Shown in pieces: positions 1 through 64,000 of a stretch of 64,000 bases of DNA. The position numbers were made by a program, and so were the translations under genes. The stretch is from Rossellomorea orangium (lineage in GTDB: Bacteria; Bacillota; Bacilli; Bacillales; Bacillaceae_B). The notes under the pieces are model-generated. The model worked only from the letters and a program-made list of their open reading frames with translations. It did no database searches and was not told where the DNA came from. Location: NCBI RefSeq assembly GCF_019334305.1, contig NZ_JAHWGH010000005.1, positions 14,882 through 78,881 of the forward strand, written 5' to 3'. Numbering within the stretch: the first letter of the stretch is position 1; the number at the start of each line of letters is the position of its first letter.

Positions 1-116
1 GGAGGCGGCTCGTTTAGAGGCGACAAGCATAAGGTGACCCTACCGGAAAGGCGCTCTTTGCCTTTTTGGTAGGGTTAACTTATGACCTCGAGCCTCTAGC
101 CGCCGGAGCTGGACAA
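1..116. repeat. Structured intergenic repeat, copy A (5' end cut by window edge)
   Basis: This is one of three copies of a roughly 120-bp element; the others are at 24916-25036 and 25041-25163. The conserved core reads GACAAGCATAAG, then an 8-bp stem (ACCCTACC with GGTAGGGT) around an AAAGGCGC..TTTGCCTTTT hairpin, then CTTATGACCTCGAG. An outer stem pairs GGCGGCT with AGCCGCC. The stem bases differ between copies but stay paired, so the fold is selected. A truncated start of a second copy (AAAAGCAGAGGCGGCT) follows at about 119-140. The function is unknown. Confidence 0.8.
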
Positions 117-148
117 TCAAAAGCAGAGGCGGCTAGCCCCGAAAATGT

Positions 149-187
149 AAAAGCAGATCCGAAAAAATTCGGATCTGCTTTTTTTAT
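149..187. terminator. Bidirectional intrinsic terminator
   Basis: A perfect 13-bp stem, AAGCAGATCCGAA at 151-163 with TTCGGATCTGCTT at 168-180, is followed by a T run on the plus strand and a shorter one on the minus strand. It can end transcription of the YjcZ-like gene at 197-292 and of whatever enters from the left. Confidence 0.85.
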
Positions 188-196
188 CTATTCAAA

Positions 197-292
197 TTAG
201 CAAACGTATGCTGCACCAATGATGATTAACAAAATGAATAAAACTACGATTAACGCGAAACCTCCGCCGTACCCGCCGCAAGCACCTGACAT
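197..292 (-). CDS. YjcZ-family sporulation mini-protein 1 (31 aa)
   Basis: This is a 31-codon gene. It has an ATG and a strong ribosome site (AAAGGAGG) on the minus strand. The protein has a short Gly/Cys/Tyr-rich head (MSGACGGYGGG) and one hydrophobic helix (FALIVVLFILLIII, ending GAAYVC). That pattern is typical of the YjcZ/YjcM family of tiny membrane proteins in Bacillus, many of which are made during sporulation (family knowledge). It is the third of three tandem minus-strand paralogs; the others are at 421-504 and 591-677. Each has its own ribosome site. Probably a single-pass membrane peptide; the molecular role is unknown. Confidence 0.85.
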   Translation of the reverse strand: MSGACGGYGGGFALIVVLFILLIIIGAAYVC

Positions 293-420
293 ATGCGCTT
301 CCTCCTTTCATGTATGAAAAGCATCTACAGATGAATATGAAGCAAAAGGGGCCAGCCTTTCGTTAGGTATTGCCCCCTCTTACAGTCTGTATCCGGTAAA
401 GTTAAACTCTGAGGCTAAAA

Positions 421-504
421 TTATAGCCATGCTGCACCCACAATGATTAATAGGATGAACAATACTACGATTAACGCGAAACCTCCGCCGTATGCATTAC
501 CCAT
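421..504 (-). CDS. YjcZ-family sporulation mini-protein 2 (27 aa)
   Basis: A 27-codon gene preceded by AAGGAGGTGG at a good distance from ATG. The peptide begins MGNAYGGGFALIVVLF and ends in AAWL, so it is one hydrophobic helix after a short glycine-rich head. About 26 bases of its coding DNA (GGCGGAGG...TTAATCGTAGT) are identical to copy 1, which shows recent duplication or gene conversion. Family assignment is by architecture and motif. Function beyond a likely sporulation or forespore-membrane role cannot be stated. Confidence 0.85.
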   Translation of the reverse strand: MGNAYGGGFALIVVLFILLIIVGAAWL

Positions 505-590
505 AACTTTCCACCTCCTTTGAAGCGCTACTTTATCTTATTCAAGTTAGCTGCCATTTGTTTTAGGCTAATGTCATAAATTTAAATTTT

Positions 591-677
591 TTAGTAAATA
601 TATGCGGCACCAACGATGATTAATAAGATGAACAGCACTACGATTAACGCGAATCCGGAATTGTATCCACAGCTCAT
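591..677 (-). CDS. YjcZ-family sporulation mini-protein 3 (28 aa)
   Basis: The gene starts at the ATG at 677, which has GGAGG eight bases upstream. A longer in-frame opening to 788 exists, but it lacks a ribosome site and family-like sequence. The 28-aa product starts MSCGYNSGFALIVV and ends AAYIY. It shares the FALIVVLFILLIIVGAA-type helix with its two neighbours. Three diverged tandem copies in 500 bp make this a small local family. Single-pass membrane peptide; precise role unknown. Confidence 0.85.
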   Translation of the reverse strand: MSCGYNSGFALIVVLFILLIIVGAAYIY

Positions 678-864
678 ATTTATTACCTCCTTTTCTCTCT
701 TCGCTCTTATCATATGAAGGAACCTAGGAAATGGGTGTGTAAAATGCCCATTTTTCTGAAGATTAGTTTGGAAAATATTTTTTTTCATGGAAAAAGTGTG
801 TTATAGTATGTTTTGTAGAAATTTGACAAGCCACCAAACGAATATAGTGTAGGAGTTGGTCACC

Positions 865-1818
865 ATGAAAAAATGGATCATTTCAGTATCACTGGCTGCC
901 GGAGTGGTAGGACTCGCAGGATGCAGCGGTGACGGTGCTGATGGAAACAGTGACGTTGTTGCAACAACCAAAGCCGGAGACGTAACAAAAGATGAACTTT
1001 ACAAATCAATGAAGCAAAAATTCACTCCACAAATGGAACAGGCCCTTCAGGAACTGGTTTATACAAAAGTCCTTGAAGAGAAGTATGATGTGTCAAAAGA
1101 GGAAGTTGATGAAAAGCTGAACGAAGCGAAAGATCAATTGGGGCCTCAATTCGATATGTTCTTACAACAATATAACCTGGACGAGAAGTCGTTCAAGCAA
1201 TACTTAAAACTTCAACTTCTTCAAGAAAAAGCCGCTATTTCCGATGTGAAAGTAACGGATAAAGAAGTAAAGGAATACTACGAGAAATGGAAGCCGGATA
1301 TTAAAGTTCGCCATATCCTTGTAGAAGATGAAAAAACAGCCAAAGAGGTTAAACAGAAGCTGGCTGATGGTGCAAAATTCGAAGATCTTGCCAAAGAATA
1401 CTCAACAGATCCGGGTTCTGCTGAAAATGGCGGAAGTTTAGGATGGGTAGACTATGCTGGCCGTCAAAACTTTGTTCCTGAATTCTCAAAAGCTCTGGAC
1501 ACTCTTGAAAAAGGCAAAGTGAGCGAGCAGATCAAGACAGAATATGGCTACCATATCATTGAAGTGACAGATAAAAAAGAAAAGAAATCCTTTGACGAAA
1601 TGAAAAAGGAAATCGAAAAAGAACTGAAGCTTTCCAAAGTGGATCCTCAAAAAATCCAGGAAGCCATGAAAGCAGAGATTGAAAAAGCTGATCTGAACAT
1701 CAAGGATAAAGATCTGAAAAAGTCATTCGACCAGGTATTGAATCCTCCAGCAGCACCTGAAGGCGGCGAAACACCTGCACCTGAAGGCGAAGCTCCTGCA
1801 ACAGACAAAGCTGAATAA
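865..1818 (+). CDS. prsA: PrsA foldase, parvulin-type peptidyl-prolyl isomerase lipoprotein
   Basis: PrsA is a membrane-anchored chaperone that folds secreted proteins on the outer face of the membrane. The start at 865 is chosen because AGGAG lies nine bases upstream (851-855). The 317-aa product has a lipoprotein signal ending LAGC with the lipidated Cys20, and a chaperone arm rich in Lys/Glu helices. A parvulin domain lies at about 145-235, with VRHILVEDE, GGSLGWVD and YGYHIIEV as landmarks. A helical return arm and a low-complexity Pro/Glu/Ala tail complete it. Length matches the Bacillus family (about 290-320 aa). It is monocistronic, ending at a strong terminator. Confidence 0.97.
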   Translation: MKKWIISVSLAAGVVGLAGCSGDGADGNSDVVATTKAGDVTKDELYKSMKQKFTPQMEQALQELVYTKVLEEKYDVSKEEVDEKLNEAKDQLGPQFDMFLQQYNLDEKSFKQYLKLQLLQEKAAISDVKVTDKEVKEYYEKWKPDIKVRHILVEDEKTAKEVKQKLADGAKFEDLAKEYSTDPGSAENGGSLGWVDYAGRQNFVPEFSKALDTLEKGKVSEQIKTEYGYHIIEVTDKKEKKSFDEMKKEIEKELKLSKVDPQKIQEAMKAEIEKADLNIKDKDLKKSFDQVLNPPAAPEGGETPAPEGEAPATDKAE

Positions 1819-1820
1819 TC

Positions 1821-1860
1821 AAAAAGGACGGAAGGCTACGCAAGCCTTCCGTCCTTTTTA
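1821..1860 (+). terminator. prsA terminator
   Basis: A 17-bp perfect stem (AAAAAGGACGGAAGGCT with AGCCTTCCGTCCTTTTT) has a 5-nt loop and a T run. It can also work in reverse for yhaL. Confidence 0.95.
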
Positions 1861-1869
1861 ATGATGACA

Positions 1870-2049
1870 TTATGATGTCAGTTGACGTCTCTTTTCTTTT
1901 TCCTCTTCCATCCGGTGTATATAAACTTCTCCCTCTTTTTCAATCCACTCATCTTCCAGCGTCTTCTCTTCCTTGGCCGATTTTATCGTCATAAAGGCAC
2001 TACCGAAAATCCCTGCTACAACCAGATACATCCAAATAGGCAATGTCAT
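1870..2049 (-). CDS. yhaL: Sporulation protein YhaL
   Basis: A 59-aa protein starting MTLPIWMYLVV. The ATG at 2049 is preferred over the ATG two codons-plus upstream because AAGGAG sits nine bases before it. It has one N-terminal membrane helix (WMYLVVAGIFGSAFM) and then a highly charged Lys/Glu tail. This is the YhaL architecture, and the gene sits between prsA and yhaM as in Bacillus subtilis. YhaL is a sigma-E-class sporulation protein there (family knowledge). No enzymatic motif is visible. Confidence 0.85.
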   Translation of the reverse strand: MTLPIWMYLVVAGIFGSAFMTIKSAKEEKTLEDEWIEKEGEVYIHRMEEEKEKRRQLTS

Positions 2050-2128
2050 TTGCTTCATCTCCTTATAGGTTTGTCCTCTTTAATGAACATTATATGAGGA
2101 CAAGGGAGAAAACATGACCGCAAGATGG

Positions 2129-2160
2129 AAAAAAGAACCCGATCATAGGACCGGATTCTT
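2129..2160 (-). terminator. yhaM terminator
   Basis: On the minus strand, a 9-bp stem (AAGAATCCG with CGGGTTCTT) is followed by a T run, just past the yhaM stop. Confidence 0.8.
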
Positions 2161-2167
2161 GAAATCT

Positions 2168-3109
2168 TTATTTATGAAACGTGGGTTTATAGAATGAACG
2201 ATTATCAAGTGCGAATACTCTTTCCGTGTACTCTCCAGGCTTCACCCGTTGGAGTGCACGATCGAGCATATTCATCTTCGCATCTACATTATCGATATAG
2301 TGAAGAACCTCCGCTTCACGGATAAGCGGCGGCTTCGGACTTCCCCACTCGGCCTTTCCATGATGGCTAAGGACGAGATGTTGAAGGATCATGACCTCTT
2401 CTCCTTCAATGCCCAGTTCATCTGCCGCTTTACCTATTTCATTCACCATGATGGAGATGTGTCCGATCAAATTCCCTTCAATCGTGTACGTTGTGGAAGT
2501 TGGTCCTGACAGTTCAATGACTTTCCCAAGATCATGCAGGATCACCCCTGCATACAGAAGATCCGAATCAAGGGAAGGATATAGTCCTGCAATGGCCTTG
2601 GATAAATCAAGCATGGATACAACGTGATACGCAAGACCCGAAACGAACTCATGATGGTTCTTTGTAGCTGCCGGATATTCGAGGAAAGGCTTCTGATATT
2701 TTTTAATCAGGTGTCTCGTGATGCGTTGAATATTCGGGTTTCTCATTTCAAAGATATACTGTGTGATCTTACTCGTCATTTCATCTATGCTCACAGGAGC
2801 GGTTTCAAGGAAGTCTGAAATGGCATATCCATCCGCTGGTGAAGCCGGTCGGATCTGCTTGATTTTAAGCTGATTCTTTCCACGGTAACTATGAATATCA
2901 CCAACGACCCTTACGATCGTTTCAGGCTGATAAGCCTTCTCATCCTGCTCGGAAGCGTCCCAAAGCTTTGCTTCCATGTCTCCGCTTTTATCTTGCAGGA
3001 TCAACGTTAAAAACGGCTTTCCTGTATTTGTCGTGCCTTTTGTCATTTGCTTGATTAAAAGTGGTAAATCGATGGTCTCACCGACACTGAATTGTGTGAT
3101 TCCTGTCAT
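2168..3109 (-). CDS. yhaM: 3'-5' exoribonuclease YhaM
   Basis: The 313-aa product has an N-terminal OB-fold region (about 10-110) that binds single-stranded nucleic acid, followed by an HD phosphohydrolase domain. The HD metal motif is in [16 protein letters not shown], and a downstream [13 protein letters not shown] segment is typical of YhaM. The family degrades RNA and ssDNA from the 3' end with Mn2+ (known for B. subtilis YhaM). The start at 3109 (MTGITQF) follows GGAGGAGAAGAT; the length equals the B. subtilis protein to within one residue. Here yhaM is separated from yhaNO by an MFS gene and has its own terminator. Confidence 0.95.
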
Positions 3110-3274
3110 ATCTTCTCCTCCGTCCAACTATAATAGTAGTTCCAGTATATCATATTTTAATGTGTAAGAAGCGTGGAAAGGGCTAGTGGTCATGTCAAAA
3201 TTGGTTGTCCCAGGTTTCGGCGCCGAGTCATAGAATGACGCCAACCATTAAAGGTCCGTCCCTCGCATGATTAC

Positions 3275-3307
3275 AAAAAAGCCGCCTCAACTGATGAGGC
3301 GGCTTTA
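3275..3307 (-). terminator. Terminator of the MFS gene
   Basis: The 12-bp stem AAAGCCGCCTCA with TGAGGCGGCTTT is followed by T6 on the minus strand. Just left of it, 3181-3270 holds the sequence TTAAAGGTCCGTCCCTC, a half copy of the palindrome at 48327-48368. Confidence 0.9.
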
Positions 3308-3309
3308 TG

Positions 3310-4515
3310 TTAGTTCACTAATTCTCTTTTTTGTTTTTTACTGATCCAGACTTTGGTGGCTAGAAGGCCAACCAGCATGATGAATGCACCAAAGTAGTAA
3401 GGGATATGGATATCCCATTCAAATAATGTGCCTGCAAGCAATGGGCCAGCTACGTTCCCTAAACTGAGAAACGAGTTATTCAGCCCCATCACGGTACCCT
3501 GCCTTTTTCCGGCCAACTTAGAAATCAGGGAATTCAGAGAAGGCCGGAGCATGGAGTTTCCGATAAAGAAGACCGCCGTCGTTAAGAGGACACCGGTAAA
3601 ATCAGTGGCAAAGTTCATGATGATAAACCCTACTGCACTCAAAAGTAATGACCAGGTCACTACTTTTTCTTCTCCGAACCGTTTTGTCGCCCTCCCCACG
3701 CCGACTCCCTGGACGAGGGTACCTATGATACCGATTATTAGTATGATGATCCCGACCTGCTGTGGCCCATACCCGTACCGCTCCAATGCATAGTAGCTGA
3801 AGATCGATTGAAAGTTGGCAAGTCCGAAGCTCATGATGAACACGAGGATCAATAGGAAGCCAACCGGACTCATCACGGCATTCTTCATGACAACGAATCG
3901 ATTTTCCCGTTTCTCATCCGGATCATATGTCCTTTTTTCCTTCGGATAGGATTCCGGTAAAATGATGACCGAAACGATGGCTGCTATCGATGCCGCCACA
4001 CCAGCAAAGATGAATGGATAAGAGAGATTGATCTCTGCCAGCCATCCTCCGATTCCTGGTCCTATAACGATACCGAGCCCCATGGCGGCTCCAAGTATAC
4101 CCATTCCCCGGCCACGATTATCTTCATCCGTGACATCGGACACATAGGCCATGGCAGTCGGCATTAATGCTGAACCAAAGACCCCGGCCAGGATCCTTGA
4201 TAGAAAGAGCATCCATAATCCCACGGCAAAAGCGAAAATGAATTCAGCGATGGCAAAGCCGATCAGGCCGATGGTAATTAAAGGTTTCCGTCCGATCCGG
4301 TCGGATAAACGACCCCAAACTGGTGCAAATAGGAACTGCATAAAAGCAAATACAGCCACCAAAGCTCCGAGGGTCTGGGCATCGGCATTGAATTTTTCTA
4401 CGTAGAATGGCAGGATCGGAATGACGAGGCCGATTCCAACCATAACGATGAAAAGGTTAAAACTAAGTAACGCAAGTGGACCTCGATTCCGTTTCCACCC
4501 TTTTGATTTTGTCAT
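3310..4515 (-). CDS. MFS multidrug efflux transporter
   Basis: A 401-aa protein with 12 predicted membrane helices. It carries the MFS motif A loop GRLSDRIGRKP between helices 2 and 3, and the efflux-type motif C glycine/proline pattern GLGIVIGPGIGG in helix 5. These mark the drug:H+ antiporter branch (NorA/Bmr/YfmO-like). The start at 4515 (MTKSKGWKRN) is chosen because AAGGA lies eight bases upstream; an earlier in-frame ATG lacks this. The gene interrupts the yhaM-yhaNO order known from B. subtilis. The substrate cannot be read from sequence. Confidence 0.85.
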   Translation of the reverse strand: MTKSKGWKRNRGPLALLSFNLFIVMVGIGLVIPILPFYVEKFNADAQTLGALVAVFAFMQFLFAPVWGRLSDRIGRKPLITIGLIGFAIAEFIFAFAVGLWMLFLSRILAGVFGSALMPTAMAYVSDVTDEDNRGRGMGILGAAMGLGIVIGPGIGGWLAEINLSYPFIFAGVAASIAAIVSVIILPESYPKEKRTYDPDEKRENRFVVMKNAVMSPVGFLLILVFIMSFGLANFQSIFSYYALERYGYGPQQVGIIILIIGIIGTLVQGVGVGRATKRFGEEKVVTWSLLLSAVGFIIMNFATDFTGVLLTTAVFFIGNSMLRPSLNSLISKLAGKRQGTVMGLNNSFLSLGNVAGPLLAGTLFEWDIHIPYYFGAFIMLVGLLATKVWISKKQKRELVN

Positions 4516-4651
4516 TGATGTATTCCTTCTTTCTGGCACTCATTTCTCTCAACACTCAGATGTATGGTTATAACGGATTGGATGCCCAAAACAAACTCCT
4601 TGTATATTGTAACCAATAAAGGATACTAATGCTAATGGAAATCCATTTGAT

Positions 4652-7621
4652 TCATGTAGTCCTGATGGATTCGGTACGCTCTAATTTGATCACCTCATCC
4701 TCAAGGAACGACTGTTTAATATGAGGGTGGCAGGTGAAAAATAACACCTGGTGGTCCGTTGCCACTTTTCTCAGGAGTCTAAGAAATGCCTGTGTTCTGT
4801 TCAGATCAAAGTTGACTACTCCATCATCAATCAGAACAGGCAAAGAATATTTGTCACCCATTGTTTGAATAAGAGCGAAGCGGATCGATATGAATAGCTG
4901 CTCTTTCGTTCCCTGACTGAGCTCGACTGCATGAAAGACGATCCCATCCGTCCTCTCAACTTTGACCATTTCATCTTCCAATAAGAAAACACGGTGATAG
5001 TGCCCTTCCGTCATTTCTTTGAAGTTTTCTTCTGCAAGCTGCATGACTTTTGGCATTTTGGTTTTCTGATACAGGTCCATGGTTTTCTTTAAGGAGGCCC
5101 CAGCCAATGTATATTTGGACCATTCAAGGGCAAGTTCCTGAAGCTCGGCTTTTTTGCTTTGGAATTCTTGAAGGATAGCAGAAAAGCTCTTTCCTTCCTC
5201 TAATGTTTTGATTTCATATGAAAGGGAGGCAAGCTCTTTTTGACTTGCAGACAGGTTGCTCGAGAGACTTTCAATGGATTGTACGACTCTGGTCAATTCC
5301 TTCCTGCTTTCTTCCATTGATTCAAACTCCATGAACGAGTCGAGGGTCCTCTGGGGCAATCTTGTTTTCAGCCCCTTATATTGAGAACAGAGCTCGGTGA
5401 GTTCCTCTACCCGGAGGGCCATCTCCCGGAATTCCACTTCACCGGTACAGCCTGCTTCCTTGATAAGGACCAGAATGTCATCTTGAATCTTTCTGACTTC
5501 ATTAGTAAGCTTGTCGATTTCCAAGGACAAAGGTTCTAATTCCGCGGCAATATTTTCAGTTACGAGCTGACGTTTCTCTAAATCCTGTATGATTCTTTCC
5601 ATTTGAATCAAGGCTTCGTCCATTGTTGTGAACGGGAGTGAGCGGCGGTGGAACCATTTCCGGCACTCTTCTTTGTATTCATCCAACTTCCTTGCAGTAT
5701 AAGCCTCTTCTTCAGATAAATGGATAAACGTTTCATAGTTGGAGACTAATTCTTTCATTTTCGCAAAAGCATCACGGAGCCACTTCCAATGGAAATCCGC
5801 AGGCAGGCATAACTCCCTTTTCAGGTGAGTCAGCCTTTCTTCTCCCAGGGCGATTGCCTTCTCATTCTCTTCCTTCCTCTCATGCACTTTCTGCATTTTC
5901 CTTTCCTGCTCTTCTAATGAAAGGATGCGCTGTTTCCATTCGTTTCGGTATTCCATTTGTTCTTTGAAGCTTTGTTCCGCCAACTCATGAGATACATACT
6001 CCGTCTCTCCTTCCGGTTGGAGCTCTTTTGCCTTAGTCTTAAGTTTATTGATGGTGAGGGATTCATTGTGGAGGTTCCTCCGTGACTGTAAGCCTGTTAC
6101 TCCTACTGCAATCAGAAACAGTAAGCTCATCCCTGTCACAATCCAACTCCCCGACAAGATCCCCCACGCACCCAGTCCTAATAAAATCAGAAGTAATCCA
6201 CCGCTTATTAGCATCTGATAAGAGAAAGAAGCTTTTTTTCTACGATAATTTTCTTCTGACTCTTTGACTTGCATGTTCATCCACTTCATCTGTTCCCATG
6301 TGGATTGCTTTCCAGAGTCTGCTTTGACCTTCCGTTGTAACTCTTGAAATTCGTCTTCTTCCATCAACTGGTTTTCCAGAAGTTCGCATTTTTTTTCGAT
6401 AGCTTGAAGCTCTTCTGCTTCATCGTCTTGAAGTTTATACAAACTCTCACGCTCATGAAGGAGTTTCGATTGGCGCTCCAATGCTTGATGGATGTTCTCA
6501 GACATCATAAGGCTTGTATTCAGTGCAGGGATTTCTTCCATCTCGATATGCAGTCCCAATTCCCTGATCGTGTCCTTGATTTGGCTTTGCACCATTTTCA
6601 GTTCTCTGCCTCGCTCACTGATTTCTTCTCTCCATTTTAGGTAAAAAGTTTGCTCTGATAATACTTTTTCTATAAATGGAATATCCTCTCTCAAGCTCAG
6701 ATCGAGATCTTCCTCTTCTAATTTCTGTTTGAGTTTTGCTTGTTTTTTTATAAGGGTTTCAAGGTAAGCGGACGTTTGTCTTTCCTCCACTTTCATCTTG
6801 TTCAGTCTCTCTAAACCTTTAGCAGGGAATTCAATGCCTTCTAACTGTGAAATGCGTTCTTCCACTTCTTTGAACTGAATAAGGGTATCCCAATTTTCAC
6901 TAACGGAAACCAGATTCCCCCTTTTTTCAGAGAGGATCTCCTTTTCCTTTTCCATGGAGGAAATGTCCGACTCCAATGATCGGCGTCTGGCTATGAGGGG
7001 CATGTACTGATCATTTTTCTCCTTTTCTTCCCTTACCTGCTTTTCAAGCGCCTTTAATTCGGATAATGCCTGATTGATCTTTGGTTTTCTGCCTGATTTC
7101 TTAAACAGCTGCTCTCTTTCTTTCTGCCAATCCTGAGCAAGCTTCAATAGGAGATCCGTCCCTGATGAGCCTGCTGTGAAGAGATACCGGTTCAGTTCTT
7201 CCTTTTTGAGGCGCTGGATGTTTTGAAGGCCATCCAAGTTGAAGGAAAATATGTTTTGATAGGTGGTCCGGTCCATTTTACCGAGCAAATGTTGGAGGGA
7301 TTCTTCTCCTTCCATTCTCCCGTCTTCAAATTGGACGGTAACGTCACCAGAAGCCTTCCCTTTGATACGCTCGATGCTTACCATTCCCTGACCCTCGATT
7401 TGACATAGGATTTTCCCGCCATACTCTGTCGATGATTTCGGAACGTATCTCAATAAGGTTTGCTGTTTCGTTGGAAAACCGAATAGAATGCTGTGAATGA
7501 ATGACATGATTGTCGATTTTCCTGCTTCGTTTTCTCCGTAGAATAATTGAAGATCGCTTAGCGAATAATGCTTGTTTACTATTTTTCCATATCCGTAAAT
7601 ATGAAGTTCTATCAATTTCAA
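4652..7621 (-). CDS. yhaN: YhaN, SbcC/Rad50-like ATPase
   Basis: A 989-aa ABC-ATPase of the SMC/Rad50/SbcC type. Walker A is GENEAGKST at residues 29-37. Long coiled-coil stretches flank a central hydrophobic hairpin at about 465-510 (ISGGLLLILLGLGAWGILSG region), which would anchor the protein in the membrane, as described for YhaN-type proteins. The C-terminal lobe has the signature ELSQGTKEQLF and Walker B PVLIDDGVVNFD. It overlaps yhaO by four bases (ATGA), so the two are translationally coupled. The pair resembles Mre11-Rad50 and is likely a membrane-associated DNA-end processing or repair complex (inference from homology). Confidence 0.92.
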   Translation of the reverse strand: MKLIELHIYGYGKIVNKHYSLSDLQLFYGENEAGKSTIMSFIHSILFGFPTKQQTLLRYVPKSSTEYGGKILCQIEGQGMVSIERIKGKASGDVTVQFEDGRMEGEESLQHLLGKMDRTTYQNIFSFNLDGLQNIQRLKKEELNRYLFTAGSSGTDLLLKLAQDWQKEREQLFKKSGRKPKINQALSELKALEKQVREEKEKNDQYMPLIARRRSLESDISSMEKEKEILSEKRGNLVSVSENWDTLIQFKEVEERISQLEGIEFPAKGLERLNKMKVEERQTSAYLETLIKKQAKLKQKLEEEDLDLSLREDIPFIEKVLSEQTFYLKWREEISERGRELKMVQSQIKDTIRELGLHIEMEEIPALNTSLMMSENIHQALERQSKLLHERESLYKLQDDEAEELQAIEKKCELLENQLMEEDEFQELQRKVKADSGKQSTWEQMKWMNMQVKESEENYRRKKASFSYQMLISGGLLLILLGLGAWGILSGSWIVTGMSLLFLIAVGVTGLQSRRNLHNESLTINKLKTKAKELQPEGETEYVSHELAEQSFKEQMEYRNEWKQRILSLEEQERKMQKVHERKEENEKAIALGEERLTHLKRELCLPADFHWKWLRDAFAKMKELVSNYETFIHLSEEEAYTARKLDEYKEECRKWFHRRSLPFTTMDEALIQMERIIQDLEKRQLVTENIAAELEPLSLEIDKLTNEVRKIQDDILVLIKEAGCTGEVEFREMALRVEELTELCSQYKGLKTRLPQRTLDSFMEFESMEESRKELTRVVQSIESLSSNLSASQKELASLSYEIKTLEEGKSFSAILQEFQSKKAELQELALEWSKYTLAGASLKKTMDLYQKTKMPKVMQLAEENFKEMTEGHYHRVFLLEDEMVKVERTDGIVFHAVELSQGTKEQLFISIRFALIQTMGDKYSLPVLIDDGVVNFDLNRTQAFLRLLRKVATDHQVLFFTCHPHIKQSFLEDEVIKLERTESIRTT

Positions 7622-8826
7622 TTTCGATCACCACCGCTCAGTAAGTGCTTCGCTTCCCGTTTTAAGGAACTCTTTTCATCTTCTTCCAAGGGGGACAGAA
7701 AGCGATAGATGGACGGATGCTCATACAGTTCTGCCATGGCTTCCTTCCATTCTTCTCCTTCCATGCTTTCAAGGGTTAAGATCACTTCCTGTATAAATGG
7801 ATCCTGTTCCCTGAGACCCGATGTACGAGAAGACAGGCGAATGGAGTGAACCCATCTCAATACCCCATGGCTTTCAAAATCGGACTGAATCGCCTCAAGA
7901 AGCTCGCCATTCTCGATCCTGTTCCTCATCTCCCAGGGCAGTGAATCTTCATCTGTAACAACGATTTCAATTAAACTTTCACCACTAAGAGATTCCATTG
8001 CCTGTTGAATCCGCTGAAACACCTCACCAAACCGCTTGATACCTTGTAGGGAGACAGTACATGTTTCCCATAACAAGTCGTGGGTAGCTATAAACGACAG
8101 CTCTGTATGATGCCCATCCAATACGACTTCATAACAGCCTTTATCACCCTTTTCCTTGCGGTGCCTTCCCTGAATGTTTCCGGGATAGACGATAAAAGGT
8201 TCTTCATGTAAGATACGCCGTTCATGAATATGCCCAAGTGCCCAGTAATGGTAGTTCTTCTCCACCAGTTCACCTATCGTAAAAGGGGCGTACGTCTCAT
8301 GAGACGAATCGATGCTCCCTTCACTTCCATGAAGGACTCCTATCGTGTAACGCCCGGCAACCGCTTTGGGGTATTCCCCGATTCTTCTTTCTCTAATATG
8401 CCTTGACCCATAGCTGAAGCCTACTATATCCACTGTTTCACCATTCTTGGTGATGAACTGTTTCACTTCTGTATTTTCGTGAAATATATGTATATTATCC
8501 GGCATATCAAGCTCTAAGCGATGGCTTCCCAGGTGATCATGGTTCCCGTGCACGACATAAACAGGAATATCATTTGAATCCAGCAGATGAAATTGTTTCA
8601 ATAATTTTGCCTGAGCCCTTATGCTCCTGTCTTCTTCATCAAACAAATCCCCGCTGATGATCATAAAGTCGATTTGCCTTTCAATTGCTTCTTTCACTAC
8701 TTTTTCAAAAGAAGCAAAGGTGCTATTATGTATTCGTTCAAACACTTCTTTGGGTAAATGTTTCAGTCCCATAAACGGACTGTCTAAATGTAAATCTGCT
8801 ACATGAAAAAATCGGATACTCCCCAT
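7618..8826 (-). CDS. yhaO: YhaO, SbcD/Mre11-like DNA exonuclease
   Basis: A 402-aa calcineurin-type metallophosphoesterase. The metal-site motifs appear in order: HVADLHLDSPF, SGDLFDEE, VVHGNHDHLG, GVLHGS and ALGHIHERR. The C-terminal third is a capping and partner-binding region. The start at 8826 (MGSIRFF) follows GGGAGGGA; an upstream in-frame start has no such spacing. Its stop overlaps the yhaN start. By analogy with SbcCD, YhaO supplies nuclease activity and YhaN the ATPase. Confidence 0.93.
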   Translation of the reverse strand: MGSIRFFHVADLHLDSPFMGLKHLPKEVFERIHNSTFASFEKVVKEAIERQIDFMIISGDLFDEEDRSIRAQAKLLKQFHLLDSNDIPVYVVHGNHDHLGSHRLELDMPDNIHIFHENTEVKQFITKNGETVDIVGFSYGSRHIRERRIGEYPKAVAGRYTIGVLHGSEGSIDSSHETYAPFTIGELVEKNYHYWALGHIHERRILHEEPFIVYPGNIQGRHRKEKGDKGCYEVVLDGHHTELSFIATHDLLWETCTVSLQGIKRFGEVFQRIQQAMESLSGESLIEIVVTDEDSLPWEMRNRIENGELLEAIQSDFESHGVLRWVHSIRLSSRTSGLREQDPFIQEVILTLESMEGEEWKEAMAELYEHPSIYRFLSPLEEDEKSSLKREAKHLLSGGDRN

Positions 8827-8932
8827 GAAGCTCCCTCCCTGCACTACGAATATACGTTCTTATATTCCTCCATTATATCCTAAAACCGGTGAACATTTCA
8901 GTATGTATTCACAATTTAGCGTTTAAAGGAAA

Positions 8933-8965
8933 AAAGGCTGCTCCTTATGAAGGAGTCAGCCTTTA
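8933..8965 (-). terminator. Terminator of yhaQP
   Basis: The hairpin AAAGGCTGACTCC/AAGGAGCAGCCTTT (minus strand) is followed by a T run directly after the yhaP stop. Confidence 0.88.
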
Positions 8966-8967
8966 TC

Positions 8968-10218
8968 TTATTTCTTCGATGTAAGATCGATCGCTTTCTT
9001 AATATCTTTATACGAATTGGATTTACCGTACAGAAGGACCCCACCTCGATAAACGCGTGCACCGAAAACACCCAACAGGACGATGGTCAAAAGAAGGAGC
9101 ACAATCCCGATGATTGGTTCATACAACGGCAGATTCAACATACCGACCCGGAGGAACATGACCATCGGTGTGAAGAAGGGGATATAAGACGTTACCGTGA
9201 CAAAGCCTGATTCCGGATTCCCGAGGCCAAACATCGAAATGAAGAATCCGATCATGATCAGGAAAGTCATCGGCATGATCATCTGCTGGACATCTTCGAT
9301 TCGGCTCACAAGTGATCCCAATAAGGCTGCAAGGGTTGCATACAGGAAGTACCCCAGCAAAAAGAAGACAACGGCATAAATGATGACACTTACTGATAAG
9401 GATTCAAATCCAAATCCATCAAAGAATCCTCCTACCAGTTCATCCTTCTTGCGGATCAGGGTAAAGTAGCCTACACCAAGGATAACTCCCAATTGAGTCA
9501 AACCTGCCAGACCGATCCCGATGATCTTCGCAAACATTTGTTTCACTGGTGACACACTTGAAATGAGGATTTCCATGACCCTTGAACTTTTCTCCGTCGC
9601 GACTTCCATAGCCGTCATATTGGCATAAGCTATGACAGAGAAATAAATGAAGAATAATAGCACATAAACAATGCCTCTTGCCTGACTCAATTCTTCCTCC
9701 GATTTGGCACCTTCAACGAGGGCTTCTTTCTCGAATTCAACCGGGCCGCTTAACAGCGAGAGCTCTTCACCTGAAAGTTCCAGCTTACTTGCGGCTTGGG
9801 CGGATTTAATATTCTGCAAGGCGATCTGCAATTCTCCCGTTACTGCAGACTCCGATAATGAATTGGATTTGTACAGCGCTTTCGGCAGTCCGTCCCCATT
9901 TTCGCTTAATAACAGTAAACCTTTCAGCTCTTCTGACTCAATCTTCTTCTCCAATTCTTCCGTTGACCCAGAGGAAGGTACTAACTGAATCTCACTATCC
10001 ATTGTCTCCAACTGCTGAACGAGTGGGTCATATAGCTTACCCGTTTCGTCCTGAACCGCTATCTTGCTTCCTTCATCATCGGTGAAGCTTGAGATCACAC
10101 TGTCGAAATTGGCCAGCAGTACAAGGGCTGCGGCAATGATGACCGTTGAAATGATAAAGGATTTAGCCTTAAGTTTTGACATATACGAGTGACCCAGGAT
10201 CAAGAAGAAATTATTCAT
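8968..10218 (-). CDS. yhaP: YhaP, NatB-like ABC-2 permease
   Basis: A 416-aa ABC-2 type permease. It has one N-terminal helix (about 20-40), a large extracytoplasmic domain (about 45-175), then five or six membrane helices. The motif SSRVMEILISSVSPVKQMFAKI is diagnostic of the NatB/CcmB-like family that extrudes Na+ or antibiotics. It overlaps yhaQ by eight bases and is co-transcribed with it. YhaP is a paralog of Na+-extruding NatB; transport of Na+ by YhaPQ itself is inference. Confidence 0.92.
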   Translation of the reverse strand: MNNFFLILGHSYMSKLKAKSFIISTVIIAAALVLLANFDSVISSFTDDEGSKIAVQDETGKLYDPLVQQLETMDSEIQLVPSSGSTEELEKKIESEELKGLLLLSENGDGLPKALYKSNSLSESAVTGELQIALQNIKSAQAASKLELSGEELSLLSGPVEFEKEALVEGAKSEEELSQARGIVYVLLFFIYFSVIAYANMTAMEVATEKSSRVMEILISSVSPVKQMFAKIIGIGLAGLTQLGVILGVGYFTLIRKKDELVGGFFDGFGFESLSVSVIIYAVVFFLLGYFLYATLAALLGSLVSRIEDVQQMIMPMTFLIMIGFFISMFGLGNPESGFVTVTSYIPFFTPMVMFLRVGMLNLPLYEPIIGIVLLLLTIVLLGVFGARVYRGGVLLYGKSNSYKDIKKAIDLTSKK

Positions 10219-11110
10219 AAGAGGTTCCCACCTTTTCTATAAAAATATCATTCAAGGACGGTTCCTCTAATTCGAATTTACGCAGGAAACCTTTTTGTAC
10301 GACATCGTGGAAAACTCCTTGTGCTGCTGTCTCCGATTCCACCTGCAGAAGGACTCCTTCGGTTGTTTCTTTAAGCTTCGTCACGCCATGGAGGTCTTTT
10401 AGATACGTCAGGTCAAAATCTGCATGGATCACTACATTCTTCTTTCCAAAGGAACGTTTAATTTCCTTCAGACCACCATGCACAACCGGACGTCCTTTAT
10501 GCATGATACACAGACTCTCACAAAGTTCCTCCACATGCTCCATCCGATGACTTGAAAATACGATCGTTGTCCCGCTTTTCTTGATCTCCCTGACGGCGTC
10601 CTTCAATAACTCAACATTCACCGGATCAAGACCGCTGAATGGTTCGTCCAGTATTAAGAGTTTCGGCTTGTGGATGACCGAGGCGATGAATTGTATTTTC
10701 TGCTGATTTCCTTTGGACAGCTCCTCGACTTTCTTGTTAAGGTACTGAGGAACATTGAACCGCTCCAGCCAAATGGTTAACTCCTTCAGGATCTCTCTTT
10801 TCTCCATTCCCCGAAGACGTGCCAGATAGACGATTTGATCGCTCACCTTCATCTTAGGGTAGAGTCCTCTTTCTTCCGGTAGATATCCGATTTCAGGACT
10901 GGTGGAATAATCAATCCCTTTCCCGTTCCACGTAATCCTGCCTTCTGTTGCATCCAACAATCCCAACACCATTCGAAAGGTCGTCGTTTTCCCGGCGCCA
11001 TTCGCTCCGAGGAATCCAAACATCTCACTCGGGGGGATCTCAAGTGACAGCTCATCTACCGCTGTAAAATTCCCAAACCTTTTGGTTACCTGTTGTATTT
11101 TTAAACTCAT
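10211..11110 (-). CDS. yhaQ: YhaQ, NatA-like ABC ATPase
   Basis: A 299-aa ABC ATP-binding subunit. Walker A is GANGAGKTT, the signature is ELSKGNQQKIQF, Walker B is LLILDEPFSGLDPVN, and the H-loop is VFSSHRMEHVE. The roughly 80-residue C-terminal extension after the ATPase core is typical of NatA-type exporters. It is the first gene of the yhaQ-yhaP operon and powers the YhaP permease. Confidence 0.94.
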   Translation of the reverse strand: MSLKIQQVTKRFGNFTAVDELSLEIPPSEMFGFLGANGAGKTTTFRMVLGLLDATEGRITWNGKGIDYSTSPEIGYLPEERGLYPKMKVSDQIVYLARLRGMEKREILKELTIWLERFNVPQYLNKKVEELSKGNQQKIQFIASVIHKPKLLILDEPFSGLDPVNVELLKDAVREIKKSGTTIVFSSHRMEHVEELCESLCIMHKGRPVVHGGLKEIKRSFGKKNVVIHADFDLTYLKDLHGVTKLKETTEGVLLQVESETAAQGVFHDVVQKGFLRKFELEEPSLNDIFIEKVGTSYE

Positions 11111-11283
11111 GTTTCGCTTCTCCCTCCTGTTGCGTCATCCTTTTCTCTAGTACTCTACGATTTCATCTAGAAAAGGTTTCATTTTCCACCCTTTTTCATT
11201 ATCAAACAATTTAGACTTCCCAAAAAAAAGATAGTATGAAAAAATATAGTAGTACATTATTTTAATACAAAGGGGTATTAACA

Positions 11284-11469
11284 ATGAAAGTATACAAATT
11301 GACAGTATTTGAGAGTGACGGAAAAAAAATACTGGATGAATCATTCGAAGCTTCATCTGACAGCGACGCAAAGAAAATGGGCGAATCGATGCTCGAGGAA
11401 AAAGGATACAGCGAGCACACACATCGCTGCACATCCCCCCTCGGGAAACTGTTATTGTTTCACGTATAA
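11284..11469 (+). CDS. yhzD: YhzD-like small protein
   Basis: A 61-aa protein, MKVYKLTVFESDGKKILDES.., rich in charged residues with a beta-strand-like start and a helical middle (SDSDAKKMGESMLEEKGY). Length, sequence and position between yhaQ and yhaR match B. subtilis YhzD, a protein of unknown function. GGGG lies before the ATG. It is a single-gene unit on the plus strand with its own terminator, between two minus-strand operons. Confidence 0.8.
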   Translation: MKVYKLTVFESDGKKILDESFEASSDSDAKKMGESMLEEKGYSEHTHRCTSPLGKLLLFHV

Positions 11470-11479
11470 GATCTTTTTT

Positions 11480-11516
11480 GCATTACAGGCGTTTTTGTCT
11501 GTGATGCATTTTTTTA
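11480..11516 (+). terminator. yhzD terminator
   Basis: The stem GCATTACAG/CTGTGATGC (9 bp with one G-U) is followed by seven T. Confidence 0.9.
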
Positions 11517-11528
11517 TTGTGTATTACG

Positions 11529-11558
11529 AAAAAAGGAACCTACCATTCAGGCAGGTTC
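11529..11558 (-). terminator. yhaR terminator
   Basis: The minus-strand stem GAACCT/AGGTTC is followed by T6, close to the yhaR stop. The stem is short. Confidence 0.6.
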
Positions 11559-11567
11559 ACATGTATT

Positions 11568-12362
11568 TCATTCACCCTTGAATTGGGGTCTTCTTTTTTC
11601 CACGAAAGCTTGAATGCCTTCTTTATGGTCGGATGTTTGGCGCATGAGCCACTGACCTTCCTTCTCCAGATCCAGTGCATGCTGCAACCTTTCTTTGTTC
11701 AGGGCTACATACACTTCTTTCGTTTTCAACATGGCTTTCGTCGGCGCACTTAATACCTGTTTGGTATATCGCGCTATCCCTTCCTCCAATTTACCTGAAG
11801 GAATGGCTTCATCGACAAGGCCTTTCATCAAGGCTTCCTGCCCTTCAAATACTTTGCCGTTCCATATCAACCGTTTTGCTTTATGTGCTCCCAGGCGCTC
11901 TTCCAGAAGGAAATGACTGCCCCCATCAGGGATCAAGGCAATTCCGATAAAGTTCATGGCAAGCTTGCTGTCTTCTTCACACAGAATATAATCCGAAGCC
12001 AGTGCGAGACTCAGTCCAAGCCCCGCAGCCGCTCCGTGGATGCCTGTCAGGACCACTTTCGGCATTGAGTATAAAGTCATCACCAGTTCACTAATTGTAT
12101 CCATAATTCCTGAGAACTGCTCCTCGCCACTTAATTGGAGCATGGACTTAATATCTCCCCCGGAAGAAAACCCCTTTCCTTCCCCCGTCAGGATCAACAA
12201 AGAAATCGATGGATCACTTTTCACCTCTTTAAGGGCTGCCAGCAGCTCTTCCATAAGACGAGCGTCCAATGCATTCAGGGACTGAGGCCGATTCAACAAT
12301 AGCCTCGCCACTTTCCCCTCTTTATGTAATTTTACTGTTTCATATTGATTTGACACTGTCAA
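11568..12362 (-). CDS. yhaR: Enoyl-CoA hydratase/isomerase family protein
   Basis: A 264-aa crotonase-fold enzyme. The two oxyanion-hole regions are GFSSGGDIKSM and HGAAAGLGLSLALASDYIL. The acidic active-site position is in NFIGIALIPDGG, where an Asp replaces the usual Glu, as in PaaG-type isomerases. The start is a TTG at 12362 with GGGGAGGG six bases upstream; longer in-frame starts lack a ribosome site. It lies just downstream of an acyl-CoA ligase on the same strand, so fatty-acid or aromatic-acid CoA breakdown is likely. The exact substrate is not readable. Confidence 0.88.
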   Translation of the reverse strand: MTVSNQYETVKLHKEGKVARLLLNRPQSLNALDARLMEELLAALKEVKSDPSISLLILTGEGKGFSSGGDIKSMLQLSGEEQFSGIMDTISELVMTLYSMPKVVLTGIHGAAAGLGLSLALASDYILCEEDSKLAMNFIGIALIPDGGSHFLLEERLGAHKAKRLIWNGKVFEGQEALMKGLVDEAIPSGKLEEGIARYTKQVLSAPTKAMLKTKEVYVALNKERLQHALDLEKEGQWLMRQTSDHKEGIQAFVEKRRPQFKGE

Positions 12363-12442
12363 AATAATCCCTCCCCTTTCTATTATCATAGCGCATGTCT
12401 CTCATTACAGGAATGTTTTTTTAGAAAAGTGCAATAATTCAA

Positions 12443-12466
12443 AAGAGAGACCGGCATTCAGCCGAC
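12443..12466 (-). terminator. Weak terminator after acyl-CoA ligase
   Basis: The minus-strand hairpin GGTCGGC/GCCGGTC, with G-U pairs, is followed by CTCTTTTG. It is modest, so read-through into yhaR is possible. Confidence 0.5.
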
Positions 12467-12480
12467 CTCCCCCCGAATAC

Positions 12481-14094
12481 TCAAATTTGCTTTATTTGAT
12501 CTTGAACCTGATCCCGGAGAGCTCTCTTTAAAAATTTCCCCACTGACGTCTTTGGAATTTCTTCAAGGAACAGAATCTCATCCGGCAGCCACCATTTCGC
12601 AAACTGCGGTTTCAGGAAATCCATGACGTCTTCCTTTGTCACCATTCCTTTTCCGGATTCCTTTAGGACAACACAGGCAACCGGCCGTTCCTGCCATTCT
12701 TCGTGCGGCACCGCAACGACAGCAGCTTCAAAAATATGCTCATGGGCCATGAGGGCATTCTCTAGATCCACAGAAGAGATCCATTCCCCACCAGATTTGA
12801 TGAGGTCCTTTGTCCGATCCACAATCTTGATGTATCCCTCTTCATCTATGGTAACGACATCTCCCGTGTACAGCCAGCCATCCCGGAATGCATCCTTTGT
12901 TCTTTCATCCTCATAATATTCCGAGGCAATCCACGGTCCTCTTAATGCCAGTTCCCCCATTTCGACACCATCCCAGGCTACCTCACCGTCTTTGCCGACG
13001 ATTTTCATATCCAACCCCGGTACAAGGATTCCCTGCTTTGCTTTCAGTTCGAGCTTATCTTCAGCTGAAAGATCATCATGATAGCTTTTGGAAGAAGCAA
13101 TGACAGCAAGCGGGCTTGTCTCGGTCATTCCATATGCATGCATGAACGGAATGCCGAACTTCTCTTCAAATGTTCGAATCATGCCTTTAGGCGCAGCTGA
13201 TCCCCCACATAAAATCGAGCGGAGACTGGAAAGATCGTATTCATTCTTTTCCAATTCATTAAGAAGCCCAAGCCAAATCGTTGGAACGCCTGCTGAAATG
13301 GTCACTTTTTCATCCTGCATGAGCTCTGCAAGAAGTCCCGGGGTGAAATATGGTCCGGGAAGAACCTGCTTCGTGCCGAACCACACCGATGCGAAAGGCA
13401 TTCCCCATGCATTCACATGGAACATCGGTACCACAGGCAGGGCAACATCTCTTTCACTGACTCCCGTCGTATCAGCGAGGCCAAGAGCCATTGCGTGCAA
13501 CACAATCCCTCTATGAGAATAAATGACTCCTTTAGGATTACCGGTCGTAGCTGAGGTGTAACACATCCCTGCAGGAGAATTCTCATCAATGTCTGTACGG
13601 AATGGGAAAGTCGGGTCCTCCTCTTCCAATAATCGTTCATAATGATATACGGGCTCCAGAGTCGTCTCGGGCAAATCCCCATCGGTCATGACAATGAATG
13701 CTTTGACTGTCGGGATCTGGTCTTTGATTTTTTCAATGAGTGGAACGACATCAGGGTCTATGAGCAATACTTGATCCCCGGCATGGTTGATGATGTAAGA
13801 GATGTGCTGTGGCGATAAGCGGATGTTGATCGTATGTAGGACAGCTCCGCTGCACGGAATGGCAAAGTACGCTTCCAGGTGACGGTGATGATTCCAGGCA
13901 AGCGTCCCTACTTTATCCCCTTCTTCGATTCCTAGTTTTGACAAGGAACTTGCGAGTCTTCTCGTCCGTTCAGCCCACTGTTTGTATGTAAGGCGGGTTA
14001 TGCCGGACTCTGTACGGGAAACGATTTCTTTCTTAGGAAAATACTTTTCAGCTCGTTCAATCATTTGTGTCAAAAGCAGAGGTGTTTGCATCAT
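12481..14094 (-). CDS. Medium/long-chain fatty-acid-CoA ligase
   Basis: A 537-aa adenylate-forming enzyme that activates carboxylic acids to acyl-CoA. It has the AMP-binding P-loop (CYTSATTGNPKGVIYSHR), YGMTETSP, YTGDVV, and the hinge and Lys motif DRTKDLIKSGGEWIS; a C-terminal catalytic Lys is in KTSVGKFLKR. The sequence is closest in style to AlkK/LcfB-like ligases. The ATG at 14094 follows GGGGAG. A cre-like site lies 24-38 bases upstream, suggesting catabolite repression, as for other Bacillus fatty-acid genes. Confidence 0.9.
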   Translation of the reverse strand: MMQTPLLLTQMIERAEKYFPKKEIVSRTESGITRLTYKQWAERTRRLASSLSKLGIEEGDKVGTLAWNHHRHLEAYFAIPCSGAVLHTINIRLSPQHISYIINHAGDQVLLIDPDVVPLIEKIKDQIPTVKAFIVMTDGDLPETTLEPVYHYERLLEEEDPTFPFRTDIDENSPAGMCYTSATTGNPKGVIYSHRGIVLHAMALGLADTTGVSERDVALPVVPMFHVNAWGMPFASVWFGTKQVLPGPYFTPGLLAELMQDEKVTISAGVPTIWLGLLNELEKNEYDLSSLRSILCGGSAAPKGMIRTFEEKFGIPFMHAYGMTETSPLAVIASSKSYHDDLSAEDKLELKAKQGILVPGLDMKIVGKDGEVAWDGVEMGELALRGPWIASEYYEDERTKDAFRDGWLYTGDVVTIDEEGYIKIVDRTKDLIKSGGEWISSVDLENALMAHEHIFEAAVVAVPHEEWQERPVACVVLKESGKGMVTKEDVMDFLKPQFAKWWLPDEILFLEEIPKTSVGKFLKRALRDQVQDQIKQI

Positions 14095-14116
14095 ACTCAA
14101 TCTCTCCCCTCAATAT

Positions 14117-14132
14117 AGTAAGCGCTTCCAAT
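14117..14132 (-). promoter_or_regulatory. cre-like CcpA operator
   Basis: The minus-strand sequence TTGGAAGCGCTTACTA matches the catabolite-responsive element consensus TGNAANCGNTNNCA except at the last position. It lies in the leader of the acyl-CoA ligase gene. Assignment is by consensus only. Confidence 0.6.
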
Positions 14133-14234
14133 AAGTGTTTGATTTTCTATGTCTATCTAACTAATTCTCCCCTTCCTTTAATTATTCCTTTTAGTATTAT
14201 CGAAAAATTCGGGTAATGACCGAGTAGGTTGTAT

Positions 14235-14282
14235 AAAAAAAAGGGTGTCCCTTTAGCATAAGCTATCAGGGCACCCTCTTTG
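14235..14282 (-). terminator. hemZ terminator
   Basis: The minus-strand stem AGAGGGTGCCCT / AGGGACACCCTT, with a loop of about 18 nt, is followed by eight T. Confidence 0.85.
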
Positions 14283-15779
14283 TTATGAGAATAAGTCATT
14301 TAATATCTTAATTTTCTTTTCAGTATACTCCTTGAATCCAAGATTATAGGCATTCGGTTCTTTCGGATTGGCAAAATGCGTGATCTTACCAGTCTTCGGA
14401 TCAATGAATTTACTTGCCGCCCCGCAGCCGATGCCGATGATCGTTTGGACTTCTTCCATGATCATGATGTTATAGATGCTATCCTGTCCGGGAAGGGCAT
14501 AACCTACGTTCTCTAAGTTACCAAGGATATTTTTTTGGCGGTATAAATAGTAAGGTTCATAGCCGTGTTCCTTTGTCCACTCTTCAGCAAGGTTCATCAT
14601 CTTACCAATTTCATGCCGGTCAGCTACTTTGTATTTGTCTTTGTTCTTCGTCATTTCAGACGCTCTTTTAAAGGACAGAGTATGAACTGTCAACGATTCC
14701 GGCATGAGCTTCTCGGTTTCATCCAATGAGTGCTGAAGTTCGGGAAGCTCTTCACCGGGAAGTCCGATGATCAAATCCATATTGATATTGTTCATTCCCA
14801 TACTGCGGGATAAATGAAACTTATCAATGGTTTCTTCTACTGTGTGATGACGGCCGATCGCTTTTAACGTTTCCTGGGTGTACGATTGAGGGTTGATGGA
14901 AATCCGGTCGATATTCCACTTGTTGAGCACCTCTAATTTATCCTCGGAAATCGTATCGGGTCTTCCTGCCTCGACTGTCACTTCCCTTACTTTATCGACA
15001 TCAGGGAAGGATCGGTACATCTCTTCATACAGAGCATCCATTTCTTCTGCCGTGATGGAGGTTGGAGTACCGCCGCCATAATAAATGGTCGTTATTTTAA
15101 TATTTTTTTCCTTCATCCAGCGTCCCATTTCCTGGATTTCGTAGTGAAGTCCTGCAAGGAACGAATCGACACGACCTTGTTTACCCAGTATCGCGTATGC
15201 AGGAAAAGTACAGTAAGCACATTTGGTCGGGCAGAACGGGATACCAATATAAATACTCACTTCATGCTGAAGATCATAAAGATCCGGCACGACAGAAAGC
15301 TGACGATCGACGATGTTTTGCATAAGATCGATCTTTTCATCTGTAATGAGGTATTCTTTTTTCAATTTTTCATGGATCTCCTCTTTTGGGACCCCGAGCT
15401 GTGTCTGCTTATGCAAGAGCTTCGTCGGCCGGATACCCGTTAAAATCCCCCACTTCTGCCTGATTTCAGTCAGATCTTGAAGAACATTTAAATAAACATG
15501 GGAAACGGCGGTTTTCAGTTGTTTAAAGCGCTCTTTCTCATTTTCATACGGAGTCCACTCATGTTCATAATGGGCACTGTACGATTGTACTTTTGAGGAT
15601 TCCGTTAATACGGCTGCCGCTTCTATTTTTTCAGCTGTAGAAAGTTCTATATGGACTTGAAGGTCAGCATTGTCACATGAACCGAAATGAACCTGAGTCT
15701 CTTCAAAGAATAAATTGGCTATCAATCGCAGGGGGCGTTCAAAACGCTCATCCTCGATTCCTTTTATCAAAACATTCAC
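14283..15779 (-). CDS. hemZ: HemZ, radical SAM coproporphyrinogen dehydrogenase-like protein
   Basis: A 498-aa radical SAM protein with the CX3CX2C cluster motif in FCPTKCAYCTF. The SAM-site glycines IYYGGGTPTS follow, as do VEAGRP and SINPQS. The N-terminal extension of about 180 residues before the cluster is typical of Bacillus HemZ (501 aa). The start is a GTG at 15779, with AAAGGTGA upstream. HemZ is assigned to oxygen-independent heme synthesis by family, although biochemical support in Bacillus is weaker than for HemN. Monocistronic, with its own terminator. Confidence 0.93.
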   Translation of the reverse strand: MNVLIKGIEDERFERPLRLIANLFFEETQVHFGSCDNADLQVHIELSTAEKIEAAAVLTESSKVQSYSAHYEHEWTPYENEKERFKQLKTAVSHVYLNVLQDLTEIRQKWGILTGIRPTKLLHKQTQLGVPKEEIHEKLKKEYLITDEKIDLMQNIVDRQLSVVPDLYDLQHEVSIYIGIPFCPTKCAYCTFPAYAILGKQGRVDSFLAGLHYEIQEMGRWMKEKNIKITTIYYGGGTPTSITAEEMDALYEEMYRSFPDVDKVREVTVEAGRPDTISEDKLEVLNKWNIDRISINPQSYTQETLKAIGRHHTVEETIDKFHLSRSMGMNNINMDLIIGLPGEELPELQHSLDETEKLMPESLTVHTLSFKRASEMTKNKDKYKVADRHEIGKMMNLAEEWTKEHGYEPYYLYRQKNILGNLENVGYALPGQDSIYNIMIMEEVQTIIGIGCGAASKFIDPKTGKITHFANPKEPNAYNLGFKEYTEKKIKILNDLFS

Positions 15780-15869
15780 GTTGTAATCACCTTTCACAAA
15801 ACTAATAAGCTTTTATAAGTGTACAGAAAGGGGTGGAAATGGTCAATGGTCGGTACTTTGGCATTATAA

Positions 15870-15900
15870 AAACAAACCCCCGCATTAAATGCGGGGGCCT
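15870..15900 (-). terminator. yhaX terminator
   Basis: The perfect palindrome CCCCCGCATTTAATGCGGGGG at 15877-15897 (minus-strand T run beyond it) follows the yhaX stop. Confidence 0.9.
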
Positions 15901-15904
15901 TTCA

Positions 15905-16774
15905 TTACGATTTTATGATATTCATTTTTTTCAGGAATGGGATGGGATGCTGTTTTCGAAACAGCTCAGTCACAAAGTACGGAATCCCTTTTTCAACCTG
16001 GCTGCGGGTGATCCAGTTTGCCGCAGCCCGCACTTGGGGAGGGGAATCTCCCATAGCGACGCCAAGCCCTGAGCATGTCATGCAATCGATATCATCTATA
16101 CCTGAACCGACCATCACGATTTGATCCTTCTTCACGCCGAGCCTTTCAGAAAGATACATCAATCCACGGAGCTTGGATACACCCTTCGGCACGATATCCA
16201 ATTTATAATCAGATGTCGGAATGGCATCCACTTCTTCATACATACCTTTTAAAGAAGCGACAACATCCCATACATCCTCCCTATGTTCCATGACTACGGA
16301 GATTTTTGGTACAGACATCGGATTCTCCAGAAGATGATCGCTTACACGGTCCACAAACTGTTTACTGTAAAGTAGTTTCGATTCCCGCTGCCATGAAACC
16401 TTTGCCATCTCCCTGGCCTGTGTATTGGCTTTTCCTACGATGGAACGCTTTTCATGGGAAAGGTGTATCTGGCTTGAGAAGCCTTCCAGAAATTGAACAA
16501 TTTCATACGTAATATCCTCGGCAATCTTTTTCACATACATCGGCTTTTCAAGCTCTCCAGCGATATAAGCTCCACTATGTGTCACGATCGGACTGTCAAG
16601 CTTCAGGGCTTTGGCAACTTTTTTTGCGGATGCAAAGCTCCTGCTGGTGACCAATGTGACCGGAACCCCTTTATCTTGAACGTACTCAATTGCTTCCTTC
16701 GTTTCCTTCGCAATTTTTCCGTTTTCATTCACGATGGTGCCATCAATATTCAAAGCCATCATTCGATAGATCAT
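15905..16774 (-). CDS. yhaX: YhaX, Cof-type HAD-like protein with altered catalytic motifs
   Basis: A 289-aa HAD-fold protein of the Cof/YcsE type with a cap domain. Motif II is VTSRS and motif III has Lys in VPKGVSKLRG. Motif I reads ALNIDGT, so the usual nucleophilic Asp is Asn9. Motif IV reads GSGIDD rather than GDxxND. Two of the four catalytic motifs therefore deviate and phosphatase activity is doubtful. Position next to hemZ and yheA matches B. subtilis yhaX, described as a sporulation-associated stress-type protein. Whether the family shares the Asn is not checked here. Confidence 0.85.
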   Translation of the reverse strand: MIYRMMALNIDGTIVNENGKIAKETKEAIEYVQDKGVPVTLVTSRSFASAKKVAKALKLDSPIVTHSGAYIAGELEKPMYVKKIAEDITYEIVQFLEGFSSQIHLSHEKRSIVGKANTQAREMAKVSWQRESKLLYSKQFVDRVSDHLLENPMSVPKISVVMEHREDVWDVVASLKGMYEEVDAIPTSDYKLDIVPKGVSKLRGLMYLSERLGVKKDQIVMVGSGIDDIDCMTCSGLGVAMGDSPPQVRAAANWITRSQVEKGIPYFVTELFRKQHPIPFLKKMNIIKS

Positions 16775-17002
16775 CTTTGGTGTCCCCCCTATATGTTGTC
16801 TACTCCCTTTCTTTACTTTTATGAAGGAGGATAGACAAATATGACAAGGAGCGGGATAGGAAATGATGCCCCCGTCATGAATGGAGGCTTGGATCGTTGA
16901 ACAGCTTAGAAAAAAAGGGTTGAAACTGGGGTTAAGGGAAATTCCATTACGATATTTCTTATATCGGGACGTTTGGAGAATGTATATGTGTTTGACGGGA
17001 CG

Positions 17003-17097
17003 TTAATTGCGTCATTTTATTATTAATTGCGTCATTTTCAACTTAATTGCGTCATTTTTTATTTTAATGCGTCATTTCCGACCTTAATTGCGTATTT
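17003..17097. repeat. Five-unit direct repeat array, 20-nt period
   Basis: The unit TTAATTGCGTCATTTT plus about 4 variable bases recurs with its GCGT core at 17009, 17029, 17049, 17069 and 17090: spacings 20, 20, 20 and 21. The array lies in the gap between yhaX (ends 16774 at its 5' side) and the yheA terminator. The rest of that gap (16775-17002) shows nothing recognisable. Function unknown; see the similar array at 30241-30340. Confidence 0.8.
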
Positions 17098-17143
17098 TTA
17101 ACAAATATCGGAAAAACAATCACCAGAACCAGACAACAACCAA

Positions 17144-17176
17144 TAAAAAAACCGACTCCCCATCAGGAAGTCGGTC
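17144..17176 (-). terminator. Terminator of yheBA
   Basis: The minus-strand stem ACCGACTT / AGTCGGT is followed by seven T directly after the yheA stop. Confidence 0.9.
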
Positions 17177-17191
17177 CCTATTCAACACTTA

Positions 17192-17545
17192 TTATTTTTG
17201 CATAGAACCGTAAAGCTCTTCAAGCGGCTTCATGATGACTTTGTTTAAGTCATTGATGACCATGCTCATGCGTTGCTCAGCTTCCATTAGCTTCGCGATT
17301 TTCTCATGCTGTTGAACAAGTTGAGCTGTCTTTTGAGCCTGCTCCACTTCTTCCTGAGAGATTTCTTCACCGCTCATTTGTTTTTGTTGAAGTGTCATTT
17401 GAATGTTTCTGAAGTTTTCAAACATCTTGTTAGCAGATTCGTCATTGTTTACTTCATCATACATTTTTTTCAGTTGTAGAAATTCATCGCTTTGACGCAA
17501 TGCACTTTCTAATTCGTTTGCTTGATCGTATAAGTTAATAGCCAA
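17192..17545 (-). CDS. yheA: YheA, YlbF/YmcA-family helical protein
   Basis: A 117-aa, almost wholly alpha-helical protein with no Cys and heptad-like Leu/Gln spacing (QANELESALRQSDEFLQLKKM). This is the DUF964 family that includes YlbF and YmcA of the RNase Y specificity complex. YheA itself has no assigned role. It follows yheB on the same strand after an 86-bp gap that holds a 9-bp inverted repeat. Confidence 0.9.
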   Translation of the reverse strand: MAINLYDQANELESALRQSDEFLQLKKMYDEVNNDESANKMFENFRNIQMTLQQKQMSGEEISQEEVEQAQKTAQLVQQHEKIAKLMEAEQRMSMVINDLNKVIMKPLEELYGSMQK

Positions 17546-17573
17546 AATACGTACCTCCTATAATTTCACTCTC

Positions 17574-17599
17574 CCTCACTATAACAAACAATAGTGAGG
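17574..17599. promoter_or_regulatory. Inverted repeat between yheB and yheA
   Basis: CCTCACTAT at 17574-17582 and ATAGTGAGG at 17591-17599 form a perfect 9-bp inverted repeat with an 8-nt spacer. There is no T run, so it is more likely an operator or an mRNA stability hairpin than a terminator. Confidence 0.5.
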
Positions 17600-17631
17600 A
17601 TTTCTAGGAAGGACCCTTAAACGAGCGTAAA

Positions 17632-18771
17632 TCAGGATATCAATAGAGCGATAATACCTTGGATAATCCCGATCACTCCCCCGAGCAATGCCCCGAGATA
17701 TGTGATCATCTTGAATTCTCTACGTGAAATGCCAAGTACAAGTTCTTCCAACCTGCCTACTGAGAAGGATTCTACCTGCTCCTGCACGATTTGCTGAAGA
17801 TGCATCTTCTCCATCAGGTTCGGAATCTTCCTGGATAAGAGGTCCGTCCCTCTATCCACCCATTTAGGGAGCTGGGTTTGGAAGAAGGCTTGCTTGTGCG
17901 GCTCGAGCCAGTGGCCGAGCGGCTTGGATAGATGTTCTTCGATGTTGACGAGTTTGACAATGGAGGTTTGGGCCGTCATGATCAAGTCTTCTTCAGGCAA
18001 TCGGTCGATGAATTCTTCCAGTTTCATCTGTTTCAGCTTCGACCACTCTTTCGTCAAGAGGTTAAACAGGATTTCCTGTGTTCCTTCATGCTTGATGAAC
18101 TTCACGATTTCAGGTTGTACTTTATCCGCAACCGACGTGTTGCCTAAGAACATTCCAAGCATATTCCCCAGCATACCGCGTTCCTTCAGGAAATCGTCGA
18201 TCATGATTTTCACTTTCATCTTTCCTTCCGGGCTCGTGAAATAAGTTTCCGCCCGGCCTGCGATGAAGTCAACCAGTCTTGGAATATTCTCTGCCACTTT
18301 TTCCTGCCACTTTTCAGGGAGAGCTTCTTCAAGGGTCTGGGATGTATAGGATGCTTTTGCATCCTTGATTTTGACAGCGATCCACTCCTCAAGCCATACG
18401 TTTAACCGCTCAGAAGATACGGGGACTTGCAGGATGTCCATCCATTCGTTCACCGTTTTATCCGATGTGAATACCGGTTGCAATTCTTCTGATAGCCAAC
18501 GAGTCACATCTTTTTGAAAATCGTCATTCATCACTTTTTTCTGAAGACTTTCCGGTGTGATTAAATGGTCCACCACCATTTTCCCAAGCTGTTCCGCCAA
18601 TTCCCCCCGGCGCTTCGGGATCAGCCCAGGTGTGAAGGGAACTTTAAATTTCCCGATATAGTATGCCCGATACGGCCTAAATAACATTTTTATCGCCAAT
18701 GAATTGGTGACTCCTCCAATGAGGGCACCGACAATGACCATGAATAATATGAGGATGAAAGCATCCAGCAT
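17632..18771 (-). CDS. yheB: YheB, DUF445 membrane protein
   Basis: A 379-aa protein with an N-terminal membrane helix (FILILFMVIVGALIGGVTNSLAIKMLF) followed by RPYRAYYIGKFKVPFTPGLIPKRR. That combination is the DUF445/YheB signature. A long helical soluble part follows, and a second hydrophobic hairpin is at the C-terminus (YLGALLGGVIGIIQGIIALL). Both ends are in the membrane. No catalytic motif is seen. It precedes yheA on the same strand, as in B. subtilis. Confidence 0.9.
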   Translation of the reverse strand: MLDAFILILFMVIVGALIGGVTNSLAIKMLFRPYRAYYIGKFKVPFTPGLIPKRRGELAEQLGKMVVDHLITPESLQKKVMNDDFQKDVTRWLSEELQPVFTSDKTVNEWMDILQVPVSSERLNVWLEEWIAVKIKDAKASYTSQTLEEALPEKWQEKVAENIPRLVDFIAGRAETYFTSPEGKMKVKIMIDDFLKERGMLGNMLGMFLGNTSVADKVQPEIVKFIKHEGTQEILFNLLTKEWSKLKQMKLEEFIDRLPEEDLIMTAQTSIVKLVNIEEHLSKPLGHWLEPHKQAFFQTQLPKWVDRGTDLLSRKIPNLMEKMHLQQIVQEQVESFSVGRLEELVLGISRREFKMITYLGALLGGVIGIIQGIIALLIS

Positions 18772-18903
18772 GAGTGCACCTTCCTTTTCTACTTCTTTCG
18801 TTTGAACATTTTGCCCATGTTTACATAGTATGCTATATCAACATTAGCCCAATAAATCATTATAGAATCAATCTTAAGGGTTATGCAAACGGGGAATGCT
18901 CTG

Positions 18904-20217
18904 ATGAAAATAAAATGTTCATTTATTTCGCGTCAGAATTCAAGTGGCCATCATCATTTATATGTACCTGAAAAAATGATGGATCGCCTATCACTTAAAC
19001 GGCACATGACGTTGAAATGCGGAAATTCCATGCTCGGAATAACATGTTTAGAAACAAAAGCCGATTCATTACAGATTATATTGGATACGGCCGATACATT
19101 ATTCGCATCTCTACCTAATATAGAAAATATATGGATATCCATTGATGTAAGGAAAGCCATCATTCATGTGGGACCGGTTGTCGCCCTCTTAATCAATCAA
19201 TCCATTCAATCACACTCTTTAAAAGAATATTTTACAGAGTGTCAGAGCTGGTTTCAACGAAAAGGTGGATTTTTCTACCTGCTTCCCCTTTCCTCATTCG
19301 TGGAGAATGGCGCGGAAGGTTACATTCAAAATGGGAATGAATGGGTGTCGTCAAAGGTCCCTCTTCCCCATGTAATTTACAATCGATGTCATTCAAGAAA
19401 AATAGAGAGGTCCCCTTCCTTTCGAAGTGCTCTTTCACGCTCTCTGGACCAGGATATACAGTTGTTCAATTCACGCTTTTTGGCAAAAGATGAAGTCTAC
19501 AATGTTTTAAAGAACAGCCCTGTCCTCAATCCTCATTTACCTAAAACCGTGCAGGGTTTGAATTCACTGGAGGAAATGCTTACAGAATATCAAGATGTAT
19601 TCGTAAAAGGGGTTCATGGAAGCAAGGGTCGTTACATTATGCGCATCAAGAAAATAGACACTGGTTTCCTCATGAGGCAAAACTCATTTTCATCAGATAC
19701 GATGATCACATTCCCATCCTACTCAGCTCTTTACAAACAACTCCGTTCCTGGTGCAAGAGTGCCTATTTGGTTCAGGAAACAATCCCCTTTCTGACAGTT
19801 GAAGAACAGCCATTAGACTTTCGCTTCCTATGTCACATGAATGGAAACGGTGAGTGGGTTCTGGTTTCGTCTGTGTCGCGGATCGCTGCACACGGACAAT
19901 TCGTTGCAAATGTGGACCAGGGGGGCCGTATTGAAAAACCCCACATAGCATTACAGCGTTTTTTTTCGCCACAGAAAAGCAGGGAGATCCTGAAAGAGAT
20001 GAAGGGATTATGTATCAGTGCCTCAAAACTATTAGCAGATAGCGTCGAAGGGCATTTCGGAGAATTCGGTATCGATGTGGGTATAGATGAAAGCGGAAAG
20101 CCATGGTTGATTGAAATCAATTCTAAGCCTTCTAAACGACCTTACTTAGAGAGCGATCGAATCCGTCCGTCTGTTAAAGCTCTCTATGAATATGGTTTCG
20201 CCAAATGGACTGAATAA
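18904..20217 (+). CDS. YheC/YheD-family ATP-grasp protein 1
   Basis: A 437-aa protein and the first of four tandem ATP-grasp paralogs. About 160 N-terminal residues form a family-specific domain. The conserved linker HVIYNRCHSRK follows, then an ATP-grasp domain with VFVKGVHGSKGRYI (ATP-binding lysine and small loop), PLDFRFLCH and the metal-binding end WLIEINSKPSKR. The start at 18904 is picked for GGGGA eight bases upstream; longer in-frame starts lack this. The family is linked to the B. subtilis spore coat (YheC/YheD). The enzymatic product is unknown. Confidence 0.88.
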   Translation: MKIKCSFISRQNSSGHHHLYVPEKMMDRLSLKRHMTLKCGNSMLGITCLETKADSLQIILDTADTLFASLPNIENIWISIDVRKAIIHVGPVVALLINQSIQSHSLKEYFTECQSWFQRKGGFFYLLPLSSFVENGAEGYIQNGNEWVSSKVPLPHVIYNRCHSRKIERSPSFRSALSRSLDQDIQLFNSRFLAKDEVYNVLKNSPVLNPHLPKTVQGLNSLEEMLTEYQDVFVKGVHGSKGRYIMRIKKIDTGFLMRQNSFSSDTMITFPSYSALYKQLRSWCKSAYLVQETIPFLTVEEQPLDFRFLCHMNGNGEWVLVSSVSRIAAHGQFVANVDQGGRIEKPHIALQRFFSPQKSREILKEMKGLCISASKLLADSVEGHFGEFGIDVGIDESGKPWLIEINSKPSKRPYLESDRIRPSVKALYEYGFAKWTE

Positions 20218-20231
20218 GGAGGATACTCTCG

Positions 20232-21323
20232 ATGAATCACTCACTGGGCATCATGACCCTTGTACCACAGGTAACGAACGAATATTTCCTTGAGATCGCA
20301 AACCACTCACTTTCCTATCCAATTGACCTTTATTTGTTTTCCCCACAGGGAATATCTCCTTTAACCGAAACGGTGGAAGGACATCATTTCGACAGGGTGG
20401 CGGGAAAATGGGAAAAAGACGTCTTTGATATTCCCGATTTCATCTATGATCGGACGTATTATCAGCATGATTTAAGGTCCCGCCAGGCGAGAGCCGTCGT
20501 ACAATGGATGAAGAATCAGAAGCATATCCGGTTCCTCGGATATGGATTACCAAATAAATGGCATTTATATGAAAAGCTAAGTCAAACGTCCCTTTCTCCT
20601 TATATTCCTGAAACCTTTTTAGTATCCGATGGACCGGAGTTACTTAATCTCCTGTCAGAACGCAAAGATATCATCATTAAACCAGTGGACGGTGCTCACG
20701 GATTCGCCGTTTACCATCTTGAGGCTGGCTTAGATGAAATCAAAGTCCGGACAACTAAGAAGCACGGAATCATCGAACAATCTTTCCAGAGCGACGAACT
20801 TTTTCTAAAATGGGCAGAGCACATCCTCAAACAGCATACCTTCATTTGTCAGAACAGGCTTCTAAACCATACAAAGGAAGGATCTCCATTCGATATGCGC
20901 ATCCTCTTGAATAAAGATGGGAACGGGGAATGGAGGGAATTTCAGCGGGCGGTCCGTGTTGGCGAAGCAAACGGAATTCTGACGAATATCAGTCGGGGTG
21001 CTTCCTATCTTTCCTGCAGTGACTGGAAGTCTACCCATGATTCGGTTTCATGGGACTTTATCGAACAGGAACTACTGTCAATTTTAGAGCATATTCCGAT
21101 TCTCCTTGAAGAACAGTTTTCTCCCCTGTTTGAAATTGGTGTCGATCTGATCATCGCACAGGATCAGTCCCTTTGGATTCTGGATATGAACTCTAAACCG
21201 GGACATAAAGTAGTGAATAGCCTTCAACCTGATAAGCTTTCAGATTTATACAGAGCACCTTTGGAATATTGCACATTTCTATCTTCACAATCTCTTTCAT
21301 CCTTAAGACGAGGTGATTTCTAA
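20232..21323 (+). CDS. yheC: YheC-like ATP-grasp protein 2
   Basis: A 363-aa protein, the same length as B. subtilis YheC, with AAGGAGG before ATG. It has only a short N-terminal region and then the linker DFIYDRTYYQHD. The ATP-grasp domain has IIIKPVDGAHGFAV, PFDMRILLNKDGNGEW and LWILDMNSKPGHK. The catalytic Asp/Asn pattern at the end (D-M-N-S-K) is intact. Its stop overlaps the next start (TAATG), so translation is coupled. Spore-coat-associated by family; substrate unknown. Confidence 0.88.
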   Translation: MNHSLGIMTLVPQVTNEYFLEIANHSLSYPIDLYLFSPQGISPLTETVEGHHFDRVAGKWEKDVFDIPDFIYDRTYYQHDLRSRQARAVVQWMKNQKHIRFLGYGLPNKWHLYEKLSQTSLSPYIPETFLVSDGPELLNLLSERKDIIIKPVDGAHGFAVYHLEAGLDEIKVRTTKKHGIIEQSFQSDELFLKWAEHILKQHTFICQNRLLNHTKEGSPFDMRILLNKDGNGEWREFQRAVRVGEANGILTNISRGASYLSCSDWKSTHDSVSWDFIEQELLSILEHIPILLEEQFSPLFEIGVDLIIAQDQSLWILDMNSKPGHKVVNSLQPDKLSDLYRAPLEYCTFLSSQSLSSLRRGDF

Positions 21324-22696
21324 TGCTTCATACGTTCAAAGTTGAACAGTTTCAAGATGAAGAATGCATTTTCTACCTCCCTTCCGGCTTCAGACTCGAC
21401 GAAGATACCTTGCCCCATACAGTGATACTTGGGACTAAAAGGCAATCCGCCAAATGCAAACGCCATCCGAATGGCCGTAATGTGATCGGGATCAGCACAG
21501 CTTTGGCTAAGAACATACACCTTCCATCAAAAGTGGATTCTCTCTCCCTGTTCTGTAAGGACGAATGTGTATATGCGGGGGTACTGATCGGCATATTCAC
21601 GGCTGGATTTACAAGTTTCCGATTAAGTCCTATCGGCCAACGCTCACAGTTCTTTCAAAAGTTGCTATCCGTACAATCTTCATTAGGGGTTATCCCTTTT
21701 GTGTTTGGAGAAAAACATATTGACTGGGAAAACGGACTGGTAAAAGGGTTCTTCCATTTTGGAGAAGGATGGGAAATCGAAGAAATCCCGTTTCCCAACG
21801 TGATATATGACAGACTTCCGAACAGGAGAAGTGAAAAAAGAAAAACCTACCAGAGTCTGAAGGAAAGGTTGCAGAGAGAGTATGGGATCCCTTGGTATAA
21901 TCCCGGATTTTTCAATAAACTCGATCTTTTCGAGAGATTGGAAAATGATCAGACCGTGCACAACTTCCTTCCCGAGACCATGTCTTTCCAAACATTAGAT
22001 GACATAGAGCGGATGCTCTCTGACTATCATCATATTTATCTTAAACCCAAAAATGGAAGTCTCGGCAACGGAATTCACAAAATTACGTATAGCCGCTCAT
22101 CCGAAGAATATTATTGTCGCTTTAGAGATCACGATCATAAGAACCGATTACTTAAGTTTGATAGCCTTGAGCGTCTCTCCAATACGGTATTCAAAAACAG
22201 AAACCTTGAAAACTTCATCGTCCAACAGGGAATTTCCTTACTGAAAGAGAATGGGAGGCCGATCGATTTCAGGGTCCATACGAATAAGGACGAAGAAGGC
22301 AACTGGCAGGTCAGCGCAATGGCCGGGAAAGTTGCTGGATCAGGAAGTGTGACGACACATGCCAATAATGGTGGCGTAGTGAAGGTTCTTTCAGAGCTTT
22401 TCCCTGATGAAAGAGAAAGGCAGATCATTGAAGATGGATTAATAGATGCCGCTTTATTGTTATCACATGCAATCGAGGAAAATCTGGAAGGATATATTGG
22501 AGAAATCGGATTCGATTTCGGCGTGGATGACAACCATCATATATGGATGTTTGAAGCAAATTCAAAGCCTGGCAGATCGATATTTTCACATCCTGAATTA
22601 AAGCGTCATGATTTATTAACAAGAAAGCTTGCCTTATCATTTGGGATCTTTCTTACTCAACAAACCGTGCATCATCCCGAGGAAATGATTCAATGA
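21323..22696 (+). CDS. yheD: YheD-like ATP-grasp protein 3
   Basis: A 457-aa protein close in length to B. subtilis YheD (about 453). It has a long N-terminal domain, the linker NVIYDRLPNRRSEK, then ATP-grasp landmarks YLKPKNGSLGNGIHKI, PIDFRVHTNKDEEGNW, GEIGFDFGVDD and IWMFEANSKPGR. It starts by TAATG overlap with gene 2 and its stop overlaps gene 4 by four bases. YheD localises at the spore coat in B. subtilis (family knowledge). No peptide or amino-acid substrate can be inferred. Confidence 0.9.
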   Translation: MLHTFKVEQFQDEECIFYLPSGFRLDEDTLPHTVILGTKRQSAKCKRHPNGRNVIGISTALAKNIHLPSKVDSLSLFCKDECVYAGVLIGIFTAGFTSFRLSPIGQRSQFFQKLLSVQSSLGVIPFVFGEKHIDWENGLVKGFFHFGEGWEIEEIPFPNVIYDRLPNRRSEKRKTYQSLKERLQREYGIPWYNPGFFNKLDLFERLENDQTVHNFLPETMSFQTLDDIERMLSDYHHIYLKPKNGSLGNGIHKITYSRSSEEYYCRFRDHDHKNRLLKFDSLERLSNTVFKNRNLENFIVQQGISLLKENGRPIDFRVHTNKDEEGNWQVSAMAGKVAGSGSVTTHANNGGVVKVLSELFPDERERQIIEDGLIDAALLLSHAIEENLEGYIGEIGFDFGVDDNHHIWMFEANSKPGRSIFSHPELKRHDLLTRKLALSFGIFLTQQTVHHPEEMIQ

Positions 22697-23883
22697 AAAT
22701 CCTTTATGATCGATCAAAGAGGACCTTTTTCCACGCGCAGGAAGCCATTACGACATATGGATTTGCAAAGAATTCCTTTCTGCTTTCTTCTAAAGATTCT
22801 GATCAATGCTATACATTTGAAGTCTCAATCGGTAAGAATACTACGGCAATCCCCTTAATCGGCATTGTCTCGAGTAAAGAAGGCAGCAGCAAATACAGGG
22901 GAAACTTTGAATTATTCCGATCGATTCAACAAGACGTGGAAAAAGCCGGCGGAATCTGTTTCGTCTTTTCACCGCAGGATGTCTTTGGGGATACTATATG
23001 GGGAATTGTATATCATCACTCTCTGCACAAATGGGTCAGATGCCTGTTTCCGGTTCCGAACGTCATATATAACAGGGTCCCGTCACGGCATACAGAACAA
23101 AACCAGTCTTATGAAAAACTTCTCCATTTCATTAAAAAGCATGACATTCCTTTCTTCAACCCCCATTTCTTTAATAAATGGGAGATACATGAGATCCTTT
23201 CTAAAAATGAAGGGCTAAAGTCGTATCTGCCGGAAACCAAACTGGTCAGGGACGAAGAAGCCTTTTCGGACTTCCTGACAACCCACAAAAAAGTGTATGT
23301 GAAACATTCCCTATCTTCACAAGGAAAAGGGATCAGGCTAATCGAAATCGATCAAAAGGGACGGATACTATGTAAAAGTGTAAAGAAATTGGAGAGATTT
23401 GCATCACTTTCACGTCTGCATCAAACATATCAGGAATGGTTTACAGATAATCTTTGGATCATGCAGGAAGCCATTCCTTGTAAAACGCTCCATGATCATC
23501 GATTTGATTTTCGCATACTAGTCCTCCATACCGGGGAAGCTTTCAGGTTGATCGGCATCGGTGTCCGCATGTCACAACGTCAGGAAGTGACGACTCATGT
23601 GCCTGCCGGGGGAAAGATCATTTCATTGAAAGATGTGGCAGATGCAGAAACAAAAAAAGAAATTTCCCGACTCGTTCATATTTGCGGAGAAGAGCTCGCC
23701 AAAACATTCGGCTATGTCGGGGAATTTTCCATCGACTTGGCTCCGAGGGAACAGGGTGGCTTCGTTTTATTTGAAATCAATTCAAAGCCCATGAGCTTTG
23801 ATGAGATAGAAATCGAAACGAACAGGAGGAAGCAGCTTGTCCGGACGTTCCTCACTCTCAGCGCGAAAAACACGAAAGGTTGA
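22693..23883 (+). CDS. YheC/YheD-family ATP-grasp protein 4
   Basis: A 396-aa protein and the last gene of the run. The linker is NVIYNRVPSRHTEQ; ATP-grasp landmarks are VYVKHSLSSQGKGIRLI, HRFDFRILVLH, GYVGEFSIDLA and VLFEINSKPMSF. Its ATG overlaps the preceding stop (ATGA). The 3' end runs into a terminator shared with the converging ferritin-like gene. The four paralogs share domain order but differ widely in sequence, so the duplications are old. Confidence 0.88.
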   Translation: MKILYDRSKRTFFHAQEAITTYGFAKNSFLLSSKDSDQCYTFEVSIGKNTTAIPLIGIVSSKEGSSKYRGNFELFRSIQQDVEKAGGICFVFSPQDVFGDTIWGIVYHHSLHKWVRCLFPVPNVIYNRVPSRHTEQNQSYEKLLHFIKKHDIPFFNPHFFNKWEIHEILSKNEGLKSYLPETKLVRDEEAFSDFLTTHKKVYVKHSLSSQGKGIRLIEIDQKGRILCKSVKKLERFASLSRLHQTYQEWFTDNLWIMQEAIPCKTLHDHRFDFRILVLHTGEAFRLIGIGVRMSQRQEVTTHVPAGGKIISLKDVADAETKKEISRLVHICGEELAKTFGYVGEFSIDLAPREQGGFVLFEINSKPMSFDEIEIETNRRKQLVRTFLTLSAKNTKG

Positions 23884-23918
23884 ATCATCGTGGAGGACAC
23901 AAGGTTCAACCTTTTTCT
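23875..23918. terminator. Bidirectional terminator
   Basis: AAAGGTTGAA at 23875-23884 pairs with TTCAACCTTT at 23905-23914, followed by TTTTT. It overlaps the stop of ATP-grasp gene 4 and precedes the converging ferritin-like stop. Confidence 0.75.
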
Positions 23919-23920
23919 AA

Positions 23921-24319
23921 TTACCGTAATGAGTTATAGATGGTTGAAAATCTGGTGGCATGTTCCTGTTCATCGGTCATAGCAATAAAGAGAGGTTTAT
24001 ATGCCTGCTGATTCGGAATCTCAAGGAGCATATCCCGGTAAAACTCCGCCCCTTCGAGTTCATCCTTCAGTGCACGGAGCACCCCTTCTTTAAAGGTGGT
24101 AAAACCCACCTTTTCTTTCTTATGTTCATAATACTCACCCGTTAATAGATAATGGAGGTATTGAAACATTTCATAATGCTCTTTTTCGTCCTTTTGTGCA
24201 TGTTCAATAAACTCAACATATAATGGGTTATTCGTACGGGCTTTTAACTCTTTATAAAAATAATAACCTGTCCATTCATCACTTATCGCCTTCTCTAAAT
24301 CACGGATAAACGAATTCAT
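23921..24319 (-). CDS. Ferritin-like (rubrerythrin-fold) small protein
   Basis: A 132-aa four-helix protein. Carboxylate/His iron-ligand patterns recur: EKAISDEWTGYYFYKE, EHAQKDEKEHYEMF, LKDELEGAEFYRD and TDEQEHATRF. The EX6Y and EXXH motifs in each half are the diiron pattern of the ferritin-like superfamily. The start at 24319 (MNSFIRDLE) follows GGGGAGGG; longer starts have no ribosome site. A similar Bacillus family (YhjR-like) is made in sporulation. Convergent with the ATP-grasp run. An oxidative-stress or iron-binding role is inference. Confidence 0.8.
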   Translation of the reverse strand: MNSFIRDLEKAISDEWTGYYFYKELKARTNNPLYVEFIEHAQKDEKEHYEMFQYLHYLLTGEYYEHKKEKVGFTTFKEGVLRALKDELEGAEFYRDMLLEIPNQQAYKPLFIAMTDEQEHATRFSTIYNSLR

Positions 24320-24445
24320 CCTTCGTCCCTCCCCTCTCTCTTCAGTAAATTCTATTAGAGGAGCCATCCAATTATGATACATTTCACGGTATGTCCTACA
24401 CAGCAATCGGTAAAACGTTTACAATATGGATGGAGGTGAAGAACG

Positions 24446-24655
24446 ATGATCCAACATTTTCAATATCAGAACATGTTCGAGAATAAGCAGCTTCCCGGCT
24501 GGACATTTTCCTTTTACTTCAGCGGGACGAAATACACAGGGGCCTACCATAAGGACGGAAGAATCGAATGGACTGGACACATTCCCCCGGGTGAACATGA
24601 AGATACACTTAAGAAGCAGCTCCATGAACTGATGCTTTTCCATGTATATGAATAA
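24446..24655 (+). CDS. yheE: YheE-like small protein
   Basis: A 69-aa protein beginning MIQHFQYQNMFENKQLPGW, with motif FYFSGTKYTGAYHKDGRIEWTG, which matches the YheE/DUF5342 family by sequence and by position after yheD. GGAGGTGAAG lies before ATG. Unknown function; no signal peptide or membrane helix. Confidence 0.82.
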   Translation: MIQHFQYQNMFENKQLPGWTFSFYFSGTKYTGAYHKDGRIEWTGHIPPGEHEDTLKKQLHELMLFHVYE

Positions 24656-24735
24656 TAACCCTACATAGATTTTCAATTCTTCTTATGTATAACTTCGGCT
24701 TCCTTTCTAAAACTAAAGAAAGGAGGCTGATGAAC

Positions 24736-24915
24736 ATGAAAAAAGACGATCAATTCCTTCCGGATACCAATTATGAAGGAAGAGAAAAAGCATTCCTCGA
24801 TGTCGACCGCTTCATCAACGAAGGCATGTCCGGAGGTTCCGTCCACATGAGGGAAAACACCACCAATATCGAGGAAGCGATCGAAATCACGGACTACGAA
24901 GAACCACCGAAGTAG
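24736..24915 (+). CDS. Small acidic protein, unknown function
   Basis: A 59-aa, acidic protein (MKKDDQFLPDTNYEGRE..) with a conserved-looking centre DVDRFINEGMSGG and an acidic tail. The start at 24736 is nine bases after AGGAGG. It follows yheE by 80 bp on the same strand. I do not recognise the family with certainty; similar short proteins occur in Bacillus near yheE. The structured repeat copy B begins at the base after its stop codon. Confidence 0.7.
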   Translation: MKKDDQFLPDTNYEGREKAFLDVDRFINEGMSGGSVHMRENTTNIEEAIEITDYEEPPK

Positions 24916-25036
24916 AAAAGCGGAAGGGGTTCGCCCTGAGGCGACAAGCATAAGGCGAACTAACCGGAAAGGCGCTTTTGCCTTTTTGGTTAGTTTGACT
25001 TATGACCTCGAGCCTCAAGCCCCTGGAGCTGGACAA
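24916..25036. repeat. Structured intergenic repeat, copy B
   Basis: Same element as 1-116. The conserved frame is AAAAGCGGA, GAGGCGACAAGCATAAG, CGGAAAGGCGC, GCCTTTTTGG, CTTATGACCTCGAG and CTGGAGCTGGAC. Here the inner stem is AACTAACC/GGTTAGTT and the outer stem GGGG..TGAGGC/GCCTCA..CCCC. It begins right after the stop codon of the preceding gene. Confidence 0.85.
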
Positions 25037-25040
25037 GTAG

Positions 25041-25163
25041 AAAAGCGGAGGCGGCTTGGGCAGGCCCGACAAGCATAAGACGAGCCAACCGGAAAGGCGC
25101 TCTTTGCCTTTTTGGTTGGCTTGACTTATGACCTCGAGGGACTAGCCGCCGGAGTTGGACAAA
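25041..25163. repeat. Structured intergenic repeat, copy C
   Basis: In direct tandem with copy B (125-bp period). The inner stem is AGCCAACC/GGTTGGCT and the outer stem GGCGGCT/AGCCGCC. The loop and flanks are conserved while stem bases change in pairs. Confidence 0.85.
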
Positions 25164-25204
25164 AAAGCTGCCCATCGGGAACTCATCCCTTAAGGCAGCT
25201 TTTT
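25163..25204 (-). terminator. Terminator of the CsoR/CstR-family gene
   Basis: AAAAGCTGCC pairs with GGCAGCTTTT around a 22-nt loop; on the minus strand a T run follows. Confidence 0.8.
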
Positions 25205-25208
25205 ACAT

Positions 25209-25469
25209 TTATCGGCTTCTGACCAGCATATTGACAGCTTCTTGAATCGCATCTTCGGCTTTGATACCTTCTTCTTCTGATTCACGTATGCAGGCTTCCA
25301 GGTTTTTCGCCACTATCAGCCCGATCGTACGGTCAACGGCAGTGCGAACAGCGGATAATTGAGTCACAACATCCTTACAATGTTTTTCATCCTCCATCAT
25401 TTTCAAGACACCCCGTACTTGACCTTCAAGACGTTTCATTCGATTTGTAACTTCTTTCGTATATTCCAT
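25209..25469 (-). CDS. CsoR/CstR-family transcriptional repressor
   Basis: An 86-aa, all-helical DUF156 repressor (EVTNRMKRLEGQVRGVLKMMED). The ligand residues are Cys31 (EKHCKDV) and Cys60 (NLEACI). The copper-type His three or four residues before the second Cys is Asn56 here. This Cys31/Cys60 pair without the His matches the persulfide sensor CstR rather than copper-sensing CsoR (family knowledge). A half-site-like ATGGGGTGT overlaps its own ribosome site, so autoregulation is possible. No sulfur-detoxification gene lies beside it, so the target is elsewhere or unknown. Confidence 0.85.
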   Translation of the reverse strand: MEYTKEVTNRMKRLEGQVRGVLKMMEDEKHCKDVVTQLSAVRTAVDRTIGLIVAKNLEACIRESEEEGIKAEDAIQEAVNMLVRSR

Positions 25470-25617
25470 TCAGGACACCCCATAAGAATTTATTCATTCT
25501 ACAATAGTATTAAATAAAGTGTATTTTTGCAATGATGCATACTTTGATTAGTTGAGCTATTTCAGTACAATATCATTATAACCTTTTTTACTATAATAAT
25601 GAACAAAGAGGGATCAC

Positions 25618-26535
25618 ATGTTTACACATTTACGTAAAAAATACCCCGGTATCATTATCCAGCACCATTATCCTACTAGCCTTGAATCCAATAAGGTTTG
25701 GTTTACGGACGAGCGAGAGGATGAATATGCAGGAATTGATAAATCAGAGATCTCACAGGGGGAACTGGATTTATTAAATTGCCTGTTCCGAGAGGTGGAA
25801 GCCCCATCTGTCAATGTGAATGATTCTTCCGAGTCCATAGAGTGGTATAACTATTTACTGAAGAATGGGCCGATGCCTTCTACATATAGCGGAGATTTTC
25901 GCGTCATTCAATTCAGTATGAAGGAAACTCAGAATCAATTCGAGCTGAAAGAAGCGTTTCAGCATTTATTCCCCCACGGGACCATCCTTGTTTTTCATGC
26001 CGATCGCATGGGACTGATCATTGAAGAGAAAAGCGAATGGGTATTGGATGAGGAGCAGCTGCTGTCGATATCCCATGTGATTGAAGCGGACTTTTTCGTC
26101 AGCCCTTCTTTTTATATCGGACAATTTCACGAATTGAATGCTGGATTCCCTGCTTTCTTCGCCCATGAACGGGAACTGTTTTCATTTTCCAAAACGATCC
26201 AGAAGCAGGCATTCATTCAAACATCGGTAACGGTCCTGCCTGAGTTCGCCCTCCATCACCTTCCAAAGGAATGGGAGGAGCATCTGTTTAAAAAGGTCGT
26301 TGACACCTTTAGGGAAGACTCCGAACTGATCCATACCGTGAAGGTTTTCCTTGAAAATCAATCCAATATCAGCCAGACCGCAAAGAAATTATTCATGCAT
26401 CGAAATAGCGTCCAATACCGGATTGATAAATTCATTGAAAAAACGAATATTGATATAAAAAGTTTTCAAGGTGGGATTCTCGCTTATTTTGCCTGTTTGA
26501 GCTTCCAATCTGACAACTTGCCCAATAACGATTAA
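25618..26535 (+). CDS. PucR/CdaR-type HTH regulator (YxkF-like)
   Basis: A 305-aa soluble protein. The C-terminal 60 residues are a PucR-type helix-turn-helix (VFLENQSNISQTAKKLFMHRNSVQYRIDKFIEKT). The N-terminal part has no clear sensor motif. It is directly upstream of msmX on the same strand, the same neighbourhood as yxkF-msmX in B. subtilis; YxkF there is an uncharacterised regulator. GAGGG precedes the ATG. Control of msmX or sugar uptake genes is a reasonable inference. Confidence 0.82.
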   Translation: MFTHLRKKYPGIIIQHHYPTSLESNKVWFTDEREDEYAGIDKSEISQGELDLLNCLFREVEAPSVNVNDSSESIEWYNYLLKNGPMPSTYSGDFRVIQFSMKETQNQFELKEAFQHLFPHGTILVFHADRMGLIIEEKSEWVLDEEQLLSISHVIEADFFVSPSFYIGQFHELNAGFPAFFAHERELFSFSKTIQKQAFIQTSVTVLPEFALHHLPKEWEEHLFKKVVDTFREDSELIHTVKVFLENQSNISQTAKKLFMHRNSVQYRIDKFIEKTNIDIKSFQGGILAYFACLSFQSDNLPNND

Positions 26536-26596
26536 GCAACTTTGTGCAGGTTGACCATATTCTTTTGAATCCGCTTTCTCTACAATGAACACATAG

Positions 26597-26613
26597 ATGA
26601 AAACGATTGCAAT
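26597..26613 (+). promoter_or_regulatory. cre operator before msmX
   Basis: ATGAAAACGATTGCAAT matches the CcpA box WTGNAANCGNWNNCAW at every defined position. It lies 20-36 bases before the msmX start, just ahead of the GGAGGAG ribosome site, a position that would block elongation or initiation. Confidence 0.75.
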
Positions 26614-26632
26614 TTGAGGAGGAGAATATAAT

Positions 26633-27730
26633 ATGGCTGAATTAAAACTTGAACATATTCACAAAATTTATGATAGTAAGGTAACGGCTGTAAATGATTT
26701 TAACCTGCACATTCAAGATAAAGAGTTTATCGTATTTGTAGGGCCATCAGGTTGTGGGAAATCCACTACCCTGCGGATGATTGCGGGACTTGAAGAAATT
26801 TCAAAAGGGGATTTCTCCATTGACGGTAAGCGCGTGAACGATGTTGCTCCAAAAGATCGTGACATCGCCATGGTTTTCCAGAACTACGCCCTTTACCCAC
26901 ATATGAGCGTATATGATAATATGGCATTCGGCCTTAAATTACGTAAGTTCGATAAACAGGAAATTGATCGCCGAGTACAGGAAGCAGCTAAAATCCTCGG
27001 TCTTGAAGCATTACTGGACCGTAAACCGAAAGCATTATCAGGTGGTCAGCGTCAGCGTGTGGCCCTTGGCCGTGCGATCGTACGTGATGCGAAAGTATTC
27101 TTGATGGATGAGCCTTTATCCAATCTTGACGCAAAGCTTCGTGTACAGATGCGTGCGGAAATCGCTAAGCTGCACCAACGCCTCCAAACAACGACGATTT
27201 ACGTTACACATGATCAGACAGAAGCGATGACAATGGCTACACGCATCGTTGTCATGAAAGATGGAGTCATCCAGCAAGTGGGATCACCTAAAGAAGTATA
27301 TGATAAGCCGGAGAACGTTTTCGTTGGTGGTTTCATCGGTTCCCCTGCCATGAACTTCTTCCACGGTTCCCTTGAAGATGGGAAGTTCGTTATCGGAAAG
27401 ACGAAAGTCTCTGTACCTGAAGGGAAAATGAAAGTGCTTCGCGAACAAGGTCATGTAGGCAAGAGCATCATTCTTGGTGTGCGCCCTGAAGATATTCATG
27501 ATGAGCCACTCTTCCTGGATACGGCTGAAGGTGCGAAAATCACTGCTAAAATCGAAGTATCCGAATTAACAGGTGCTGAAACGATGCTTTACTCTCAATT
27601 AGAAGGACAAGAGTTTGTCGCACGTGTTGACTCTCGTACTGATATCGTTGCAGGTCAAACGATTGATCTTGCATTCGATATGAACAAAGCTCATTTCTTT
27701 GATTCAGAATCTGAGTCAAGAATCCGATAA
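26633..27730 (+). CDS. msmX: MsmX, shared ATPase of multiple-sugar ABC importers
   Basis: A 365-aa CUT1-type ABC ATPase. Walker A is GPSGCGKST, the signature [15 protein letters not shown], Walker [16 protein letters not shown], and the H-loop VTHDQTEAM. The C-terminal roughly 130 residues are the MalK/UgpC-type OB regulatory domain ([12 protein letters not shown]). In Bacillus, MsmX energises several oligosaccharide importers whose operons lack an ATPase; no cognate permease is present here, which fits. A cre site lies upstream and a strong terminator follows. Confidence 0.95.
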
Positions 27731-27740
27731 ATAAATAAGA

Positions 27741-27776
27741 AAATGGCGCACCCCTAAGAAAGGGATGCGCCATTTT
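27741..27776. terminator. Bidirectional terminator after msmX
   Basis: AAATGGCGCA pairs with TGCGCCATTT, with an inner CCCC..GGG, and is followed by T5. It separates msmX from the converging small gene. Confidence 0.9.
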
Positions 27777-27778
27777 TA

Positions 27779-28030
27779 TTAAAACTCCGTCAGATCTATA
27801 CTTTTCCCCTCTTCTTCCCCACACCTGATGCATGTAAAGAGGTGAAGACAGGTATCAGAACAGCTGCTATTCGGAATGCCGTCGGCTAACTGTACATGCT
27901 GTATATCCATATACGCACTGTACTCATCATAAAAATCATAATATCTTCCCTGATCAATTGTAGAGTCCCCGCACTTCTTGCAAAGCCCTTTATATTCAAC
28001 GATCCCGTTACATAATGCGCAAGCTTTCAT
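27779..28030 (-). CDS. Small Cys-rich zinc-ribbon-like protein
   Basis: An 83-aa protein with an N-terminal CX2C..CX2C pattern (CALCNGIVEYKGLCKKCGDS) typical of a zinc ribbon, and a second Cys group near the end (CSDTCLHLFTCIRCGEEE). The middle is Tyr/Asp-rich (YYDFYDEYSAYMD). I do not recognise a named family. It is alone on the minus strand between msmX and the SASP leader. A metal-binding structural or regulatory role is only inferred from the Cys spacing. Confidence 0.7.
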   Translation of the reverse strand: MKACALCNGIVEYKGLCKKCGDSTIDQGRYYDFYDEYSAYMDIQHVQLADGIPNSSCSDTCLHLFTCIRCGEEEGKSIDLTEF

Positions 28031-28149
28031 GCTGTGTCACCATACTTTCAATCTAATTCATTGTATAGTGTTATCCTTTTTACATTCACGATGATTTATG
28101 TAGAAAACTTGCAGGGATTTAAAAGGAATAAATTCCCTGTGACCACCCT

Positions 28150-28178
28150 GAATATAATTCTTAGGAAAAACCATAATA
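28150..28178 (+). promoter_or_regulatory. Sigma-G-type promoter of the SASP gene
   Basis: GAATA at 28150-28154 and CATAATA at 28172-28178 with a 17-bp spacer fit the forespore sigma-G consensus GHATR-N17/18-CATNHTA. Transcription would start near 28186, giving a leader of about 137 nt. Confidence 0.75.
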
Positions 28179-28187
28179 CCTAGTAAC

Positions 28188-28287
28188 AAGGCAGCAACAA
28201 GCCTTCTCTAAACCTCGCTGGGTTACGCCATATATAGATGGTCGCTCATGGAATAGCGGGCTGGTGCAACTCCAGCTGACCCAACCA
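28188..28287 (+). ncRNA. Folded 5' leader with tRNA-like cloverleaf before the SASP gene
   Basis: A first hairpin AAGGC/GCCTT (28188-28205) opens the leader. A closed four-way junction then follows. The outer helix TGGGTTA (28219-28225) pairs with TGACCCA (28277-28283), 7 bp. It encloses GCCAT/ATGGT (227-231/238-242 of this thousand), CGCT/AGCG (243-246/255-258) and GCTGG/CCAGC (260-264/272-276). The last arm has a 7-nt loop TGCAACT that resembles a tRNA T loop, and ACCA follows the outer helix directly. At 65 nt it is too short for a standard tRNA and lacks the D-loop GG. It is not annotated as a tRNA for that reason. Possible leader RNA, riboregulator or tRNA mimic. Confidence 0.6.
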
Positions 28288-28322
28288 AAAAAATCTTACA
28301 CATTTTAAGGAGATGACAGATT

Positions 28323-28541
28323 ATGCAACAGCAACAATCTCGCAGCAATTCATCTAACCAACTAGTAGCTCCAGGAGCTCAACAAGCAATCGACCAAATG
28401 AAGTACGAAATCGCTTCTGAATTTGGCGTACAATTAGGACCAGATGCAACAGCTCGTGCTAACGGTTCTGTAGGTGGAGAAATCACAAAACGCCTAGTTC
28501 AAATGGCTGAACAACAAATCGGTGGCGGGTACCAAAAATAA
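28323..28541 (+). CDS. sspB: Alpha/beta-type small acid-soluble spore protein
   Basis: A 72-aa SASP with both family signatures: the GPR protease cleavage region ([28 protein letters not shown]) and [13 protein letters not shown]. These proteins coat spore DNA, protect it from UV and heat, and shift photochemistry to spore photoproduct, which the SplB enzyme encoded at 55225-56253 repairs. AAGGAGATGACAG precedes ATG. Expression is expected in the forespore from the sigma-G-type promoter upstream. The symbol sspB is by position and type; paralogs exist elsewhere in such genomes. Confidence 0.95.
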
Positions 28542-28566
28542 TTAGCAATTTCATATGAATGGATTA

Positions 28567-28595
28567 AGCCCCCGGTCATCTTTCCGGGGGCTTTC
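28567..28595 (+). terminator. SASP gene terminator
   Basis: AGCCCCCGG/CCGGGGGCT, a 9-bp GC-rich stem with an 8-nt loop, followed by TTTC. Confidence 0.8.
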
Positions 28596-28640
28596 ATGTT
28601 GACTGGCTAGGAATTGACTACTAGACATCAGTTCTTACAG

Positions 28641-30026
28641 TCACGTATTATTGACCATATTTGCAGGGTTGATCCATTGATCATATTGTTCTTCCGTGAG
28701 GTAACCTGATTCAATGGCTGCTTCTTTTAAGGTGGATCCATTTAGGTGGGCCTTTTTCGCAATCTCGGCTGCCTTTTCATATCCGATGTGTGGATTTAAA
28801 GCCGTCACAAGCATCAATGATCGTTGCACAAAGTCTTCAATCACCTCAGTATTAGCTTCAAGCCCCTTCACACATTTATCATTAAAGGATTTGATTCCAT
28901 CGGTGAGAAGGCGGACGGATTGAAGCATATTATAAATGATAACCGGTTTGAACACATTCAATTCAAAGTTTCCCTGGCTGGCTGCAAATCCGATTGCTGC
29001 ATCGTTTCCGAAGACCTGCGTCGCAACCATCGTCACGGCCTCACTTTGTGTAGGATTCACTTTCCCGGGCATGATGGAACTTCCCGGTTCATTAGCAGGG
29101 ATCGAGAGTTCTCCGATACCGCTTCGGGGACCGCTAGAAAGCCACCTGACATCGTTGGCCACTTTCATTAAATCTGCGGCTAACGCCTTAACCGCACCAT
29201 GTACGTACACCATTTCATCATGGGATGTCAGGGCGTGAAACTTATTGTCAGAGGAAACGAACTTGATCCCAGTCTGGACTTCCAATTGTTTCGCAACCTT
29301 GTCACCGAACGTGGGATCTGCATTGATACCTGTTCCTACGGCTGTTCCTCCGATGGCCAAGTTGACTAGACGCTGTACCCCTTCTCTAGTCATACTATAG
29401 GATTTTTCCATCATGGAGCGCCATCCGCTGATTTCCTGACCCAGTGTCAAAGGAGTGGCATCCTGAAGATGCGTGCGTCCGATCTTTATTATGTCCTTGA
29501 ATACATGTTCTTTATCTTTCAGTGTTGCAATGAATTCCTGAAGTACAGGAAACAGCTTTGACTCGATTTCCTGAAAAGCCGCAATGTGCATAGCAGTCGG
29601 AAACGTATCATTGGAACTTTGGGACATGTTTACATCATCATTAGGGTGGACCAACTCACCTGAACCATTCTCGGCCAGAATTTCATTGGCACGATAGGCA
29701 ACCACTTCATTTACATTCATATTGGATTGTGTTCCGCTCCCCGTTTGCCAGACAACCAAAGGGAAATGTGTGTCCCACGTCCCATCAAGGATTTCGTCGC
29801 AAGCCTGCCCGATTGCCTTCATTTTGTCTTCAGACAGCTTTCCGAGTGAATGATTGACCACTGCAGCCGCTTTCTTCAGCTGTGCGAAGGCATATGTAAC
29901 TTCGATGGGCATCTTTTCAGTTCCAATTTGGAAATTCTCTTTGCTACGCTGGGTCTGGGCACCCCAATATTTTTCTTTCGGCACCTTCATTTCTCCTATT
30001 GTGTCACGCTCTATACGATATTCCAT
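28641..30026 (-). CDS. fumC: Class II fumarate hydratase
   Basis: A 461-aa homotetrameric TCA-cycle enzyme interconverting fumarate and malate (citG in B. subtilis). Family motifs: [14 protein letters not shown], the active-site His region [19 protein letters not shown], and the catalytic SS-loop signature [13 protein letters not shown]. The start MEYRIERD at 30026 has GGGAGG seven bases upstream. Length is standard. Monocistronic by layout; the roughly 520-bp upstream gap holds a repeat array rather than another gene. Confidence 0.97.
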
Positions 30027-30240
30027 GCTCATTCCTCCCTTAAAAAGTATTGTCTACTTCCATATTTCCACTAAATCGTTTCATCTAACCTTTTTCTGAA
30101 AAGTTTATTAGCTACATTTGACTTTATTCACAACTAAATTAACTAATTCAACTGTTAGGGAACTTGGAATCTGCCTTTTGAATGGCAGTGAGAAAGAATG
30201 AGCGTACGTATTAACATGGAATAAAGAAAATTCGACACCA

Positions 30241-30340
30241 CGGCACGATTATCCGAGATCTCGCATGAAAAACTTACTTCTCGCACGATTATATCTAGTC
30301 TCGCACGATCCCCCTAAAATCCCGCATGATTATCATGAAG
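30241..30340. repeat. Five-unit degenerate direct repeat array, 20-nt period
   Basis: CTCGCACGATTATC-like units (CGGCACGATTATCC, CTCGCATGAAAAAC, CTCGCACGATTATA, CTCGCACGATCCCC, CCCGCATGATTATC) start at about 30241, 30260, 30280, 30300 and 30321. It lies in the 30027-30549 gap between fumC and tcyC, which otherwise shows nothing coding. The period equals that of the unrelated-looking array at 17003-17097. Confidence 0.75.
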
Positions 30341-30505
30341 ATGGTGTTCAAATGTTAAAATCTACTCTACTCTTGACCCTGTACTCCTTTCAAACATGCT
30401 TATCCAGCTAAAACAGACAAACTAAAGGGCAAATCGCTTGAATGGTGAGAAATATAAAAGCTAGTGTACCTTTCCTTCGCTTTATTGATAATGAGTTCCA
30501 GCATA

Positions 30506-30540
30506 TAAAAAAGATGAATGGGCACATTCCCCATCCATCT
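30506..30540 (-). terminator. Terminator of tcyABC
   Basis: The minus-strand stem AGATGGATGGG/CCCATTCATCT is followed by T6, just after the tcyC stop. Confidence 0.88.
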
Positions 30541-30549
30541 CTATCAAGA

Positions 30550-31284
30550 CTACTGTATTAAGTTCAAGAATTGTTTCGTCCGTTCATTCTTCGGGTTCTC
30601 GAAAACTTGTTCAGGTGAACCTTCTTCCACGATGTAGCCGCCATCCATAAAGATCACTTTATCGGCTGCTTCTTTCGCGAATCTCATTTCGTGAGTGACA
30701 ACCACCATGGTCATCCCTTCTTCGGCAAGATCTTTCATTACCTTGAGGACCTCTCCCACAAGTTCGGGATCGAGTGCGGACGTCGGCTCATCGAAGAGCA
30801 TCACTTCAGGCTCGATGGCAAGGGCTCTTGCTATCCCCACCCTTTGCTGTTGACCACCTGAAAGTTGGAATGGATAATAATCAATCTTATCACCAAGACC
30901 GACTTTTTCGAGCAGTTTGATGGCCTTTTCGCGTATCTCTGATTTTTTTCGTTTCTGTACAACGGTCGGTCCTTCCATGACGTTTTCGAGTGCAGTCATG
31001 TGAGGGAACAGATTATAGTTCTGAAATACCATCCCTGTTTTTCTTCTTAGTGAGATAAGCTCCTGCTTGGATACCTTATTATTGAAATCAACGGTGGAAC
31101 CACCTATCGAAACAGTACCGTCATTCGGGATTTCAAGGGCATTTAAGCAGCGGAGGAACGTTGTCTTTCCTGAACCAGAAGGACCGATCAGGACGATGAC
31201 CTGTCCTTTTTCGACTTCTACATTCATTCCTTTTAATACTTCTAACTGATCAAATCGTTTTGTTAATCCTTTAATGGAAATCAT
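30550..31284 (-). CDS. tcyC: TcyC-like cystine ABC transporter ATPase
   Basis: A 244-aa polar-amino-acid ABC ATPase. Walker A is GPSGSGKTT, the signature [15 protein letters not shown], Walker [16 protein letters not shown], and the H-loop VVTHEMRFA. It is the last gene of a binding-protein/permease/ATPase operon. The start is the ATG at 31284, with AAAGGAG upstream. The cystine assignment rests on the overall TcyABC-like sequence and order; another polar amino acid is the alternative. Confidence 0.88.
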
Positions 31285-31302
31285 GTTCAATCTCCTTTTA
31301 TT

Positions 31303-31998
31303 TTACTTGGCAATGTACCGATCCAGTCGGTTCTCTATACGACCTTGTATAATGGATAAAATAAAGCAGATGACCCAGTAAAGCAGCGCTGCTTCCATGT
31401 ACATAAGTAAAAACTCATAGTTGGTAGCCGCAATTTCCTGTGCCTTCCTGAACATTTCCGTCACTAGAATCAAGGAAGCAAGTGACGTATCCTTCACCAG
31501 ACTGATGAAAGAATTTGATAACGGAGGAATGGATACCCTTGTTGCCTGCGGCAGGATGATTCTCTTTAAGGCTTGAGAATACGTCATGCCGATGGAATAG
31601 CCGGCTTCCCATTGTCCTTTCGGAATCGATTGAATCGCGGCACGGACGATTTCTGACGAATAAGCACCTTTATTTAATGTGAAAGCGATGATGGCAGAAG
31701 GGAACGGATCAAACTTGATCCCCAGAGTAGGTAACCCATAGAAAATGATAAATAACTGAACGAGTAAAGGGGTTCCTCTTATAGCAGAAACATAAAACCT
31801 TGCAATCCCCCGTAAAATTGAAATATTCGACAGGCGGGCAAGGGCAGTCAGAACAGCCAGGATCATCCCTAAAGCAAATGAAATGAGCGTTAGAGGTATA
31901 GAATAATACAAAGCCCCCTCTAACATTGGAAGCAGGGAGCTCTGTAAAATATCAATCATTGCTTGAGGATCCTGGTAAATACTACTTAGGAGATACAT
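31303..31998 (-). CDS. tcyB: TcyB-like cystine ABC transporter permease
   Basis: A 231-aa His/Glu/Gln-family permease with about five membrane helices and the EAA loop [38 protein letters not shown] is the usual family segment. Its start lies inside the end of tcyA (16-bp overlap), showing translational coupling. Inner-membrane channel of the importer. Confidence 0.88.
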
Positions 31999-32803
31999 CT
32001 TCTCCGAACCACTTATCAGAGATCTCTTTGTACGTACCGTCTTCCATCATTTCCTCTAACGCTTTATTCACTTCTTCTACCAGCTTGTCGTTGCCTTTAC
32101 GGAACATCAAACCACTTTGACCGGCGTCTTCAGCTTCTGCGGCAATTTTTACATTTGCATTCGGCTGTTTCTTCAGGTAATCAAGGATTGAAATCTTATC
32201 GTTCACTGTTACATCCACTCGGCCTTGCTCAAGTAATTGGATGGATTGTGATAGACCTTCCACCCCTTGAATTTTCGCACCATTTTTTTCAGCGATATCG
32301 CGGTAGTTACTAGTCAGGGATTGGGCAGATGTCAATCCTTTGATGTCCTCAAATGAAGTAACATCTTTGTTATCTTTTGATACAACAACTACTGCACTTG
32401 ATTCAATATATGGTTTAGAGAAATCATATTTCTTCTCGCGGTCTTCACGGATCCCTACCTGGTTTGCAATCATATCAAAGCGTTTGGAGTTCAACCCTTC
32501 AAACATTGCATCCCATTGTGTTTCCTGGAATTTCGCTTCCACACCAAGGCGCTTCGCTACCTCACGAGCAATTTCCACGTCAAAACCTGTCAGCTTTCCA
32601 GCTTCGTCATGGAATGTGAAAGGAGGGTATGTACCTTCCGTCCCGACGAGTAATTCGCCGTCTTCCTTCACTTTATCGTAAAGAGATGTTTTCCCATCAT
32701 TCGAATCACCGTTAGATTCTTCTTTATCTTTAGATTGACCACATGCAGCTAATACCATGGATAAGGCGATTAGCATGATGATGGATAATTTCCACTTTTT
32801 CAT
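31982..32803 (-). CDS. tcyA: TcyA-like cystine-binding lipoprotein
   Basis: A 273-aa solute-binding lipoprotein with signal [21 protein letters not shown] and lipidated Cys21. The mature part has the family-3 fold with [26 protein letters not shown] and [21 protein letters not shown], closely resembling B. subtilis TcyA (YckK). First gene of the operon, behind a good sigma-A-type promoter. Likely captures cystine outside the membrane. Confidence 0.9.
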
Positions 32804-32851
32804 CGTAAAACCCCCACTATTCTTATCGGATTTAAATTTGTTACGATTGTC

Positions 32852-32880
32852 ATCATAAAACGTTATGGGAAATAAGTCAA
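32852..32880 (-). promoter_or_regulatory. Sigma-A-type promoter of tcyABC
   Basis: On the minus strand TTGACT and TATGAT are spaced by 17 bp, about 50 bp before the tcyA start. I did not find a clear riboswitch or T-box in the short leader. Confidence 0.75.
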
Positions 32881-33005
32881 TATAAAAGTTTCATTTCGAG
32901 ATTTTTTCATCTCGTTATCTAGTATGTAACTCTGAATCCATTATCATGTAAAATCCCTCAATATAAGATACACTATCTTTTAGAAGGAAACGGGAGGTCA
33001 TGATG

Positions 33006-33614
33006 ATGAAAATTGCGTTATTCGGGAGTACGGGCCGGGTTGGTTCCGTAGTCCTTCAACAAGCATTGGCTAAGCATGATATAAATCGTTTAGTCCGGAA
33101 GAACAGTTTGGAACACGTGAAAGGAATACAAATGATAGGGGATGTACTGAACGAAGAAGACGTGATGAGGACCGTAGAAGGAACGGATGCTGTGATCAGC
33201 TGCCTGAATACAGATAAAAATGATACGCTTTCAAGAAGTATGCCGATTCTATTAAAAGCCATGAGGCATCATGGCTTAAAACGGATCATTACTTGTGGTA
33301 CAGCAGGTATCCTCCAGTCTCGATACGATTCAACCCTTTACCGCTTTCAATCAAGTGAATCAAAAAGGAGGAGCACAGTTGCTGCAGAGGACCACCTGAG
33401 AGCCTTTTTAATGCTGCAGGCATCAGAGATGGATTGGACGGTCGTTTGTCCCACCTATTTACCAGATGGTGTGAGACTGGGGAATTACAGGACGGAAAAG
33501 GACGTTCTGCCTGAAGGCGGCAAAAGCATTTCCATGTTCGACACAGGAGATTTCATCTTTAAACAACTTGAGGACGACTCCTATATTAGGAGCCGGGTCG
33601 GTATCTCATATTGA
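33006..33614 (+). CDS. NAD(P)-binding Rossmann-fold protein (NmrA/SDR-like)
   Basis: A 202-aa protein with the nucleotide-binding loop ALFGSTGRVGSVV at its N-terminus, then GDVLNEEDVMRTVEGTDAVISCL. This is the atypical SDR pattern of NAD(P)H-binding YwnB-like proteins. No catalytic YxxxK is obvious. Of three consecutive ATGs the third (33006) is best spaced from GGGAGG. Monocistronic; substrate unknown. Confidence 0.8.
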   Translation: MKIALFGSTGRVGSVVLQQALAKHDINRLVRKNSLEHVKGIQMIGDVLNEEDVMRTVEGTDAVISCLNTDKNDTLSRSMPILLKAMRHHGLKRIITCGTAGILQSRYDSTLYRFQSSESKRRSTVAAEDHLRAFLMLQASEMDWTVVCPTYLPDGVRLGNYRTEKDVLPEGGKSISMFDTGDFIFKQLEDDSYIRSRVGISY

Positions 33615-33620
33615 ACACTA

Positions 33621-33651
33621 AAAAACGGGACTGAAAATCAGTCCCGTTTCT
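33621..33651. terminator. Bidirectional terminator
   Basis: AAACGGGACTGA/TCAGTCCCGTTT, a perfect 12-bp stem with a 3-nt loop between converging genes. Confidence 0.93.
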
Positions 33652-33654
33652 CCG

Positions 33655-34149
33655 TTATTTGAATATGGTAGAAATGATCTCGTCCGTGGTCATCCCACTT
33701 TCGACTTCGAATGTACCTGGGCGCAAGTCGTTTTCAACACCCCGGTTTTCGACTTCTTTGTAAAAATCCAAACCGCTCTTAATGATGTTCGCCTTCTCCA
33801 GGGCATTTCCGACATCGATGCTTGTCATACCTGTAGAAACCGTTAGCATCGTTTTGTATATCACCTTACCGTCGGTGTTATCTTCTTTCTTCTCTGCTGT
33901 CTTGTCTTCCTTCTTTTCGTTCATGGCTTGAAGCTGCTTCTTCCACTGATCTTCTGTATGTATGACATAGCCCTTTGAAGTCAAATTCTTTACCATGTCG
34001 TCCTCTGACAGCTTTTCTACTTTGGCAGATTCAACTTTGCCTGTACTTTTTGCTTCTGATGGACCGAACAGATAAACAGCCCCGATCAAAGAGGTTGATA
34101 TTAAGATCCCTGCAGCAAAACTTCGCAATGTATTCGATGTCACTGTCAT
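33655..34149 (-). CDS. YceG/MltG N-terminal-like membrane protein, short
   Basis: A 164-aa protein with one N-terminal membrane helix, a charged low-complexity linker (EKKEDKTAEKKEDNTDGK) and a C-terminal segment YKTMLTVSTGMTSIDVGNALEKANIIKSGLDFY..LRPGTFEVESGMTTDEII. That resembles the LysM-like subdomain of endolytic transglycosylase MltG. The catalytic Glu domain of MltG is absent, so it is not expected to cut glycan. It overlaps the upstream gene by four bases. A cell-wall-binding or regulatory role is inference. Confidence 0.75.
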   Translation of the reverse strand: MTVTSNTLRSFAAGILISTSLIGAVYLFGPSEAKSTGKVESAKVEKLSEDDMVKNLTSKGYVIHTEDQWKKQLQAMNEKKEDKTAEKKEDNTDGKVIYKTMLTVSTGMTSIDVGNALEKANIIKSGLDFYKEVENRGVENDLRPGTFEVESGMTTDEIISTIFK

Positions 34150-34526
34150 TGTGCCACTAAGCCCCTTTCACCTTTTTGAACCGTGAAAGGCAAGAGCATT
34201 TGCTCAACTTCTATGGGCTTAAGCTTTGTTTTACCTGCTATACTTTCAATGGAGTAGCCTCTCTTATACAAATCAAGCATTTCACGAAGCATCTCACGTT
34301 CTTCTGATTCAGCAGGTACAGCCCCTGCCTGCTGAGCAGTGATTTCTGCATCCAGTTGAATATTTCTTAATTGCATTTCCAGTTCATGCACCTCATTCAA
34401 AACATTGATTGATACATGCTCTATCTGTTGCTCAAGCTTTGAGTTTGTTTGTGTCGTTTTAATAAACGATAAAATGAGCAGCACAACTGCTGACCCAAAT
34501 AAAATGGCGATTGCCCATCCCATCAT
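34146..34526 (-). CDS. Membrane-anchored coiled-coil protein with C-terminal HTH-like end
   Basis: A 126-aa protein: one N-terminal membrane helix (WAIAILFGSAVVLLILSFI), a coiled coil (about 28-65), and a C-terminal helix-turn-helix-like segment (LDLYKRGYSIESIAGKTKLKPIEVEQML). The layout resembles SwrB-type proteins, but I do not claim homology. GGGAGG precedes two ATGs. It is coupled to the MltG-like gene by an ATGA overlap, suggesting a joint role at the envelope. Confidence 0.75.
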   Translation of the reverse strand: MMGWAIAILFGSAVVLLILSFIKTTQTNSKLEQQIEHVSINVLNEVHELEMQLRNIQLDAEITAQQAGAVPAESEEREMLREMLDLYKRGYSIESIAGKTKLKPIEVEQMLLPFTVQKGERGLVAQ

Positions 34527-34698
34527 AGGATCCTCCCTTTATGAAACTTTTTTATCAATTAAATTATACATTGATAACGGCGAAATTTCGATTTAAAACG
34601 ACAAAATACCACGAAAGTCCTGTTTTCTTAACAGGAAATTGTATTTATGGTGGAATGACAGAGTCCATTTGGTTCGTTTAAGGATCTATTTCAAACCA

Positions 34699-34733
34699 AA
34701 AAAGAAAAGCATCCGACTCCCATCGTCAGATGC
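34699..34733 (-). terminator. bmrCD terminator
   Basis: The minus-strand 9-bp stem GCATCTGAC/GTCGGATGC is followed by a T-rich tract after the bmrD stop. Confidence 0.82.
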
Positions 34734-34743
34734 CTTCCCTCTA

Positions 34744-36762
34744 TTATCCAGCCAGATCCCCTTTCGACCCCTGCTGGAGCTGGTACATTTGATAATAGCG
34801 TCCCATCCGCTTCATCAATTCGTCATGATTGCCTCGCTCCACAATTTCACCACGATCCAATACAAGGATTTGATCGGCCTCTTTAATCGTAGAGAGTCTG
34901 TGAGCAATGATGAAGGTCGTTCTGCCTTTCTTCAAAACCTCCATCGCTTCCTGAATGATCGCTTCGGTCTCTGTATCGATGCTCGAAGTGGCTTCATCCA
35001 GGATCAGGATAGCCGGATTAAACGCAAGTGCCCTGGCGAAAGATATCAGCTGACGTTGACCGGATGATAGCGTACTGCCTTTCTCGATCACCGGCTCATC
35101 ATACCCGTTCTCCAGATTCTTGAAGACTTTTTCAGCTCCTACGGCATTGAGTGCCGCCTCCACCTGCTCCCTTGAAATCCTGGGATCGTCTAAACTGACG
35201 TTCGAGGCGATCGTCCCCGTGAACAAGTAAGGATCCTGAAGGACGATTCCCATATGCTCACGAATCGTCTGATAGGGAATGTCGACGATGTCATTTCCAT
35301 CGATCAGTATTTTCCCTTCATTGCTATCATAGAAGCGGAATAAAAGATTCATGATCGAGCTTTTCCCTGAACCAGTGTGTCCCACCAAGGCAACGGTTTC
35401 CCCTCTGTTTGCTGTAAACGAAATATCTTTCAGCACATATTCATTTTCCTTATATCCAAAGAAAACATGCTGGAAGCTTACATTTCCTTCGTACCTGCTC
35501 ATTTTCTCATCTTCCACTGGAGTTCCAGTCTCTTCCAACAGTTTGAAAACCCGTTCTCCAGCCACCAGTGCCTGTTCGAGGTTTGCAAGCTGATTCACTA
35601 TACCCGTCACAGGCTGGAACAATCGGTTGATGTAATCGACAAAGGCATATAGTACGCCGAGCGTGACCACAGACCCCACTCCGATAGATGCGCCTCCGAA
35701 ATACCATATAAATGCCACGAAGGTAATATTCCTTAAAACCCCCACCAGATTATGAGAGGTCATTGAATTTAAGCTTAGTAATTTATTTTGATATTTGAAG
35801 TGTGTTTCATTCAAGTCTTCAAATTCTTCGTTTGTTTTCTTTTCCCTGCTGAATGCCTGAATGATGTTCATACCCTGTATGGATTCATTGATCATGGCAT
35901 TGATATCACTCACTTTCGATCTGATGATGTGATTGTATTTAGACGCATAAATGCGATATAGATACGTCCACAGTACCAGTATCGGAATGAGGATCAAGCA
36001 GAGTGCAGCCAATTTCACATCAAGGATAAATAAAGCAATGTATATCCCGATAATGTAAATCGTACTGGAAAAGAAGGTCGACAGCACTGTCACATACAAT
36101 TCCCTGATTGCCTCAGTGTCATTCGTGATCCTGGCGACGACCTTCCCCGCCGGAAGATTATCAAAATAGCGGATCGGCAGCTTCTGGATGTGTTGAAATA
36201 CATCATTTCGCATTTTTTGAATGACACGGTTAGCCGCCTTCTGTAAATAGAAGCGCTGACCATATTGGAAAAAGGAAGAGACGACAAGCAACCCAAAATA
36301 AAAGGCGATCAATTTAATGATCTTTGGGATTTCAGGATTGAAAAATTTTAATAGCTCATCTCCAGTCAGCTTCTCGGCAGGGTAGGTGGCAGTCTTTTCA
36401 CCTTTCGCAACCGTCATCTTATCTGATTTAACCGTACGTTCACCATCAAAGGATACGGTGGCCGGAACGAAATAGAACGATCTGCCTACCTGAAGGATGC
36501 GGACGTCTTCTCCTTTCGTCTCTCCTTCCATGAAATATTGTTCACGTTTATACCATTTCCCGTTATAAGGTACAGCATCTTTCCCCTCTACAGTCTCATA
36601 CCAGGTGGATTCAATGCCGAGAATATGGTTGTCGATCAATTTTTTTGCAATGAATGGTCCTGCAAGCTCTGCGGCAACTGATACAGTGAGCATCAAAAGG
36701 GCAGCGATAATGATTTTTTTATACATAAGGGCATATTCGGTTAGTTTTCTTCCGACTTTCAT
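34744..36762 (-). CDS. bmrD: BmrD (YheH), multidrug ABC half-transporter
   Basis: A 672-aa ABC exporter half (B. subtilis BmrD is 673). Six membrane helices carry a long extracytoplasmic insert of about 80 residues between helices 1 and 2, typical of BmrD. The ATPase has Walker A GHTGSGKSS, signature LSSGQRQLISFARAL, and Walker B ILILDEATSSID with the catalytic Glu intact. It overlaps bmrC by four bases and forms the heterodimer with it. Exports drugs such as Hoechst dyes and anthracyclines in B. subtilis (family knowledge). Confidence 0.95.
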   Translation of the reverse strand: MKVGRKLTEYALMYKKIIIAALLMLTVSVAAELAGPFIAKKLIDNHILGIESTWYETVEGKDAVPYNGKWYKREQYFMEGETKGEDVRILQVGRSFYFVPATVSFDGERTVKSDKMTVAKGEKTATYPAEKLTGDELLKFFNPEIPKIIKLIAFYFGLLVVSSFFQYGQRFYLQKAANRVIQKMRNDVFQHIQKLPIRYFDNLPAGKVVARITNDTEAIRELYVTVLSTFFSSTIYIIGIYIALFILDVKLAALCLILIPILVLWTYLYRIYASKYNHIIRSKVSDINAMINESIQGMNIIQAFSREKKTNEEFEDLNETHFKYQNKLLSLNSMTSHNLVGVLRNITFVAFIWYFGGASIGVGSVVTLGVLYAFVDYINRLFQPVTGIVNQLANLEQALVAGERVFKLLEETGTPVEDEKMSRYEGNVSFQHVFFGYKENEYVLKDISFTANRGETVALVGHTGSGKSSIMNLLFRFYDSNEGKILIDGNDIVDIPYQTIREHMGIVLQDPYLFTGTIASNVSLDDPRISREQVEAALNAVGAEKVFKNLENGYDEPVIEKGSTLSSGQRQLISFARALAFNPAILILDEATSSIDTETEAIIQEAMEVLKKGRTTFIIAHRLSTIKEADQILVLDRGEIVERGNHDELMKRMGRYYQMYQLQQGSKGDLAG

Positions 36763-38516
36763 GCGCCCACCTCCTCCAGTGAGGAATCTTCAACTTGTTG
36801 ACGGTCGAATTGTTCTTTATACCAGCCGCCATTTTCAAGGAGTCGTTCATGAACTCCTTCTTCTACTACTTTCCCATCTTCGAATACGATGATCCAATCC
36901 GCATGCTGTACAGCCGATAGACGGTGAGTGGTAATGATCGTTGTTTTTCCTTCACGTTCTGTTCGAATATTGTCTATGATCTTGGCTTCTGTCTTTGCAT
37001 CGACAGCTGATAACGAGTCATCCAGAATCAGGATTTCCGGGTTCTTGATGAGTGCCCTTGCAATGGATATCCGCTGTTTCTGGCCACCTGAAAGAGCTAC
37101 CCCTTTTTCTCCTACTAGTGTCTTTAATCCATCAGGGAGCATTTCAAGGTCTTTCTTGAAGTCAGCCAGCTCAATGGCTCTTTCGAGATCACTCTCTTTA
37201 GCATCATGTCGTCCGAACAGAATATTCTCTCTTACGGTCCTGGAAAAAAGAACATGATCCTGCGGGACATAACCTATCCAATCCCGTACCTGTTGAATAC
37301 TCAACTCACTGATTGGAACCCCCCCGATGGAGAGGGTTCCTTTCCCCGCCGGATATTCTCTCAGAAGCTGCTTAATGAACGTCGTTTTCCCGCTTCCGGT
37401 CTTTCCGACTATTCCAAGGGTACCACCCTTGGCGATATTCACATTGATATCGGTCAGATTCAGAACCTGTGAAGAAGGGTACTTAAAGTCCACTTCCTTA
37501 AATCCGATCTGTTCAGGCGAGTCCATCCATTTTGGGTCTTCTGAATCCCGTACATCCTGCACATAATCAAGTGTCTCCTGAACCCGGTCAAGCGAGGCAT
37601 TCCCCCGTTGCATGACATTGATCAATTCTCCGATCGCAAACATCGGCCAGATCAGCATCCCGAGATACACATTGAACGAGACCAGCTCACCCAGGGTGAT
37701 CGTCTGATGGAAGACAAGATAAGCGCCGTAGCCAAGGCCGATTAAATAACTCAATCCTACCAGGACTTTGATGGTCGGTTCGAAAAGAGAATCGATCCTT
37801 GCCACCGCTATATTTTTGTTGAACACGTCTTCCGTCATATCGGAGAACCGCTTCTCATCAGCCCTTTCCTGTACATACGCCCGGATCACCCGCACACCTG
37901 CAATCGACTCGAGAACTTTGTCATTCAAGTCCCCGAATGAATCCTGGGCATCTGTGAACCGTTTATGAATCCTGGCCCCATATACCTTCATTAACAACGC
38001 CATGATCGGCAAAGGTATAATGGCTGCTATCGTAAGTTTCCAACTAATCAGGAACCCCATAGTAAACAGGATCGTTAACATAAACACGCTTGAATCGATC
38101 AAGGTCAGAACCCCGAAGCCCGCCGTAACGGAGATGGCCTTCAAATCATTGGTTGCCCTCGCCATTAAATCCCCTGTACGATTCTTCTCGAAGAATGTAG
38201 GCGTCATTTTCAACAGATGTCCCATGAACTTGCTGCGAAGTTTCCTCTCTACAAGGAAGGCGCCACCAAATAGTTGATACATCCATACATAGGTCATTCC
38301 GTAAGATATCAGGGCGATGCCTGCTATCATCCAGAGATACTTGCCCACCACACTCCAAGTCATGTCACCGAGGTGTATGTCATCGATGGCATTGCCCACA
38401 AGCTTTGGAGGCATAACATCCAGGATTCCGACAATCGTCAATAGGACGATCGCCACTGTATACCTCTTCCAATTTTCAATAAAAAACCATGATAATTTCT
38501 TAAAAATACTAAACAT
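36759..38516 (-). CDS. bmrC: BmrC (YheI), multidrug ABC half-transporter
   Basis: A 585-aa half-transporter, the same length as B. subtilis BmrC. Six membrane helices and an ATPase with Walker A GKTGSGKTT, signature LSGGQKQRISIARAL, and Walker B ILILDDSLSAVD. The residue after Walker B is Asp instead of Glu, so this half contributes the degenerate nucleotide site, as known for the BmrCD heterodimer. GGGGGAGG precedes the ATG. Upstream lies a roughly 430-bp leader with small ORFs and two terminators. Confidence 0.95.
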   Translation of the reverse strand: MFSIFKKLSWFFIENWKRYTVAIVLLTIVGILDVMPPKLVGNAIDDIHLGDMTWSVVGKYLWMIAGIALISYGMTYVWMYQLFGGAFLVERKLRSKFMGHLLKMTPTFFEKNRTGDLMARATNDLKAISVTAGFGVLTLIDSSVFMLTILFTMGFLISWKLTIAAIIPLPIMALLMKVYGARIHKRFTDAQDSFGDLNDKVLESIAGVRVIRAYVQERADEKRFSDMTEDVFNKNIAVARIDSLFEPTIKVLVGLSYLIGLGYGAYLVFHQTITLGELVSFNVYLGMLIWPMFAIGELINVMQRGNASLDRVQETLDYVQDVRDSEDPKWMDSPEQIGFKEVDFKYPSSQVLNLTDINVNIAKGGTLGIVGKTGSGKTTFIKQLLREYPAGKGTLSIGGVPISELSIQQVRDWIGYVPQDHVLFSRTVRENILFGRHDAKESDLERAIELADFKKDLEMLPDGLKTLVGEKGVALSGGQKQRISIARALIKNPEILILDDSLSAVDAKTEAKIIDNIRTEREGKTTIITTHRLSAVQHADWIIVFEDGKVVEEGVHERLLENGGWYKEQFDRQQVEDSSLEEVGA

Positions 38517-38548
38517 TTCAGCCTACCTCCCCCATATTGTTTTCTTTA

Positions 38549-38608
38549 CTATCCGCCTTCTGTCTCCACAGCAGACATCATTTTCTTCAATTGAACCATT
38601 ACCATCAT
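38549..38608 (-). CDS. Small ORF (19 aa) just before bmrC
   Basis: A 19-codon ORF, MMVMVQLKKMMSAVETEGG, with a strong ribosome site (AAGGGGAGG) and a stop 32 bases before bmrC. It could be a second leader peptide or simply aid translation coupling. Coding status is uncertain, given its length and lack of comparison. Confidence 0.5.
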   Translation of the reverse strand: MMVMVQLKKMMSAVETEGG

Positions 38609-38683
38609 CTTTTCCTCCCCTTAAAAATGGATATTATATGTGATCAAGGATTCCCTTGGGTCCACCGTACAGTAGAAAAACAT

Positions 38684-38771
38684 AAAAAAGACGGACGTCA
38701 AATGGCGGTCAGAATCAACATTCCCCTTATAGGGGGTATGCGAATCTGTCGTGCCTTATAGACGTCCGTCT
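38684..38771 (-). terminator. Second leader terminator (large hairpin)
   Basis: On the minus strand AGACGGACGTC (from 38771) pairs perfectly with GACGTCCGTCT (to 38689), 11 bp, then T6. The 61-nt interior holds a small CCCC..GGGG hairpin. It would stop transcription before bmrC. Confidence 0.8.
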
Positions 38772-38784
38772 TCAATATTGGACA

Positions 38785-38818
38785 TAAAAAAGCACAGATT
38801 ATATACATAACCTGCGCT
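38785..38818 (-). terminator. First leader terminator / attenuator of bmrCD
   Basis: A minus-strand 12-bp stem (AGCGCAGGTTAT with ATAATCTGTGCT, two G-U) has a 4-nt loop and T6, 29 nt after the leader ORF stop. The AGCGCA of its 5' arm also occurs inside the leader ORF (38890-38895), so an alternative pairing is possible. Confidence 0.85.
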
Positions 38819-38846
38819 CATGGATTCAGATAAAATCGTTTAGGAG

Positions 38847-38921
38847 TTAACGGTCATGTGATGATATGAAATTGATTTGAAAAGCCGCTTGCGCTCCTTG
38901 AGATCTATACACATTCATCAT
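38847..38921 (-). CDS. Leader peptide of bmrCD (24 aa)
   Basis: A 24-codon ORF starting MMNVYRSQGAQAAFQ and ending SSHDR. GGAGGG lies seven to ten bases before its first ATG (38921). It starts about 30 nt after the predicted transcription start and ends just ahead of an intrinsic terminator. In B. subtilis, bmrCD expression is controlled by translation of a small upstream ORF, bmrB, through ribosome-mediated attenuation. This ORF has the matching position and layout but is shorter. Orthology is inference. Confidence 0.7.
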   Translation of the reverse strand: MMNVYRSQGAQAAFQINFISSHDR

Positions 38922-38961
38922 CACAAACCCTCCATTCGTTTCGTTGTTTATTCCATTAATA

Positions 38962-38990
38962 ACCATACTATAGGAACTGAATTGTGTCAA
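38962..38990 (-). promoter_or_regulatory. Sigma-A-type promoter of the bmr leader
   Basis: Minus-strand TTGACA (38985-38990) and TATGGT (38962-38967) with a 17-bp spacer. Predicted start near 38955. Confidence 0.8.
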
Positions 38991-39071
38991 TATTATTTTT
39001 ATTGATAATTTTCTATACACTATATGCTTTCCTACCGTATTCCTGAACCACTTTTCAACATTTATCCTTCA

Positions 39072-39386
39072 TCATTCCACAGTGACTGCCGTTCCATAGG
39101 CAATGATTTCAGAAGCGTTCTGCATGACGGAGGACGTCTCGAGTCGCACGGCCACCACTGCGTTCGCTCCTAATTGAGAGGCTTCCACTTTCATTCGGTC
39201 AATTGCCTGCTTTCTTGCTTCCTCCATCAATTCGCTGTATTCACTGATTTCGCCGCCGATGATGGTCTTTAAGCCTGCAATGATGTCCTTTCCGATATGC
39301 TTTGCCTGCACGGTGCTTCCCCTGACGAATCCCTTTAGCTCCTTGATTTCCTTACCTGGTACATAATCCGTCGTTACGATGATCAT
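39072..39386 (-). CDS. YbjQ/UPF0145-family protein
   Basis: A 104-aa protein with the YbjQ pattern (MIIVTTDYVPGKEIKELKGFVRGSTVQAKHIGKD and GANAVVAVRLETSSV), a pentamer-forming fold often called a heavy-metal-binding domain. Its ATG overlaps the stop of the preceding small membrane gene, so it is the last gene of a coupled four-gene sigY operon. It is not part of the B. subtilis sigY operon as I know it. Role unknown. Confidence 0.88.
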   Translation of the reverse strand: MIIVTTDYVPGKEIKELKGFVRGSTVQAKHIGKDIIAGLKTIIGGEISEYSELMEEARKQAIDRMKVEASQLGANAVVAVRLETSSVMQNASEIIAYGTAVTVE

Positions 39387-39589
39387 GATTTCCTCTCCCC
39401 TTTTCTACTAAAAACTTTCTTAGCGAATATGAAATAAAAAATGATGGGCATCGGGCACTGAATCAGCCCCCAAATTCCCCAGAACCAATGGTGAGGTCCA
39501 TTCTTGCGTGCATCGATGAATAAATAAATGCTTTGGGCCAACAGAATGGGAATGACGATGGGCAGGATATAAAGCTCTTCTCTTGTCAT
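39383..39589 (-). CDS. yxlE: YxlE-like small membrane protein (PLDc_N type)
   Basis: A 68-aa protein with two membrane helices (LPIVIPILLAQSIYLFIDA and WGLIQCPMPIIFYFIFA) flanking KNGPHHWFWGIWG, the pattern of PLDc_N-type small proteins such as YxlE. The start MTREELY at 39589 follows AAAAGG and overlaps the yxlC stop. In B. subtilis YxlE acts with YxlC against sigma-Y. The alternative is YxlD, which is similar in size. Confidence 0.75.
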   Translation of the reverse strand: MTREELYILPIVIPILLAQSIYLFIDARKNGPHHWFWGIWGLIQCPMPIIFYFIFAKKVFSRKGERKS

Positions 39590-39903
39590 ATCCTTTTCAC
39601 CTTTTTTGTATAAGTCACACCAATGAACACCAACGCTCCTGCGAATATGAGACCCTGAAGGAGAAGAAATAGAAGCGGCATCTGAAATAAGGTAAGGGAG
39701 AATACAGTCAGCAGGCAGCAAGCGAGAAAAAGAAAGAGTATCATATCTCGTTTAAACCTTGCTTTTAGCTGTTCCTGCTGAACCTCGACCAATTGCTCAA
39801 ACCATTGAAGAGAGGGGGTACTTTCGTCTACTCCACGATCAATGGAACGAAAACCCTCATCTATCAATTCCTTTAGTTCATCATGTTCATGTCTGTTTTT
39901 CAT
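39586..39903 (-). CDS. yxlC: YxlC-like anti-sigma-Y factor
   Basis: A 105-aa protein with a charged cytoplasmic N-terminus (about 50 residues) followed by two membrane helices (MILFLFLACCLLTVFSLTLF; LLFLLLQGLIFAGALVFIGV). Size, topology and position directly after sigY match B. subtilis YxlC, which holds sigma-Y inactive at the membrane. It overlaps sigY by 17 bp. Confidence 0.88.
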   Translation of the reverse strand: MKNRHEHDELKELIDEGFRSIDRGVDESTPSLQWFEQLVEVQQEQLKARFKRDMILFLFLACCLLTVFSLTLFQMPLLFLLLQGLIFAGALVFIGVTYTKKVKRI

Positions 39904-40420
39904 CTATTTTCAACTCCTTTCTCATCTTGGTAATCCCGTGATGAACCCTGGATTTTACGGTTCCAGGCGGCAGGTCCGTCATTTGGCCGATTTCATCATA
40001 TGAGTATCCGTAATAATGTTTTAAAATGATAGGAAGCCTCACCTCTTCTGAAAGTCGTCCAAGCGCAGATAATACATCATTCCACTCTTCATTTCTGGAT
40101 TCCATTTCCCACTTCAGCTTCCTTATTTTCATTTCTTCCCTTTGCCAATCCTTTTCTCTATTACTTTTGCGCTGAAGATCGATATACCGATTAGTGGCGA
40201 TCGTAATCAACCAGGAGGAAAACTTTGATTTCCCGTTGTATTGATGGATTTTCTCCACACATTTAGCCATCGTGTCCTGAGCAATCTCCTCTGCCAGATC
40301 ACGGTTCATGGTTACTTTGATCAAGTATTTCACTAGAAAGGGATAATGTTCTTTAAATAGAAGAGCAAAAGCTTCATGATTCCCTTTTTTCGCTTGCTTA
40401 ATCCATTTCTTCTCTTCCAT
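39887..40420 (-). CDS. sigY: SigY, ECF sigma factor
   Basis: A 177-aa ECF sigma factor. Region 2 includes NRDLAEEIAQDTMAKCVEKIHQYNGKSKFSSWLITIATNRYID; region 4 includes LPIILKHYYGYSYDEIGQMTDLPPGTVKSRVHHGITKMRKE with a recognisable HTH. Length and operon match B. subtilis SigY. The first gene behind a promoter of its own class, so it is autoregulated. Confidence 0.93.
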   Translation of the reverse strand: MEEKKWIKQAKKGNHEAFALLFKEHYPFLVKYLIKVTMNRDLAEEIAQDTMAKCVEKIHQYNGKSKFSSWLITIATNRYIDLQRKSNREKDWQREEMKIRKLKWEMESRNEEWNDVLSALGRLSEEVRLPIILKHYYGYSYDEIGQMTDLPPGTVKSRVHHGITKMRKELKIDEKQT

Positions 40421-40465
40421 TATTTACTGTCCTTTCTATCCCCCGGCAGGTGAGTACATTGATAA

Positions 40466-40490
40466 GACGTACTTGAGGAAAAATCGTTCA
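40466..40490 (-). promoter_or_regulatory. Sigma-Y-type autoregulatory promoter
   Basis: Minus-strand TGAACG (40485-40490), a 15-bp spacer, then CGTC (40466-40469). These are the -35 and -10 elements known for the B. subtilis sigY promoter. It lies about 46 bp before the sigY start. Confidence 0.85.
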
Positions 40491-40580
40491 TAAAATAATT
40501 ATATTTTTTTATTATTTTTTCATTCATACCTGAAATGGTAAGCAGAATAATTTCATAGTGCATAGATTACGACTGCAACG

Positions 40581-40748
40581 CTCTGTCAACCGAGTGTGTC
40601 CTAGAGGGTGAGGCGAACTGCTCCGCTTTCCGCGGACGTCCGGACGAGCCTCCTCAGCAAAATGCGCTTCCGGGGTCTCGTCTCGCCCGTTTTCCGCAGG
40701 AGTCTCCGCAGTTCCCCTCACCCTCTATAAAAGTTTGCCGTGACAGAG
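40581..40748. repeat. Long imperfect palindromic repeat, 168 bp
   Basis: CTCTGTCA at 40581 pairs with TGACAGAG at 40741-40748. AGAGGGTGAGGCGAACTG (40603-40620) pairs with CAGTTCCCCTCACCCTCT (40709-40726), one mismatch. The GC-rich centre has CCGCTTTCCGCGG and TTTCCGCAGGAGTCTCCGC. This CCGCTTTCCGCGG/CCGCAGGAGTCTCCGC element recurs in intergenic regions of many Bacillaceae (general knowledge). An accidental 65-codon ORF runs through it. The remaining gap to 40904 shows nothing. Confidence 0.8.
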
Positions 40749-40904
40749 CTAAATATTGGTTGATAACAGTCGAGATTAATCTTTCAATCATGGAATGTAA
40801 ATTAATAATTGCCACTATACCTAAAATAATCATAGCAGTTGAATCTCGCTACAATCACACCTACTCACTTCTTCAAAGACAGCAAAATTTTCAAAAAGAG
40901 CAAA

Positions 40905-40946
40905 TAAAAAACCCCTACTGAATCATCTTGCCCAATTCAGCAGGGA
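40905..40946 (-). terminator. Terminator of the 40954-42222 MFS gene
   Basis: Minus-strand CCCTGCTGAAT pairs with ATTCAGTAGGG, then T6. Confidence 0.88.
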
Positions 40947-40953
40947 TGTTTCT

Positions 40954-42222
40954 TTAACTATTTAAAACGGCAGAATGTGGTTCTTCTTCCTTAACGTATT
41001 TAGGCAGGATGATGGTGTAGAATATGGCTACGATGAGTAAACAGCCTCCAACGAGCCAGTAGAGCATTTCAACCGTGATCACAGAAGGGAATGTCATGGC
41101 GATGACTCCAAGGGTGATTGATTGTGACAACATCATAAGGGGATTGATCCACCCCTGCACCCTCCCCATCATCTTGGGGTCAATGATACTCGGCATCCAT
41201 CCCCCAATTGCAATGTTCACAAGTGGCAATCCCAGTGCCGCAATAAAAATGATCATCAGGAAAAGCCAGGTGGTCGGGGCAAACGATGCTGCGATGATAA
41301 AGGTACCCGATATCACGAGACCTGTCACGATCAATACATGAAACTTGAATTTCTGTGTAAGCATGGATGAGAAGATACTTCCGATCAGCACTCCTGCACC
41401 GAAGGCGATTCCTAATAGAATCGAATATTCTTCGTAGGAGCCTGGAGCCAATTTATATTTCAATATAAAGATGGGAATAACTGCAAATCCACCGTTCACA
41501 ATTCCAAAAACGACAAAGCCTCCAATCAATGATAGGAGCAGCTTATGATTAAGAATATATTTCATCCCTTCCGTAAAGTCTTTACTGACAGATTGAATGT
41601 TCAAATCTTTCCAGGAATGCTTCCCATTTGGGAGCCTGACTTCTTCCGGAATGACACATTTCTTAATCAAGATGGCAGAGATCACAAAGGTAACGAAATC
41701 AACCGCGATGGCTCCGTAAATCCCTGTCGTCCAATAAACAAAGATGGCAACGGCATTTCCGAGCAGCATAAACAGACTCATCACCATTTGATTAAGTCCG
41801 GCAGCAGTAGAATAATCATCCTTTGAGAGGACCCCTTGAAGGATTCCCTGTTCTGCCGGGAAGAAAAATTTCTGTACACCACTTCTCAGGAAGAGAACTG
41901 TAAAGATAAGAGGAAGCCAGCCTATGAAGATGGCAACGAATAATAATAGTGTGAGAAAAGCACTGATCGTATCACAGTGATAGGCAATTTTTTGGCGATC
42001 CATTCTGTCAGCCAACACACCAACAAGGAAAAACACGACAAGAGTCGGAAGCGAATACATCATCTCCGTAACCGACGCATACATAGGCTGCTCTGAAAAG
42101 CGATCCAGCAGGTAAAACATAAACGCTGTCAAGCCAATAACACTTCCCATATGCGAAGTGAAATTAGCAAAAAATAATTTTAAAAATATCGGATTCTTAA
42201 AAATTTCAATCATTTTTTTCAT
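40954..42222 (-). CDS. MFS transporter (MFS_3 / macrolide-efflux-like)
   Basis: A 422-aa protein with about 12 membrane helices. The loop GVLADRMDRQKIAYHCD after helix 2 is motif A of the enterobactin/macrolide-efflux type MFS_3 group. The N-terminus MIEIFKNPIFLKLFFANFTSHMGS is typical of these. GGGGGAC lies before the ATG. Stand-alone with its own terminator. Probably an efflux protein; substrate unknown. Confidence 0.82.
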   Translation of the reverse strand: MKKMIEIFKNPIFLKLFFANFTSHMGSVIGLTAFMFYLLDRFSEQPMYASVTEMMYSLPTLVVFFLVGVLADRMDRQKIAYHCDTISAFLTLLLFVAIFIGWLPLIFTVLFLRSGVQKFFFPAEQGILQGVLSKDDYSTAAGLNQMVMSLFMLLGNAVAIFVYWTTGIYGAIAVDFVTFVISAILIKKCVIPEEVRLPNGKHSWKDLNIQSVSKDFTEGMKYILNHKLLLSLIGGFVVFGIVNGGFAVIPIFILKYKLAPGSYEEYSILLGIAFGAGVLIGSIFSSMLTQKFKFHVLIVTGLVISGTFIIAASFAPTTWLFLMIIFIAALGLPLVNIAIGGWMPSIIDPKMMGRVQGWINPLMMLSQSITLGVIAMTFPSVITVEMLYWLVGGCLLIVAIFYTIILPKYVKEEEPHSAVLNS

Positions 42223-42440
42223 AACATCCGTCCCCCATCAATAAGTAACTATCTTTATCATATAGAGATTTGCTTATGGGGAGGAGGGTCAATTGGTGGT
42301 TTTTTCCTCCGCCTCGGGTCGGATAAGGATTAGGCGCATCTGCGGAAATGGGAATGGTTTTTCGTTTCGGTGACATATTCGGGATTTCCCTGATAAATTA
42401 AAGATTTCACATGTGCCGCTCTAATAGTTCATTTATATTC

Positions 42441-42476
42441 AAAAAAAAAGCCGGAAGCGCAAGGCCCCGGGCTTTC
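42441..42476 (-). terminator. Terminator after iadA
   Basis: Minus-strand AAGCCCGG..CCGGCTT with a bulge, then nine T. The stretch 42223-42440 shows no gene or clear signal. Confidence 0.7.
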
Positions 42477-42487
42477 CTTCTTTTCAA

Positions 42488-43663
42488 TCACAGTTCAAAT
42501 GTCCCTTTCACAAGAGCTTCCCCATTCTCCACCATCATTTTCCCCCTGGCGAATACCGTATTCACTTTAAGGGTATCTTCTTCCAATAGTATGAGATCAG
42601 CATCCCTCTCCACTTCCACATGACCTTTTTGTTTTAGTTTCAGGATTTTAGCAGGATTCGAGGTAATGACCCTGATCGCTGTTTCCAATGGGATTCCTTC
42701 CTTCAGAACGGCATCCTTCACTTCATCATAGAGGCTTGCAACCTGACCGATCTGCAGTCCGATCAATTCTCCATCAGCATCAAAGTTCGGCAGACTTGCT
42801 TGTCCATCGGAAGTGTAGGTGATTTGTTCCACCGGTACGCCCGCATCAAGCATGCGTTTAAGCGCCATACTGCATTTGACTTCACCGTCTTCCAGAAATT
42901 GAGGGATGGTACTCGTTGTAAAGTCTACATATCCACCTTTAAGGGCATATTGAATCCCCGCTTCAAAGAGATGTGCATTCCGGTTGATATGAGTCGGATA
43001 GAACTGCTTGATTGGAATATCCGTTGTCTCGACAATCTCTTCCAACAGGTTCAGGTGATCATAACTATCCCCGACATGGACATTGACAATTCCGGCTTTC
43101 CCCGACAACATCCCACCGATCCTTGCCGCTGAAGCAATTTTCGCTAACTCGTTTACCGTCGGCTGGGATGAGCGGTGATCGGCAATCGCCACCTCACCCA
43201 CACCAATGATTCTATCCACTAAGATGATATCATCTTCAATCTTTCCGGTAAGTGTTTTCAAAGGTACCTGGTATGAACCAGTTTGCACATAACAGGTAAT
43301 CCCTTCTTCTTCAAGCCCCTTCGCTTTGGCTATGAGGCTTGCCATCGTCCTCGTCGTCCCGTCGGTGCCGATGACACCGACAAGAGTGGTGATTCCCGAT
43401 AGAGTGGCCTGAGTCAATTGGATTTCAGGAGTTCTTGTACGGAAGCTTCCTTCTCCCCCACCGCCCATAATATGAACATGCGAGTCGATGAATCCGGGTA
43501 CAACATATTTCCCAGTTGCATCCACCACTTTAATATCCACAAATGGACCCGGAAGCTCAATCTTATCTTCAATGAACCCTATTTTATCACCTACCAGAAG
43601 GATATCCTTTTTTCCTAGATATGCTGGAGCATAAACTTCCCCGTTTTGTATAAGTGTTAGCAT
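42488..43663 (-). CDS. iadA: Isoaspartyl dipeptidase (beta-aspartyl peptidase)
   Basis: A 391-aa amidohydrolase-fold enzyme that cleaves isoaspartyl dipeptides formed by protein ageing. Metal and catalytic motifs: VPGFIDSHVHIMGGGGEGSF (HxH), NVHVGDSYDHL, FYPTHINRNAHLF and ITYTSDGQAS with the catalytic Asp. Length matches IadA (about 390). AAAGGAG precedes ATG. Downstream of a YfcC-type carrier in one operon behind a sigma-54 promoter, so uptake and cleavage are induced together. Confidence 0.93.
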   Translation of the reverse strand: MLTLIQNGEVYAPAYLGKKDILLVGDKIGFIEDKIELPGPFVDIKVVDATGKYVVPGFIDSHVHIMGGGGEGSFRTRTPEIQLTQATLSGITTLVGVIGTDGTTRTMASLIAKAKGLEEEGITCYVQTGSYQVPLKTLTGKIEDDIILVDRIIGVGEVAIADHRSSQPTVNELAKIASAARIGGMLSGKAGIVNVHVGDSYDHLNLLEEIVETTDIPIKQFYPTHINRNAHLFEAGIQYALKGGYVDFTTSTIPQFLEDGEVKCSMALKRMLDAGVPVEQITYTSDGQASLPNFDADGELIGLQIGQVASLYDEVKDAVLKEGIPLETAIRVITSNPAKILKLKQKGHVEVERDADLILLEEDTLKVNTVFARGKMMVENGEALVKGTFEL

Positions 43664-43724
43664 GATGTTTGTTCGCTCCTTTCACTATGTCTTCATAATC
43701 GAGCCTGGCCCGAAGTATGGCTAA

Positions 43725-45227
43725 TTAAAATCCAATGAGCGTTGCCGTAATCACAAAGATGGATGATAGGACGAATAGAATAAGCATGAATTTAAAGATG
43801 AATTTAGCCCACACTCCCCAGTCGACCCGTGCTGCTCCCAATGTACCCATAAGGGCGGCGGATGTTGGAACCAGGATATTCGTTAATCCATCCCCCAATT
43901 GGAAAGCCAGTACCGATACTTGGCGGGTGACGCCCGCAATATCGGAAAGCGGGGCCATCAATGGCATCGTGAGTGCTGCTTGACCAGAACCGGAAACCAC
44001 GAAGAAGTTGAAGATAGATTGGAATAAATACATACACCATGCAGAGATGGCTTCCGGGAAATCACCTACTACTTGCCCTGCACCATATAATACCGTGTTC
44101 AATACAGATGGGGCGTCCGGCGCGTCTCCACCAAGGATGATGACGATCCCCTTTGCCATCCCCACCACCAATGCTGCAGGCAGAAGATCTTTCGCACCGT
44201 CGATGAAGCCGTTCGCTACATCATCCCAACTCATTCCATTTAATTTAAACAGAACCCCGATAATCCCTGCAACTAAGCCTATTGTGAAGAATTGGCTTGC
44301 AATTTCAGGAATGTAGTATGCGTGCTCCACTACTCCCCAAATGATCCAGGCAATCCCCACTACTACTGTAAGGATGACAAGTGAGTGTCCCCATGTAAAT
44401 TTCGCATTTAAATGTTCCACTTTACCTTCTTTCCGGAAGTACTCATCCGTTGTGTAGGAAAGGCTTCGTTTAGGATCCTTCTTGATCGTATTGGCATATC
44501 TCCAAGTATAAACGATTCCGACAAGAGTGAAGACTATCCACATTACAATCCGGAAGCCGGCTCCTGATAGAACCGGAACACCGGAAACCCCTTGAGCGAT
44601 CGCTACCCCGAATGGATTCATCCACGATGTGGCAAATCCGATCTGAGTTGCAACATACGTGATCATGATACCCGTAATAGCATCATATCCTATGGCAATC
44701 ATAATTGGAACGAGGATCATGGCAAAGGCGATGGCCTCTTCCCCCATACCAAAAACAGCTCCACCCAATGAAAATAAGAAGAACATGATCGGAATGATGA
44801 GGGACTCCTTCCCCTTGGTCCGATCGATTACTTTGAGGATCCCTTCTTCGATCGCTCTTGTTTTCATGATGATTCCAAAGGCTCCCCCGATAATGAGGAT
44901 AAAGGCCACCACCCCAACGGCTGATCCCCATTTATCCCCTGATACAAGGCCTTCAAATACATAATTCAGGAAACCTATCCCTCCACCAGGTTCAAATAGG
45001 CTTGTTCCTTCCCTGATCAGATTTCCATCCTCATCTTTTAAATAACTAAACGAATCCGGATTCAAGACTGTTTTTGTTTGTTCTTCCCCATCCTGCATAT
45101 ACGTGATCTCTTCTGTTGCAAATTGCCCCTTAGGTATGACATACGTTAAAATGGCAGCAGCAAGTACGACGAAAAACACAATGATAAAAGTATGCGGCAC
45201 CTTCCAAGCTTTTTGTTCTCTCTCCAT
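43725..45227 (-). CDS. YfcC/ArcD-type membrane carrier, probably for (iso)aspartyl dipeptides or amino acids
   Basis: A 500-aa integral membrane protein with about 12 helices, of the C4-dicarboxylate/arginine-ornithine (DcuC/YfcC) superfamily. Landmarks: IIGGAFGIIMKTRAIEEGI, FGMGEEAIAFAMILVPI, WMNPFGVAIAQGVSGVP and SGSGQAALTMPLMAPLSD. First gene after the sigma-54 promoter and followed by iadA at a 61-bp gap. The partnership with iadA suggests it imports isoaspartyl dipeptides (inference). Confidence 0.85.
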   Translation of the reverse strand: MEREQKAWKVPHTFIIVFFVVLAAAILTYVIPKGQFATEEITYMQDGEEQTKTVLNPDSFSYLKDEDGNLIREGTSLFEPGGGIGFLNYVFEGLVSGDKWGSAVGVVAFILIIGGAFGIIMKTRAIEEGILKVIDRTKGKESLIIPIMFFLFSLGGAVFGMGEEAIAFAMILVPIMIAIGYDAITGIMITYVATQIGFATSWMNPFGVAIAQGVSGVPVLSGAGFRIVMWIVFTLVGIVYTWRYANTIKKDPKRSLSYTTDEYFRKEGKVEHLNAKFTWGHSLVILTVVVGIAWIIWGVVEHAYYIPEIASQFFTIGLVAGIIGVLFKLNGMSWDDVANGFIDGAKDLLPAALVVGMAKGIVIILGGDAPDAPSVLNTVLYGAGQVVGDFPEAISAWCMYLFQSIFNFFVVSGSGQAALTMPLMAPLSDIAGVTRQVSVLAFQLGDGLTNILVPTSAALMGTLGAARVDWGVWAKFIFKFMLILFVLSSIFVITATLIGF

Positions 45228-45272
45228 TTCTTATCCCCCCGTTTGATAGATTAATATCCTTCATTTTCTTAC

Positions 45273-45290
45273 ATGCAAGTTCCGTGCCAA
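45273..45290 (-). promoter_or_regulatory. Sigma-54 (SigL) promoter of the carrier-iadA operon
   Basis: The minus strand reads TTGGCACGGAACTTGCAT: TGGCAC, five bases, TTGCAT, an exact -24/-12 sigma-54 promoter. It lies 46 bp before the carrier start and faces a divergent sigma-54 activator gene. Confidence 0.95.
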
Positions 45291-45329
45291 CCCTCTATTA
45301 TCTGAAAATACAAACTTTAATTCCGCTAA

Positions 45330-45378
45330 TGGTTGAAATAGGTTAGAATATAGTTAACCAAAAACCTTTTATTAACCA
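45330..45378. promoter_or_regulatory. Candidate enhancer sites for the sigma-54 activator
   Basis: TGGTTGAAATAGGTT (45330-45344) and the inverted copy AACCTTTTATTAACCA (45363-45378) flank GTTAACC (45353-45359). They lie about 70-115 bp upstream of the sigma-54 start, the normal enhancer distance, and next to the activator's own ribosome site. Confidence 0.65.
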
Positions 45379-45392
45379 TAAGGAGGATTCAA

Positions 45393-47450
45393 ATGAAACG
45401 TGAATTAATTCTATTAGCCGGCACAAAGGAAACAGAGAGAGCCCTGAAGGAGCAGTTACAGTCCGTTTTTGGTGAACTGATCCATATTACCAGTTATGCC
45501 TGTGATGAGGGGATTCCCACTTTTTTCACAAATAAGCTGATTGTATATTCTTCAGCGCTGATCGAGCCTGAAGTACAGGAATATATCGATTTCGATTCCT
45601 GTACCATTATGAAAGCCCGACGCACGGTGAACTACGAATACATAGATCGTATATTTGAATTGCCTCCGGGAAAGAAGATCCTTTATGTGAATGACTTCAT
45701 CGAGACTGCCCAAGAAGCCGTCGCCACGTTAAAACGACTTGGGATTGATCATGTTGACTATATTCCTTACTCCCCTTCAGGAGTATATCCCAGACACATC
45801 GACATTGCCATTTCACCTGGAGAGATGTTGAGCATCCCCCCTACCATACCCGAAAAAATAGATATCGGCGTAAGATTGATTGATTTGAATACCATCATGA
45901 AAATTATCTATCACTTTCAGTTATCGGAACGATTGACCTTCGATATTACTGACCGATACACCCGAAAGATCATTGAACTCAGTCAAAAACTCGGAGCCAT
46001 CAATAGACGGGCGAAAACCTTGAATAAATTCCTGAACAAAGTGGTTGATGGAGTCAACGACGGAATCCTGGCCTTTCAGGAAGATGGTGAAATCACTGTT
46101 TTCAATGAAGTCCTCGAGAGGATGGTGGGAATAACGGCCACCCATGCAATCGGGAAAAAGTTGAACAGGGTCTTTAAGAATATCGAGTTGAATCACTTCC
46201 TGACTTCCCGCCAGGATGAGGATCAAGAATATTTCACACTCAGACAACAGAATGTGATGGTCTATCGCTTCCGCTTGGAGGCTGAAGGTGTCATTGTGGC
46301 GACATTCAAAGATATGGAAGAAACCATAGAAATGGAGAAAGTACGTAAACGCGAACTTCAAAAGAGGGGATACATCGCCAAATATACGTTTGATAGTATA
46401 TTAGGAAATAGCAGACTCATCAATGAGACGAAATTGATTGCGGGGAAACTTGCCCAAAGTGAACTTCCCGTTTTGATCTATGGTGAAACTGGAACAGGGA
46501 AAGAATTGTTCTCTGGTGCCATACATAATAGTTCCTCCCGCAAGAACAGCCCTTACCTTGCCGTGAACTGCAGTGCATTACCGGAAGATTTGTTAGAAAG
46601 TGAACTATTCGGTTATGAGGATGGTGCCTTTACCGGAGCTAAAAAAGGGGGAAAAAAGGGCTTGTTCGAACAAGCCGACGGCGGCACTCTGTTCCTCGAT
46701 GAAATTGGGGATATCAGTTTAAAGTTGCAGGCCAGGTTGTTGAGGGTCCTTCAGGAAATGGAAATCAGGAGAATTGGAGGAAACAAGAATATCCCGGTAG
46801 ATGTAAGGATCATCGCAGCCACCAACAAAGACCTTCAATCCCTAATTACAGAAGGAACATTCCGGGAAGATCTATACCACCGCTTGAAAGTCTTATCACT
46901 GCAGCTGCCAAGCCTGAGGGAAAGAAGCGGGGATATTCCCATCCTCATCGAAAATTTTCTCCGCACGGAACAAAGCAAGATCACAACAATCGACAGTGCC
47001 GTATTGGAAGCCATGCAGAACGCCCGGTGGAGTGGAAATGTCAGGGAACTTAAAAATACGCTCCTTTATATGATGACTGTCGCGGAACACAACCGATTAA
47101 CGATAAATGAATTACCGAGAAATGATGATAATTTCCAAGACAACGGGGAAACTAGAAATGCCCACATTCATCCGGAAATAACCATGTCAAAATCCGAGGA
47201 GTATGTCAGTATCCTATCAGTATTATTGAGCTTCTACAATGAGGGGACAAGGGCAAGCAGAGAGAAGATTCATTCATCCCTGGAAGATAGCCCGACACCT
47301 CTATCCGTTCAACAGATCAGAACAAGATTGAACGAACTAAAAGATTTAGGATACGTCATTATCCAAAGAGGAAGGACAGGAACTGAAATTACGCCGGCAG
47401 GAATACAGTGGTTAAACAATCAGAAAGAGAATGTTTTAACCATTAGATAA
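45393..47450 (+). CDS. Sigma-54-dependent activator of the isoaspartyl dipeptide operon
   Basis: A 685-aa enhancer-binding protein. Residues 1-170 resemble the PrpR_N sensor domain, a PAS domain lies at about 212-310, and the AAA+ domain at about 335-570. The AAA+ domain has Walker A GETGTGKE (364-371), the sigma-54 loop GAFTGA (411-416) and Walker B GTLFLDEIGD. The C-terminus (about 600-680) looks like a winged helix (TRASREKIH..IRTRLNELKDLGYVIIQRG) instead of the usual Fis-type HTH. AAGGAGG precedes ATG. Divergent from the operon it very likely controls. Confidence 0.92.
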   Translation: MKRELILLAGTKETERALKEQLQSVFGELIHITSYACDEGIPTFFTNKLIVYSSALIEPEVQEYIDFDSCTIMKARRTVNYEYIDRIFELPPGKKILYVNDFIETAQEAVATLKRLGIDHVDYIPYSPSGVYPRHIDIAISPGEMLSIPPTIPEKIDIGVRLIDLNTIMKIIYHFQLSERLTFDITDRYTRKIIELSQKLGAINRRAKTLNKFLNKVVDGVNDGILAFQEDGEITVFNEVLERMVGITATHAIGKKLNRVFKNIELNHFLTSRQDEDQEYFTLRQQNVMVYRFRLEAEGVIVATFKDMEETIEMEKVRKRELQKRGYIAKYTFDSILGNSRLINETKLIAGKLAQSELPVLIYGETGTGKELFSGAIHNSSSRKNSPYLAVNCSALPEDLLESELFGYEDGAFTGAKKGGKKGLFEQADGGTLFLDEIGDISLKLQARLLRVLQEMEIRRIGGNKNIPVDVRIIAATNKDLQSLITEGTFREDLYHRLKVLSLQLPSLRERSGDIPILIENFLRTEQSKITTIDSAVLEAMQNARWSGNVRELKNTLLYMMTVAEHNRLTINELPRNDDNFQDNGETRNAHIHPEITMSKSEEYVSILSVLLSFYNEGTRASREKIHSSLEDSPTPLSVQQIRTRLNELKDLGYVIIQRGRTGTEITPAGIQWLNNQKENVLTIR

Positions 47451-47458
47451 CGGGGTAT
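47433..47458 (+). promoter_or_regulatory. Sigma-B-type promoter before the 22-aa peptide gene
   Basis: GTTTTA (47433-47438), 14 bp, GGGTAT (47453-47458) fits GTTTWA-N12/14-GGGTAT. It overlaps the end of the activator gene. Confidence 0.65.
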
Positions 47459-47523
47459 CTTAATTTTAACCGGTTATAACTAGTAAATATTCTTCACGAT
47501 ACAATAAGTCGAGGTGATTTTTC

Positions 47524-47592
47524 ATGGTACGTACAATCTTAATGGTCATTGGTGCAATTGTTGTTATTGGCTGGATTATCAGCATGCTTTAA
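47524..47592 (+). CDS. 22-aa membrane peptide
   Basis: A 22-codon gene preceded by GAGGTGATTTTTC. The peptide starts MVRTILMVIGAIVVIGW and is one hydrophobic helix with a single Arg near the start. It resembles the very short membrane proteins of the Lmo0937 type by size and pattern only. A sigma-B-like promoter lies 66 bp upstream and a 22-bp-stem terminator follows, so it is a defined transcription unit, likely for general stress. Too short for ordinary gene callers. Confidence 0.7.
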   Translation: MVRTILMVIGAIVVIGWIISML

Positions 47593-47634
47593 GAGGTCAA
47601 ACACTATTCATGCTATTATTTGAGTTATATTATT

Positions 47635-47686
47635 GAAAATAGAAAGAGCAGAGTGGATCTTCCCCCACTCTGCTCTTTCTATTTTC
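47635..47686. terminator. Very strong bidirectional terminator
   Basis: A 22-bp perfect stem: GAAAATAGAAAGAGCAGAGTGG paired with its complement, 8-nt loop. U-rich on both sides. Confidence 0.92.
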
Positions 47687-47741
47687 ATTCCGGGAAATCC
47701 TTTTCCCTTTTATGTTAATTCTTTCAGAAATAACTGAAAAA

Positions 47742-47766
47742 GATTAACTTTTCTCCAAACGGGTAA
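47742..47766 (+). promoter_or_regulatory. Sigma-B-type promoter of the universal stress protein
   Basis: GATTAA (47742-47747), 13 bp, GGGTAA (47761-47766), 33 bp before the start codon. Confidence 0.7.
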
Positions 47767-47798
47767 ACAACTTATATTCCAATACAGAGGTGATTGAC

Positions 47799-48323
47799 AT
47801 GTATAGACATATTCTATTAGCTTATGATGAAACAGACGGCAGCAAAAAAGCATTAGATGAAGTAACAAAATTAATGAAAAGTTCTATAGACTCAAAACTA
47901 ACGGTACTCCATATTTCAGACGAGAAAACAGCAAACGAACCGCGTGACAATTACACACCGACTCACGCTATAGCCGACACGTCACCAGGCTTCGATCATC
48001 AATATATGGGGAATCTATCCGTTTCTCCGGATAACAAAGTGCGAGAAACAGAAGAAGAACATCATGAAATCAAGACACCATCATCTACCCATCCTTTTTT
48101 AGTCAATGCCCGCGAGAAGCTTTCTCCCCATGGAGTAGATGCTAATTATATTCACCTGTCAGGCTCTGAAGCGAAACGCATATGCGAATATGCGAAAGAA
48201 ATACAGGCAGATCTGGTTGTCATTGGCAACAGCGGAAAATCCGGCATAAAAAAATGGGTACTCGGAAGCGTCAGCGAAAAAGTCGCCCATGACTGCGAAT
48301 CAAGCGTACTGGTTGTAAAATAA
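47799..48323 (+). CDS. UspA-family universal stress protein
   Basis: A 174-aa protein with the Usp fold: N-terminal strand YRHILLAYDETDGSKKAL and the C-terminal ATP-binding motif DLVVIGNSGKSGIKKWVLGSVSEKVAHD..SSVLVVK (GX2GX9GS). An unusual roughly 40-residue acidic, His-rich insert sits in the middle (NEPRDNYTPTHAIADTS through EEEHHEIKTP). The start at 47799 follows AGGTGATTGAC. Related in type to NhaX/YxiE. Expected in the general stress regulon. Confidence 0.92.
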   Translation: MYRHILLAYDETDGSKKALDEVTKLMKSSIDSKLTVLHISDEKTANEPRDNYTPTHAIADTSPGFDHQYMGNLSVSPDNKVRETEEEHHEIKTPSSTHPFLVNAREKLSPHGVDANYIHLSGSEAKRICEYAKEIQADLVVIGNSGKSGIKKWVLGSVSEKVAHDCESSVLVVK

Positions 48324-48326
48324 GAT

Positions 48327-48368
48327 AAAATAGAGGGACGGACCTTTAAAGGTCCGTCCCTCTATTTT
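48327..48368. terminator. 42-bp perfect palindrome, bidirectional terminator
   Basis: The sequence is symmetric around TTTAAA at 48345-48350: AAAATAGAGGGACGGACC and its exact complement. It separates converging usp and XRE genes. The half TTAAAGGTCCGTCCCTC recurs at about 3248-3264. Confidence 0.9.
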
Positions 48369-48370
48369 GC

Positions 48371-48823
48371 TTATTCCCCTGTTAATTCATCAAATCGTTT
48401 ATGGCTGCTTTCTTCATCGAAGCTGCTATAGATCCGATAATCCTCAGCGTCCAGTATGCGATAATGCTTACTGAAAAGATTTTGTTGCAGGATGTAATCA
48501 TCGGTTTTTTTCAAATCTTTCCACCAAATTTTTCCACCAAGGGTTTTTTCTTTTCGATAATCAATCCCTTCCCGGGCAATGATTTCAATGACTTCAAGGG
48601 GTTCCCCCCCCAAACTAACCGTTAAGGTTTCACTATCTTTAAACAACGCACAGATAGCTACGGCAGCTGTCCAGCTCGCCATGACTCTTCCCTTCTCAAT
48701 CTGCACCAGGGTCTTTTTCGATAGCCCTATGACTGTCGCCATCTTATCCTGGGTATAGCCCGCTTCGGTTCGTATCAGCCTTAACTTTTCAGAGATGATT
48801 AATATGATTTCTTCTTTTGTCAT
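48371..48823 (-). CDS. XRE-family HTH regulator
   Basis: A 150-aa protein with an N-terminal HTH (EKLRLIRTEAGYTQDKMATVIGLSKKTLVQIEKGRVMASW, about 10-50) and an 85-residue C-terminal domain without a recognised motif (GGKIWWKDLKKTDDYILQQNLFSKHYRILD). Stand-alone on the minus strand between usp and the photolyase; it could regulate either, but nothing shows this directly. Confidence 0.88.
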   Translation of the reverse strand: MTKEEIILIISEKLRLIRTEAGYTQDKMATVIGLSKKTLVQIEKGRVMASWTAAVAICALFKDSETLTVSLGGEPLEVIEIIAREGIDYRKEKTLGGKIWWKDLKKTDDYILQQNLFSKHYRILDAEDYRIYSSFDEESSHKRFDELTGE

Positions 48824-48945
48824 GGTTTCACACCTTATTTGTTTATAGTGTAATATTACACCTAAAGCACCACTGTTTTCAATCTTATTGGAATATTTAT
48901 TGTCAAACCCATTGATTTTTGTATCGATTCCATCGATTTATTATA

Positions 48946-48970
48946 CTTTTAGATAGGCTGGAACGGGTAA
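48946..48970 (+). promoter_or_regulatory. Weak sigma-B-like promoter before photolyase
   Basis: CTTTTA, 13 bp, GGGTAA (48965-48970). The -10 half is good, the -35 half imperfect. Confidence 0.35.
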
Positions 48971-49056
48971 AAAACGCTTCAGTCCTATTAACAAACACAA
49001 TTTAAACCTAATGGACATTTGATCATAAGCCACATCTCATACGAGGAGGAATCAAA

Positions 49057-50463
49057 ATGGATAAATCAATCATCGTTTTGTTTAGGGAAGATCTGAGGAT
49101 CCATGATAACCCCGCACTCTATTCGGCTTGCCAGGAAGGCAACGTGATCCCTCTTTATATTTGGGATGAGGAAACTTCCCATTCCACCAGCGGCGAGGCA
49201 AAGAAATGGTGGCTGCATCGCAATATCGATTCTTTTCAGAGCACAATCCGTTCAATTGGCGGCCGACTCTTTCTTGATGCAGGAAAAATCGAAGAAATCC
49301 TTCCGAAATGGGTGGAGAAAACAAATGCCCAAGCAGTATATTGGAATCGCGCGTATGAGCCTAAAGTATATGAACGGGACCTGAAATTGGCACATTCATT
49401 GTCCTCTCAAGGTATAGAGGTCAAAACGTACGAAGGATCCCTTCTTTTACCACCGTGGAAAATTAAAAAGGATGACGACAGTCCTTATAAAGTATACTCG
49501 GCTTTCTACAGGTCAATCAGGAAAGAACACATCCCGGAGCCATTTCCTTCCCCTGAACACCTGGAGATTCCAACATTCAAGAAGGAAGGGATGTCCCTTG
49601 AGGATTTAGGTCTTTTACCATCCATCCCCTGGTATCACGTCATGGAAAGCATATGGGAACCGGGCGAAGAAGCAGCATTTACAAGATTAAACTCATTTCT
49701 GGAGAGTAGCCTGCATGACTATTCAGAAGGAAGAGATTTTCCCAGTGTAGGACATCATTCCACCCTGTCTCCATATTTAGCCCTCGGGGTGATATCTGTC
49801 AGGAAGATTTTCCATACATTGATTGAAATGAAAAACAAACCTGTGGAACCTTTTATCAAGCAACTTATATGGAGAGAATTCTCATATACAGTACTCCTTC
49901 ACCATCCCGAGTCCACCACTCGGCCACTCAATGAAAAATTCGGAAAGTTTGAGTGGCAACCAAATGAAGATGAATGGGAGAAGTGGACAAAAGGTCAAAC
50001 CGGCTATCCGATTGTGGATGCCGGAATGAGGGAATTGTGGGCAACCGGATTCATGCACAATCGGGTTCGGATGATTGTCTCTTCCTTCCTCACAAAGCAT
50101 TTGCTCATTCCATGGCAAAGAGGAGCGGAATGGTTCCTCAATACCCTTATCGATGCAGACCTGGCAAATAATTCGATGGGATGGCAATGGGTAGCGGGTT
50201 CAGGGCTCGATTCAGCCCCTTACTTCCGCATCTTCAATCCCACACTGCAGAGTAAAAAATTTGATGAAGACGGCACCTACATCCGAATGTGGGTGCCTGA
50301 ACTAAATAACCTTCCCAACAAATATATTCACAAGCCATCGGACACACCCGCTGATGTATTGGAACAGTCCGATATCACGCTGGGAAAGGATTATCCTTGT
50401 CCGATCGTCGATCACAAAGCAGCGCGCGAAAGGGCTTTGGAGCGGTACGAAGAGATAAAATAA
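49057..50463 (+). CDS. phrB: Deoxyribodipyrimidine (CPD) photolyase
   Basis: A 468-aa class I photolyase that splits cyclobutane pyrimidine dimers using light. The N-terminal antenna-binding alpha/beta domain starts IIVLFREDLRIHDNPAL. The FAD domain has EGRDFPSVGHHSTLSPYLALG, FIKQLIWREFSY, PIVDAGMRELWATGFMHNRVRMI and DADLANNSMGWQWVAGSGLDSAPYFRIFNP, the most conserved photolyase segment. Length is normal. GAGGAGG precedes ATG. Together with splAB and the SASP gene it makes UV survival a theme of the window. Confidence 0.96.
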   Translation: MDKSIIVLFREDLRIHDNPALYSACQEGNVIPLYIWDEETSHSTSGEAKKWWLHRNIDSFQSTIRSIGGRLFLDAGKIEEILPKWVEKTNAQAVYWNRAYEPKVYERDLKLAHSLSSQGIEVKTYEGSLLLPPWKIKKDDDSPYKVYSAFYRSIRKEHIPEPFPSPEHLEIPTFKKEGMSLEDLGLLPSIPWYHVMESIWEPGEEAAFTRLNSFLESSLHDYSEGRDFPSVGHHSTLSPYLALGVISVRKIFHTLIEMKNKPVEPFIKQLIWREFSYTVLLHHPESTTRPLNEKFGKFEWQPNEDEWEKWTKGQTGYPIVDAGMRELWATGFMHNRVRMIVSSFLTKHLLIPWQRGAEWFLNTLIDADLANNSMGWQWVAGSGLDSAPYFRIFNPTLQSKKFDEDGTYIRMWVPELNNLPNKYIHKPSDTPADVLEQSDITLGKDYPCPIVDHKAARERALERYEEIK

Positions 50464-50480
50464 ATAGACTACGCATGACA

Positions 50481-50511
50481 AAAGGACCCAATAGCGATTA
50501 TTGGGTCCTTT
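50481..50511. terminator. Bidirectional terminator
   Basis: AAAGGACCCAA/TTGGGTCCTTT, a perfect stem between converging phrB and putP. Confidence 0.9.
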
Positions 50512-50522
50512 CCGTTACAGCC

Positions 50523-51992
50523 TTAATCTTTCAGGCGTAATTTAACCGTATCGAATTCTTCCTGCACTTCTTTTGAAGGCGGGTTGCCAACTAAGCTGAA
50601 GATGAATATTGCAATGGTAGCAAAGATGAATCCTGGAAGAAGTTCGTACACATCGAATAGTCCTCCAGACAACTGCTTCCATACAATAACTGTTACTGCA
50701 CCTGTAATCATACCTGCAAGGGCACCGTTACGAGTCATTCGCTTCCAGAATAAGCTTAGGATGACAACCGGTCCAAAGGCTGCACCAAATCCTGCCCAAG
50801 CATAACTGACAAGTTCCAATACCTTACTATCACGATCATAGCCAAGGAAGATTGCGAGGATTGCGATGACCACTACAGAAATTCGACCAACCAAGACTTC
50901 TTCCTTTTGGCTTGCTTCTTTCCTGAATATCGCTTTATAGAAATCCTGAGCCAGGGCACTGGAAGAAACAAGTAGCTGAGAATCCACTGTGCTCATGATC
51001 GCTGACAGAATCGCCGCCAGTAAGAAACCGGCTACCCAAGGATTAAATAATACTTGGGAGAACATGATGAATACCGTTTCTGAATTTTCTAACGGTGAAT
51101 CGGCGAAATACGCAATACCTGAGAATCCGATGAAGATTGCCCCAAACAAGGAAACAATCATCCATACCATACCAATCAGGCGGGCTTTCGGAATTTCTTT
51201 CGTAGATTTAATTCCCATAAATCGAACAATGATATGAGGCTGTCCGAAATAACCCAAGCCCCATGCGAGAAGCGATACGACCGATACAAATGTCGCTCCT
51301 GTGTAAACATTCAAGTAAGATGGATCAATGCTTGATACGGCACTTACCGTCGCATCCCATCCGCCGATCTCAGAGATGGCTACTATTGGAATAATGATCA
51401 ATGCCAAGAACATCAGGATACCCTGAATGAAATCTGTCCAGCTGGCCGCAAGGAATCCACCAAAGAACGTATATGAAAGGATAACACCTGCTCCAACCCA
51501 TAAAGCTAACCGATAATCCATATTGAATGATTCTTCAAGTAAGATTGCTCCACCGACTAAACTTGATGAAGTATAGAACGTAAAGAAGATCAGGATGATG
51601 ATAGCAGAGAACACTCGAAGAATTTTGCTTGAATCGTGGAAACGATTCTCAAAGAAATCCGGTACTGTAATGGAATCATTGGCAACTTCCGTATATACAC
51701 GGAATGGTTTTGCAACAAATTGCCAGTTCAGGTACGCACCTACCGAAAGACCGATTGCCAACCAGATTGACCCCATACCACTTGCATAAATGGCACCAGG
51801 CAACCCAAGCATCAACCAACCGCTCATGTCGGATGATCCCGCACTGAGGGCGGCTACACCGGCAGTTAATCGTCTTCCTCCTAAAACATAGTCGGATAAG
51901 TTACTGGTTAACTTCGCTGCCATGTAACCAATAACACCCATTCCAATTAAATATATGATGATCGATGTTAACGTCTGAATATTAATATCCAT
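50523..51992 (-). CDS. putP: Na+/proline symporter
   Basis: A 489-aa SLC5/SSS-family carrier with about 13 membrane helices. Landmarks: YVLGGRRLTAGVAALSAGSSDMSGWLMLGLPGA, YLNWQFVAKPFRVYTE, and ILSAIMSTVDSQLLVSSSALAQDFYKA with the Na+-site serines. These match PutP/OpuE. The start is three bases after the stop of a 35-aa accessory peptide gene. Uptake is for nutrition or osmoprotection; the sequence does not decide which. Confidence 0.93.
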   Translation of the reverse strand: MDINIQTLTSIIIYLIGMGVIGYMAAKLTSNLSDYVLGGRRLTAGVAALSAGSSDMSGWLMLGLPGAIYASGMGSIWLAIGLSVGAYLNWQFVAKPFRVYTEVANDSITVPDFFENRFHDSSKILRVFSAIIILIFFTFYTSSSLVGGAILLEESFNMDYRLALWVGAGVILSYTFFGGFLAASWTDFIQGILMFLALIIIPIVAISEIGGWDATVSAVSSIDPSYLNVYTGATFVSVVSLLAWGLGYFGQPHIIVRFMGIKSTKEIPKARLIGMVWMIVSLFGAIFIGFSGIAYFADSPLENSETVFIMFSQVLFNPWVAGFLLAAILSAIMSTVDSQLLVSSSALAQDFYKAIFRKEASQKEEVLVGRISVVVIAILAIFLGYDRDSKVLELVSYAWAGFGAAFGPVVILSLFWKRMTRNGALAGMITGAVTVIVWKQLSGGLFDVYELLPGFIFATIAIFIFSLVGNPPSKEVQEEFDTVKLRLKD

Positions 51993-51995
51993 AAT

Positions 51996-52103
51996 CTACT
52001 CCTTTGTTTGTTCTGTGAAAAAAGTGATGATTGATAAAATGATCAATGTCGGCATTGGAATTAATAGCCATAACCAGGTTCCCATTGTTAATCCTTCACC
52101 CAA
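51996..52103 (-). CDS. Symporter small accessory peptide (35 aa)
   Basis: A 35-codon gene with a TTG start (52103) seven bases after GGAGGGG. The peptide begins MGEGLTMGTWLWLLIPMP and continues as one hydrophobic helix with a short Glu/Lys tail. Its stop is three bases before the putP ATG. Small membrane peptides in this position are known partners of SSS-type symporters in Bacillaceae. Too short for ordinary gene callers. An ATG six codons in is an alternative start. Confidence 0.75.
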   Translation of the reverse strand: MGEGLTMGTWLWLLIPMPTLIILSIITFFTEQTKE

Positions 52104-52368
52104 TTTCAAACCCCTCCTTCTTATGCAATTAAGTGTATTTTTTATACACTTTCTTTTTAAATGTTATTTTCCCGGCTGTTGTAGACACAAGATTTATCAT
52201 ACCATAATACAGATTTTTTTAAAGTCATACGCCTTACAACAAGAGAAAGTCATGAATAAAAATACAGTAATATTCGATATTTTTGTTTTATATCAGCTAT
52301 TCCTCTATATTTATTCACAAAAAATTATTTAAATTTATTCAAAAAACAGTACTTTTTTCACACTTCTG

Positions 52369-52932
52369 TCAAAATAACGTACCCAGCAGATACGCTTTAT
52401 TCATAGTTTTTTCATAATCAAATTTTTTATCCCTGTCCATTGTGTCAAAAAAGATCTCTACTTCTTTATCAATGACCCCCATCCTTTCTGAAATTCCCGA
52501 TATTAATTGGTGTCGCAACGCTTCATTATGACCATTTGAGAGAAACTCCTCTTTTGTTTCACCTGCAAGCCCCACCCAAAGAACCTTCTGATGACTGATT
52601 TGAGTAAAAGCCGGATATGTAAAGACTCGATCAATATACCCTTTCATGATGGCAGGCAAACCATACCACCATATCGGAAATACGAAGATCAGGGCATCAT
52701 ATCGCTTTAATTTCTTTCTCTCCTTATCGACAATATATGAAGGCTTCCCTTTCAGGGGGGTATCCCATTCTTCTTCGCCTTTGTCATCTAACACCGGATG
52801 GAATTCCTCCCTGTATAAATCCAGTATCGATGTTTTATATTCTTTCTCGTGAAGGCCTTTCTGAATATGCTTTGTGATGGAAAATGTAAGGGAGTTCGTT
52901 CGGGGATGGGCAACAATCATAAGTACTTTCAA
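52369..52932 (-). CDS. NAD(P)H oxidoreductase, KefF/MdaB-type flavodoxin fold
   Basis: A 187-aa flavoprotein. The start is a TTG at 52932 with AAGGAG nine bases upstream, giving MKVLMIVAHPRTNSLTFSI; the longer open frame upstream is not protein-like. The flavin loop is AHPRTNSLT and the active-site stretch FVFPIWWYGLPAIMKGYIDRVF is the Flavodoxin_2 signature. Likely reduces quinones or related electrophiles. Stand-alone. The 52104-52368 gap downstream is AT-rich and shows nothing. Confidence 0.87.
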   Translation of the reverse strand: MKVLMIVAHPRTNSLTFSITKHIQKGLHEKEYKTSILDLYREEFHPVLDDKGEEEWDTPLKGKPSYIVDKERKKLKRYDALIFVFPIWWYGLPAIMKGYIDRVFTYPAFTQISHQKVLWVGLAGETKEEFLSNGHNEALRHQLISGISERMGVIDKEVEIFFDTMDRDKKFDYEKTMNKAYLLGTLF

Positions 52933-53075
52933 GAATACCAACTCCTTAAATGAACTTTCGTGATTACTGTGTTTAACTCTCTGTTCAGGATAACATACTG
53001 AATTTCCTATCAAGTCGGCTTCCTTGTAATTTGCCAAATCAGAGCAGGCAACATACAGGAAAACCTCCCCTTTCC

Positions 53076-53112
53076 AAAAAAAAGAAGGTGAAATCAACAT
53101 GATCTCACCTTC
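53076..53112 (-). terminator. gltP terminator
   Basis: Minus-strand GAAGGTGA/TCACCTTC followed by eight T. Confidence 0.85.
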
Positions 53113-53145
53113 CGTTTGTTTTACAATATGGTGGCTGTCACTTGG

Positions 53146-54390
53146 TTACGCTTCGCCTCTTTGTATCTTTATGGTGCGCTTTTTTTCAGTCTCTGATACA
53201 AATAGGGCGCATGCAGCATCACCTGAAATATTGATGGATGTTCGAGCCATATCAAGAAGGCGGTCTATCCCTAAAATCAAGCCGATCCCTTCAACAGGAA
53301 GATTGACACTGCTTAGAACCATGGCAAGAAGGATTAGACCTACTCCTGGTACTCCCGCCGTACCGATACTCGCCAATACAGCTGTCAGAACGACCGTTAT
53401 CAGCTGTTCCATCGATAGATCGACATTATACACCTGAGAGATGAATACAGTCGCAACACCTTGCATGATGGCAGTACCATCCATGTTGATCGTCGCTCCT
53501 AATGGTTGAACGAAGGAACTCACAGATTTAGAAACACCCAATCTCTGCTGGGCAACATCCATGGAAATCGGAAGAGTCGCATTACTGCTTGAAGTACTGA
53601 ATCCAACGCTCATGGCAGGGCTGAAATTCTTAAAGAACCAAAGCGGATTCTTCTTAGCAAGCAGGAGAATCGTTCCACCATACGTAATGAATGCGTGAAC
53701 GATGAGAGCCGCCAATACAACGACAAAATAAAGCCACATTGCTTTTAAAGCACTGGCACCCTGACTACCGATTGCAGAAGCAATCAACCCGAATGTTCCG
53801 TATGGAGCGAATTTCATAACAAGGGTGACGAGATACATCATCAGGTCATTCCCTTGCTCCACAAGTTTCAGGATGCCTTTTGTCTTCTCCCCTAAAGCTG
53901 TTAATCCAAACCCGATGAAGATGGCAAAGGCGATGATCTGGAGCATATTGCCTTCCGTCATGGCAGTTAGCGGATTTTTAGGAATAATGTTCATTAGTGT
54001 CTCCCCAACCGGAGGAGCTTCTTCTGTTTTAAAACCTTCTGATTGGGAAGTATCAATCCCTTCCACAAGTCCAGGATCAATAATATAAGCAAGAGTCAAA
54101 CCGATTACGATGGCAATACACGTTGTCACTAAGAAGTAGACAATGGTCTTCAACCCTATTCTCCCTAGCTTCTTCGGATCCCCAAGCCCTGCCGATCCAA
54201 GAACAATGGAAAGGAAGACAATCGGTACCACAAGCATGCTGATAAGATTAAGGAATATTTTCCCTAGTGGAGTGAAGAGATATGGATCTAATATATCGAA
54301 TAAATCTTTTGCAAAAATATTAAGTAATAAACCAACTACCGCACCAAGTATCAAAGCGGTAATAATCTTCGTTGTTAAGTTAAATTTCAT
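53146..54390 (-). CDS. Dicarboxylate/amino acid:cation symporter (GltP/GltT type)
   Basis: A 414-aa member of the SLC1/DAACS family. Family motifs: a serine-rich re-entrant loop (VGFSTSSSNATLPIS), the NMDGT motif (QPLGATINMDGTAIMQG) and ASIGTAGVPGVG. Eight helices plus two hairpins are expected. Imports glutamate/aspartate with H+ or Na+; acidic specificity is family-based. Monocistronic. Confidence 0.9.
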   Translation of the reverse strand: MKFNLTTKIITALILGAVVGLLLNIFAKDLFDILDPYLFTPLGKIFLNLISMLVVPIVFLSIVLGSAGLGDPKKLGRIGLKTIVYFLVTTCIAIVIGLTLAYIIDPGLVEGIDTSQSEGFKTEEAPPVGETLMNIIPKNPLTAMTEGNMLQIIAFAIFIGFGLTALGEKTKGILKLVEQGNDLMMYLVTLVMKFAPYGTFGLIASAIGSQGASALKAMWLYFVVVLAALIVHAFITYGGTILLLAKKNPLWFFKNFSPAMSVGFSTSSSNATLPISMDVAQQRLGVSKSVSSFVQPLGATINMDGTAIMQGVATVFISQVYNVDLSMEQLITVVLTAVLASIGTAGVPGVGLILLAMVLSSVNLPVEGIGLILGIDRLLDMARTSINISGDAACALFVSETEKKRTIKIQRGEA

Positions 54391-54685
54391 AGATGTACCT
54401 CCCTATAATTTTCCAAATAATATAAAGGTATTTACCCCCATATCTTTTTTATAAAACCAAAATTTTTGAACTTTTAGCAAGCTGATCCTCCCTGCTGCTT
54501 TATTCGTTTAGAGCGCTGCATTCTCTTTCTACTATTATACTGATTTTTTTAATAATTAAAGAAGAATAAGGGTGAATCACATCCATTTTCCTATAATTAT
54601 ATACCTTCACTTCATAATTTAAGGCAGTTCATTGAATCCATTCTACTAAAAAGTTTCTACCAAAAATTTCTTTTCTTCATTCAGG
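54391..54685. other. Gene-free AT-rich gap
   Basis: No ORF with a ribosome site or structured element is seen between gltP and the sigma-B-like promoter at 54686. It must hold the gltP promoter, but I cannot choose one confidently. Confidence 0.5.
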
Positions 54686-54710
54686 GGTTAAACAATACGT
54701 GATTGGGTAA
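54686..54710 (+). promoter_or_regulatory. Sigma-B-type promoter of the ArsC-like gene
   Basis: GGTTAA (54686-54691), 13 bp, GGGTAA (54705-54710), about 40 bp before the start codon. Confidence 0.65.
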
Positions 54711-54750
54711 ATAGTAATAACAGCATGAAAATAGAAAGGAACATACTTTT

Positions 54751-55179
54751 ATGAATAAAACAGTCTATTTTCTTTCAAGTAGTCAACAGCGCAGCTTGAT
54801 AGCTGAAGGGTGGGCCGAGAAGCTCAATGTGTCAGACTGGTCCTTTAAAAGTGCCGGATGGGTTGCTGAAAGCCGTGCTGAATTCAGCGTCTTAGCAATG
54901 AAAGAATTATGTATTGATATTAGTTCTTTTCCTCTTTCACGCATTGAAATGAAAGAACTCGGTGACGCCTCGGTAATCGTTGCGATTCAGGATACAGAAT
55001 ATGACGATAAGATCGAACTCCCATCTGAATTAGAAGACAGGGTCATTTATTGGAATTTACCTAACCCCCGAAAACGTTCGACAACCTTGATTGAAGAATG
55101 GGTCCATTACCAGGAAATCTGTGATGAAATTGCCATACGAGTGAAAGATTTAGAGAATATCCTTCCACAATTACATTAA
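54751..55179 (+). CDS. ArsC/LMW-phosphatase-like protein lacking the catalytic cysteines
   Basis: A 142-aa protein with the layout of thioredoxin-coupled arsenate reductase (VYFL..RSLIAEGWAEKL, SAGWVAES, LCIDIS, WVHYQEICDEIAIRVKDL). The P-loop that should read CX5R is SSSQQR, one residue short and without Cys. The two redox Cys expected near residues 82-89 are also absent (VIVAIQDTEYDDKI). Catalysis as arsenate reductase or tyrosine phosphatase is not expected. No ars genes are nearby. Likely a repurposed pseudoenzyme under a stress-type promoter. Confidence 0.8.
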   Translation: MNKTVYFLSSSQQRSLIAEGWAEKLNVSDWSFKSAGWVAESRAEFSVLAMKELCIDISSFPLSRIEMKELGDASVIVAIQDTEYDDKIELPSELEDRVIYWNLPNPRKRSTTLIEEWVHYQEICDEIAIRVKDLENILPQLH

Positions 55180-55181
55180 AT

Positions 55182-55226
55182 GGACTGATTACAACCAATA
55201 TTTCCATGTAATCAGTCCTTTTTTTT
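55182..55226 (+). terminator. Terminator of the ArsC-like gene
   Basis: GGACTGATTAC/GTAATCAGTCC, an 11-bp stem followed by eight T; converges on splB. Confidence 0.92.
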
Positions 55227-56253
55227 AGGTGAAATATTCAAGCTTTGCTTTCGGGAAATGCTTCTCCATATACGCGTATAGATGATCTTTGATTTCCTGC
55301 TCTTCATCCTTTTGATAAATATACTTTCCTATTCCATATTTACCCCATTTATAGCGGCGTTCTTCTTCATTTAATTCAAGTTTCGTCATCGGATAATTCT
55401 TCTCGATCACCCTCTTGGCAGGCTTTGTGAAGCGATGCTGGATAAATTCGAAGGTTAGATCCTTTTTGGCTTCTTCAGGCAAATGGGCTTCCAGATGTTC
55501 GAACATTTCCTTATATCCCTCTTGCCACCCTTCATGGATATAGATCGGGGCCACGATAAATCCTAACGGATAGCCGGCTCTCGCAACCTTCCCTGCTGCT
55601 TCCAATCGTTTATCCAAAGGCGAAGTTCCCGGTTCAAAATTCTTAATGACATAGTCTGCATTGATACTGAAACGGAACCTCGTCTTTCCGTTATGCTTCG
55701 CATCCAGCAGATGATCTACATGATGGAATTTGGTAACGAAGCGTAATTTTCCATACTCCGATTCACCAAAATGCTCAATCGCCCGTTTAAGTGTATGAGT
55801 CAAATGGTCCACACCGACAATATCGGACGTACACGCAGCTTCGAAGCGCGTGAACTCAGGTGCCCTTTCCTCGATATACTTATCTGCCGCCTCAAATATT
55901 TCATCCACATTCACATAAGTACGGATATAAGGTTTGCTCCCCATCGTAGTCTGGAGATAGCAATAATGACAGTGACCCATGCATCCGGTCGCAAACGGGA
56001 TGGCATATTCCGCTGACGGCTTGGATGTATCAAACTTCAGGGTTTTCCGGACCCCCACAACCAATGTGGATTTTGCGATTCGATATTTTTGAAAATGATT
56101 TTCCCCAGGTAGATTTCGAACCTGATTATGGGACGTTGTATAACGGATTTCCACATCCATTTTTTCAAACTTTTCCTTTAATTGCTGCCCTAGTGGATAA
56201 TCAAGTGCATTCGGTTCAAAATAGACCAATTGAGGCATGAACGGTTTCACCAT
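55225..56253 (-). CDS. splB: Spore photoproduct lyase
   Basis: A 342-aa radical SAM repair enzyme that reverts spore photoproduct to two thymines at germination. The cluster cysteines are Cys91, Cys95 and Cys98 (GCMGHCHYCYLQ), and the H-atom donor Cys141 is in EAACTSDIVG. All four are at the same numbers as in B. subtilis SplB. Second gene of splAB, 12 bp after splA. Expected in the forespore from a sigma-G-type promoter ahead of splA. Confidence 0.97.
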   Translation of the reverse strand: MVKPFMPQLVYFEPNALDYPLGQQLKEKFEKMDVEIRYTTSHNQVRNLPGENHFQKYRIAKSTLVVGVRKTLKFDTSKPSAEYAIPFATGCMGHCHYCYLQTTMGSKPYIRTYVNVDEIFEAADKYIEERAPEFTRFEAACTSDIVGVDHLTHTLKRAIEHFGESEYGKLRFVTKFHHVDHLLDAKHNGKTRFRFSINADYVIKNFEPGTSPLDKRLEAAGKVARAGYPLGFIVAPIYIHEGWQEGYKEMFEHLEAHLPEEAKKDLTFEFIQHRFTKPAKRVIEKNYPMTKLELNEEERRYKWGKYGIGKYIYQKDEEQEIKDHLYAYMEKHFPKAKLEYFT

Positions 56254-56265
56254 ATTAATCCCCTC

Positions 56266-56511
56266 CTAAAGGTCTCCAAATGATTGTGTGTAAGCCTGTT
56301 CTGCTTCTGCTTCTGTACTGTAGACAGCAACTTCATGGGATAAAGGATAATAAGTCTCATATAGAAATAATGCCAGCCCATCCGGATTTTCCGGATCGTG
56401 TACAACGGCGGCTTCCTGTACATTGGCCACACTTTGAGTATGCGGGTTTCTGTAAATTACATATACAACATCCCCGGCTTGATAGGGAGTATAGTGATTA
56501 TTCAATTCCAT
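56266..56511 (-). CDS. splA: SplA, regulator of the spl operon
   Basis: An 81-aa protein starting MELNNHYTPYQAGDVVYVIYRNPHTQ. The ATG at 56511 is preferred because AAGGTGAGG lies directly ahead; a longer in-frame ATG lacks one. Size, sequence pattern (DPENPDGLALFLYETYYPL) and position match SplA, a small TRAP-like negative regulator of splB in B. subtilis. Confidence 0.9.
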   Translation of the reverse strand: MELNNHYTPYQAGDVVYVIYRNPHTQSVANVQEAAVVHDPENPDGLALFLYETYYPLSHEVAVYSTEAEAEQAYTQSFGDL

Positions 56512-56568
56512 TTTCCTCACCTTTTTCATCATGTCATTGTTATCATTTTCTGTTAAGAAGAGAAGAAA

Positions 56569-56598
56569 TATGATGGTAAAAGATGTTTAAATATTTTC
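56569..56598 (-). promoter_or_regulatory. Sigma-G-type promoter of splAB
   Basis: Minus-strand GAAAA (56594-56598), an 18-bp spacer, CATCATA (56569-56575). The -10 fits CATNHTA exactly; the -35 differs from GHATR at one base. Confidence 0.65.
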
Positions 56599-56607
56599 AG
56601 GAAGAAA

Positions 56608-56643
56608 AAAATGGCTCCCCATGCAAAATTCACAGGAGGAGCC
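56608..56643 (-). terminator. Terminator of the thiamine-precursor operon
   Basis: Minus-strand GGCTCC/GGAGCC stem with a long loop, then seven T, right after the TatD stop. Confidence 0.75.
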
Positions 56644-56649
56644 TAGCTT

Positions 56650-57429
56650 CTATATTTTATAGAATTCCTTGGTATTTCTGAATAATTGTTTATATACAGT
56701 TGATTCTGATAACCCTTTTATTTCGGCGATTTTCTCAACTGAGCGGTGCATCAAACCGGGATGAGTCATTCTCTTAAGAAAGACTCCTTCAAATCGCCAT
56801 GGTCCGTCCGTTTCCACCATTAACCCTTCTATGGGATATATTCTTACGAGTTCTTGAATTTCCTCTTCATACAGGACATCAGGTGTAATAGAAACCATAT
56901 ATCCATTATCAATCATGCGTTCTGTCGTATCATTATCCCCTTTAAACCAATGAAAGTGCGCTTTTTCTATTGAATGTTTCTCCAATAGATCACAGATAAT
57001 GGGAGCATGCTCATAGATTCCATGAAGAATGATGGGTTTATCAAGTTGCTTTGATTGAATGATGAAGCGTTCCAGTAATTCCACATAAGGCGCAAGAGGA
57101 AGTGAAGGATTTTCTTTTATTTTATAATAAGGCAATCCTACTTCCCCGATTGCCACAAGCTCTTGATGATGTTCCTCAATGAAATCCATGAGTAGTTGGA
57201 TATCCTTCTCTCCAGGAAGATCTTGTTCGGGATGAAAGCCAGCTGCAGGTCTCACCCGTGCGTCCTCCCTTGCAATCAATATATTATGCTGTGATGATTG
57301 GAGATGGAACGATACGGATATAATGGATTTCACAGCATACAACTCAAGCTCCCGAAGGATTTTTTCACGTTCCGCCAGGTTATATAAGTCTAGGTGGACG
57401 TGTGAATCAATGAGTGAGGATTTAGACAT
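56650..57429 (-). CDS. TatD-family metal-dependent hydrolase in the thiamine operon
   Basis: A 259-aa TIM-barrel hydrolase of the TatD type: N-terminal metal motif IDSHVHLDL, GEVGLPYY, PIILHGIYEHA, FHWFKGD and the C-terminal VETDGPW. The ATG at 57429 overlaps the ATPase stop, so it belongs to the TPP-controlled operon. Classical TatD is a DNase/quality-control enzyme. In this setting a role in salvaging a thiamine breakdown product, comparable to the unrelated amidohydrolase YlmB, is plausible (inference). Confidence 0.85.
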   Translation of the reverse strand: MSKSSLIDSHVHLDLYNLAEREKILRELELYAVKSIISVSFHLQSSQHNILIAREDARVRPAAGFHPEQDLPGEKDIQLLMDFIEEHHQELVAIGEVGLPYYKIKENPSLPLAPYVELLERFIIQSKQLDKPIILHGIYEHAPIICDLLEKHSIEKAHFHWFKGDNDTTERMIDNGYMVSITPDVLYEEEIQELVRIYPIEGLMVETDGPWRFEGVFLKRMTHPGLMHRSVEKIAEIKGLSESTVYKQLFRNTKEFYKI

Positions 57430-58159
57430 ACTGAGATAACTCCTCAAAGATATCCGTTTTCCATTTAAGGAACTCCTCCGTCAATAAGATCTCTTTGTCA
57501 CGGGGACGGGGAAAAGGCACCTTGAATTCCTTCTGTACCCTCGCAGGCCTTGTTGATAGGACAATGATACGGTCAGACAAGAAGAGGGCCTCATCAATAT
57601 TATGGGTGACAAAAAGAACAGAACTTAAATCCTCTTCCCATATGGATAGAAGCCATTTCTGCATATCCAGTCGTGTAAATTCATCCAGCGCAGAAAAGGG
57701 CTCATCCAGGCACAAGAAGGATTGAGGACTTACAAGCGCACGGATAAATGCCACCCGCTGTTTCATCCCTCCAGAAAGATCATCAGGATAGGCTTCCTCA
57801 TATCCCTTTAAACCCGCCCGATGAATCATTCTGATTGCCATGTCCCTGTCTCTTTTCCCATGCAGCTCCTGACCAAGCATCACATTCTCAATGACAGTGC
57901 GCCACGGCAGGAGGGAAGGACTTTGAGGCATATAGCTGATGGAGCCCCGCTGGCCACTTATGGACTGACCATCCAGCAGGATATCCCCTGTGTCAGGGGT
58001 GAATAAACCACCAATCACATGAAACAATGTACTCTTCCCACTTCCTGAAGGACCGAGTATTGAAACAAACTCACCTTCTCCGACCGTAATGGATAGATCA
58101 TCAAGAATAAGCTCTCCATCAAAGGACTTGGACATATTTTCTATTGATAAGGTCGTCAT
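57422..58159 (-). CDS. ThiZ-like ABC ATPase
   Basis: A 245-aa NitT/TauT-type ATPase: Walker A GPSGSGKST, Q-loop YMPQSPSLLPW, signature LSGGMKQRVAFIRAL, Walker B FLCLDEPFSALDEF and H-loop VTHNIDEALF. It powers the adjoining permease. One base separates it from the permease stop. Downstream of a TPP riboswitch, so its cargo is a thiamine precursor. Confidence 0.9.
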   Translation of the reverse strand: MTTLSIENMSKSFDGELILDDLSITVGEGEFVSILGPSGSGKSTLFHVIGGLFTPDTGDILLDGQSISGQRGSISYMPQSPSLLPWRTVIENVMLGQELHGKRDRDMAIRMIHRAGLKGYEEAYPDDLSGGMKQRVAFIRALVSPQSFLCLDEPFSALDEFTRLDMQKWLLSIWEEDLSSVLFVTHNIDEALFLSDRIIVLSTRPARVQKEFKVPFPRPRDKEILLTEEFLKWKTDIFEELSQYV

Positions 58160-58160
58160 A

Positions 58161-58925
58161 TTACTTGTCCTCCTTTCGATTCCACTTCACCATGAATTTC
58201 TCCAGTAAAAGGATGATACCGAAAAACACCAGACTGAGGAGCATGATCATGAAGATCGCTACAAAAACCCGGTCGGTCCTGAATGAAGACGATGCGAGTG
58301 TCATATAAACACCAATGCCTTTTTGGGCACCCAGCCATTCAGAGATGACCGCTCCCATTACACTGTAAGTAGCTGAGATTTTCAATCCCGAGAAGATGGA
58401 CGGCAGTGCGTGTGGCCACTCCACTTTCCTGAAGATCTGCCCTTTTGATGCTCCCGACATTTTCATATATAGGATGTATTCTGCATTTGTCTGTCTGAAT
58501 CCATCGAGTGCAGAGACCGCCACTGGAAAGAAGCAGATCAACGTAATGACGATGATTTTCGGCAATAGTCCAAACCCAAACCAAATGACAAGAAGTGGCG
58601 CAAGGACGATAATGGGTATATTCTGGGACAGAATCATCAGTGGATAGATTGCTTCCTTTACCTTTGGAAGGAGATGGAGTCCGACCGCTGTCCCGATTCC
58701 AATCGAACAGCCAATCACAAACCCTGCAATCGTAAGAGTCGTCGTCGAAGCAAGATGTCCCTTGAACACAGGCCACGAAGCAATACCTTCTGCCCAAATG
58801 TCTGAAGGTGGAGGCATCAGCCAAGCAGGTACTTCGAATACTCTGATGGATACTTCCCAAATGATGAATAAAAGGATGAGGACCAAGAAGGGTCTCCATC
58901 CTTTTGAAATCCATGTTCTCATCAT
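58161..58925 (-). CDS. ThiX-like ABC permease
   Basis: A 254-aa NitT/TauT-type permease with six membrane helices and the EAA loop MKMSGASKGQIFRKVEWPHALPSIFSGLKI. It overlaps the thiamine-binding-protein gene by four bases upstream. Membrane channel of the precursor importer. Confidence 0.9.
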   Translation of the reverse strand: MMRTWISKGWRPFLVLILLFIIWEVSIRVFEVPAWLMPPPSDIWAEGIASWPVFKGHLASTTTLTIAGFVIGCSIGIGTAVGLHLLPKVKEAIYPLMILSQNIPIIVLAPLLVIWFGFGLLPKIIVITLICFFPVAVSALDGFRQTNAEYILYMKMSGASKGQIFRKVEWPHALPSIFSGLKISATYSVMGAVISEWLGAQKGIGVYMTLASSSFRTDRVFVAIFMIMLLSLVFFGIILLLEKFMVKWNRKEDK

Positions 58926-59212
58926 CTAAACTTCTCCGTTAATTGATTCATTTCAATACCGTCGGGCTGATACAGTACTTTGATTTGTGAGATCACGTTT
59001 TTGCTACCTATTTCAATCATCCGTTCATTCATTTGTTCAATCACCTTAAATAGGTCAGATAGATTTCCCTCCATCGTCGTTTCCAAGGGATGTACTTCAT
59101 ATCGGACACCCGATTTTTCAATGATGGCAATTGCCTCATCAACATATGGAATGACGTCTTCCCCGTTATTTGTCTTCGGAATGATTTGTATGCTTACGAG
59201 TGAGTTCCCCAT
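58922..59212 (-). CDS. MTH1187/YkoF-type thiamine-binding protein
   Basis: A 96-aa ferredoxin-fold protein of the DUF77 family (VSIQIIPKTNNGEDVIPYVDEAIAIIEKSGVRYEVHPLETTMEG). Relatives such as YkoF bind thiamine or its pyrimidine part. The start MGNSLVS at 59212 follows GAGGTG. Soluble and without a signal peptide, so it acts in the cytoplasm, perhaps as a sensor or carrier for the imported ligand. Sits between binding protein and permease. Confidence 0.85.
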   Translation of the reverse strand: MGNSLVSIQIIPKTNNGEDVIPYVDEAIAIIEKSGVRYEVHPLETTMEGNLSDLFKVIEQMNERMIEIGSKNVISQIKVLYQPDGIEMNQLTEKFR

Positions 59213-59224
59213 TTTGTTCACCTC

Positions 59225-60214
59225 TTATTTCGGTAAGAATTCGTTCGTGAATGCTTTCTTGCTTTCCAGCTTCTTATCTAATAAATCATTATCATACATC
59301 CATGATGCATAGTTTTCCCATACTTCAAGCTTCTGCTCTCCCCATCTTTCAGCGTCATCTTTGTACTTTGGTGCTAACCATTCCTGACTCTTCATGACTA
59401 GTTCTTTATCAAGATCAGGTGCTGCTTTCAGAAGAATGTCACCAGCTTCTTTCGGGTTATCGATGCTGTACTCGTACCCCTTGGAAGTAGCTGCCAGGAA
59501 CGCTTTGACCGTATCAGGGTCTGATTCGATCATTTTTTCATTTGTGGTGAGGACCGGTGTGTAATAATCCAATTTATCCGAATAGTCCTTTACATACATC
59601 ATGTTCAGATCCTCACCGCGAAGCTCTGCCTCGATACCCGTCCAACCATAGTAGATCCAGGCGAAATCAACATCCCGTTTTACGGCAGTAAAGAAATCGG
59701 TATCTCCCATGTTGATGAAATTCACTTTTTCCACATCGGCATTTTCCTGTTTCATGATCGAATCCATAACGGCTTTTTCAACAGGAGATCCCCATCCGCC
59801 ATAGCTTTTCCCTTCGAAATCCTTAGGTTCTGTTATACCCTTGCTCTTAGGTGAAGCAAACCCTGAAGTATTATGCTGAATAACCGCAGCAATAGATACG
59901 AGCGGTACATCCTGGACTCGTGCTTGTGTGACACTTTCCTGGTATCCTACCCCGAATTGTGCCTTTCCTGAAGCAACGAGTTGGTCCGCACCCGCTTCTC
60001 CGGGTAAGATGATTTCAACATCGAGTCCCTGGTCTTTGAAGTAGCCTTTTTCTTTCGCTACATATAAACCGGTATGATTGGTGTTCGGTGTCCAGTCGAG
60101 TACGACCGAAACCTTTTTAAGACTTTCTTTCTTCTCATCAGTTGTATCTTCCCCAGCGCTGCAGGCAGTTAATAGAAATACAGAACAGATGATGAACATC
60201 CATTTTTTCATCAT
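59225..60214 (-). CDS. ThiY-like thiamine-precursor-binding lipoprotein
   Basis: A 329-aa solute-binding lipoprotein: signal ending LLTAC, then the NMT1/THI5-like fold with VVLDWTPNTNHTGLYVAKEKGYF, GADQLVASGKAQFGVGYQE and GKSYGGWGSPVE. The family binds HMP or formylaminopyrimidine. The GGAGG ribosome site serves either of two adjacent ATGs (60214 or 60211). First gene after the TPP riboswitch. Confidence 0.9.
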   Translation of the reverse strand: MMKKWMFIICSVFLLTACSAGEDTTDEKKESLKKVSVVLDWTPNTNHTGLYVAKEKGYFKDQGLDVEIILPGEAGADQLVASGKAQFGVGYQESVTQARVQDVPLVSIAAVIQHNTSGFASPKSKGITEPKDFEGKSYGGWGSPVEKAVMDSIMKQENADVEKVNFINMGDTDFFTAVKRDVDFAWIYYGWTGIEAELRGEDLNMMYVKDYSDKLDYYTPVLTTNEKMIESDPDTVKAFLAATSKGYEYSIDNPKEAGDILLKAAPDLDKELVMKSQEWLAPKYKDDAERWGEQKLEVWENYASWMYDNDLLDKKLESKKAFTNEFLPK

Positions 60215-60290
60215 GTTTCCTCCTTACATCTTATACAATATCAACGTCTATTCAATTATTCTTCGCACATGAGGGTGAATGAATGTAAAA

Positions 60291-60323
60291 TAAAAAAGCG
60301 CCCCGGGCTGTAGCCTAGGACGC
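60291..60323 (-). terminator. Expression-platform terminator of the TPP riboswitch
   Basis: Minus-strand GCGTCCTAGGC, loop TACA, GCCCGGGGCGC, then T6. It forms when TPP is bound and stops transcription before the operon. Confidence 0.88.
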
Positions 60324-60357
60324 ATCGTTAAACATAATATGTATCGTTTAATAGAAT

Positions 60358-60446
60358 GTTTCCTACGCTGGTATCAGCCAGTTCAGGTTCAAAGGGTCAG
60401 CATCTACAGGATACAATCTCAACCGGCCATTCCGGTCCCCCTACAC
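60358..60446 (-). promoter_or_regulatory. TPP (THI-box) riboswitch
   Basis: The minus strand carries the THI-box core ACCCTTTGAACCTGAACTGG followed by CTGATACCAGCGTAGG, and an upstream GGGG..GGTTGAGA half. This is the conserved TPP aptamer. A terminator lies just downstream, so high TPP shuts the thiamine-precursor operon off. Confidence 0.96.
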
Positions 60447-60543
60447 ATTGAATATGAAATTAAACGTGATCTTCTTTCCTACTGTGCCATAGAACGGATC
60501 GTTAATCAAGTATTTACTTTTCATTTTGATAAAATCCATATAT

Positions 60544-61425
60544 TTAAACCCGGTTCAGGATCTCATCAATCAGGGAAACACAGAAGAGGCCCTTTTCTGC
60601 ATATCCCTTTTGGTCATATAAAAAGGCATATTGCAAAAGGAAGAGAATGATCACTATAGGCAGCATCCTTTTCTCCAAGTTGGTCAAATGTCTTTCAGCC
60701 CCATATCCACCGACAAATAATTGTTTAGACCTGAAATAATTCTCCCTATCAACCTTTTCATTATCCTTCAGTAAACCTGCCAGAAAGTAAGCGATGTCTG
60801 TAATGCGTGGTGCCGTTCTGATCCTGGCAAAATCAATGATCCCACTGACATCATTCCCCTTCATCAATATATTCCCCCGATGATAATCACTATGGACAAG
60901 CTGAACAGGCAACTGGTCATAGTACGATTCCCAACCTTCCATTCTTGATAGTAAGTCCTTCCCTCGCTTCCCAATCCTTGTAGTTTCAAGCTCACTCATC
61001 CATTCCTTCACATGACGTGCTATATCCCAAGCCCTTATTTCATATGTGCTGCGATATTCTTTCAGGAGGCGGTGAAGGATTGAAAGGTTTGCTCCTGCAC
61101 TTCCAAAGGAAGTGAAAGAACATTTCGTTAATGGCGTTCCAACAAGTTCTTCATAGAGTGAATAGATTTGCTTTCCCTCTTTCACAAAGGGTCTCTGTGA
61201 TGAAGTTAAGATTGGGGATTCAACATGGAGGCCATTATTCAGTAGATATGAGGACAAATGGTACTCTTCCAAGCAATTCTCAATAGATGAATCCTCTCTC
61301 TTCTTTAGATAATAGGTTCTCTTACCATCCATCACCCTCATGACATGGGGATGAAGGTGGAGCATCTTCACGCCAGTCGCATCCACATCCCACTGACGTA
61401 ATATATCCCAATGAGGTCCAATCAT
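60544..61425 (-). CDS. CotS/APH-family kinase-like protein
   Basis: A 293-aa aminoglycoside-phosphotransferase-fold protein. The catalytic loop is VHSDYHRGNILM (Asp and Asn present) and the metal motif GIIDFARIRTAPRITDIAYFL. This fold in Bacillaceae is typical of the CotS/CotI/YsxE spore-coat-associated kinases. Residues needed for phosphotransfer are present. Upstream of the TPP riboswitch on the same strand, with no link to it seen. Could be a coat kinase or a small-molecule kinase. Confidence 0.8.
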   Translation of the reverse strand: MIGPHWDILRQWDVDATGVKMLHLHPHVMRVMDGKRTYYLKKREDSSIENCLEEYHLSSYLLNNGLHVESPILTSSQRPFVKEGKQIYSLYEELVGTPLTKCSFTSFGSAGANLSILHRLLKEYRSTYEIRAWDIARHVKEWMSELETTRIGKRGKDLLSRMEGWESYYDQLPVQLVHSDYHRGNILMKGNDVSGIIDFARIRTAPRITDIAYFLAGLLKDNEKVDRENYFRSKQLFVGGYGAERHLTNLEKRMLPIVIILFLLQYAFLYDQKGYAEKGLFCVSLIDEILNRV

Positions 61426-61512
61426 TTCTATTTCCTTTCAAAACGTAGTAATATACTTACTAGTATGACTTTGAAAGAATGTCTACATACCAAATGAAGA
61501 GAGGTTACATCT

Positions 61513-62415
61513 ATGCAACGAATACAAATGACTGAAGACTTATCGTTCTCCAGGATCATTCATGGTTTGTGGAGGCTTGCAGATTGGAATCAATCGAAGG
61601 AAGATACACTATCCCTTATTCAACATAATATTGAAAACGGAATCACAACCTTTGACCATGCCGACATTTATGGTTCATACACATGTGAAGCTTTATTCGG
61701 TGAAGCTCTAGCCCTTGACCCTTCCTTGCGGGAAAAGATGGAGATTGTGACGAAATGCGGTATCGTTCTGCCTTCGGATCATCGACCTGAACATAAAACA
61801 CATCATTACAACACTAGTAAGAAGCACATTCTCACATCCGTCGAGAATTCTCTTCAAAATTTAAAAACGGACTATATCGACTTATTATTAATTCACCGAC
61901 CAGATCCATTCATGAATGGTGAGGAAGTGGCCGAAGCCTTCACTCAGTTAAAGGAAGAGGGAAAAGTACGCCATTTCGGTGTTTCAAATTTCAAAGATCA
62001 TCAATGGAATATGCTTCAATCTTATTTACCGTTCCCATTGATTACAAACCAAATTGAACTATCTGCTTATCACTTAGAGAACTTTGAAGATGGCACTTTA
62101 AATCTATGTCAGGAAAAACGAGTGGCACCGATGGCATGGTCGCCACTCGCAGGAGGGGCAATCTTTAAAGGTGAAGATGAGAAAGCTCTCCGACTTCAAC
62201 ACACATTAAAGAACATCCAAGAGGAAACGGGTGCAAAGGGAATTGACGAAGTTTTATATGCATGGCTTCTCAATCATCCAGCTAATATTATGCCGATTGT
62301 CGGTTCAGGTAAGAAAGACAGGATTCAAAACGCAATCGATTCCCTTTCCATTACATTGAATCATGATCAGTGGTTTGAGATCCTTCAAACATCCATGGGG
62401 CATGATGTGCCATAA
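61513..62415 (+). CDS. Aldo/keto reductase (YdhF-like)
   Basis: A 300-aa TIM-barrel NADPH-dependent reductase. The tetrad appears as Asp in FDHADIYGSY (with Tyr), Lys in IVTKCG, and His in LLLIHRPDP. The C-terminal NADP site is PIVGSGKKDRI. AAGAGAGGTT precedes ATG. Monocistronic; substrate unknown. Confidence 0.92.
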   Translation: MQRIQMTEDLSFSRIIHGLWRLADWNQSKEDTLSLIQHNIENGITTFDHADIYGSYTCEALFGEALALDPSLREKMEIVTKCGIVLPSDHRPEHKTHHYNTSKKHILTSVENSLQNLKTDYIDLLLIHRPDPFMNGEEVAEAFTQLKEEGKVRHFGVSNFKDHQWNMLQSYLPFPLITNQIELSAYHLENFEDGTLNLCQEKRVAPMAWSPLAGGAIFKGEDEKALRLQHTLKNIQEETGAKGIDEVLYAWLLNHPANIMPIVGSGKKDRIQNAIDSLSITLNHDQWFEILQTSMGHDVP

Positions 62416-62431
62416 TATCTTCACACATAAT

Positions 62432-62466
62432 AAAAGACGATCCTTTTTCTAAAGGGTCGTCTTTTT
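62432..62466. terminator. Bidirectional terminator
   Basis: AAAAGACGATCC/GGGTCGTCTTTT around a U/A-rich loop, between converging genes. Confidence 0.88.
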
Positions 62467-62651
62467 TAACGCAGTATATCTCCACCAACATAGTACTCAA
62501 GATAAACGTCCTGTAATTCATTCATCGACAGTTCATAAAGCTGCTTGTCGAAAGATTTATAGACGCCAATCCTCAATAATTGCTGTATATAGAAATCCTT
62601 TTTTATTTCGGGTGTTTTTTTTATTTGTGATTTGGTTTCTTGATGTAGCAT
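62466..62651 (-). CDS. FbpA-like Fur-regulated basic protein
   Basis: A 61-aa basic protein (MLHQETKSQIKKTPEIKKD..) with the motif IQQLLRIGVYKSFDKQLYELSMNELQDVYLEY, the Fur-regulated basic protein A pattern. GGAGGG lies six bases before the ATG at 62651. FbpA-type proteins assist the small RNA FsrA in iron sparing in B. subtilis (family knowledge). I see no convincing Fur box in the short upstream gap. Confidence 0.8.
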   Translation of the reverse strand: MLHQETKSQIKKTPEIKKDFYIQQLLRIGVYKSFDKQLYELSMNELQDVYLEYYVGGDILR

Positions 62652-62823
62652 GTTCATCCCTCCAGTTGAGGATATACCCCATTTTCGGAGGGAATTAAAC
62701 ATCCTTATGATTATTTCATAAAATCACCATAGCTCTGTTCATGCTGAATTCAAATCCCCTGTAAAGACAGTCATTATTGGGGATGATGCAGCCGAAATAC
62801 TCCATGGCCTGGCACATGATTGA

Positions 62824-63717
62824 TCATGTACAACAGTGATGATGTCCTTCAAGGACATGTTTCCCTTCCACTTGAAGAGTGGCATGATGAATGTCATATT
62901 CATCTTCAAGGAACCGAGAAAGCTGCTGTATGATTTCATCTCTGTCGACTCCATCTCCCACCACTACATGACAGCTTAGTGCCGTAAATTCCGAAGTGAT
63001 GCACCATACATGAAGATCATGCACTTCTATTACTCCCTGTACTGTAGACATACCTTTTTTCACTTGATCTGTATCCACGTTCCTAGGGGACCCTTCCATT
63101 AAAATGTGAATGGAGTCCTTCGTCACCCTCCATCCGGAGATGATGATAAGAATCGCCACGATAATAGAAGCAATCGGATCAGCTAGATTCCAACCGAAGA
63201 AATAGATAAGAAGACCGGCTATGATGGCGCCGACTGAGCCCAACATATCACCCAGCACATGAAGGAAAGCACTCCGGACATTCAGGTTATGCTCTGTATC
63301 TCCCCTCATGAGGATCCAGGCTACCAGGATATTCACCACTAATCCAATGACGGCGATGATCATCATATTGGCTGAAACATCAGGTGTGTCGATAAAGCGG
63401 CGGTATGCTTCCCAGAAGATATAAAGGGATACAAGAATCAGGGTGATCCCATTCAGAAAAGCAGCTAGGATTTCAAATCGCCTGTAGCCGTATGTCTTCC
63501 CTTTGTTGGACGCCTTCTCTCCTATATAAAAAGCAGCAAGGCTCAGCCCAAGTGCCGCAGCATCGCTGAGCATATGTCCTGCATCTGAAAGAAGTGCCAG
63601 GCTATTTGTCACGATTCCCCCGATCACTTCAACGATCATAAAGGTGAATATGAATAGAAAACTGATTAATAATGCTTTTTTATTTTGTGAGTGGCCATGA
63701 CTGTGATCGTGACCCAT
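62824..63717 (-). CDS. czcD: CzcD-type cation diffusion facilitator
   Basis: A 297-aa CDF exporter of Zn/Co/Cd. His-rich N-terminus (MGHDHSHGHSQ), six membrane helices, metal-site motifs SDAGHMLSDAAALG and HVLGDMLGSVGA, a cytoplasmic ferredoxin-like domain (VHDLHVWCITSEFTALSCHVVV) and a His/Cys-ended tail (GHHHCCT). The start MGHDHSH at 63717 is chosen for GTGAGGG upstream; an earlier ATG overlaps the ATPase end. Directly downstream of a heavy-metal P-type ATPase gene. Confidence 0.93.
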   Translation of the reverse strand: MGHDHSHGHSQNKKALLISFLFIFTFMIVEVIGGIVTNSLALLSDAGHMLSDAAALGLSLAAFYIGEKASNKGKTYGYRRFEILAAFLNGITLILVSLYIFWEAYRRFIDTPDVSANMMIIAVIGLVVNILVAWILMRGDTEHNLNVRSAFLHVLGDMLGSVGAIIAGLLIYFFGWNLADPIASIIVAILIIISGWRVTKDSIHILMEGSPRNVDTDQVKKGMSTVQGVIEVHDLHVWCITSEFTALSCHVVVGDGVDRDEIIQQLSRFLEDEYDIHHATLQVEGKHVLEGHHHCCT

Positions 63718-63727
63718 TGCATATCCC

Positions 63728-64000
63728 TCACTTTCCATCTCTTATTTTGAGTAATCTGAGACCATTCAATGTTACAAGTAGTGTCGCTCCCATATCGGCA
63801 AAGATGGCAATCCATAATGTAAGCATTCCTGGGATGACAAGCAATAAAGCAAGAAGCTTAATTCCGATAGCGAAAGAAATATTTTGTTTAATGACGGTAA
63901 GCGTTCTCCGGCTTAGGCGGATGATATAGGGCAATTTTTTCAAGTCATCATTCATTAATGCAATGTCTGCTGTTTCTAATGCGGTGTCTGTTCCTGCCCC
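63728..64000 (-). CDS. Heavy-metal P-type ATPase, C-terminal part (continues beyond window)
   Basis: The last 90 residues of a CadA/ZntA-type ATPase. [20 protein letters not shown] is the end of the phosphorylation/hinge region, followed by [26 protein letters not shown] and the final helix pair ending LLKIRDGK. Partial: the 5' part is outside the window. About 10 bp from czcD, so a joint zinc/cadmium efflux operon is likely. Confidence 0.93.

Follow-up and report, generated by a model that had tools for sequence, protein, structure and literature searches.

A tRNA-Gln-like cloverleaf conserved in the leaders of alpha/beta-type SASP genes in Bacillales

Introduction

SASPs are abundant spore proteins, and those of the alpha/beta type protect the DNA of the spore. 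In a 64,000-nt stretch of the Rossellomorea orangium genome (contig NZ_JAHWGH010000005.1, positions 14,882 to 78,881; the window), a gene of this type is preceded by a leader that appears to fold like a tRNA. Is this cloverleaf real, to what kind of RNA does it belong and what may it do for the spore message? We approached these questions by comparing the leader with those of its relatives, with tRNAs and with known structured RNAs.

Results

The SASP locus and its leader

The gene in question (28323-28541, plus strand) encodes a 72-aa alpha/beta-type SASP (Pfam PF00269, E 2.7e-22), and a protein identical to it is present in Rossellomorea records. Downstream, on the opposite strand, lies fumC (28641-30032), which was present in 49 of 96 loci, most of the others having flanks shorter than 1 kb. 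Upstream, GAATA (28150-28154) and CATAATA (28172-28178), separated by 17 nt on the plus strand, resemble the sigma-G consensus. This sigma-G-like promoter (28150-28178) would place the transcript start near 28186 and give a leader of about 137 nt. The part of the leader between this predicted start and the cloverleaf (28186-28218, plus strand) contains a small hairpin, AAGGC/GCCTT (28188-28192/28201-28205), found also in relatives from the genus. The Shine-Dalgarno sequence AAGGAG is located at 28307-28312.

Other loci provided additional observations. The leaders of SASP paralogues L039, L040, L043, L044 and L076 (upstream of 3001) appear short by eye, and their promoter spacer CCATGTGTTTT, or a near form of it, is by eye the reverse complement of the start region AAAACACATGG. 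The window also contains a TPP riboswitch (RF00059) on the minus strand at 60343-60452.

Structure of the cloverleaf in the window

RNAfold predictions and the comparison of relatives define a cloverleaf of four helices on the plus strand at 28219-28283. Its acceptor-like helix P1 has 7 bp, formed by the 5' strand UGGGUUA (28219-28225) and the 3' strand UGACCCA (28277-28283). A D-like arm (28227-28242) follows, with 5 bp (28227-28231/28238-28242) and a loop that carries the AG common in relatives (28232-28237). The arm at the anticodon position (28243-28258) has 4 bp (28243-28246/28255-28258) and an 8-nt loop. The T-like arm (28260-28276) consists of 5 bp (28260-28264/28272-28276) closed by the 7-nt loop TGCAACT. 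ACCA, a discriminator-like A plus CCA, follows at 28284-28287 and ends 35 nt ahead of the SASP gene. The promoter boxes, the 5-bp hairpin, the junction with helices of 7, 5, 4 and 5 bp, the TGCAACT loop and the ACCA all lie where the first-pass annotation had placed them. Its remark that the D loop lacks GG is also borne out; AG is found there instead, as is usual with a T loop of the G55 type.

The RNAfold optimum of the leader is the same junction with one pair moved, as U28277 pairs with G28259 and not with A28225, which gives 6 bp in both P1 and the T stem. Among relatives, the form with 7 and 5 bp is the conserved one. Folding of the single sequence is weak (z of -1.21 for the window leader and -1.72 for the window element).

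Covariation and conservation among relatives

Searches with the SASP protein and of genomes yielded loci of relatives in which the cloverleaf stands directly ahead of SASP genes. We aligned 98 elements from 97 chosen sources with a covariance model (alignment A3). Most Rossellomorea repeats, near-duplicates and six loci without SASP were omitted, as were L147, L155, L160, L170, L192, L194, L202, L215, L217, L220, L221 and L082, among which L220 and L221 repeat places already present as L132 and L133. Filtering at 85% identity left a non-redundant set of 87 elements.

Results showed that 94.3% of the cells in A3 are paired and that 17 of the 20 pairs have changes on both sides. Double-changed cells numbered 296, whereas 500 shuffles gave 74.4 +/- 7.9 and slid controls no more than 35. 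Fitting A3 to the model structure favours such counts; a MAFFT alignment of 15 elements (A2; 14 distinct) is in agreement, with 98.2% of cells pairing and both-sided changes at 7 of 20 pairs. By helix, 97.0% of the P1 cells are paired, with double changes at six of seven pairs, compared with 92.5% (four of four) for the D-like arm and 85.4% (four of four) for the middle arm; the T-like arm is paired in 97.7% of cells. Over the 87 elements the mean folding z is -2.96, with 78 below -1.5, and in ensembles predicted with flanks a probability of 0.5 was reached by P1 in 77 and by the T stem in 84 of the 98 elements. The cloverleaf is thus real: the single sequence folds hardly above chance, and the covariation of relatives settles the question. 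Compensatory changes in related leaders, on which the first-pass annotation had made its proposal depend, are plentiful in both alignments, and its reading of the long SASP leader as carrying a tRNA mimic is supported.

Conservation concentrates at positions familiar from tRNAs. In the non-redundant set we found U1 in 80 elements, G2 in 87, G3 in 85, C70 in 84, C71 in 87 and A72 in 81. The weak U1-A72 pair is mostly kept, being A-U in family f17 and C-G in Domibacillus. The T loop has T54 and A58 in all 87 elements and C56 in 83. RCCA follows the outer helix in 83 of the 87 and in 93 of all 98; the five elements without it carry AAAA (L079 and L128), GCCT (L103), CCCA (L214) and AACA (the second L145 copy). 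Element length is 52-85 nt in 94 of 98 and reaches 132 nt, the middle arm being enlarged in L169, L205 and L214 (102-132 nt). Two loci carry tandem cloverleaves ahead of one SASP gene (L103:2841-2965 and L145:622-762), with the second cloverleaf having a T loop of the TTC type and no CCA.

The surroundings of the element are regular as well. A -10-like CAWAHTA occurs within 75 nt upstream in 68 of 98 elements, at a median of 29.5 nt 5' of the cloverleaf. A Shine-Dalgarno-like match starts 9-24 nt 3' of the element in 96 of 98, and the start codon lies 21-38 nt 3' of it, likewise in 96; the remaining two are upstream copies of the tandem pairs.

Kinship to tRNA-Gln

When the elements were compared with 31 own-genome tRNA species at the acceptor, T stem, D stem and position 73, tRNA-Gln was the closest in about 83.5 of 87 cases, ties being shared. 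The refined model's two other matches in the own genome are tRNA-Gln genes. The likeness comprises mostly U1-A72, G2-C71 and G3-C70, a GCC/GGC D stem, the T arm and the CCA. The element differs from tRNA-Gln in its arbitrary anticodon arm, a T loop that is mostly UGCAA, the usual A73 and its position within an mRNA. A tRNA-type 7-bp acceptor, a 5-bp T stem with a 7-nt loop and CCA are present, the exceptions being those given above. Identification as a tRNA-Gln-like leader RNA is well supported by these sequence comparisons. Such an RNA is unable to decode in the usual way, because the arm at the anticodon position is highly variable in sequence and may be nearly absent or as long as about 100 nt. 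The origin of the element is most simply explained by capture of a tRNA-Gln, though convergence might instead have produced the likeness.

An ordinary tRNA was ruled out, as the first-pass annotation had judged from the length of 65 nt, the D loop without GG and the 8-nt middle loop: the regular 5-bp anticodon stem with a 7-nt loop is absent in the window, where the stem has 4 bp. ARAGORN found no tRNA in the window and none across 27 leader loci. RF00005 gave no match at the elements of the window, 11 loci and 12 further leader loci, and the element is absent from the 86 tRNA matches which that family gives in the own genome. The first-pass annotation had also regarded a known, unrelated Rfam family as a possible objection; no family overlaps the window element even at E 10. 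In a scan of the window and 23 other leader loci no Rfam family reached its cut-off over an element, the overlaps found, at L149 and L167, being weak antisense matches to Plastid-ycf2 that score far under the family cut-off. A cobalamin riboswitch had been considered on account of GGTGNNANTCC..CTGACCC, but its Rfam family gave no match even at E 10 in the window and 11 loci, nor any in 12 further leader loci. We take the GGTGNNANTCC motif, presumably shared with that riboswitch, as a likeness to the T loop.

A separate tRNA-Gln-like gene was noted at L179:680-830, called tRNA-Leu(cag) by ARAGORN and scoring 56 bits with RF00005, with an irregular anticodon stem. It has an upstream CATACTA box resembling the sigma-G -10 and a terminator-like hairpin 3' of the gene, and is perhaps a stand-alone spore-stage pseudo-tRNA.

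Covariation at the elbow

The elbow of a tRNA is made by contacts of D-loop residues G18 and G19 with positions 55 and 56 in the T loop. We tabulated residue 55 against the D loop, skipping three of the 98 elements. GG is present in the D loop of 12 of 17 elements with T55 vs. 9 of 78 with G55 (Fisher p 1.9e-6, uncorrected for kinship), and 64 of the 78 G55 elements carry AG without GG. A cruder earlier parse had given GG in 14 of 17 and 13 of 80, respectively. Families f44 and f10 contain both residue-55 states, each with the fitting D loop. When lineages were collapsed by hand, with mixed families assigned to their majority state and eight named loci omitted, the table became 5/2 vs. 2/23 (p 0.0019). 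Exceptions to the rule are T55 without GG in f17 and f9, and G55 with GG in f19, Domibacillus and a few others. From this pattern we infer that an L-shaped tertiary contact would be kept, A18-G55 replacing G18-U55 while G19-C56 stays constant.

Distribution

Loci L127-L221 (95, two of them repeats) were mostly chosen for model matches and some for DNA matches. In 93 of them the model matched with an E of at most 1.3e-6, and a SASP gene is present in 87 of these 93. In the six without one, five matches are tRNA-Gln and one (L179) is the tRNA-like gene described above. Of 101 genomes sampled evenly across the host order, Bacillales, at least 47 have a match of a length other than 74-75 nt, the length of tRNA-Gln; this is a count by match length, with the SASP gene checked for part of the 47. 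These genomes fall in 23 families, in each of which SASP-bearing loci were verified, and with verified loci in f22 and f29 as well, at least 25 of the order's 47 labelled families have the element. Outside the order, all matches listed measured 74-75 nt across the class (sample of 299 genomes, 27 of the host order) and 74-85 nt across the phylum (sample of 149 genomes, two of the host order), and no match of the SASP-leader type was found among them. The 13 outside-order loci that were checked, all from the class sample, are tRNA-Gln.

The 5' flank and the Shine-Dalgarno region

Upstream of the element, position -3 is a pyrimidine in 85 and position -2 a purine in 84 of the 87 non-redundant elements; the window has C and G. 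Own-genome tRNA leaders (n = 76) show the same trend in weaker form, with a pyrimidine at -3 in 60 and a purine at -2 in 49. U at -1 is typical of RNase P sites, as a preference and not a strict rule; it does not dominate here (27 of 87 elements vs. 37 of 76 tRNA leaders). Mutual information showed nothing strong for pairing of -3/-2 with the element. The base pairing also provides the RNase P substrate features of a 12-bp T-acceptor stack with a T loop, assuming that the two helices stack.

A switch between the T arm and the Shine-Dalgarno site was rejected, since their mean predicted pairing over 97 leaders is negligible (0.009 and 0.005). The Shine-Dalgarno site is predicted to be partly hidden (mean unpaired 0.37), mostly by the early coding sequence. 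The value was 0.31 with the element shuffled, and the real element gave the higher value in 60 of 97 leaders.

Discussion

We propose that the element derives from tRNA-Gln and forms a 5' module of an mRNA made under sigma-G control. RNase P would recognise it, while the encoded CCA would hold off RNase Z, which would otherwise sever the leader from the message; the cloverleaf may also boost SASP translation. According to the available text of PMC4919913, RNase P recognises the T-acceptor stack, the elbow and the 3' end, and the D loop appears dispensable; CCA is described there as an antideterminant for RNase Z, and PMC12710915, again in its available text, reports an interaction of RCCA with RNase P. 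An enzyme that reads these parts has no need for an anticodon arm, and RNase P alone need not preserve the elbow, given that the D loop is apparently dispensable. Recognition by RNase P is made more likely by the retained RCCA and by the conservation of the 5' flank, and less likely by the lack of a dominant U at -1. A translation effect is favoured, by analogy, by cis-tRNA experiments in which such leaders placed ahead of the Shine-Dalgarno site raised translation in vitro 2- to 6.3-fold (PMC9142559, available text). The kept RNase P features and this published boost together favour an RNase P-recognised module that aids translation, to which we give an even chance as a mechanism. The fuller account is more tentative and falls somewhat short of that: a captured tRNA-Gln may have become a permanent, ligand-free 5' cap made by RNase P and a recruiter of ribosomes, a natural cis-tRNA that helps to process, stabilise and translate the message in the forespore and whose elbow was rebuilt as A18-G55 in place of G18-U55.

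Several of the same observations could be read differently. The element might act only as a constitutive cis-tRNA booster, its L shape touching the ribosome close to where translation starts and no processing taking place. Besides the published gain, the tight distance to the start codon, the elbow covariation and the lack of a predicted off state between T arm and Shine-Dalgarno site speak for it; the spacing, however, may simply reflect a short leader. Changing ACCA to UAAU in the cis-tRNA assay had a small expression cost (PMC9142559, available text), so that a pure translation role leaves the conserved RCCA, along with the Y(-3)R(-2) flank, unexplained. We therefore regard a booster alone as rather unlikely, though it deserves serious weight. 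A passive structured barrier to exonuclease at the 5' end, with the tRNA likeness due to ancestry alone, would agree with a structure maintained despite sequence drift and lying close to the inferred 5' end. Since a plain hairpin would suffice for this purpose, and T loop, elbow pairing and RCCA would then not persist, we find it improbable.

Still less probable is a sensor, in which the tRNA-Gln look-alike would bind GluRS, GatCAB or a small molecule and thereby adjust how much of a glutamine-rich protein is made. Most elements do preserve positions 1-3 of the tRNA-Gln acceptor, and the yjdF riboswitch offers a precedent for a ligand-sensing tRNA-like aptamer (PMC9142559, available text). But no conserved anticodon or pocket was seen among the aligned elements, the discriminator is mostly A where the own tRNA-Gln has G, and a pairing that would switch the Shine-Dalgarno site is absent. 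As for a non-functional tRNA relic or a chance fold, the single-sequence folding only mildly above shuffles would suit it, but compensatory changes across families and the location ahead of SASP genes in 25 or more families leave it hardly any probability.

The proposed RNase P-recognised module can be set beside known systems. In E. coli, the thrS leader contains tRNA-like parts within an mRNA leader and imitates the anticodon arms of tRNA-Thr for its own synthetase, whereas in the SASP element the anticodon arm is the free part. Non-tRNA substrates of RNase P share a tRNA-like helix stack, and tRNAOther of B. cereus is encoded by a pseudo-tRNA gene of its own rather than in an mRNA leader. 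The latter is likewise a tRNA-like RNA of a Bacillus relative, with no translation function according to the available text of PMC3399842. Pre-tmRNA, pre-4.5S and plant-virus tRNA-like ends have RCCA in common with the element (PMC12710915, available text), which unlike them is a putative substrate situated in the leader of a spore mRNA. In kind, the yjdF riboswitch comes closest. It is a ligand-responsive tRNA-Lys-like leader whose T loop hides the Shine-Dalgarno sequence in the off state; both are four-way cloverleaves of mRNA leaders with tRNA kin, an elbow of D-like and T-like loops and a position upstream of the Shine-Dalgarno sequence (PMC9142559, available text). The SASP element differs in resembling tRNA-Gln rather than tRNA-Lys, carrying RCCA, preceding SASP genes and lacking the T-arm/Shine-Dalgarno off state. 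The yjdF family of Rfam was unmatched in the window, 11 loci and 12 further leader loci, and the extended purine-rich J1/2 of yjdF is absent, the gap between P1 and the D stem being by eye usually a few nucleotides or fewer.

The kinship to tRNA-Gln, the conservation of RCCA and the elbow covariation go beyond the first-pass annotation. We found no report of a cloverleaf in SASP leaders among the matches listed from open PMC full texts, and a term search of a survey of novel RNAs (PMC8632094) brought up nothing relevant to the element. Known tRNA-like folds in the leaders of bacterial mRNAs are few, and the natural published case that we found is a riboswitch operated by a ligand. If our reading is true, the SASP leaders would add a second case that is simpler and widespread, placed before genes for abundant spore proteins. 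The switch between residue 55 and the D loop would provide a natural experiment in rebuilding the tRNA elbow, and the element opens to testing both the making of mRNA 5' ends by RNase P and a natural translation boost by a cis-tRNA. Spore formers may thus carry a tRNA look-alike within a spore mRNA that helps to process, protect or boost the message.
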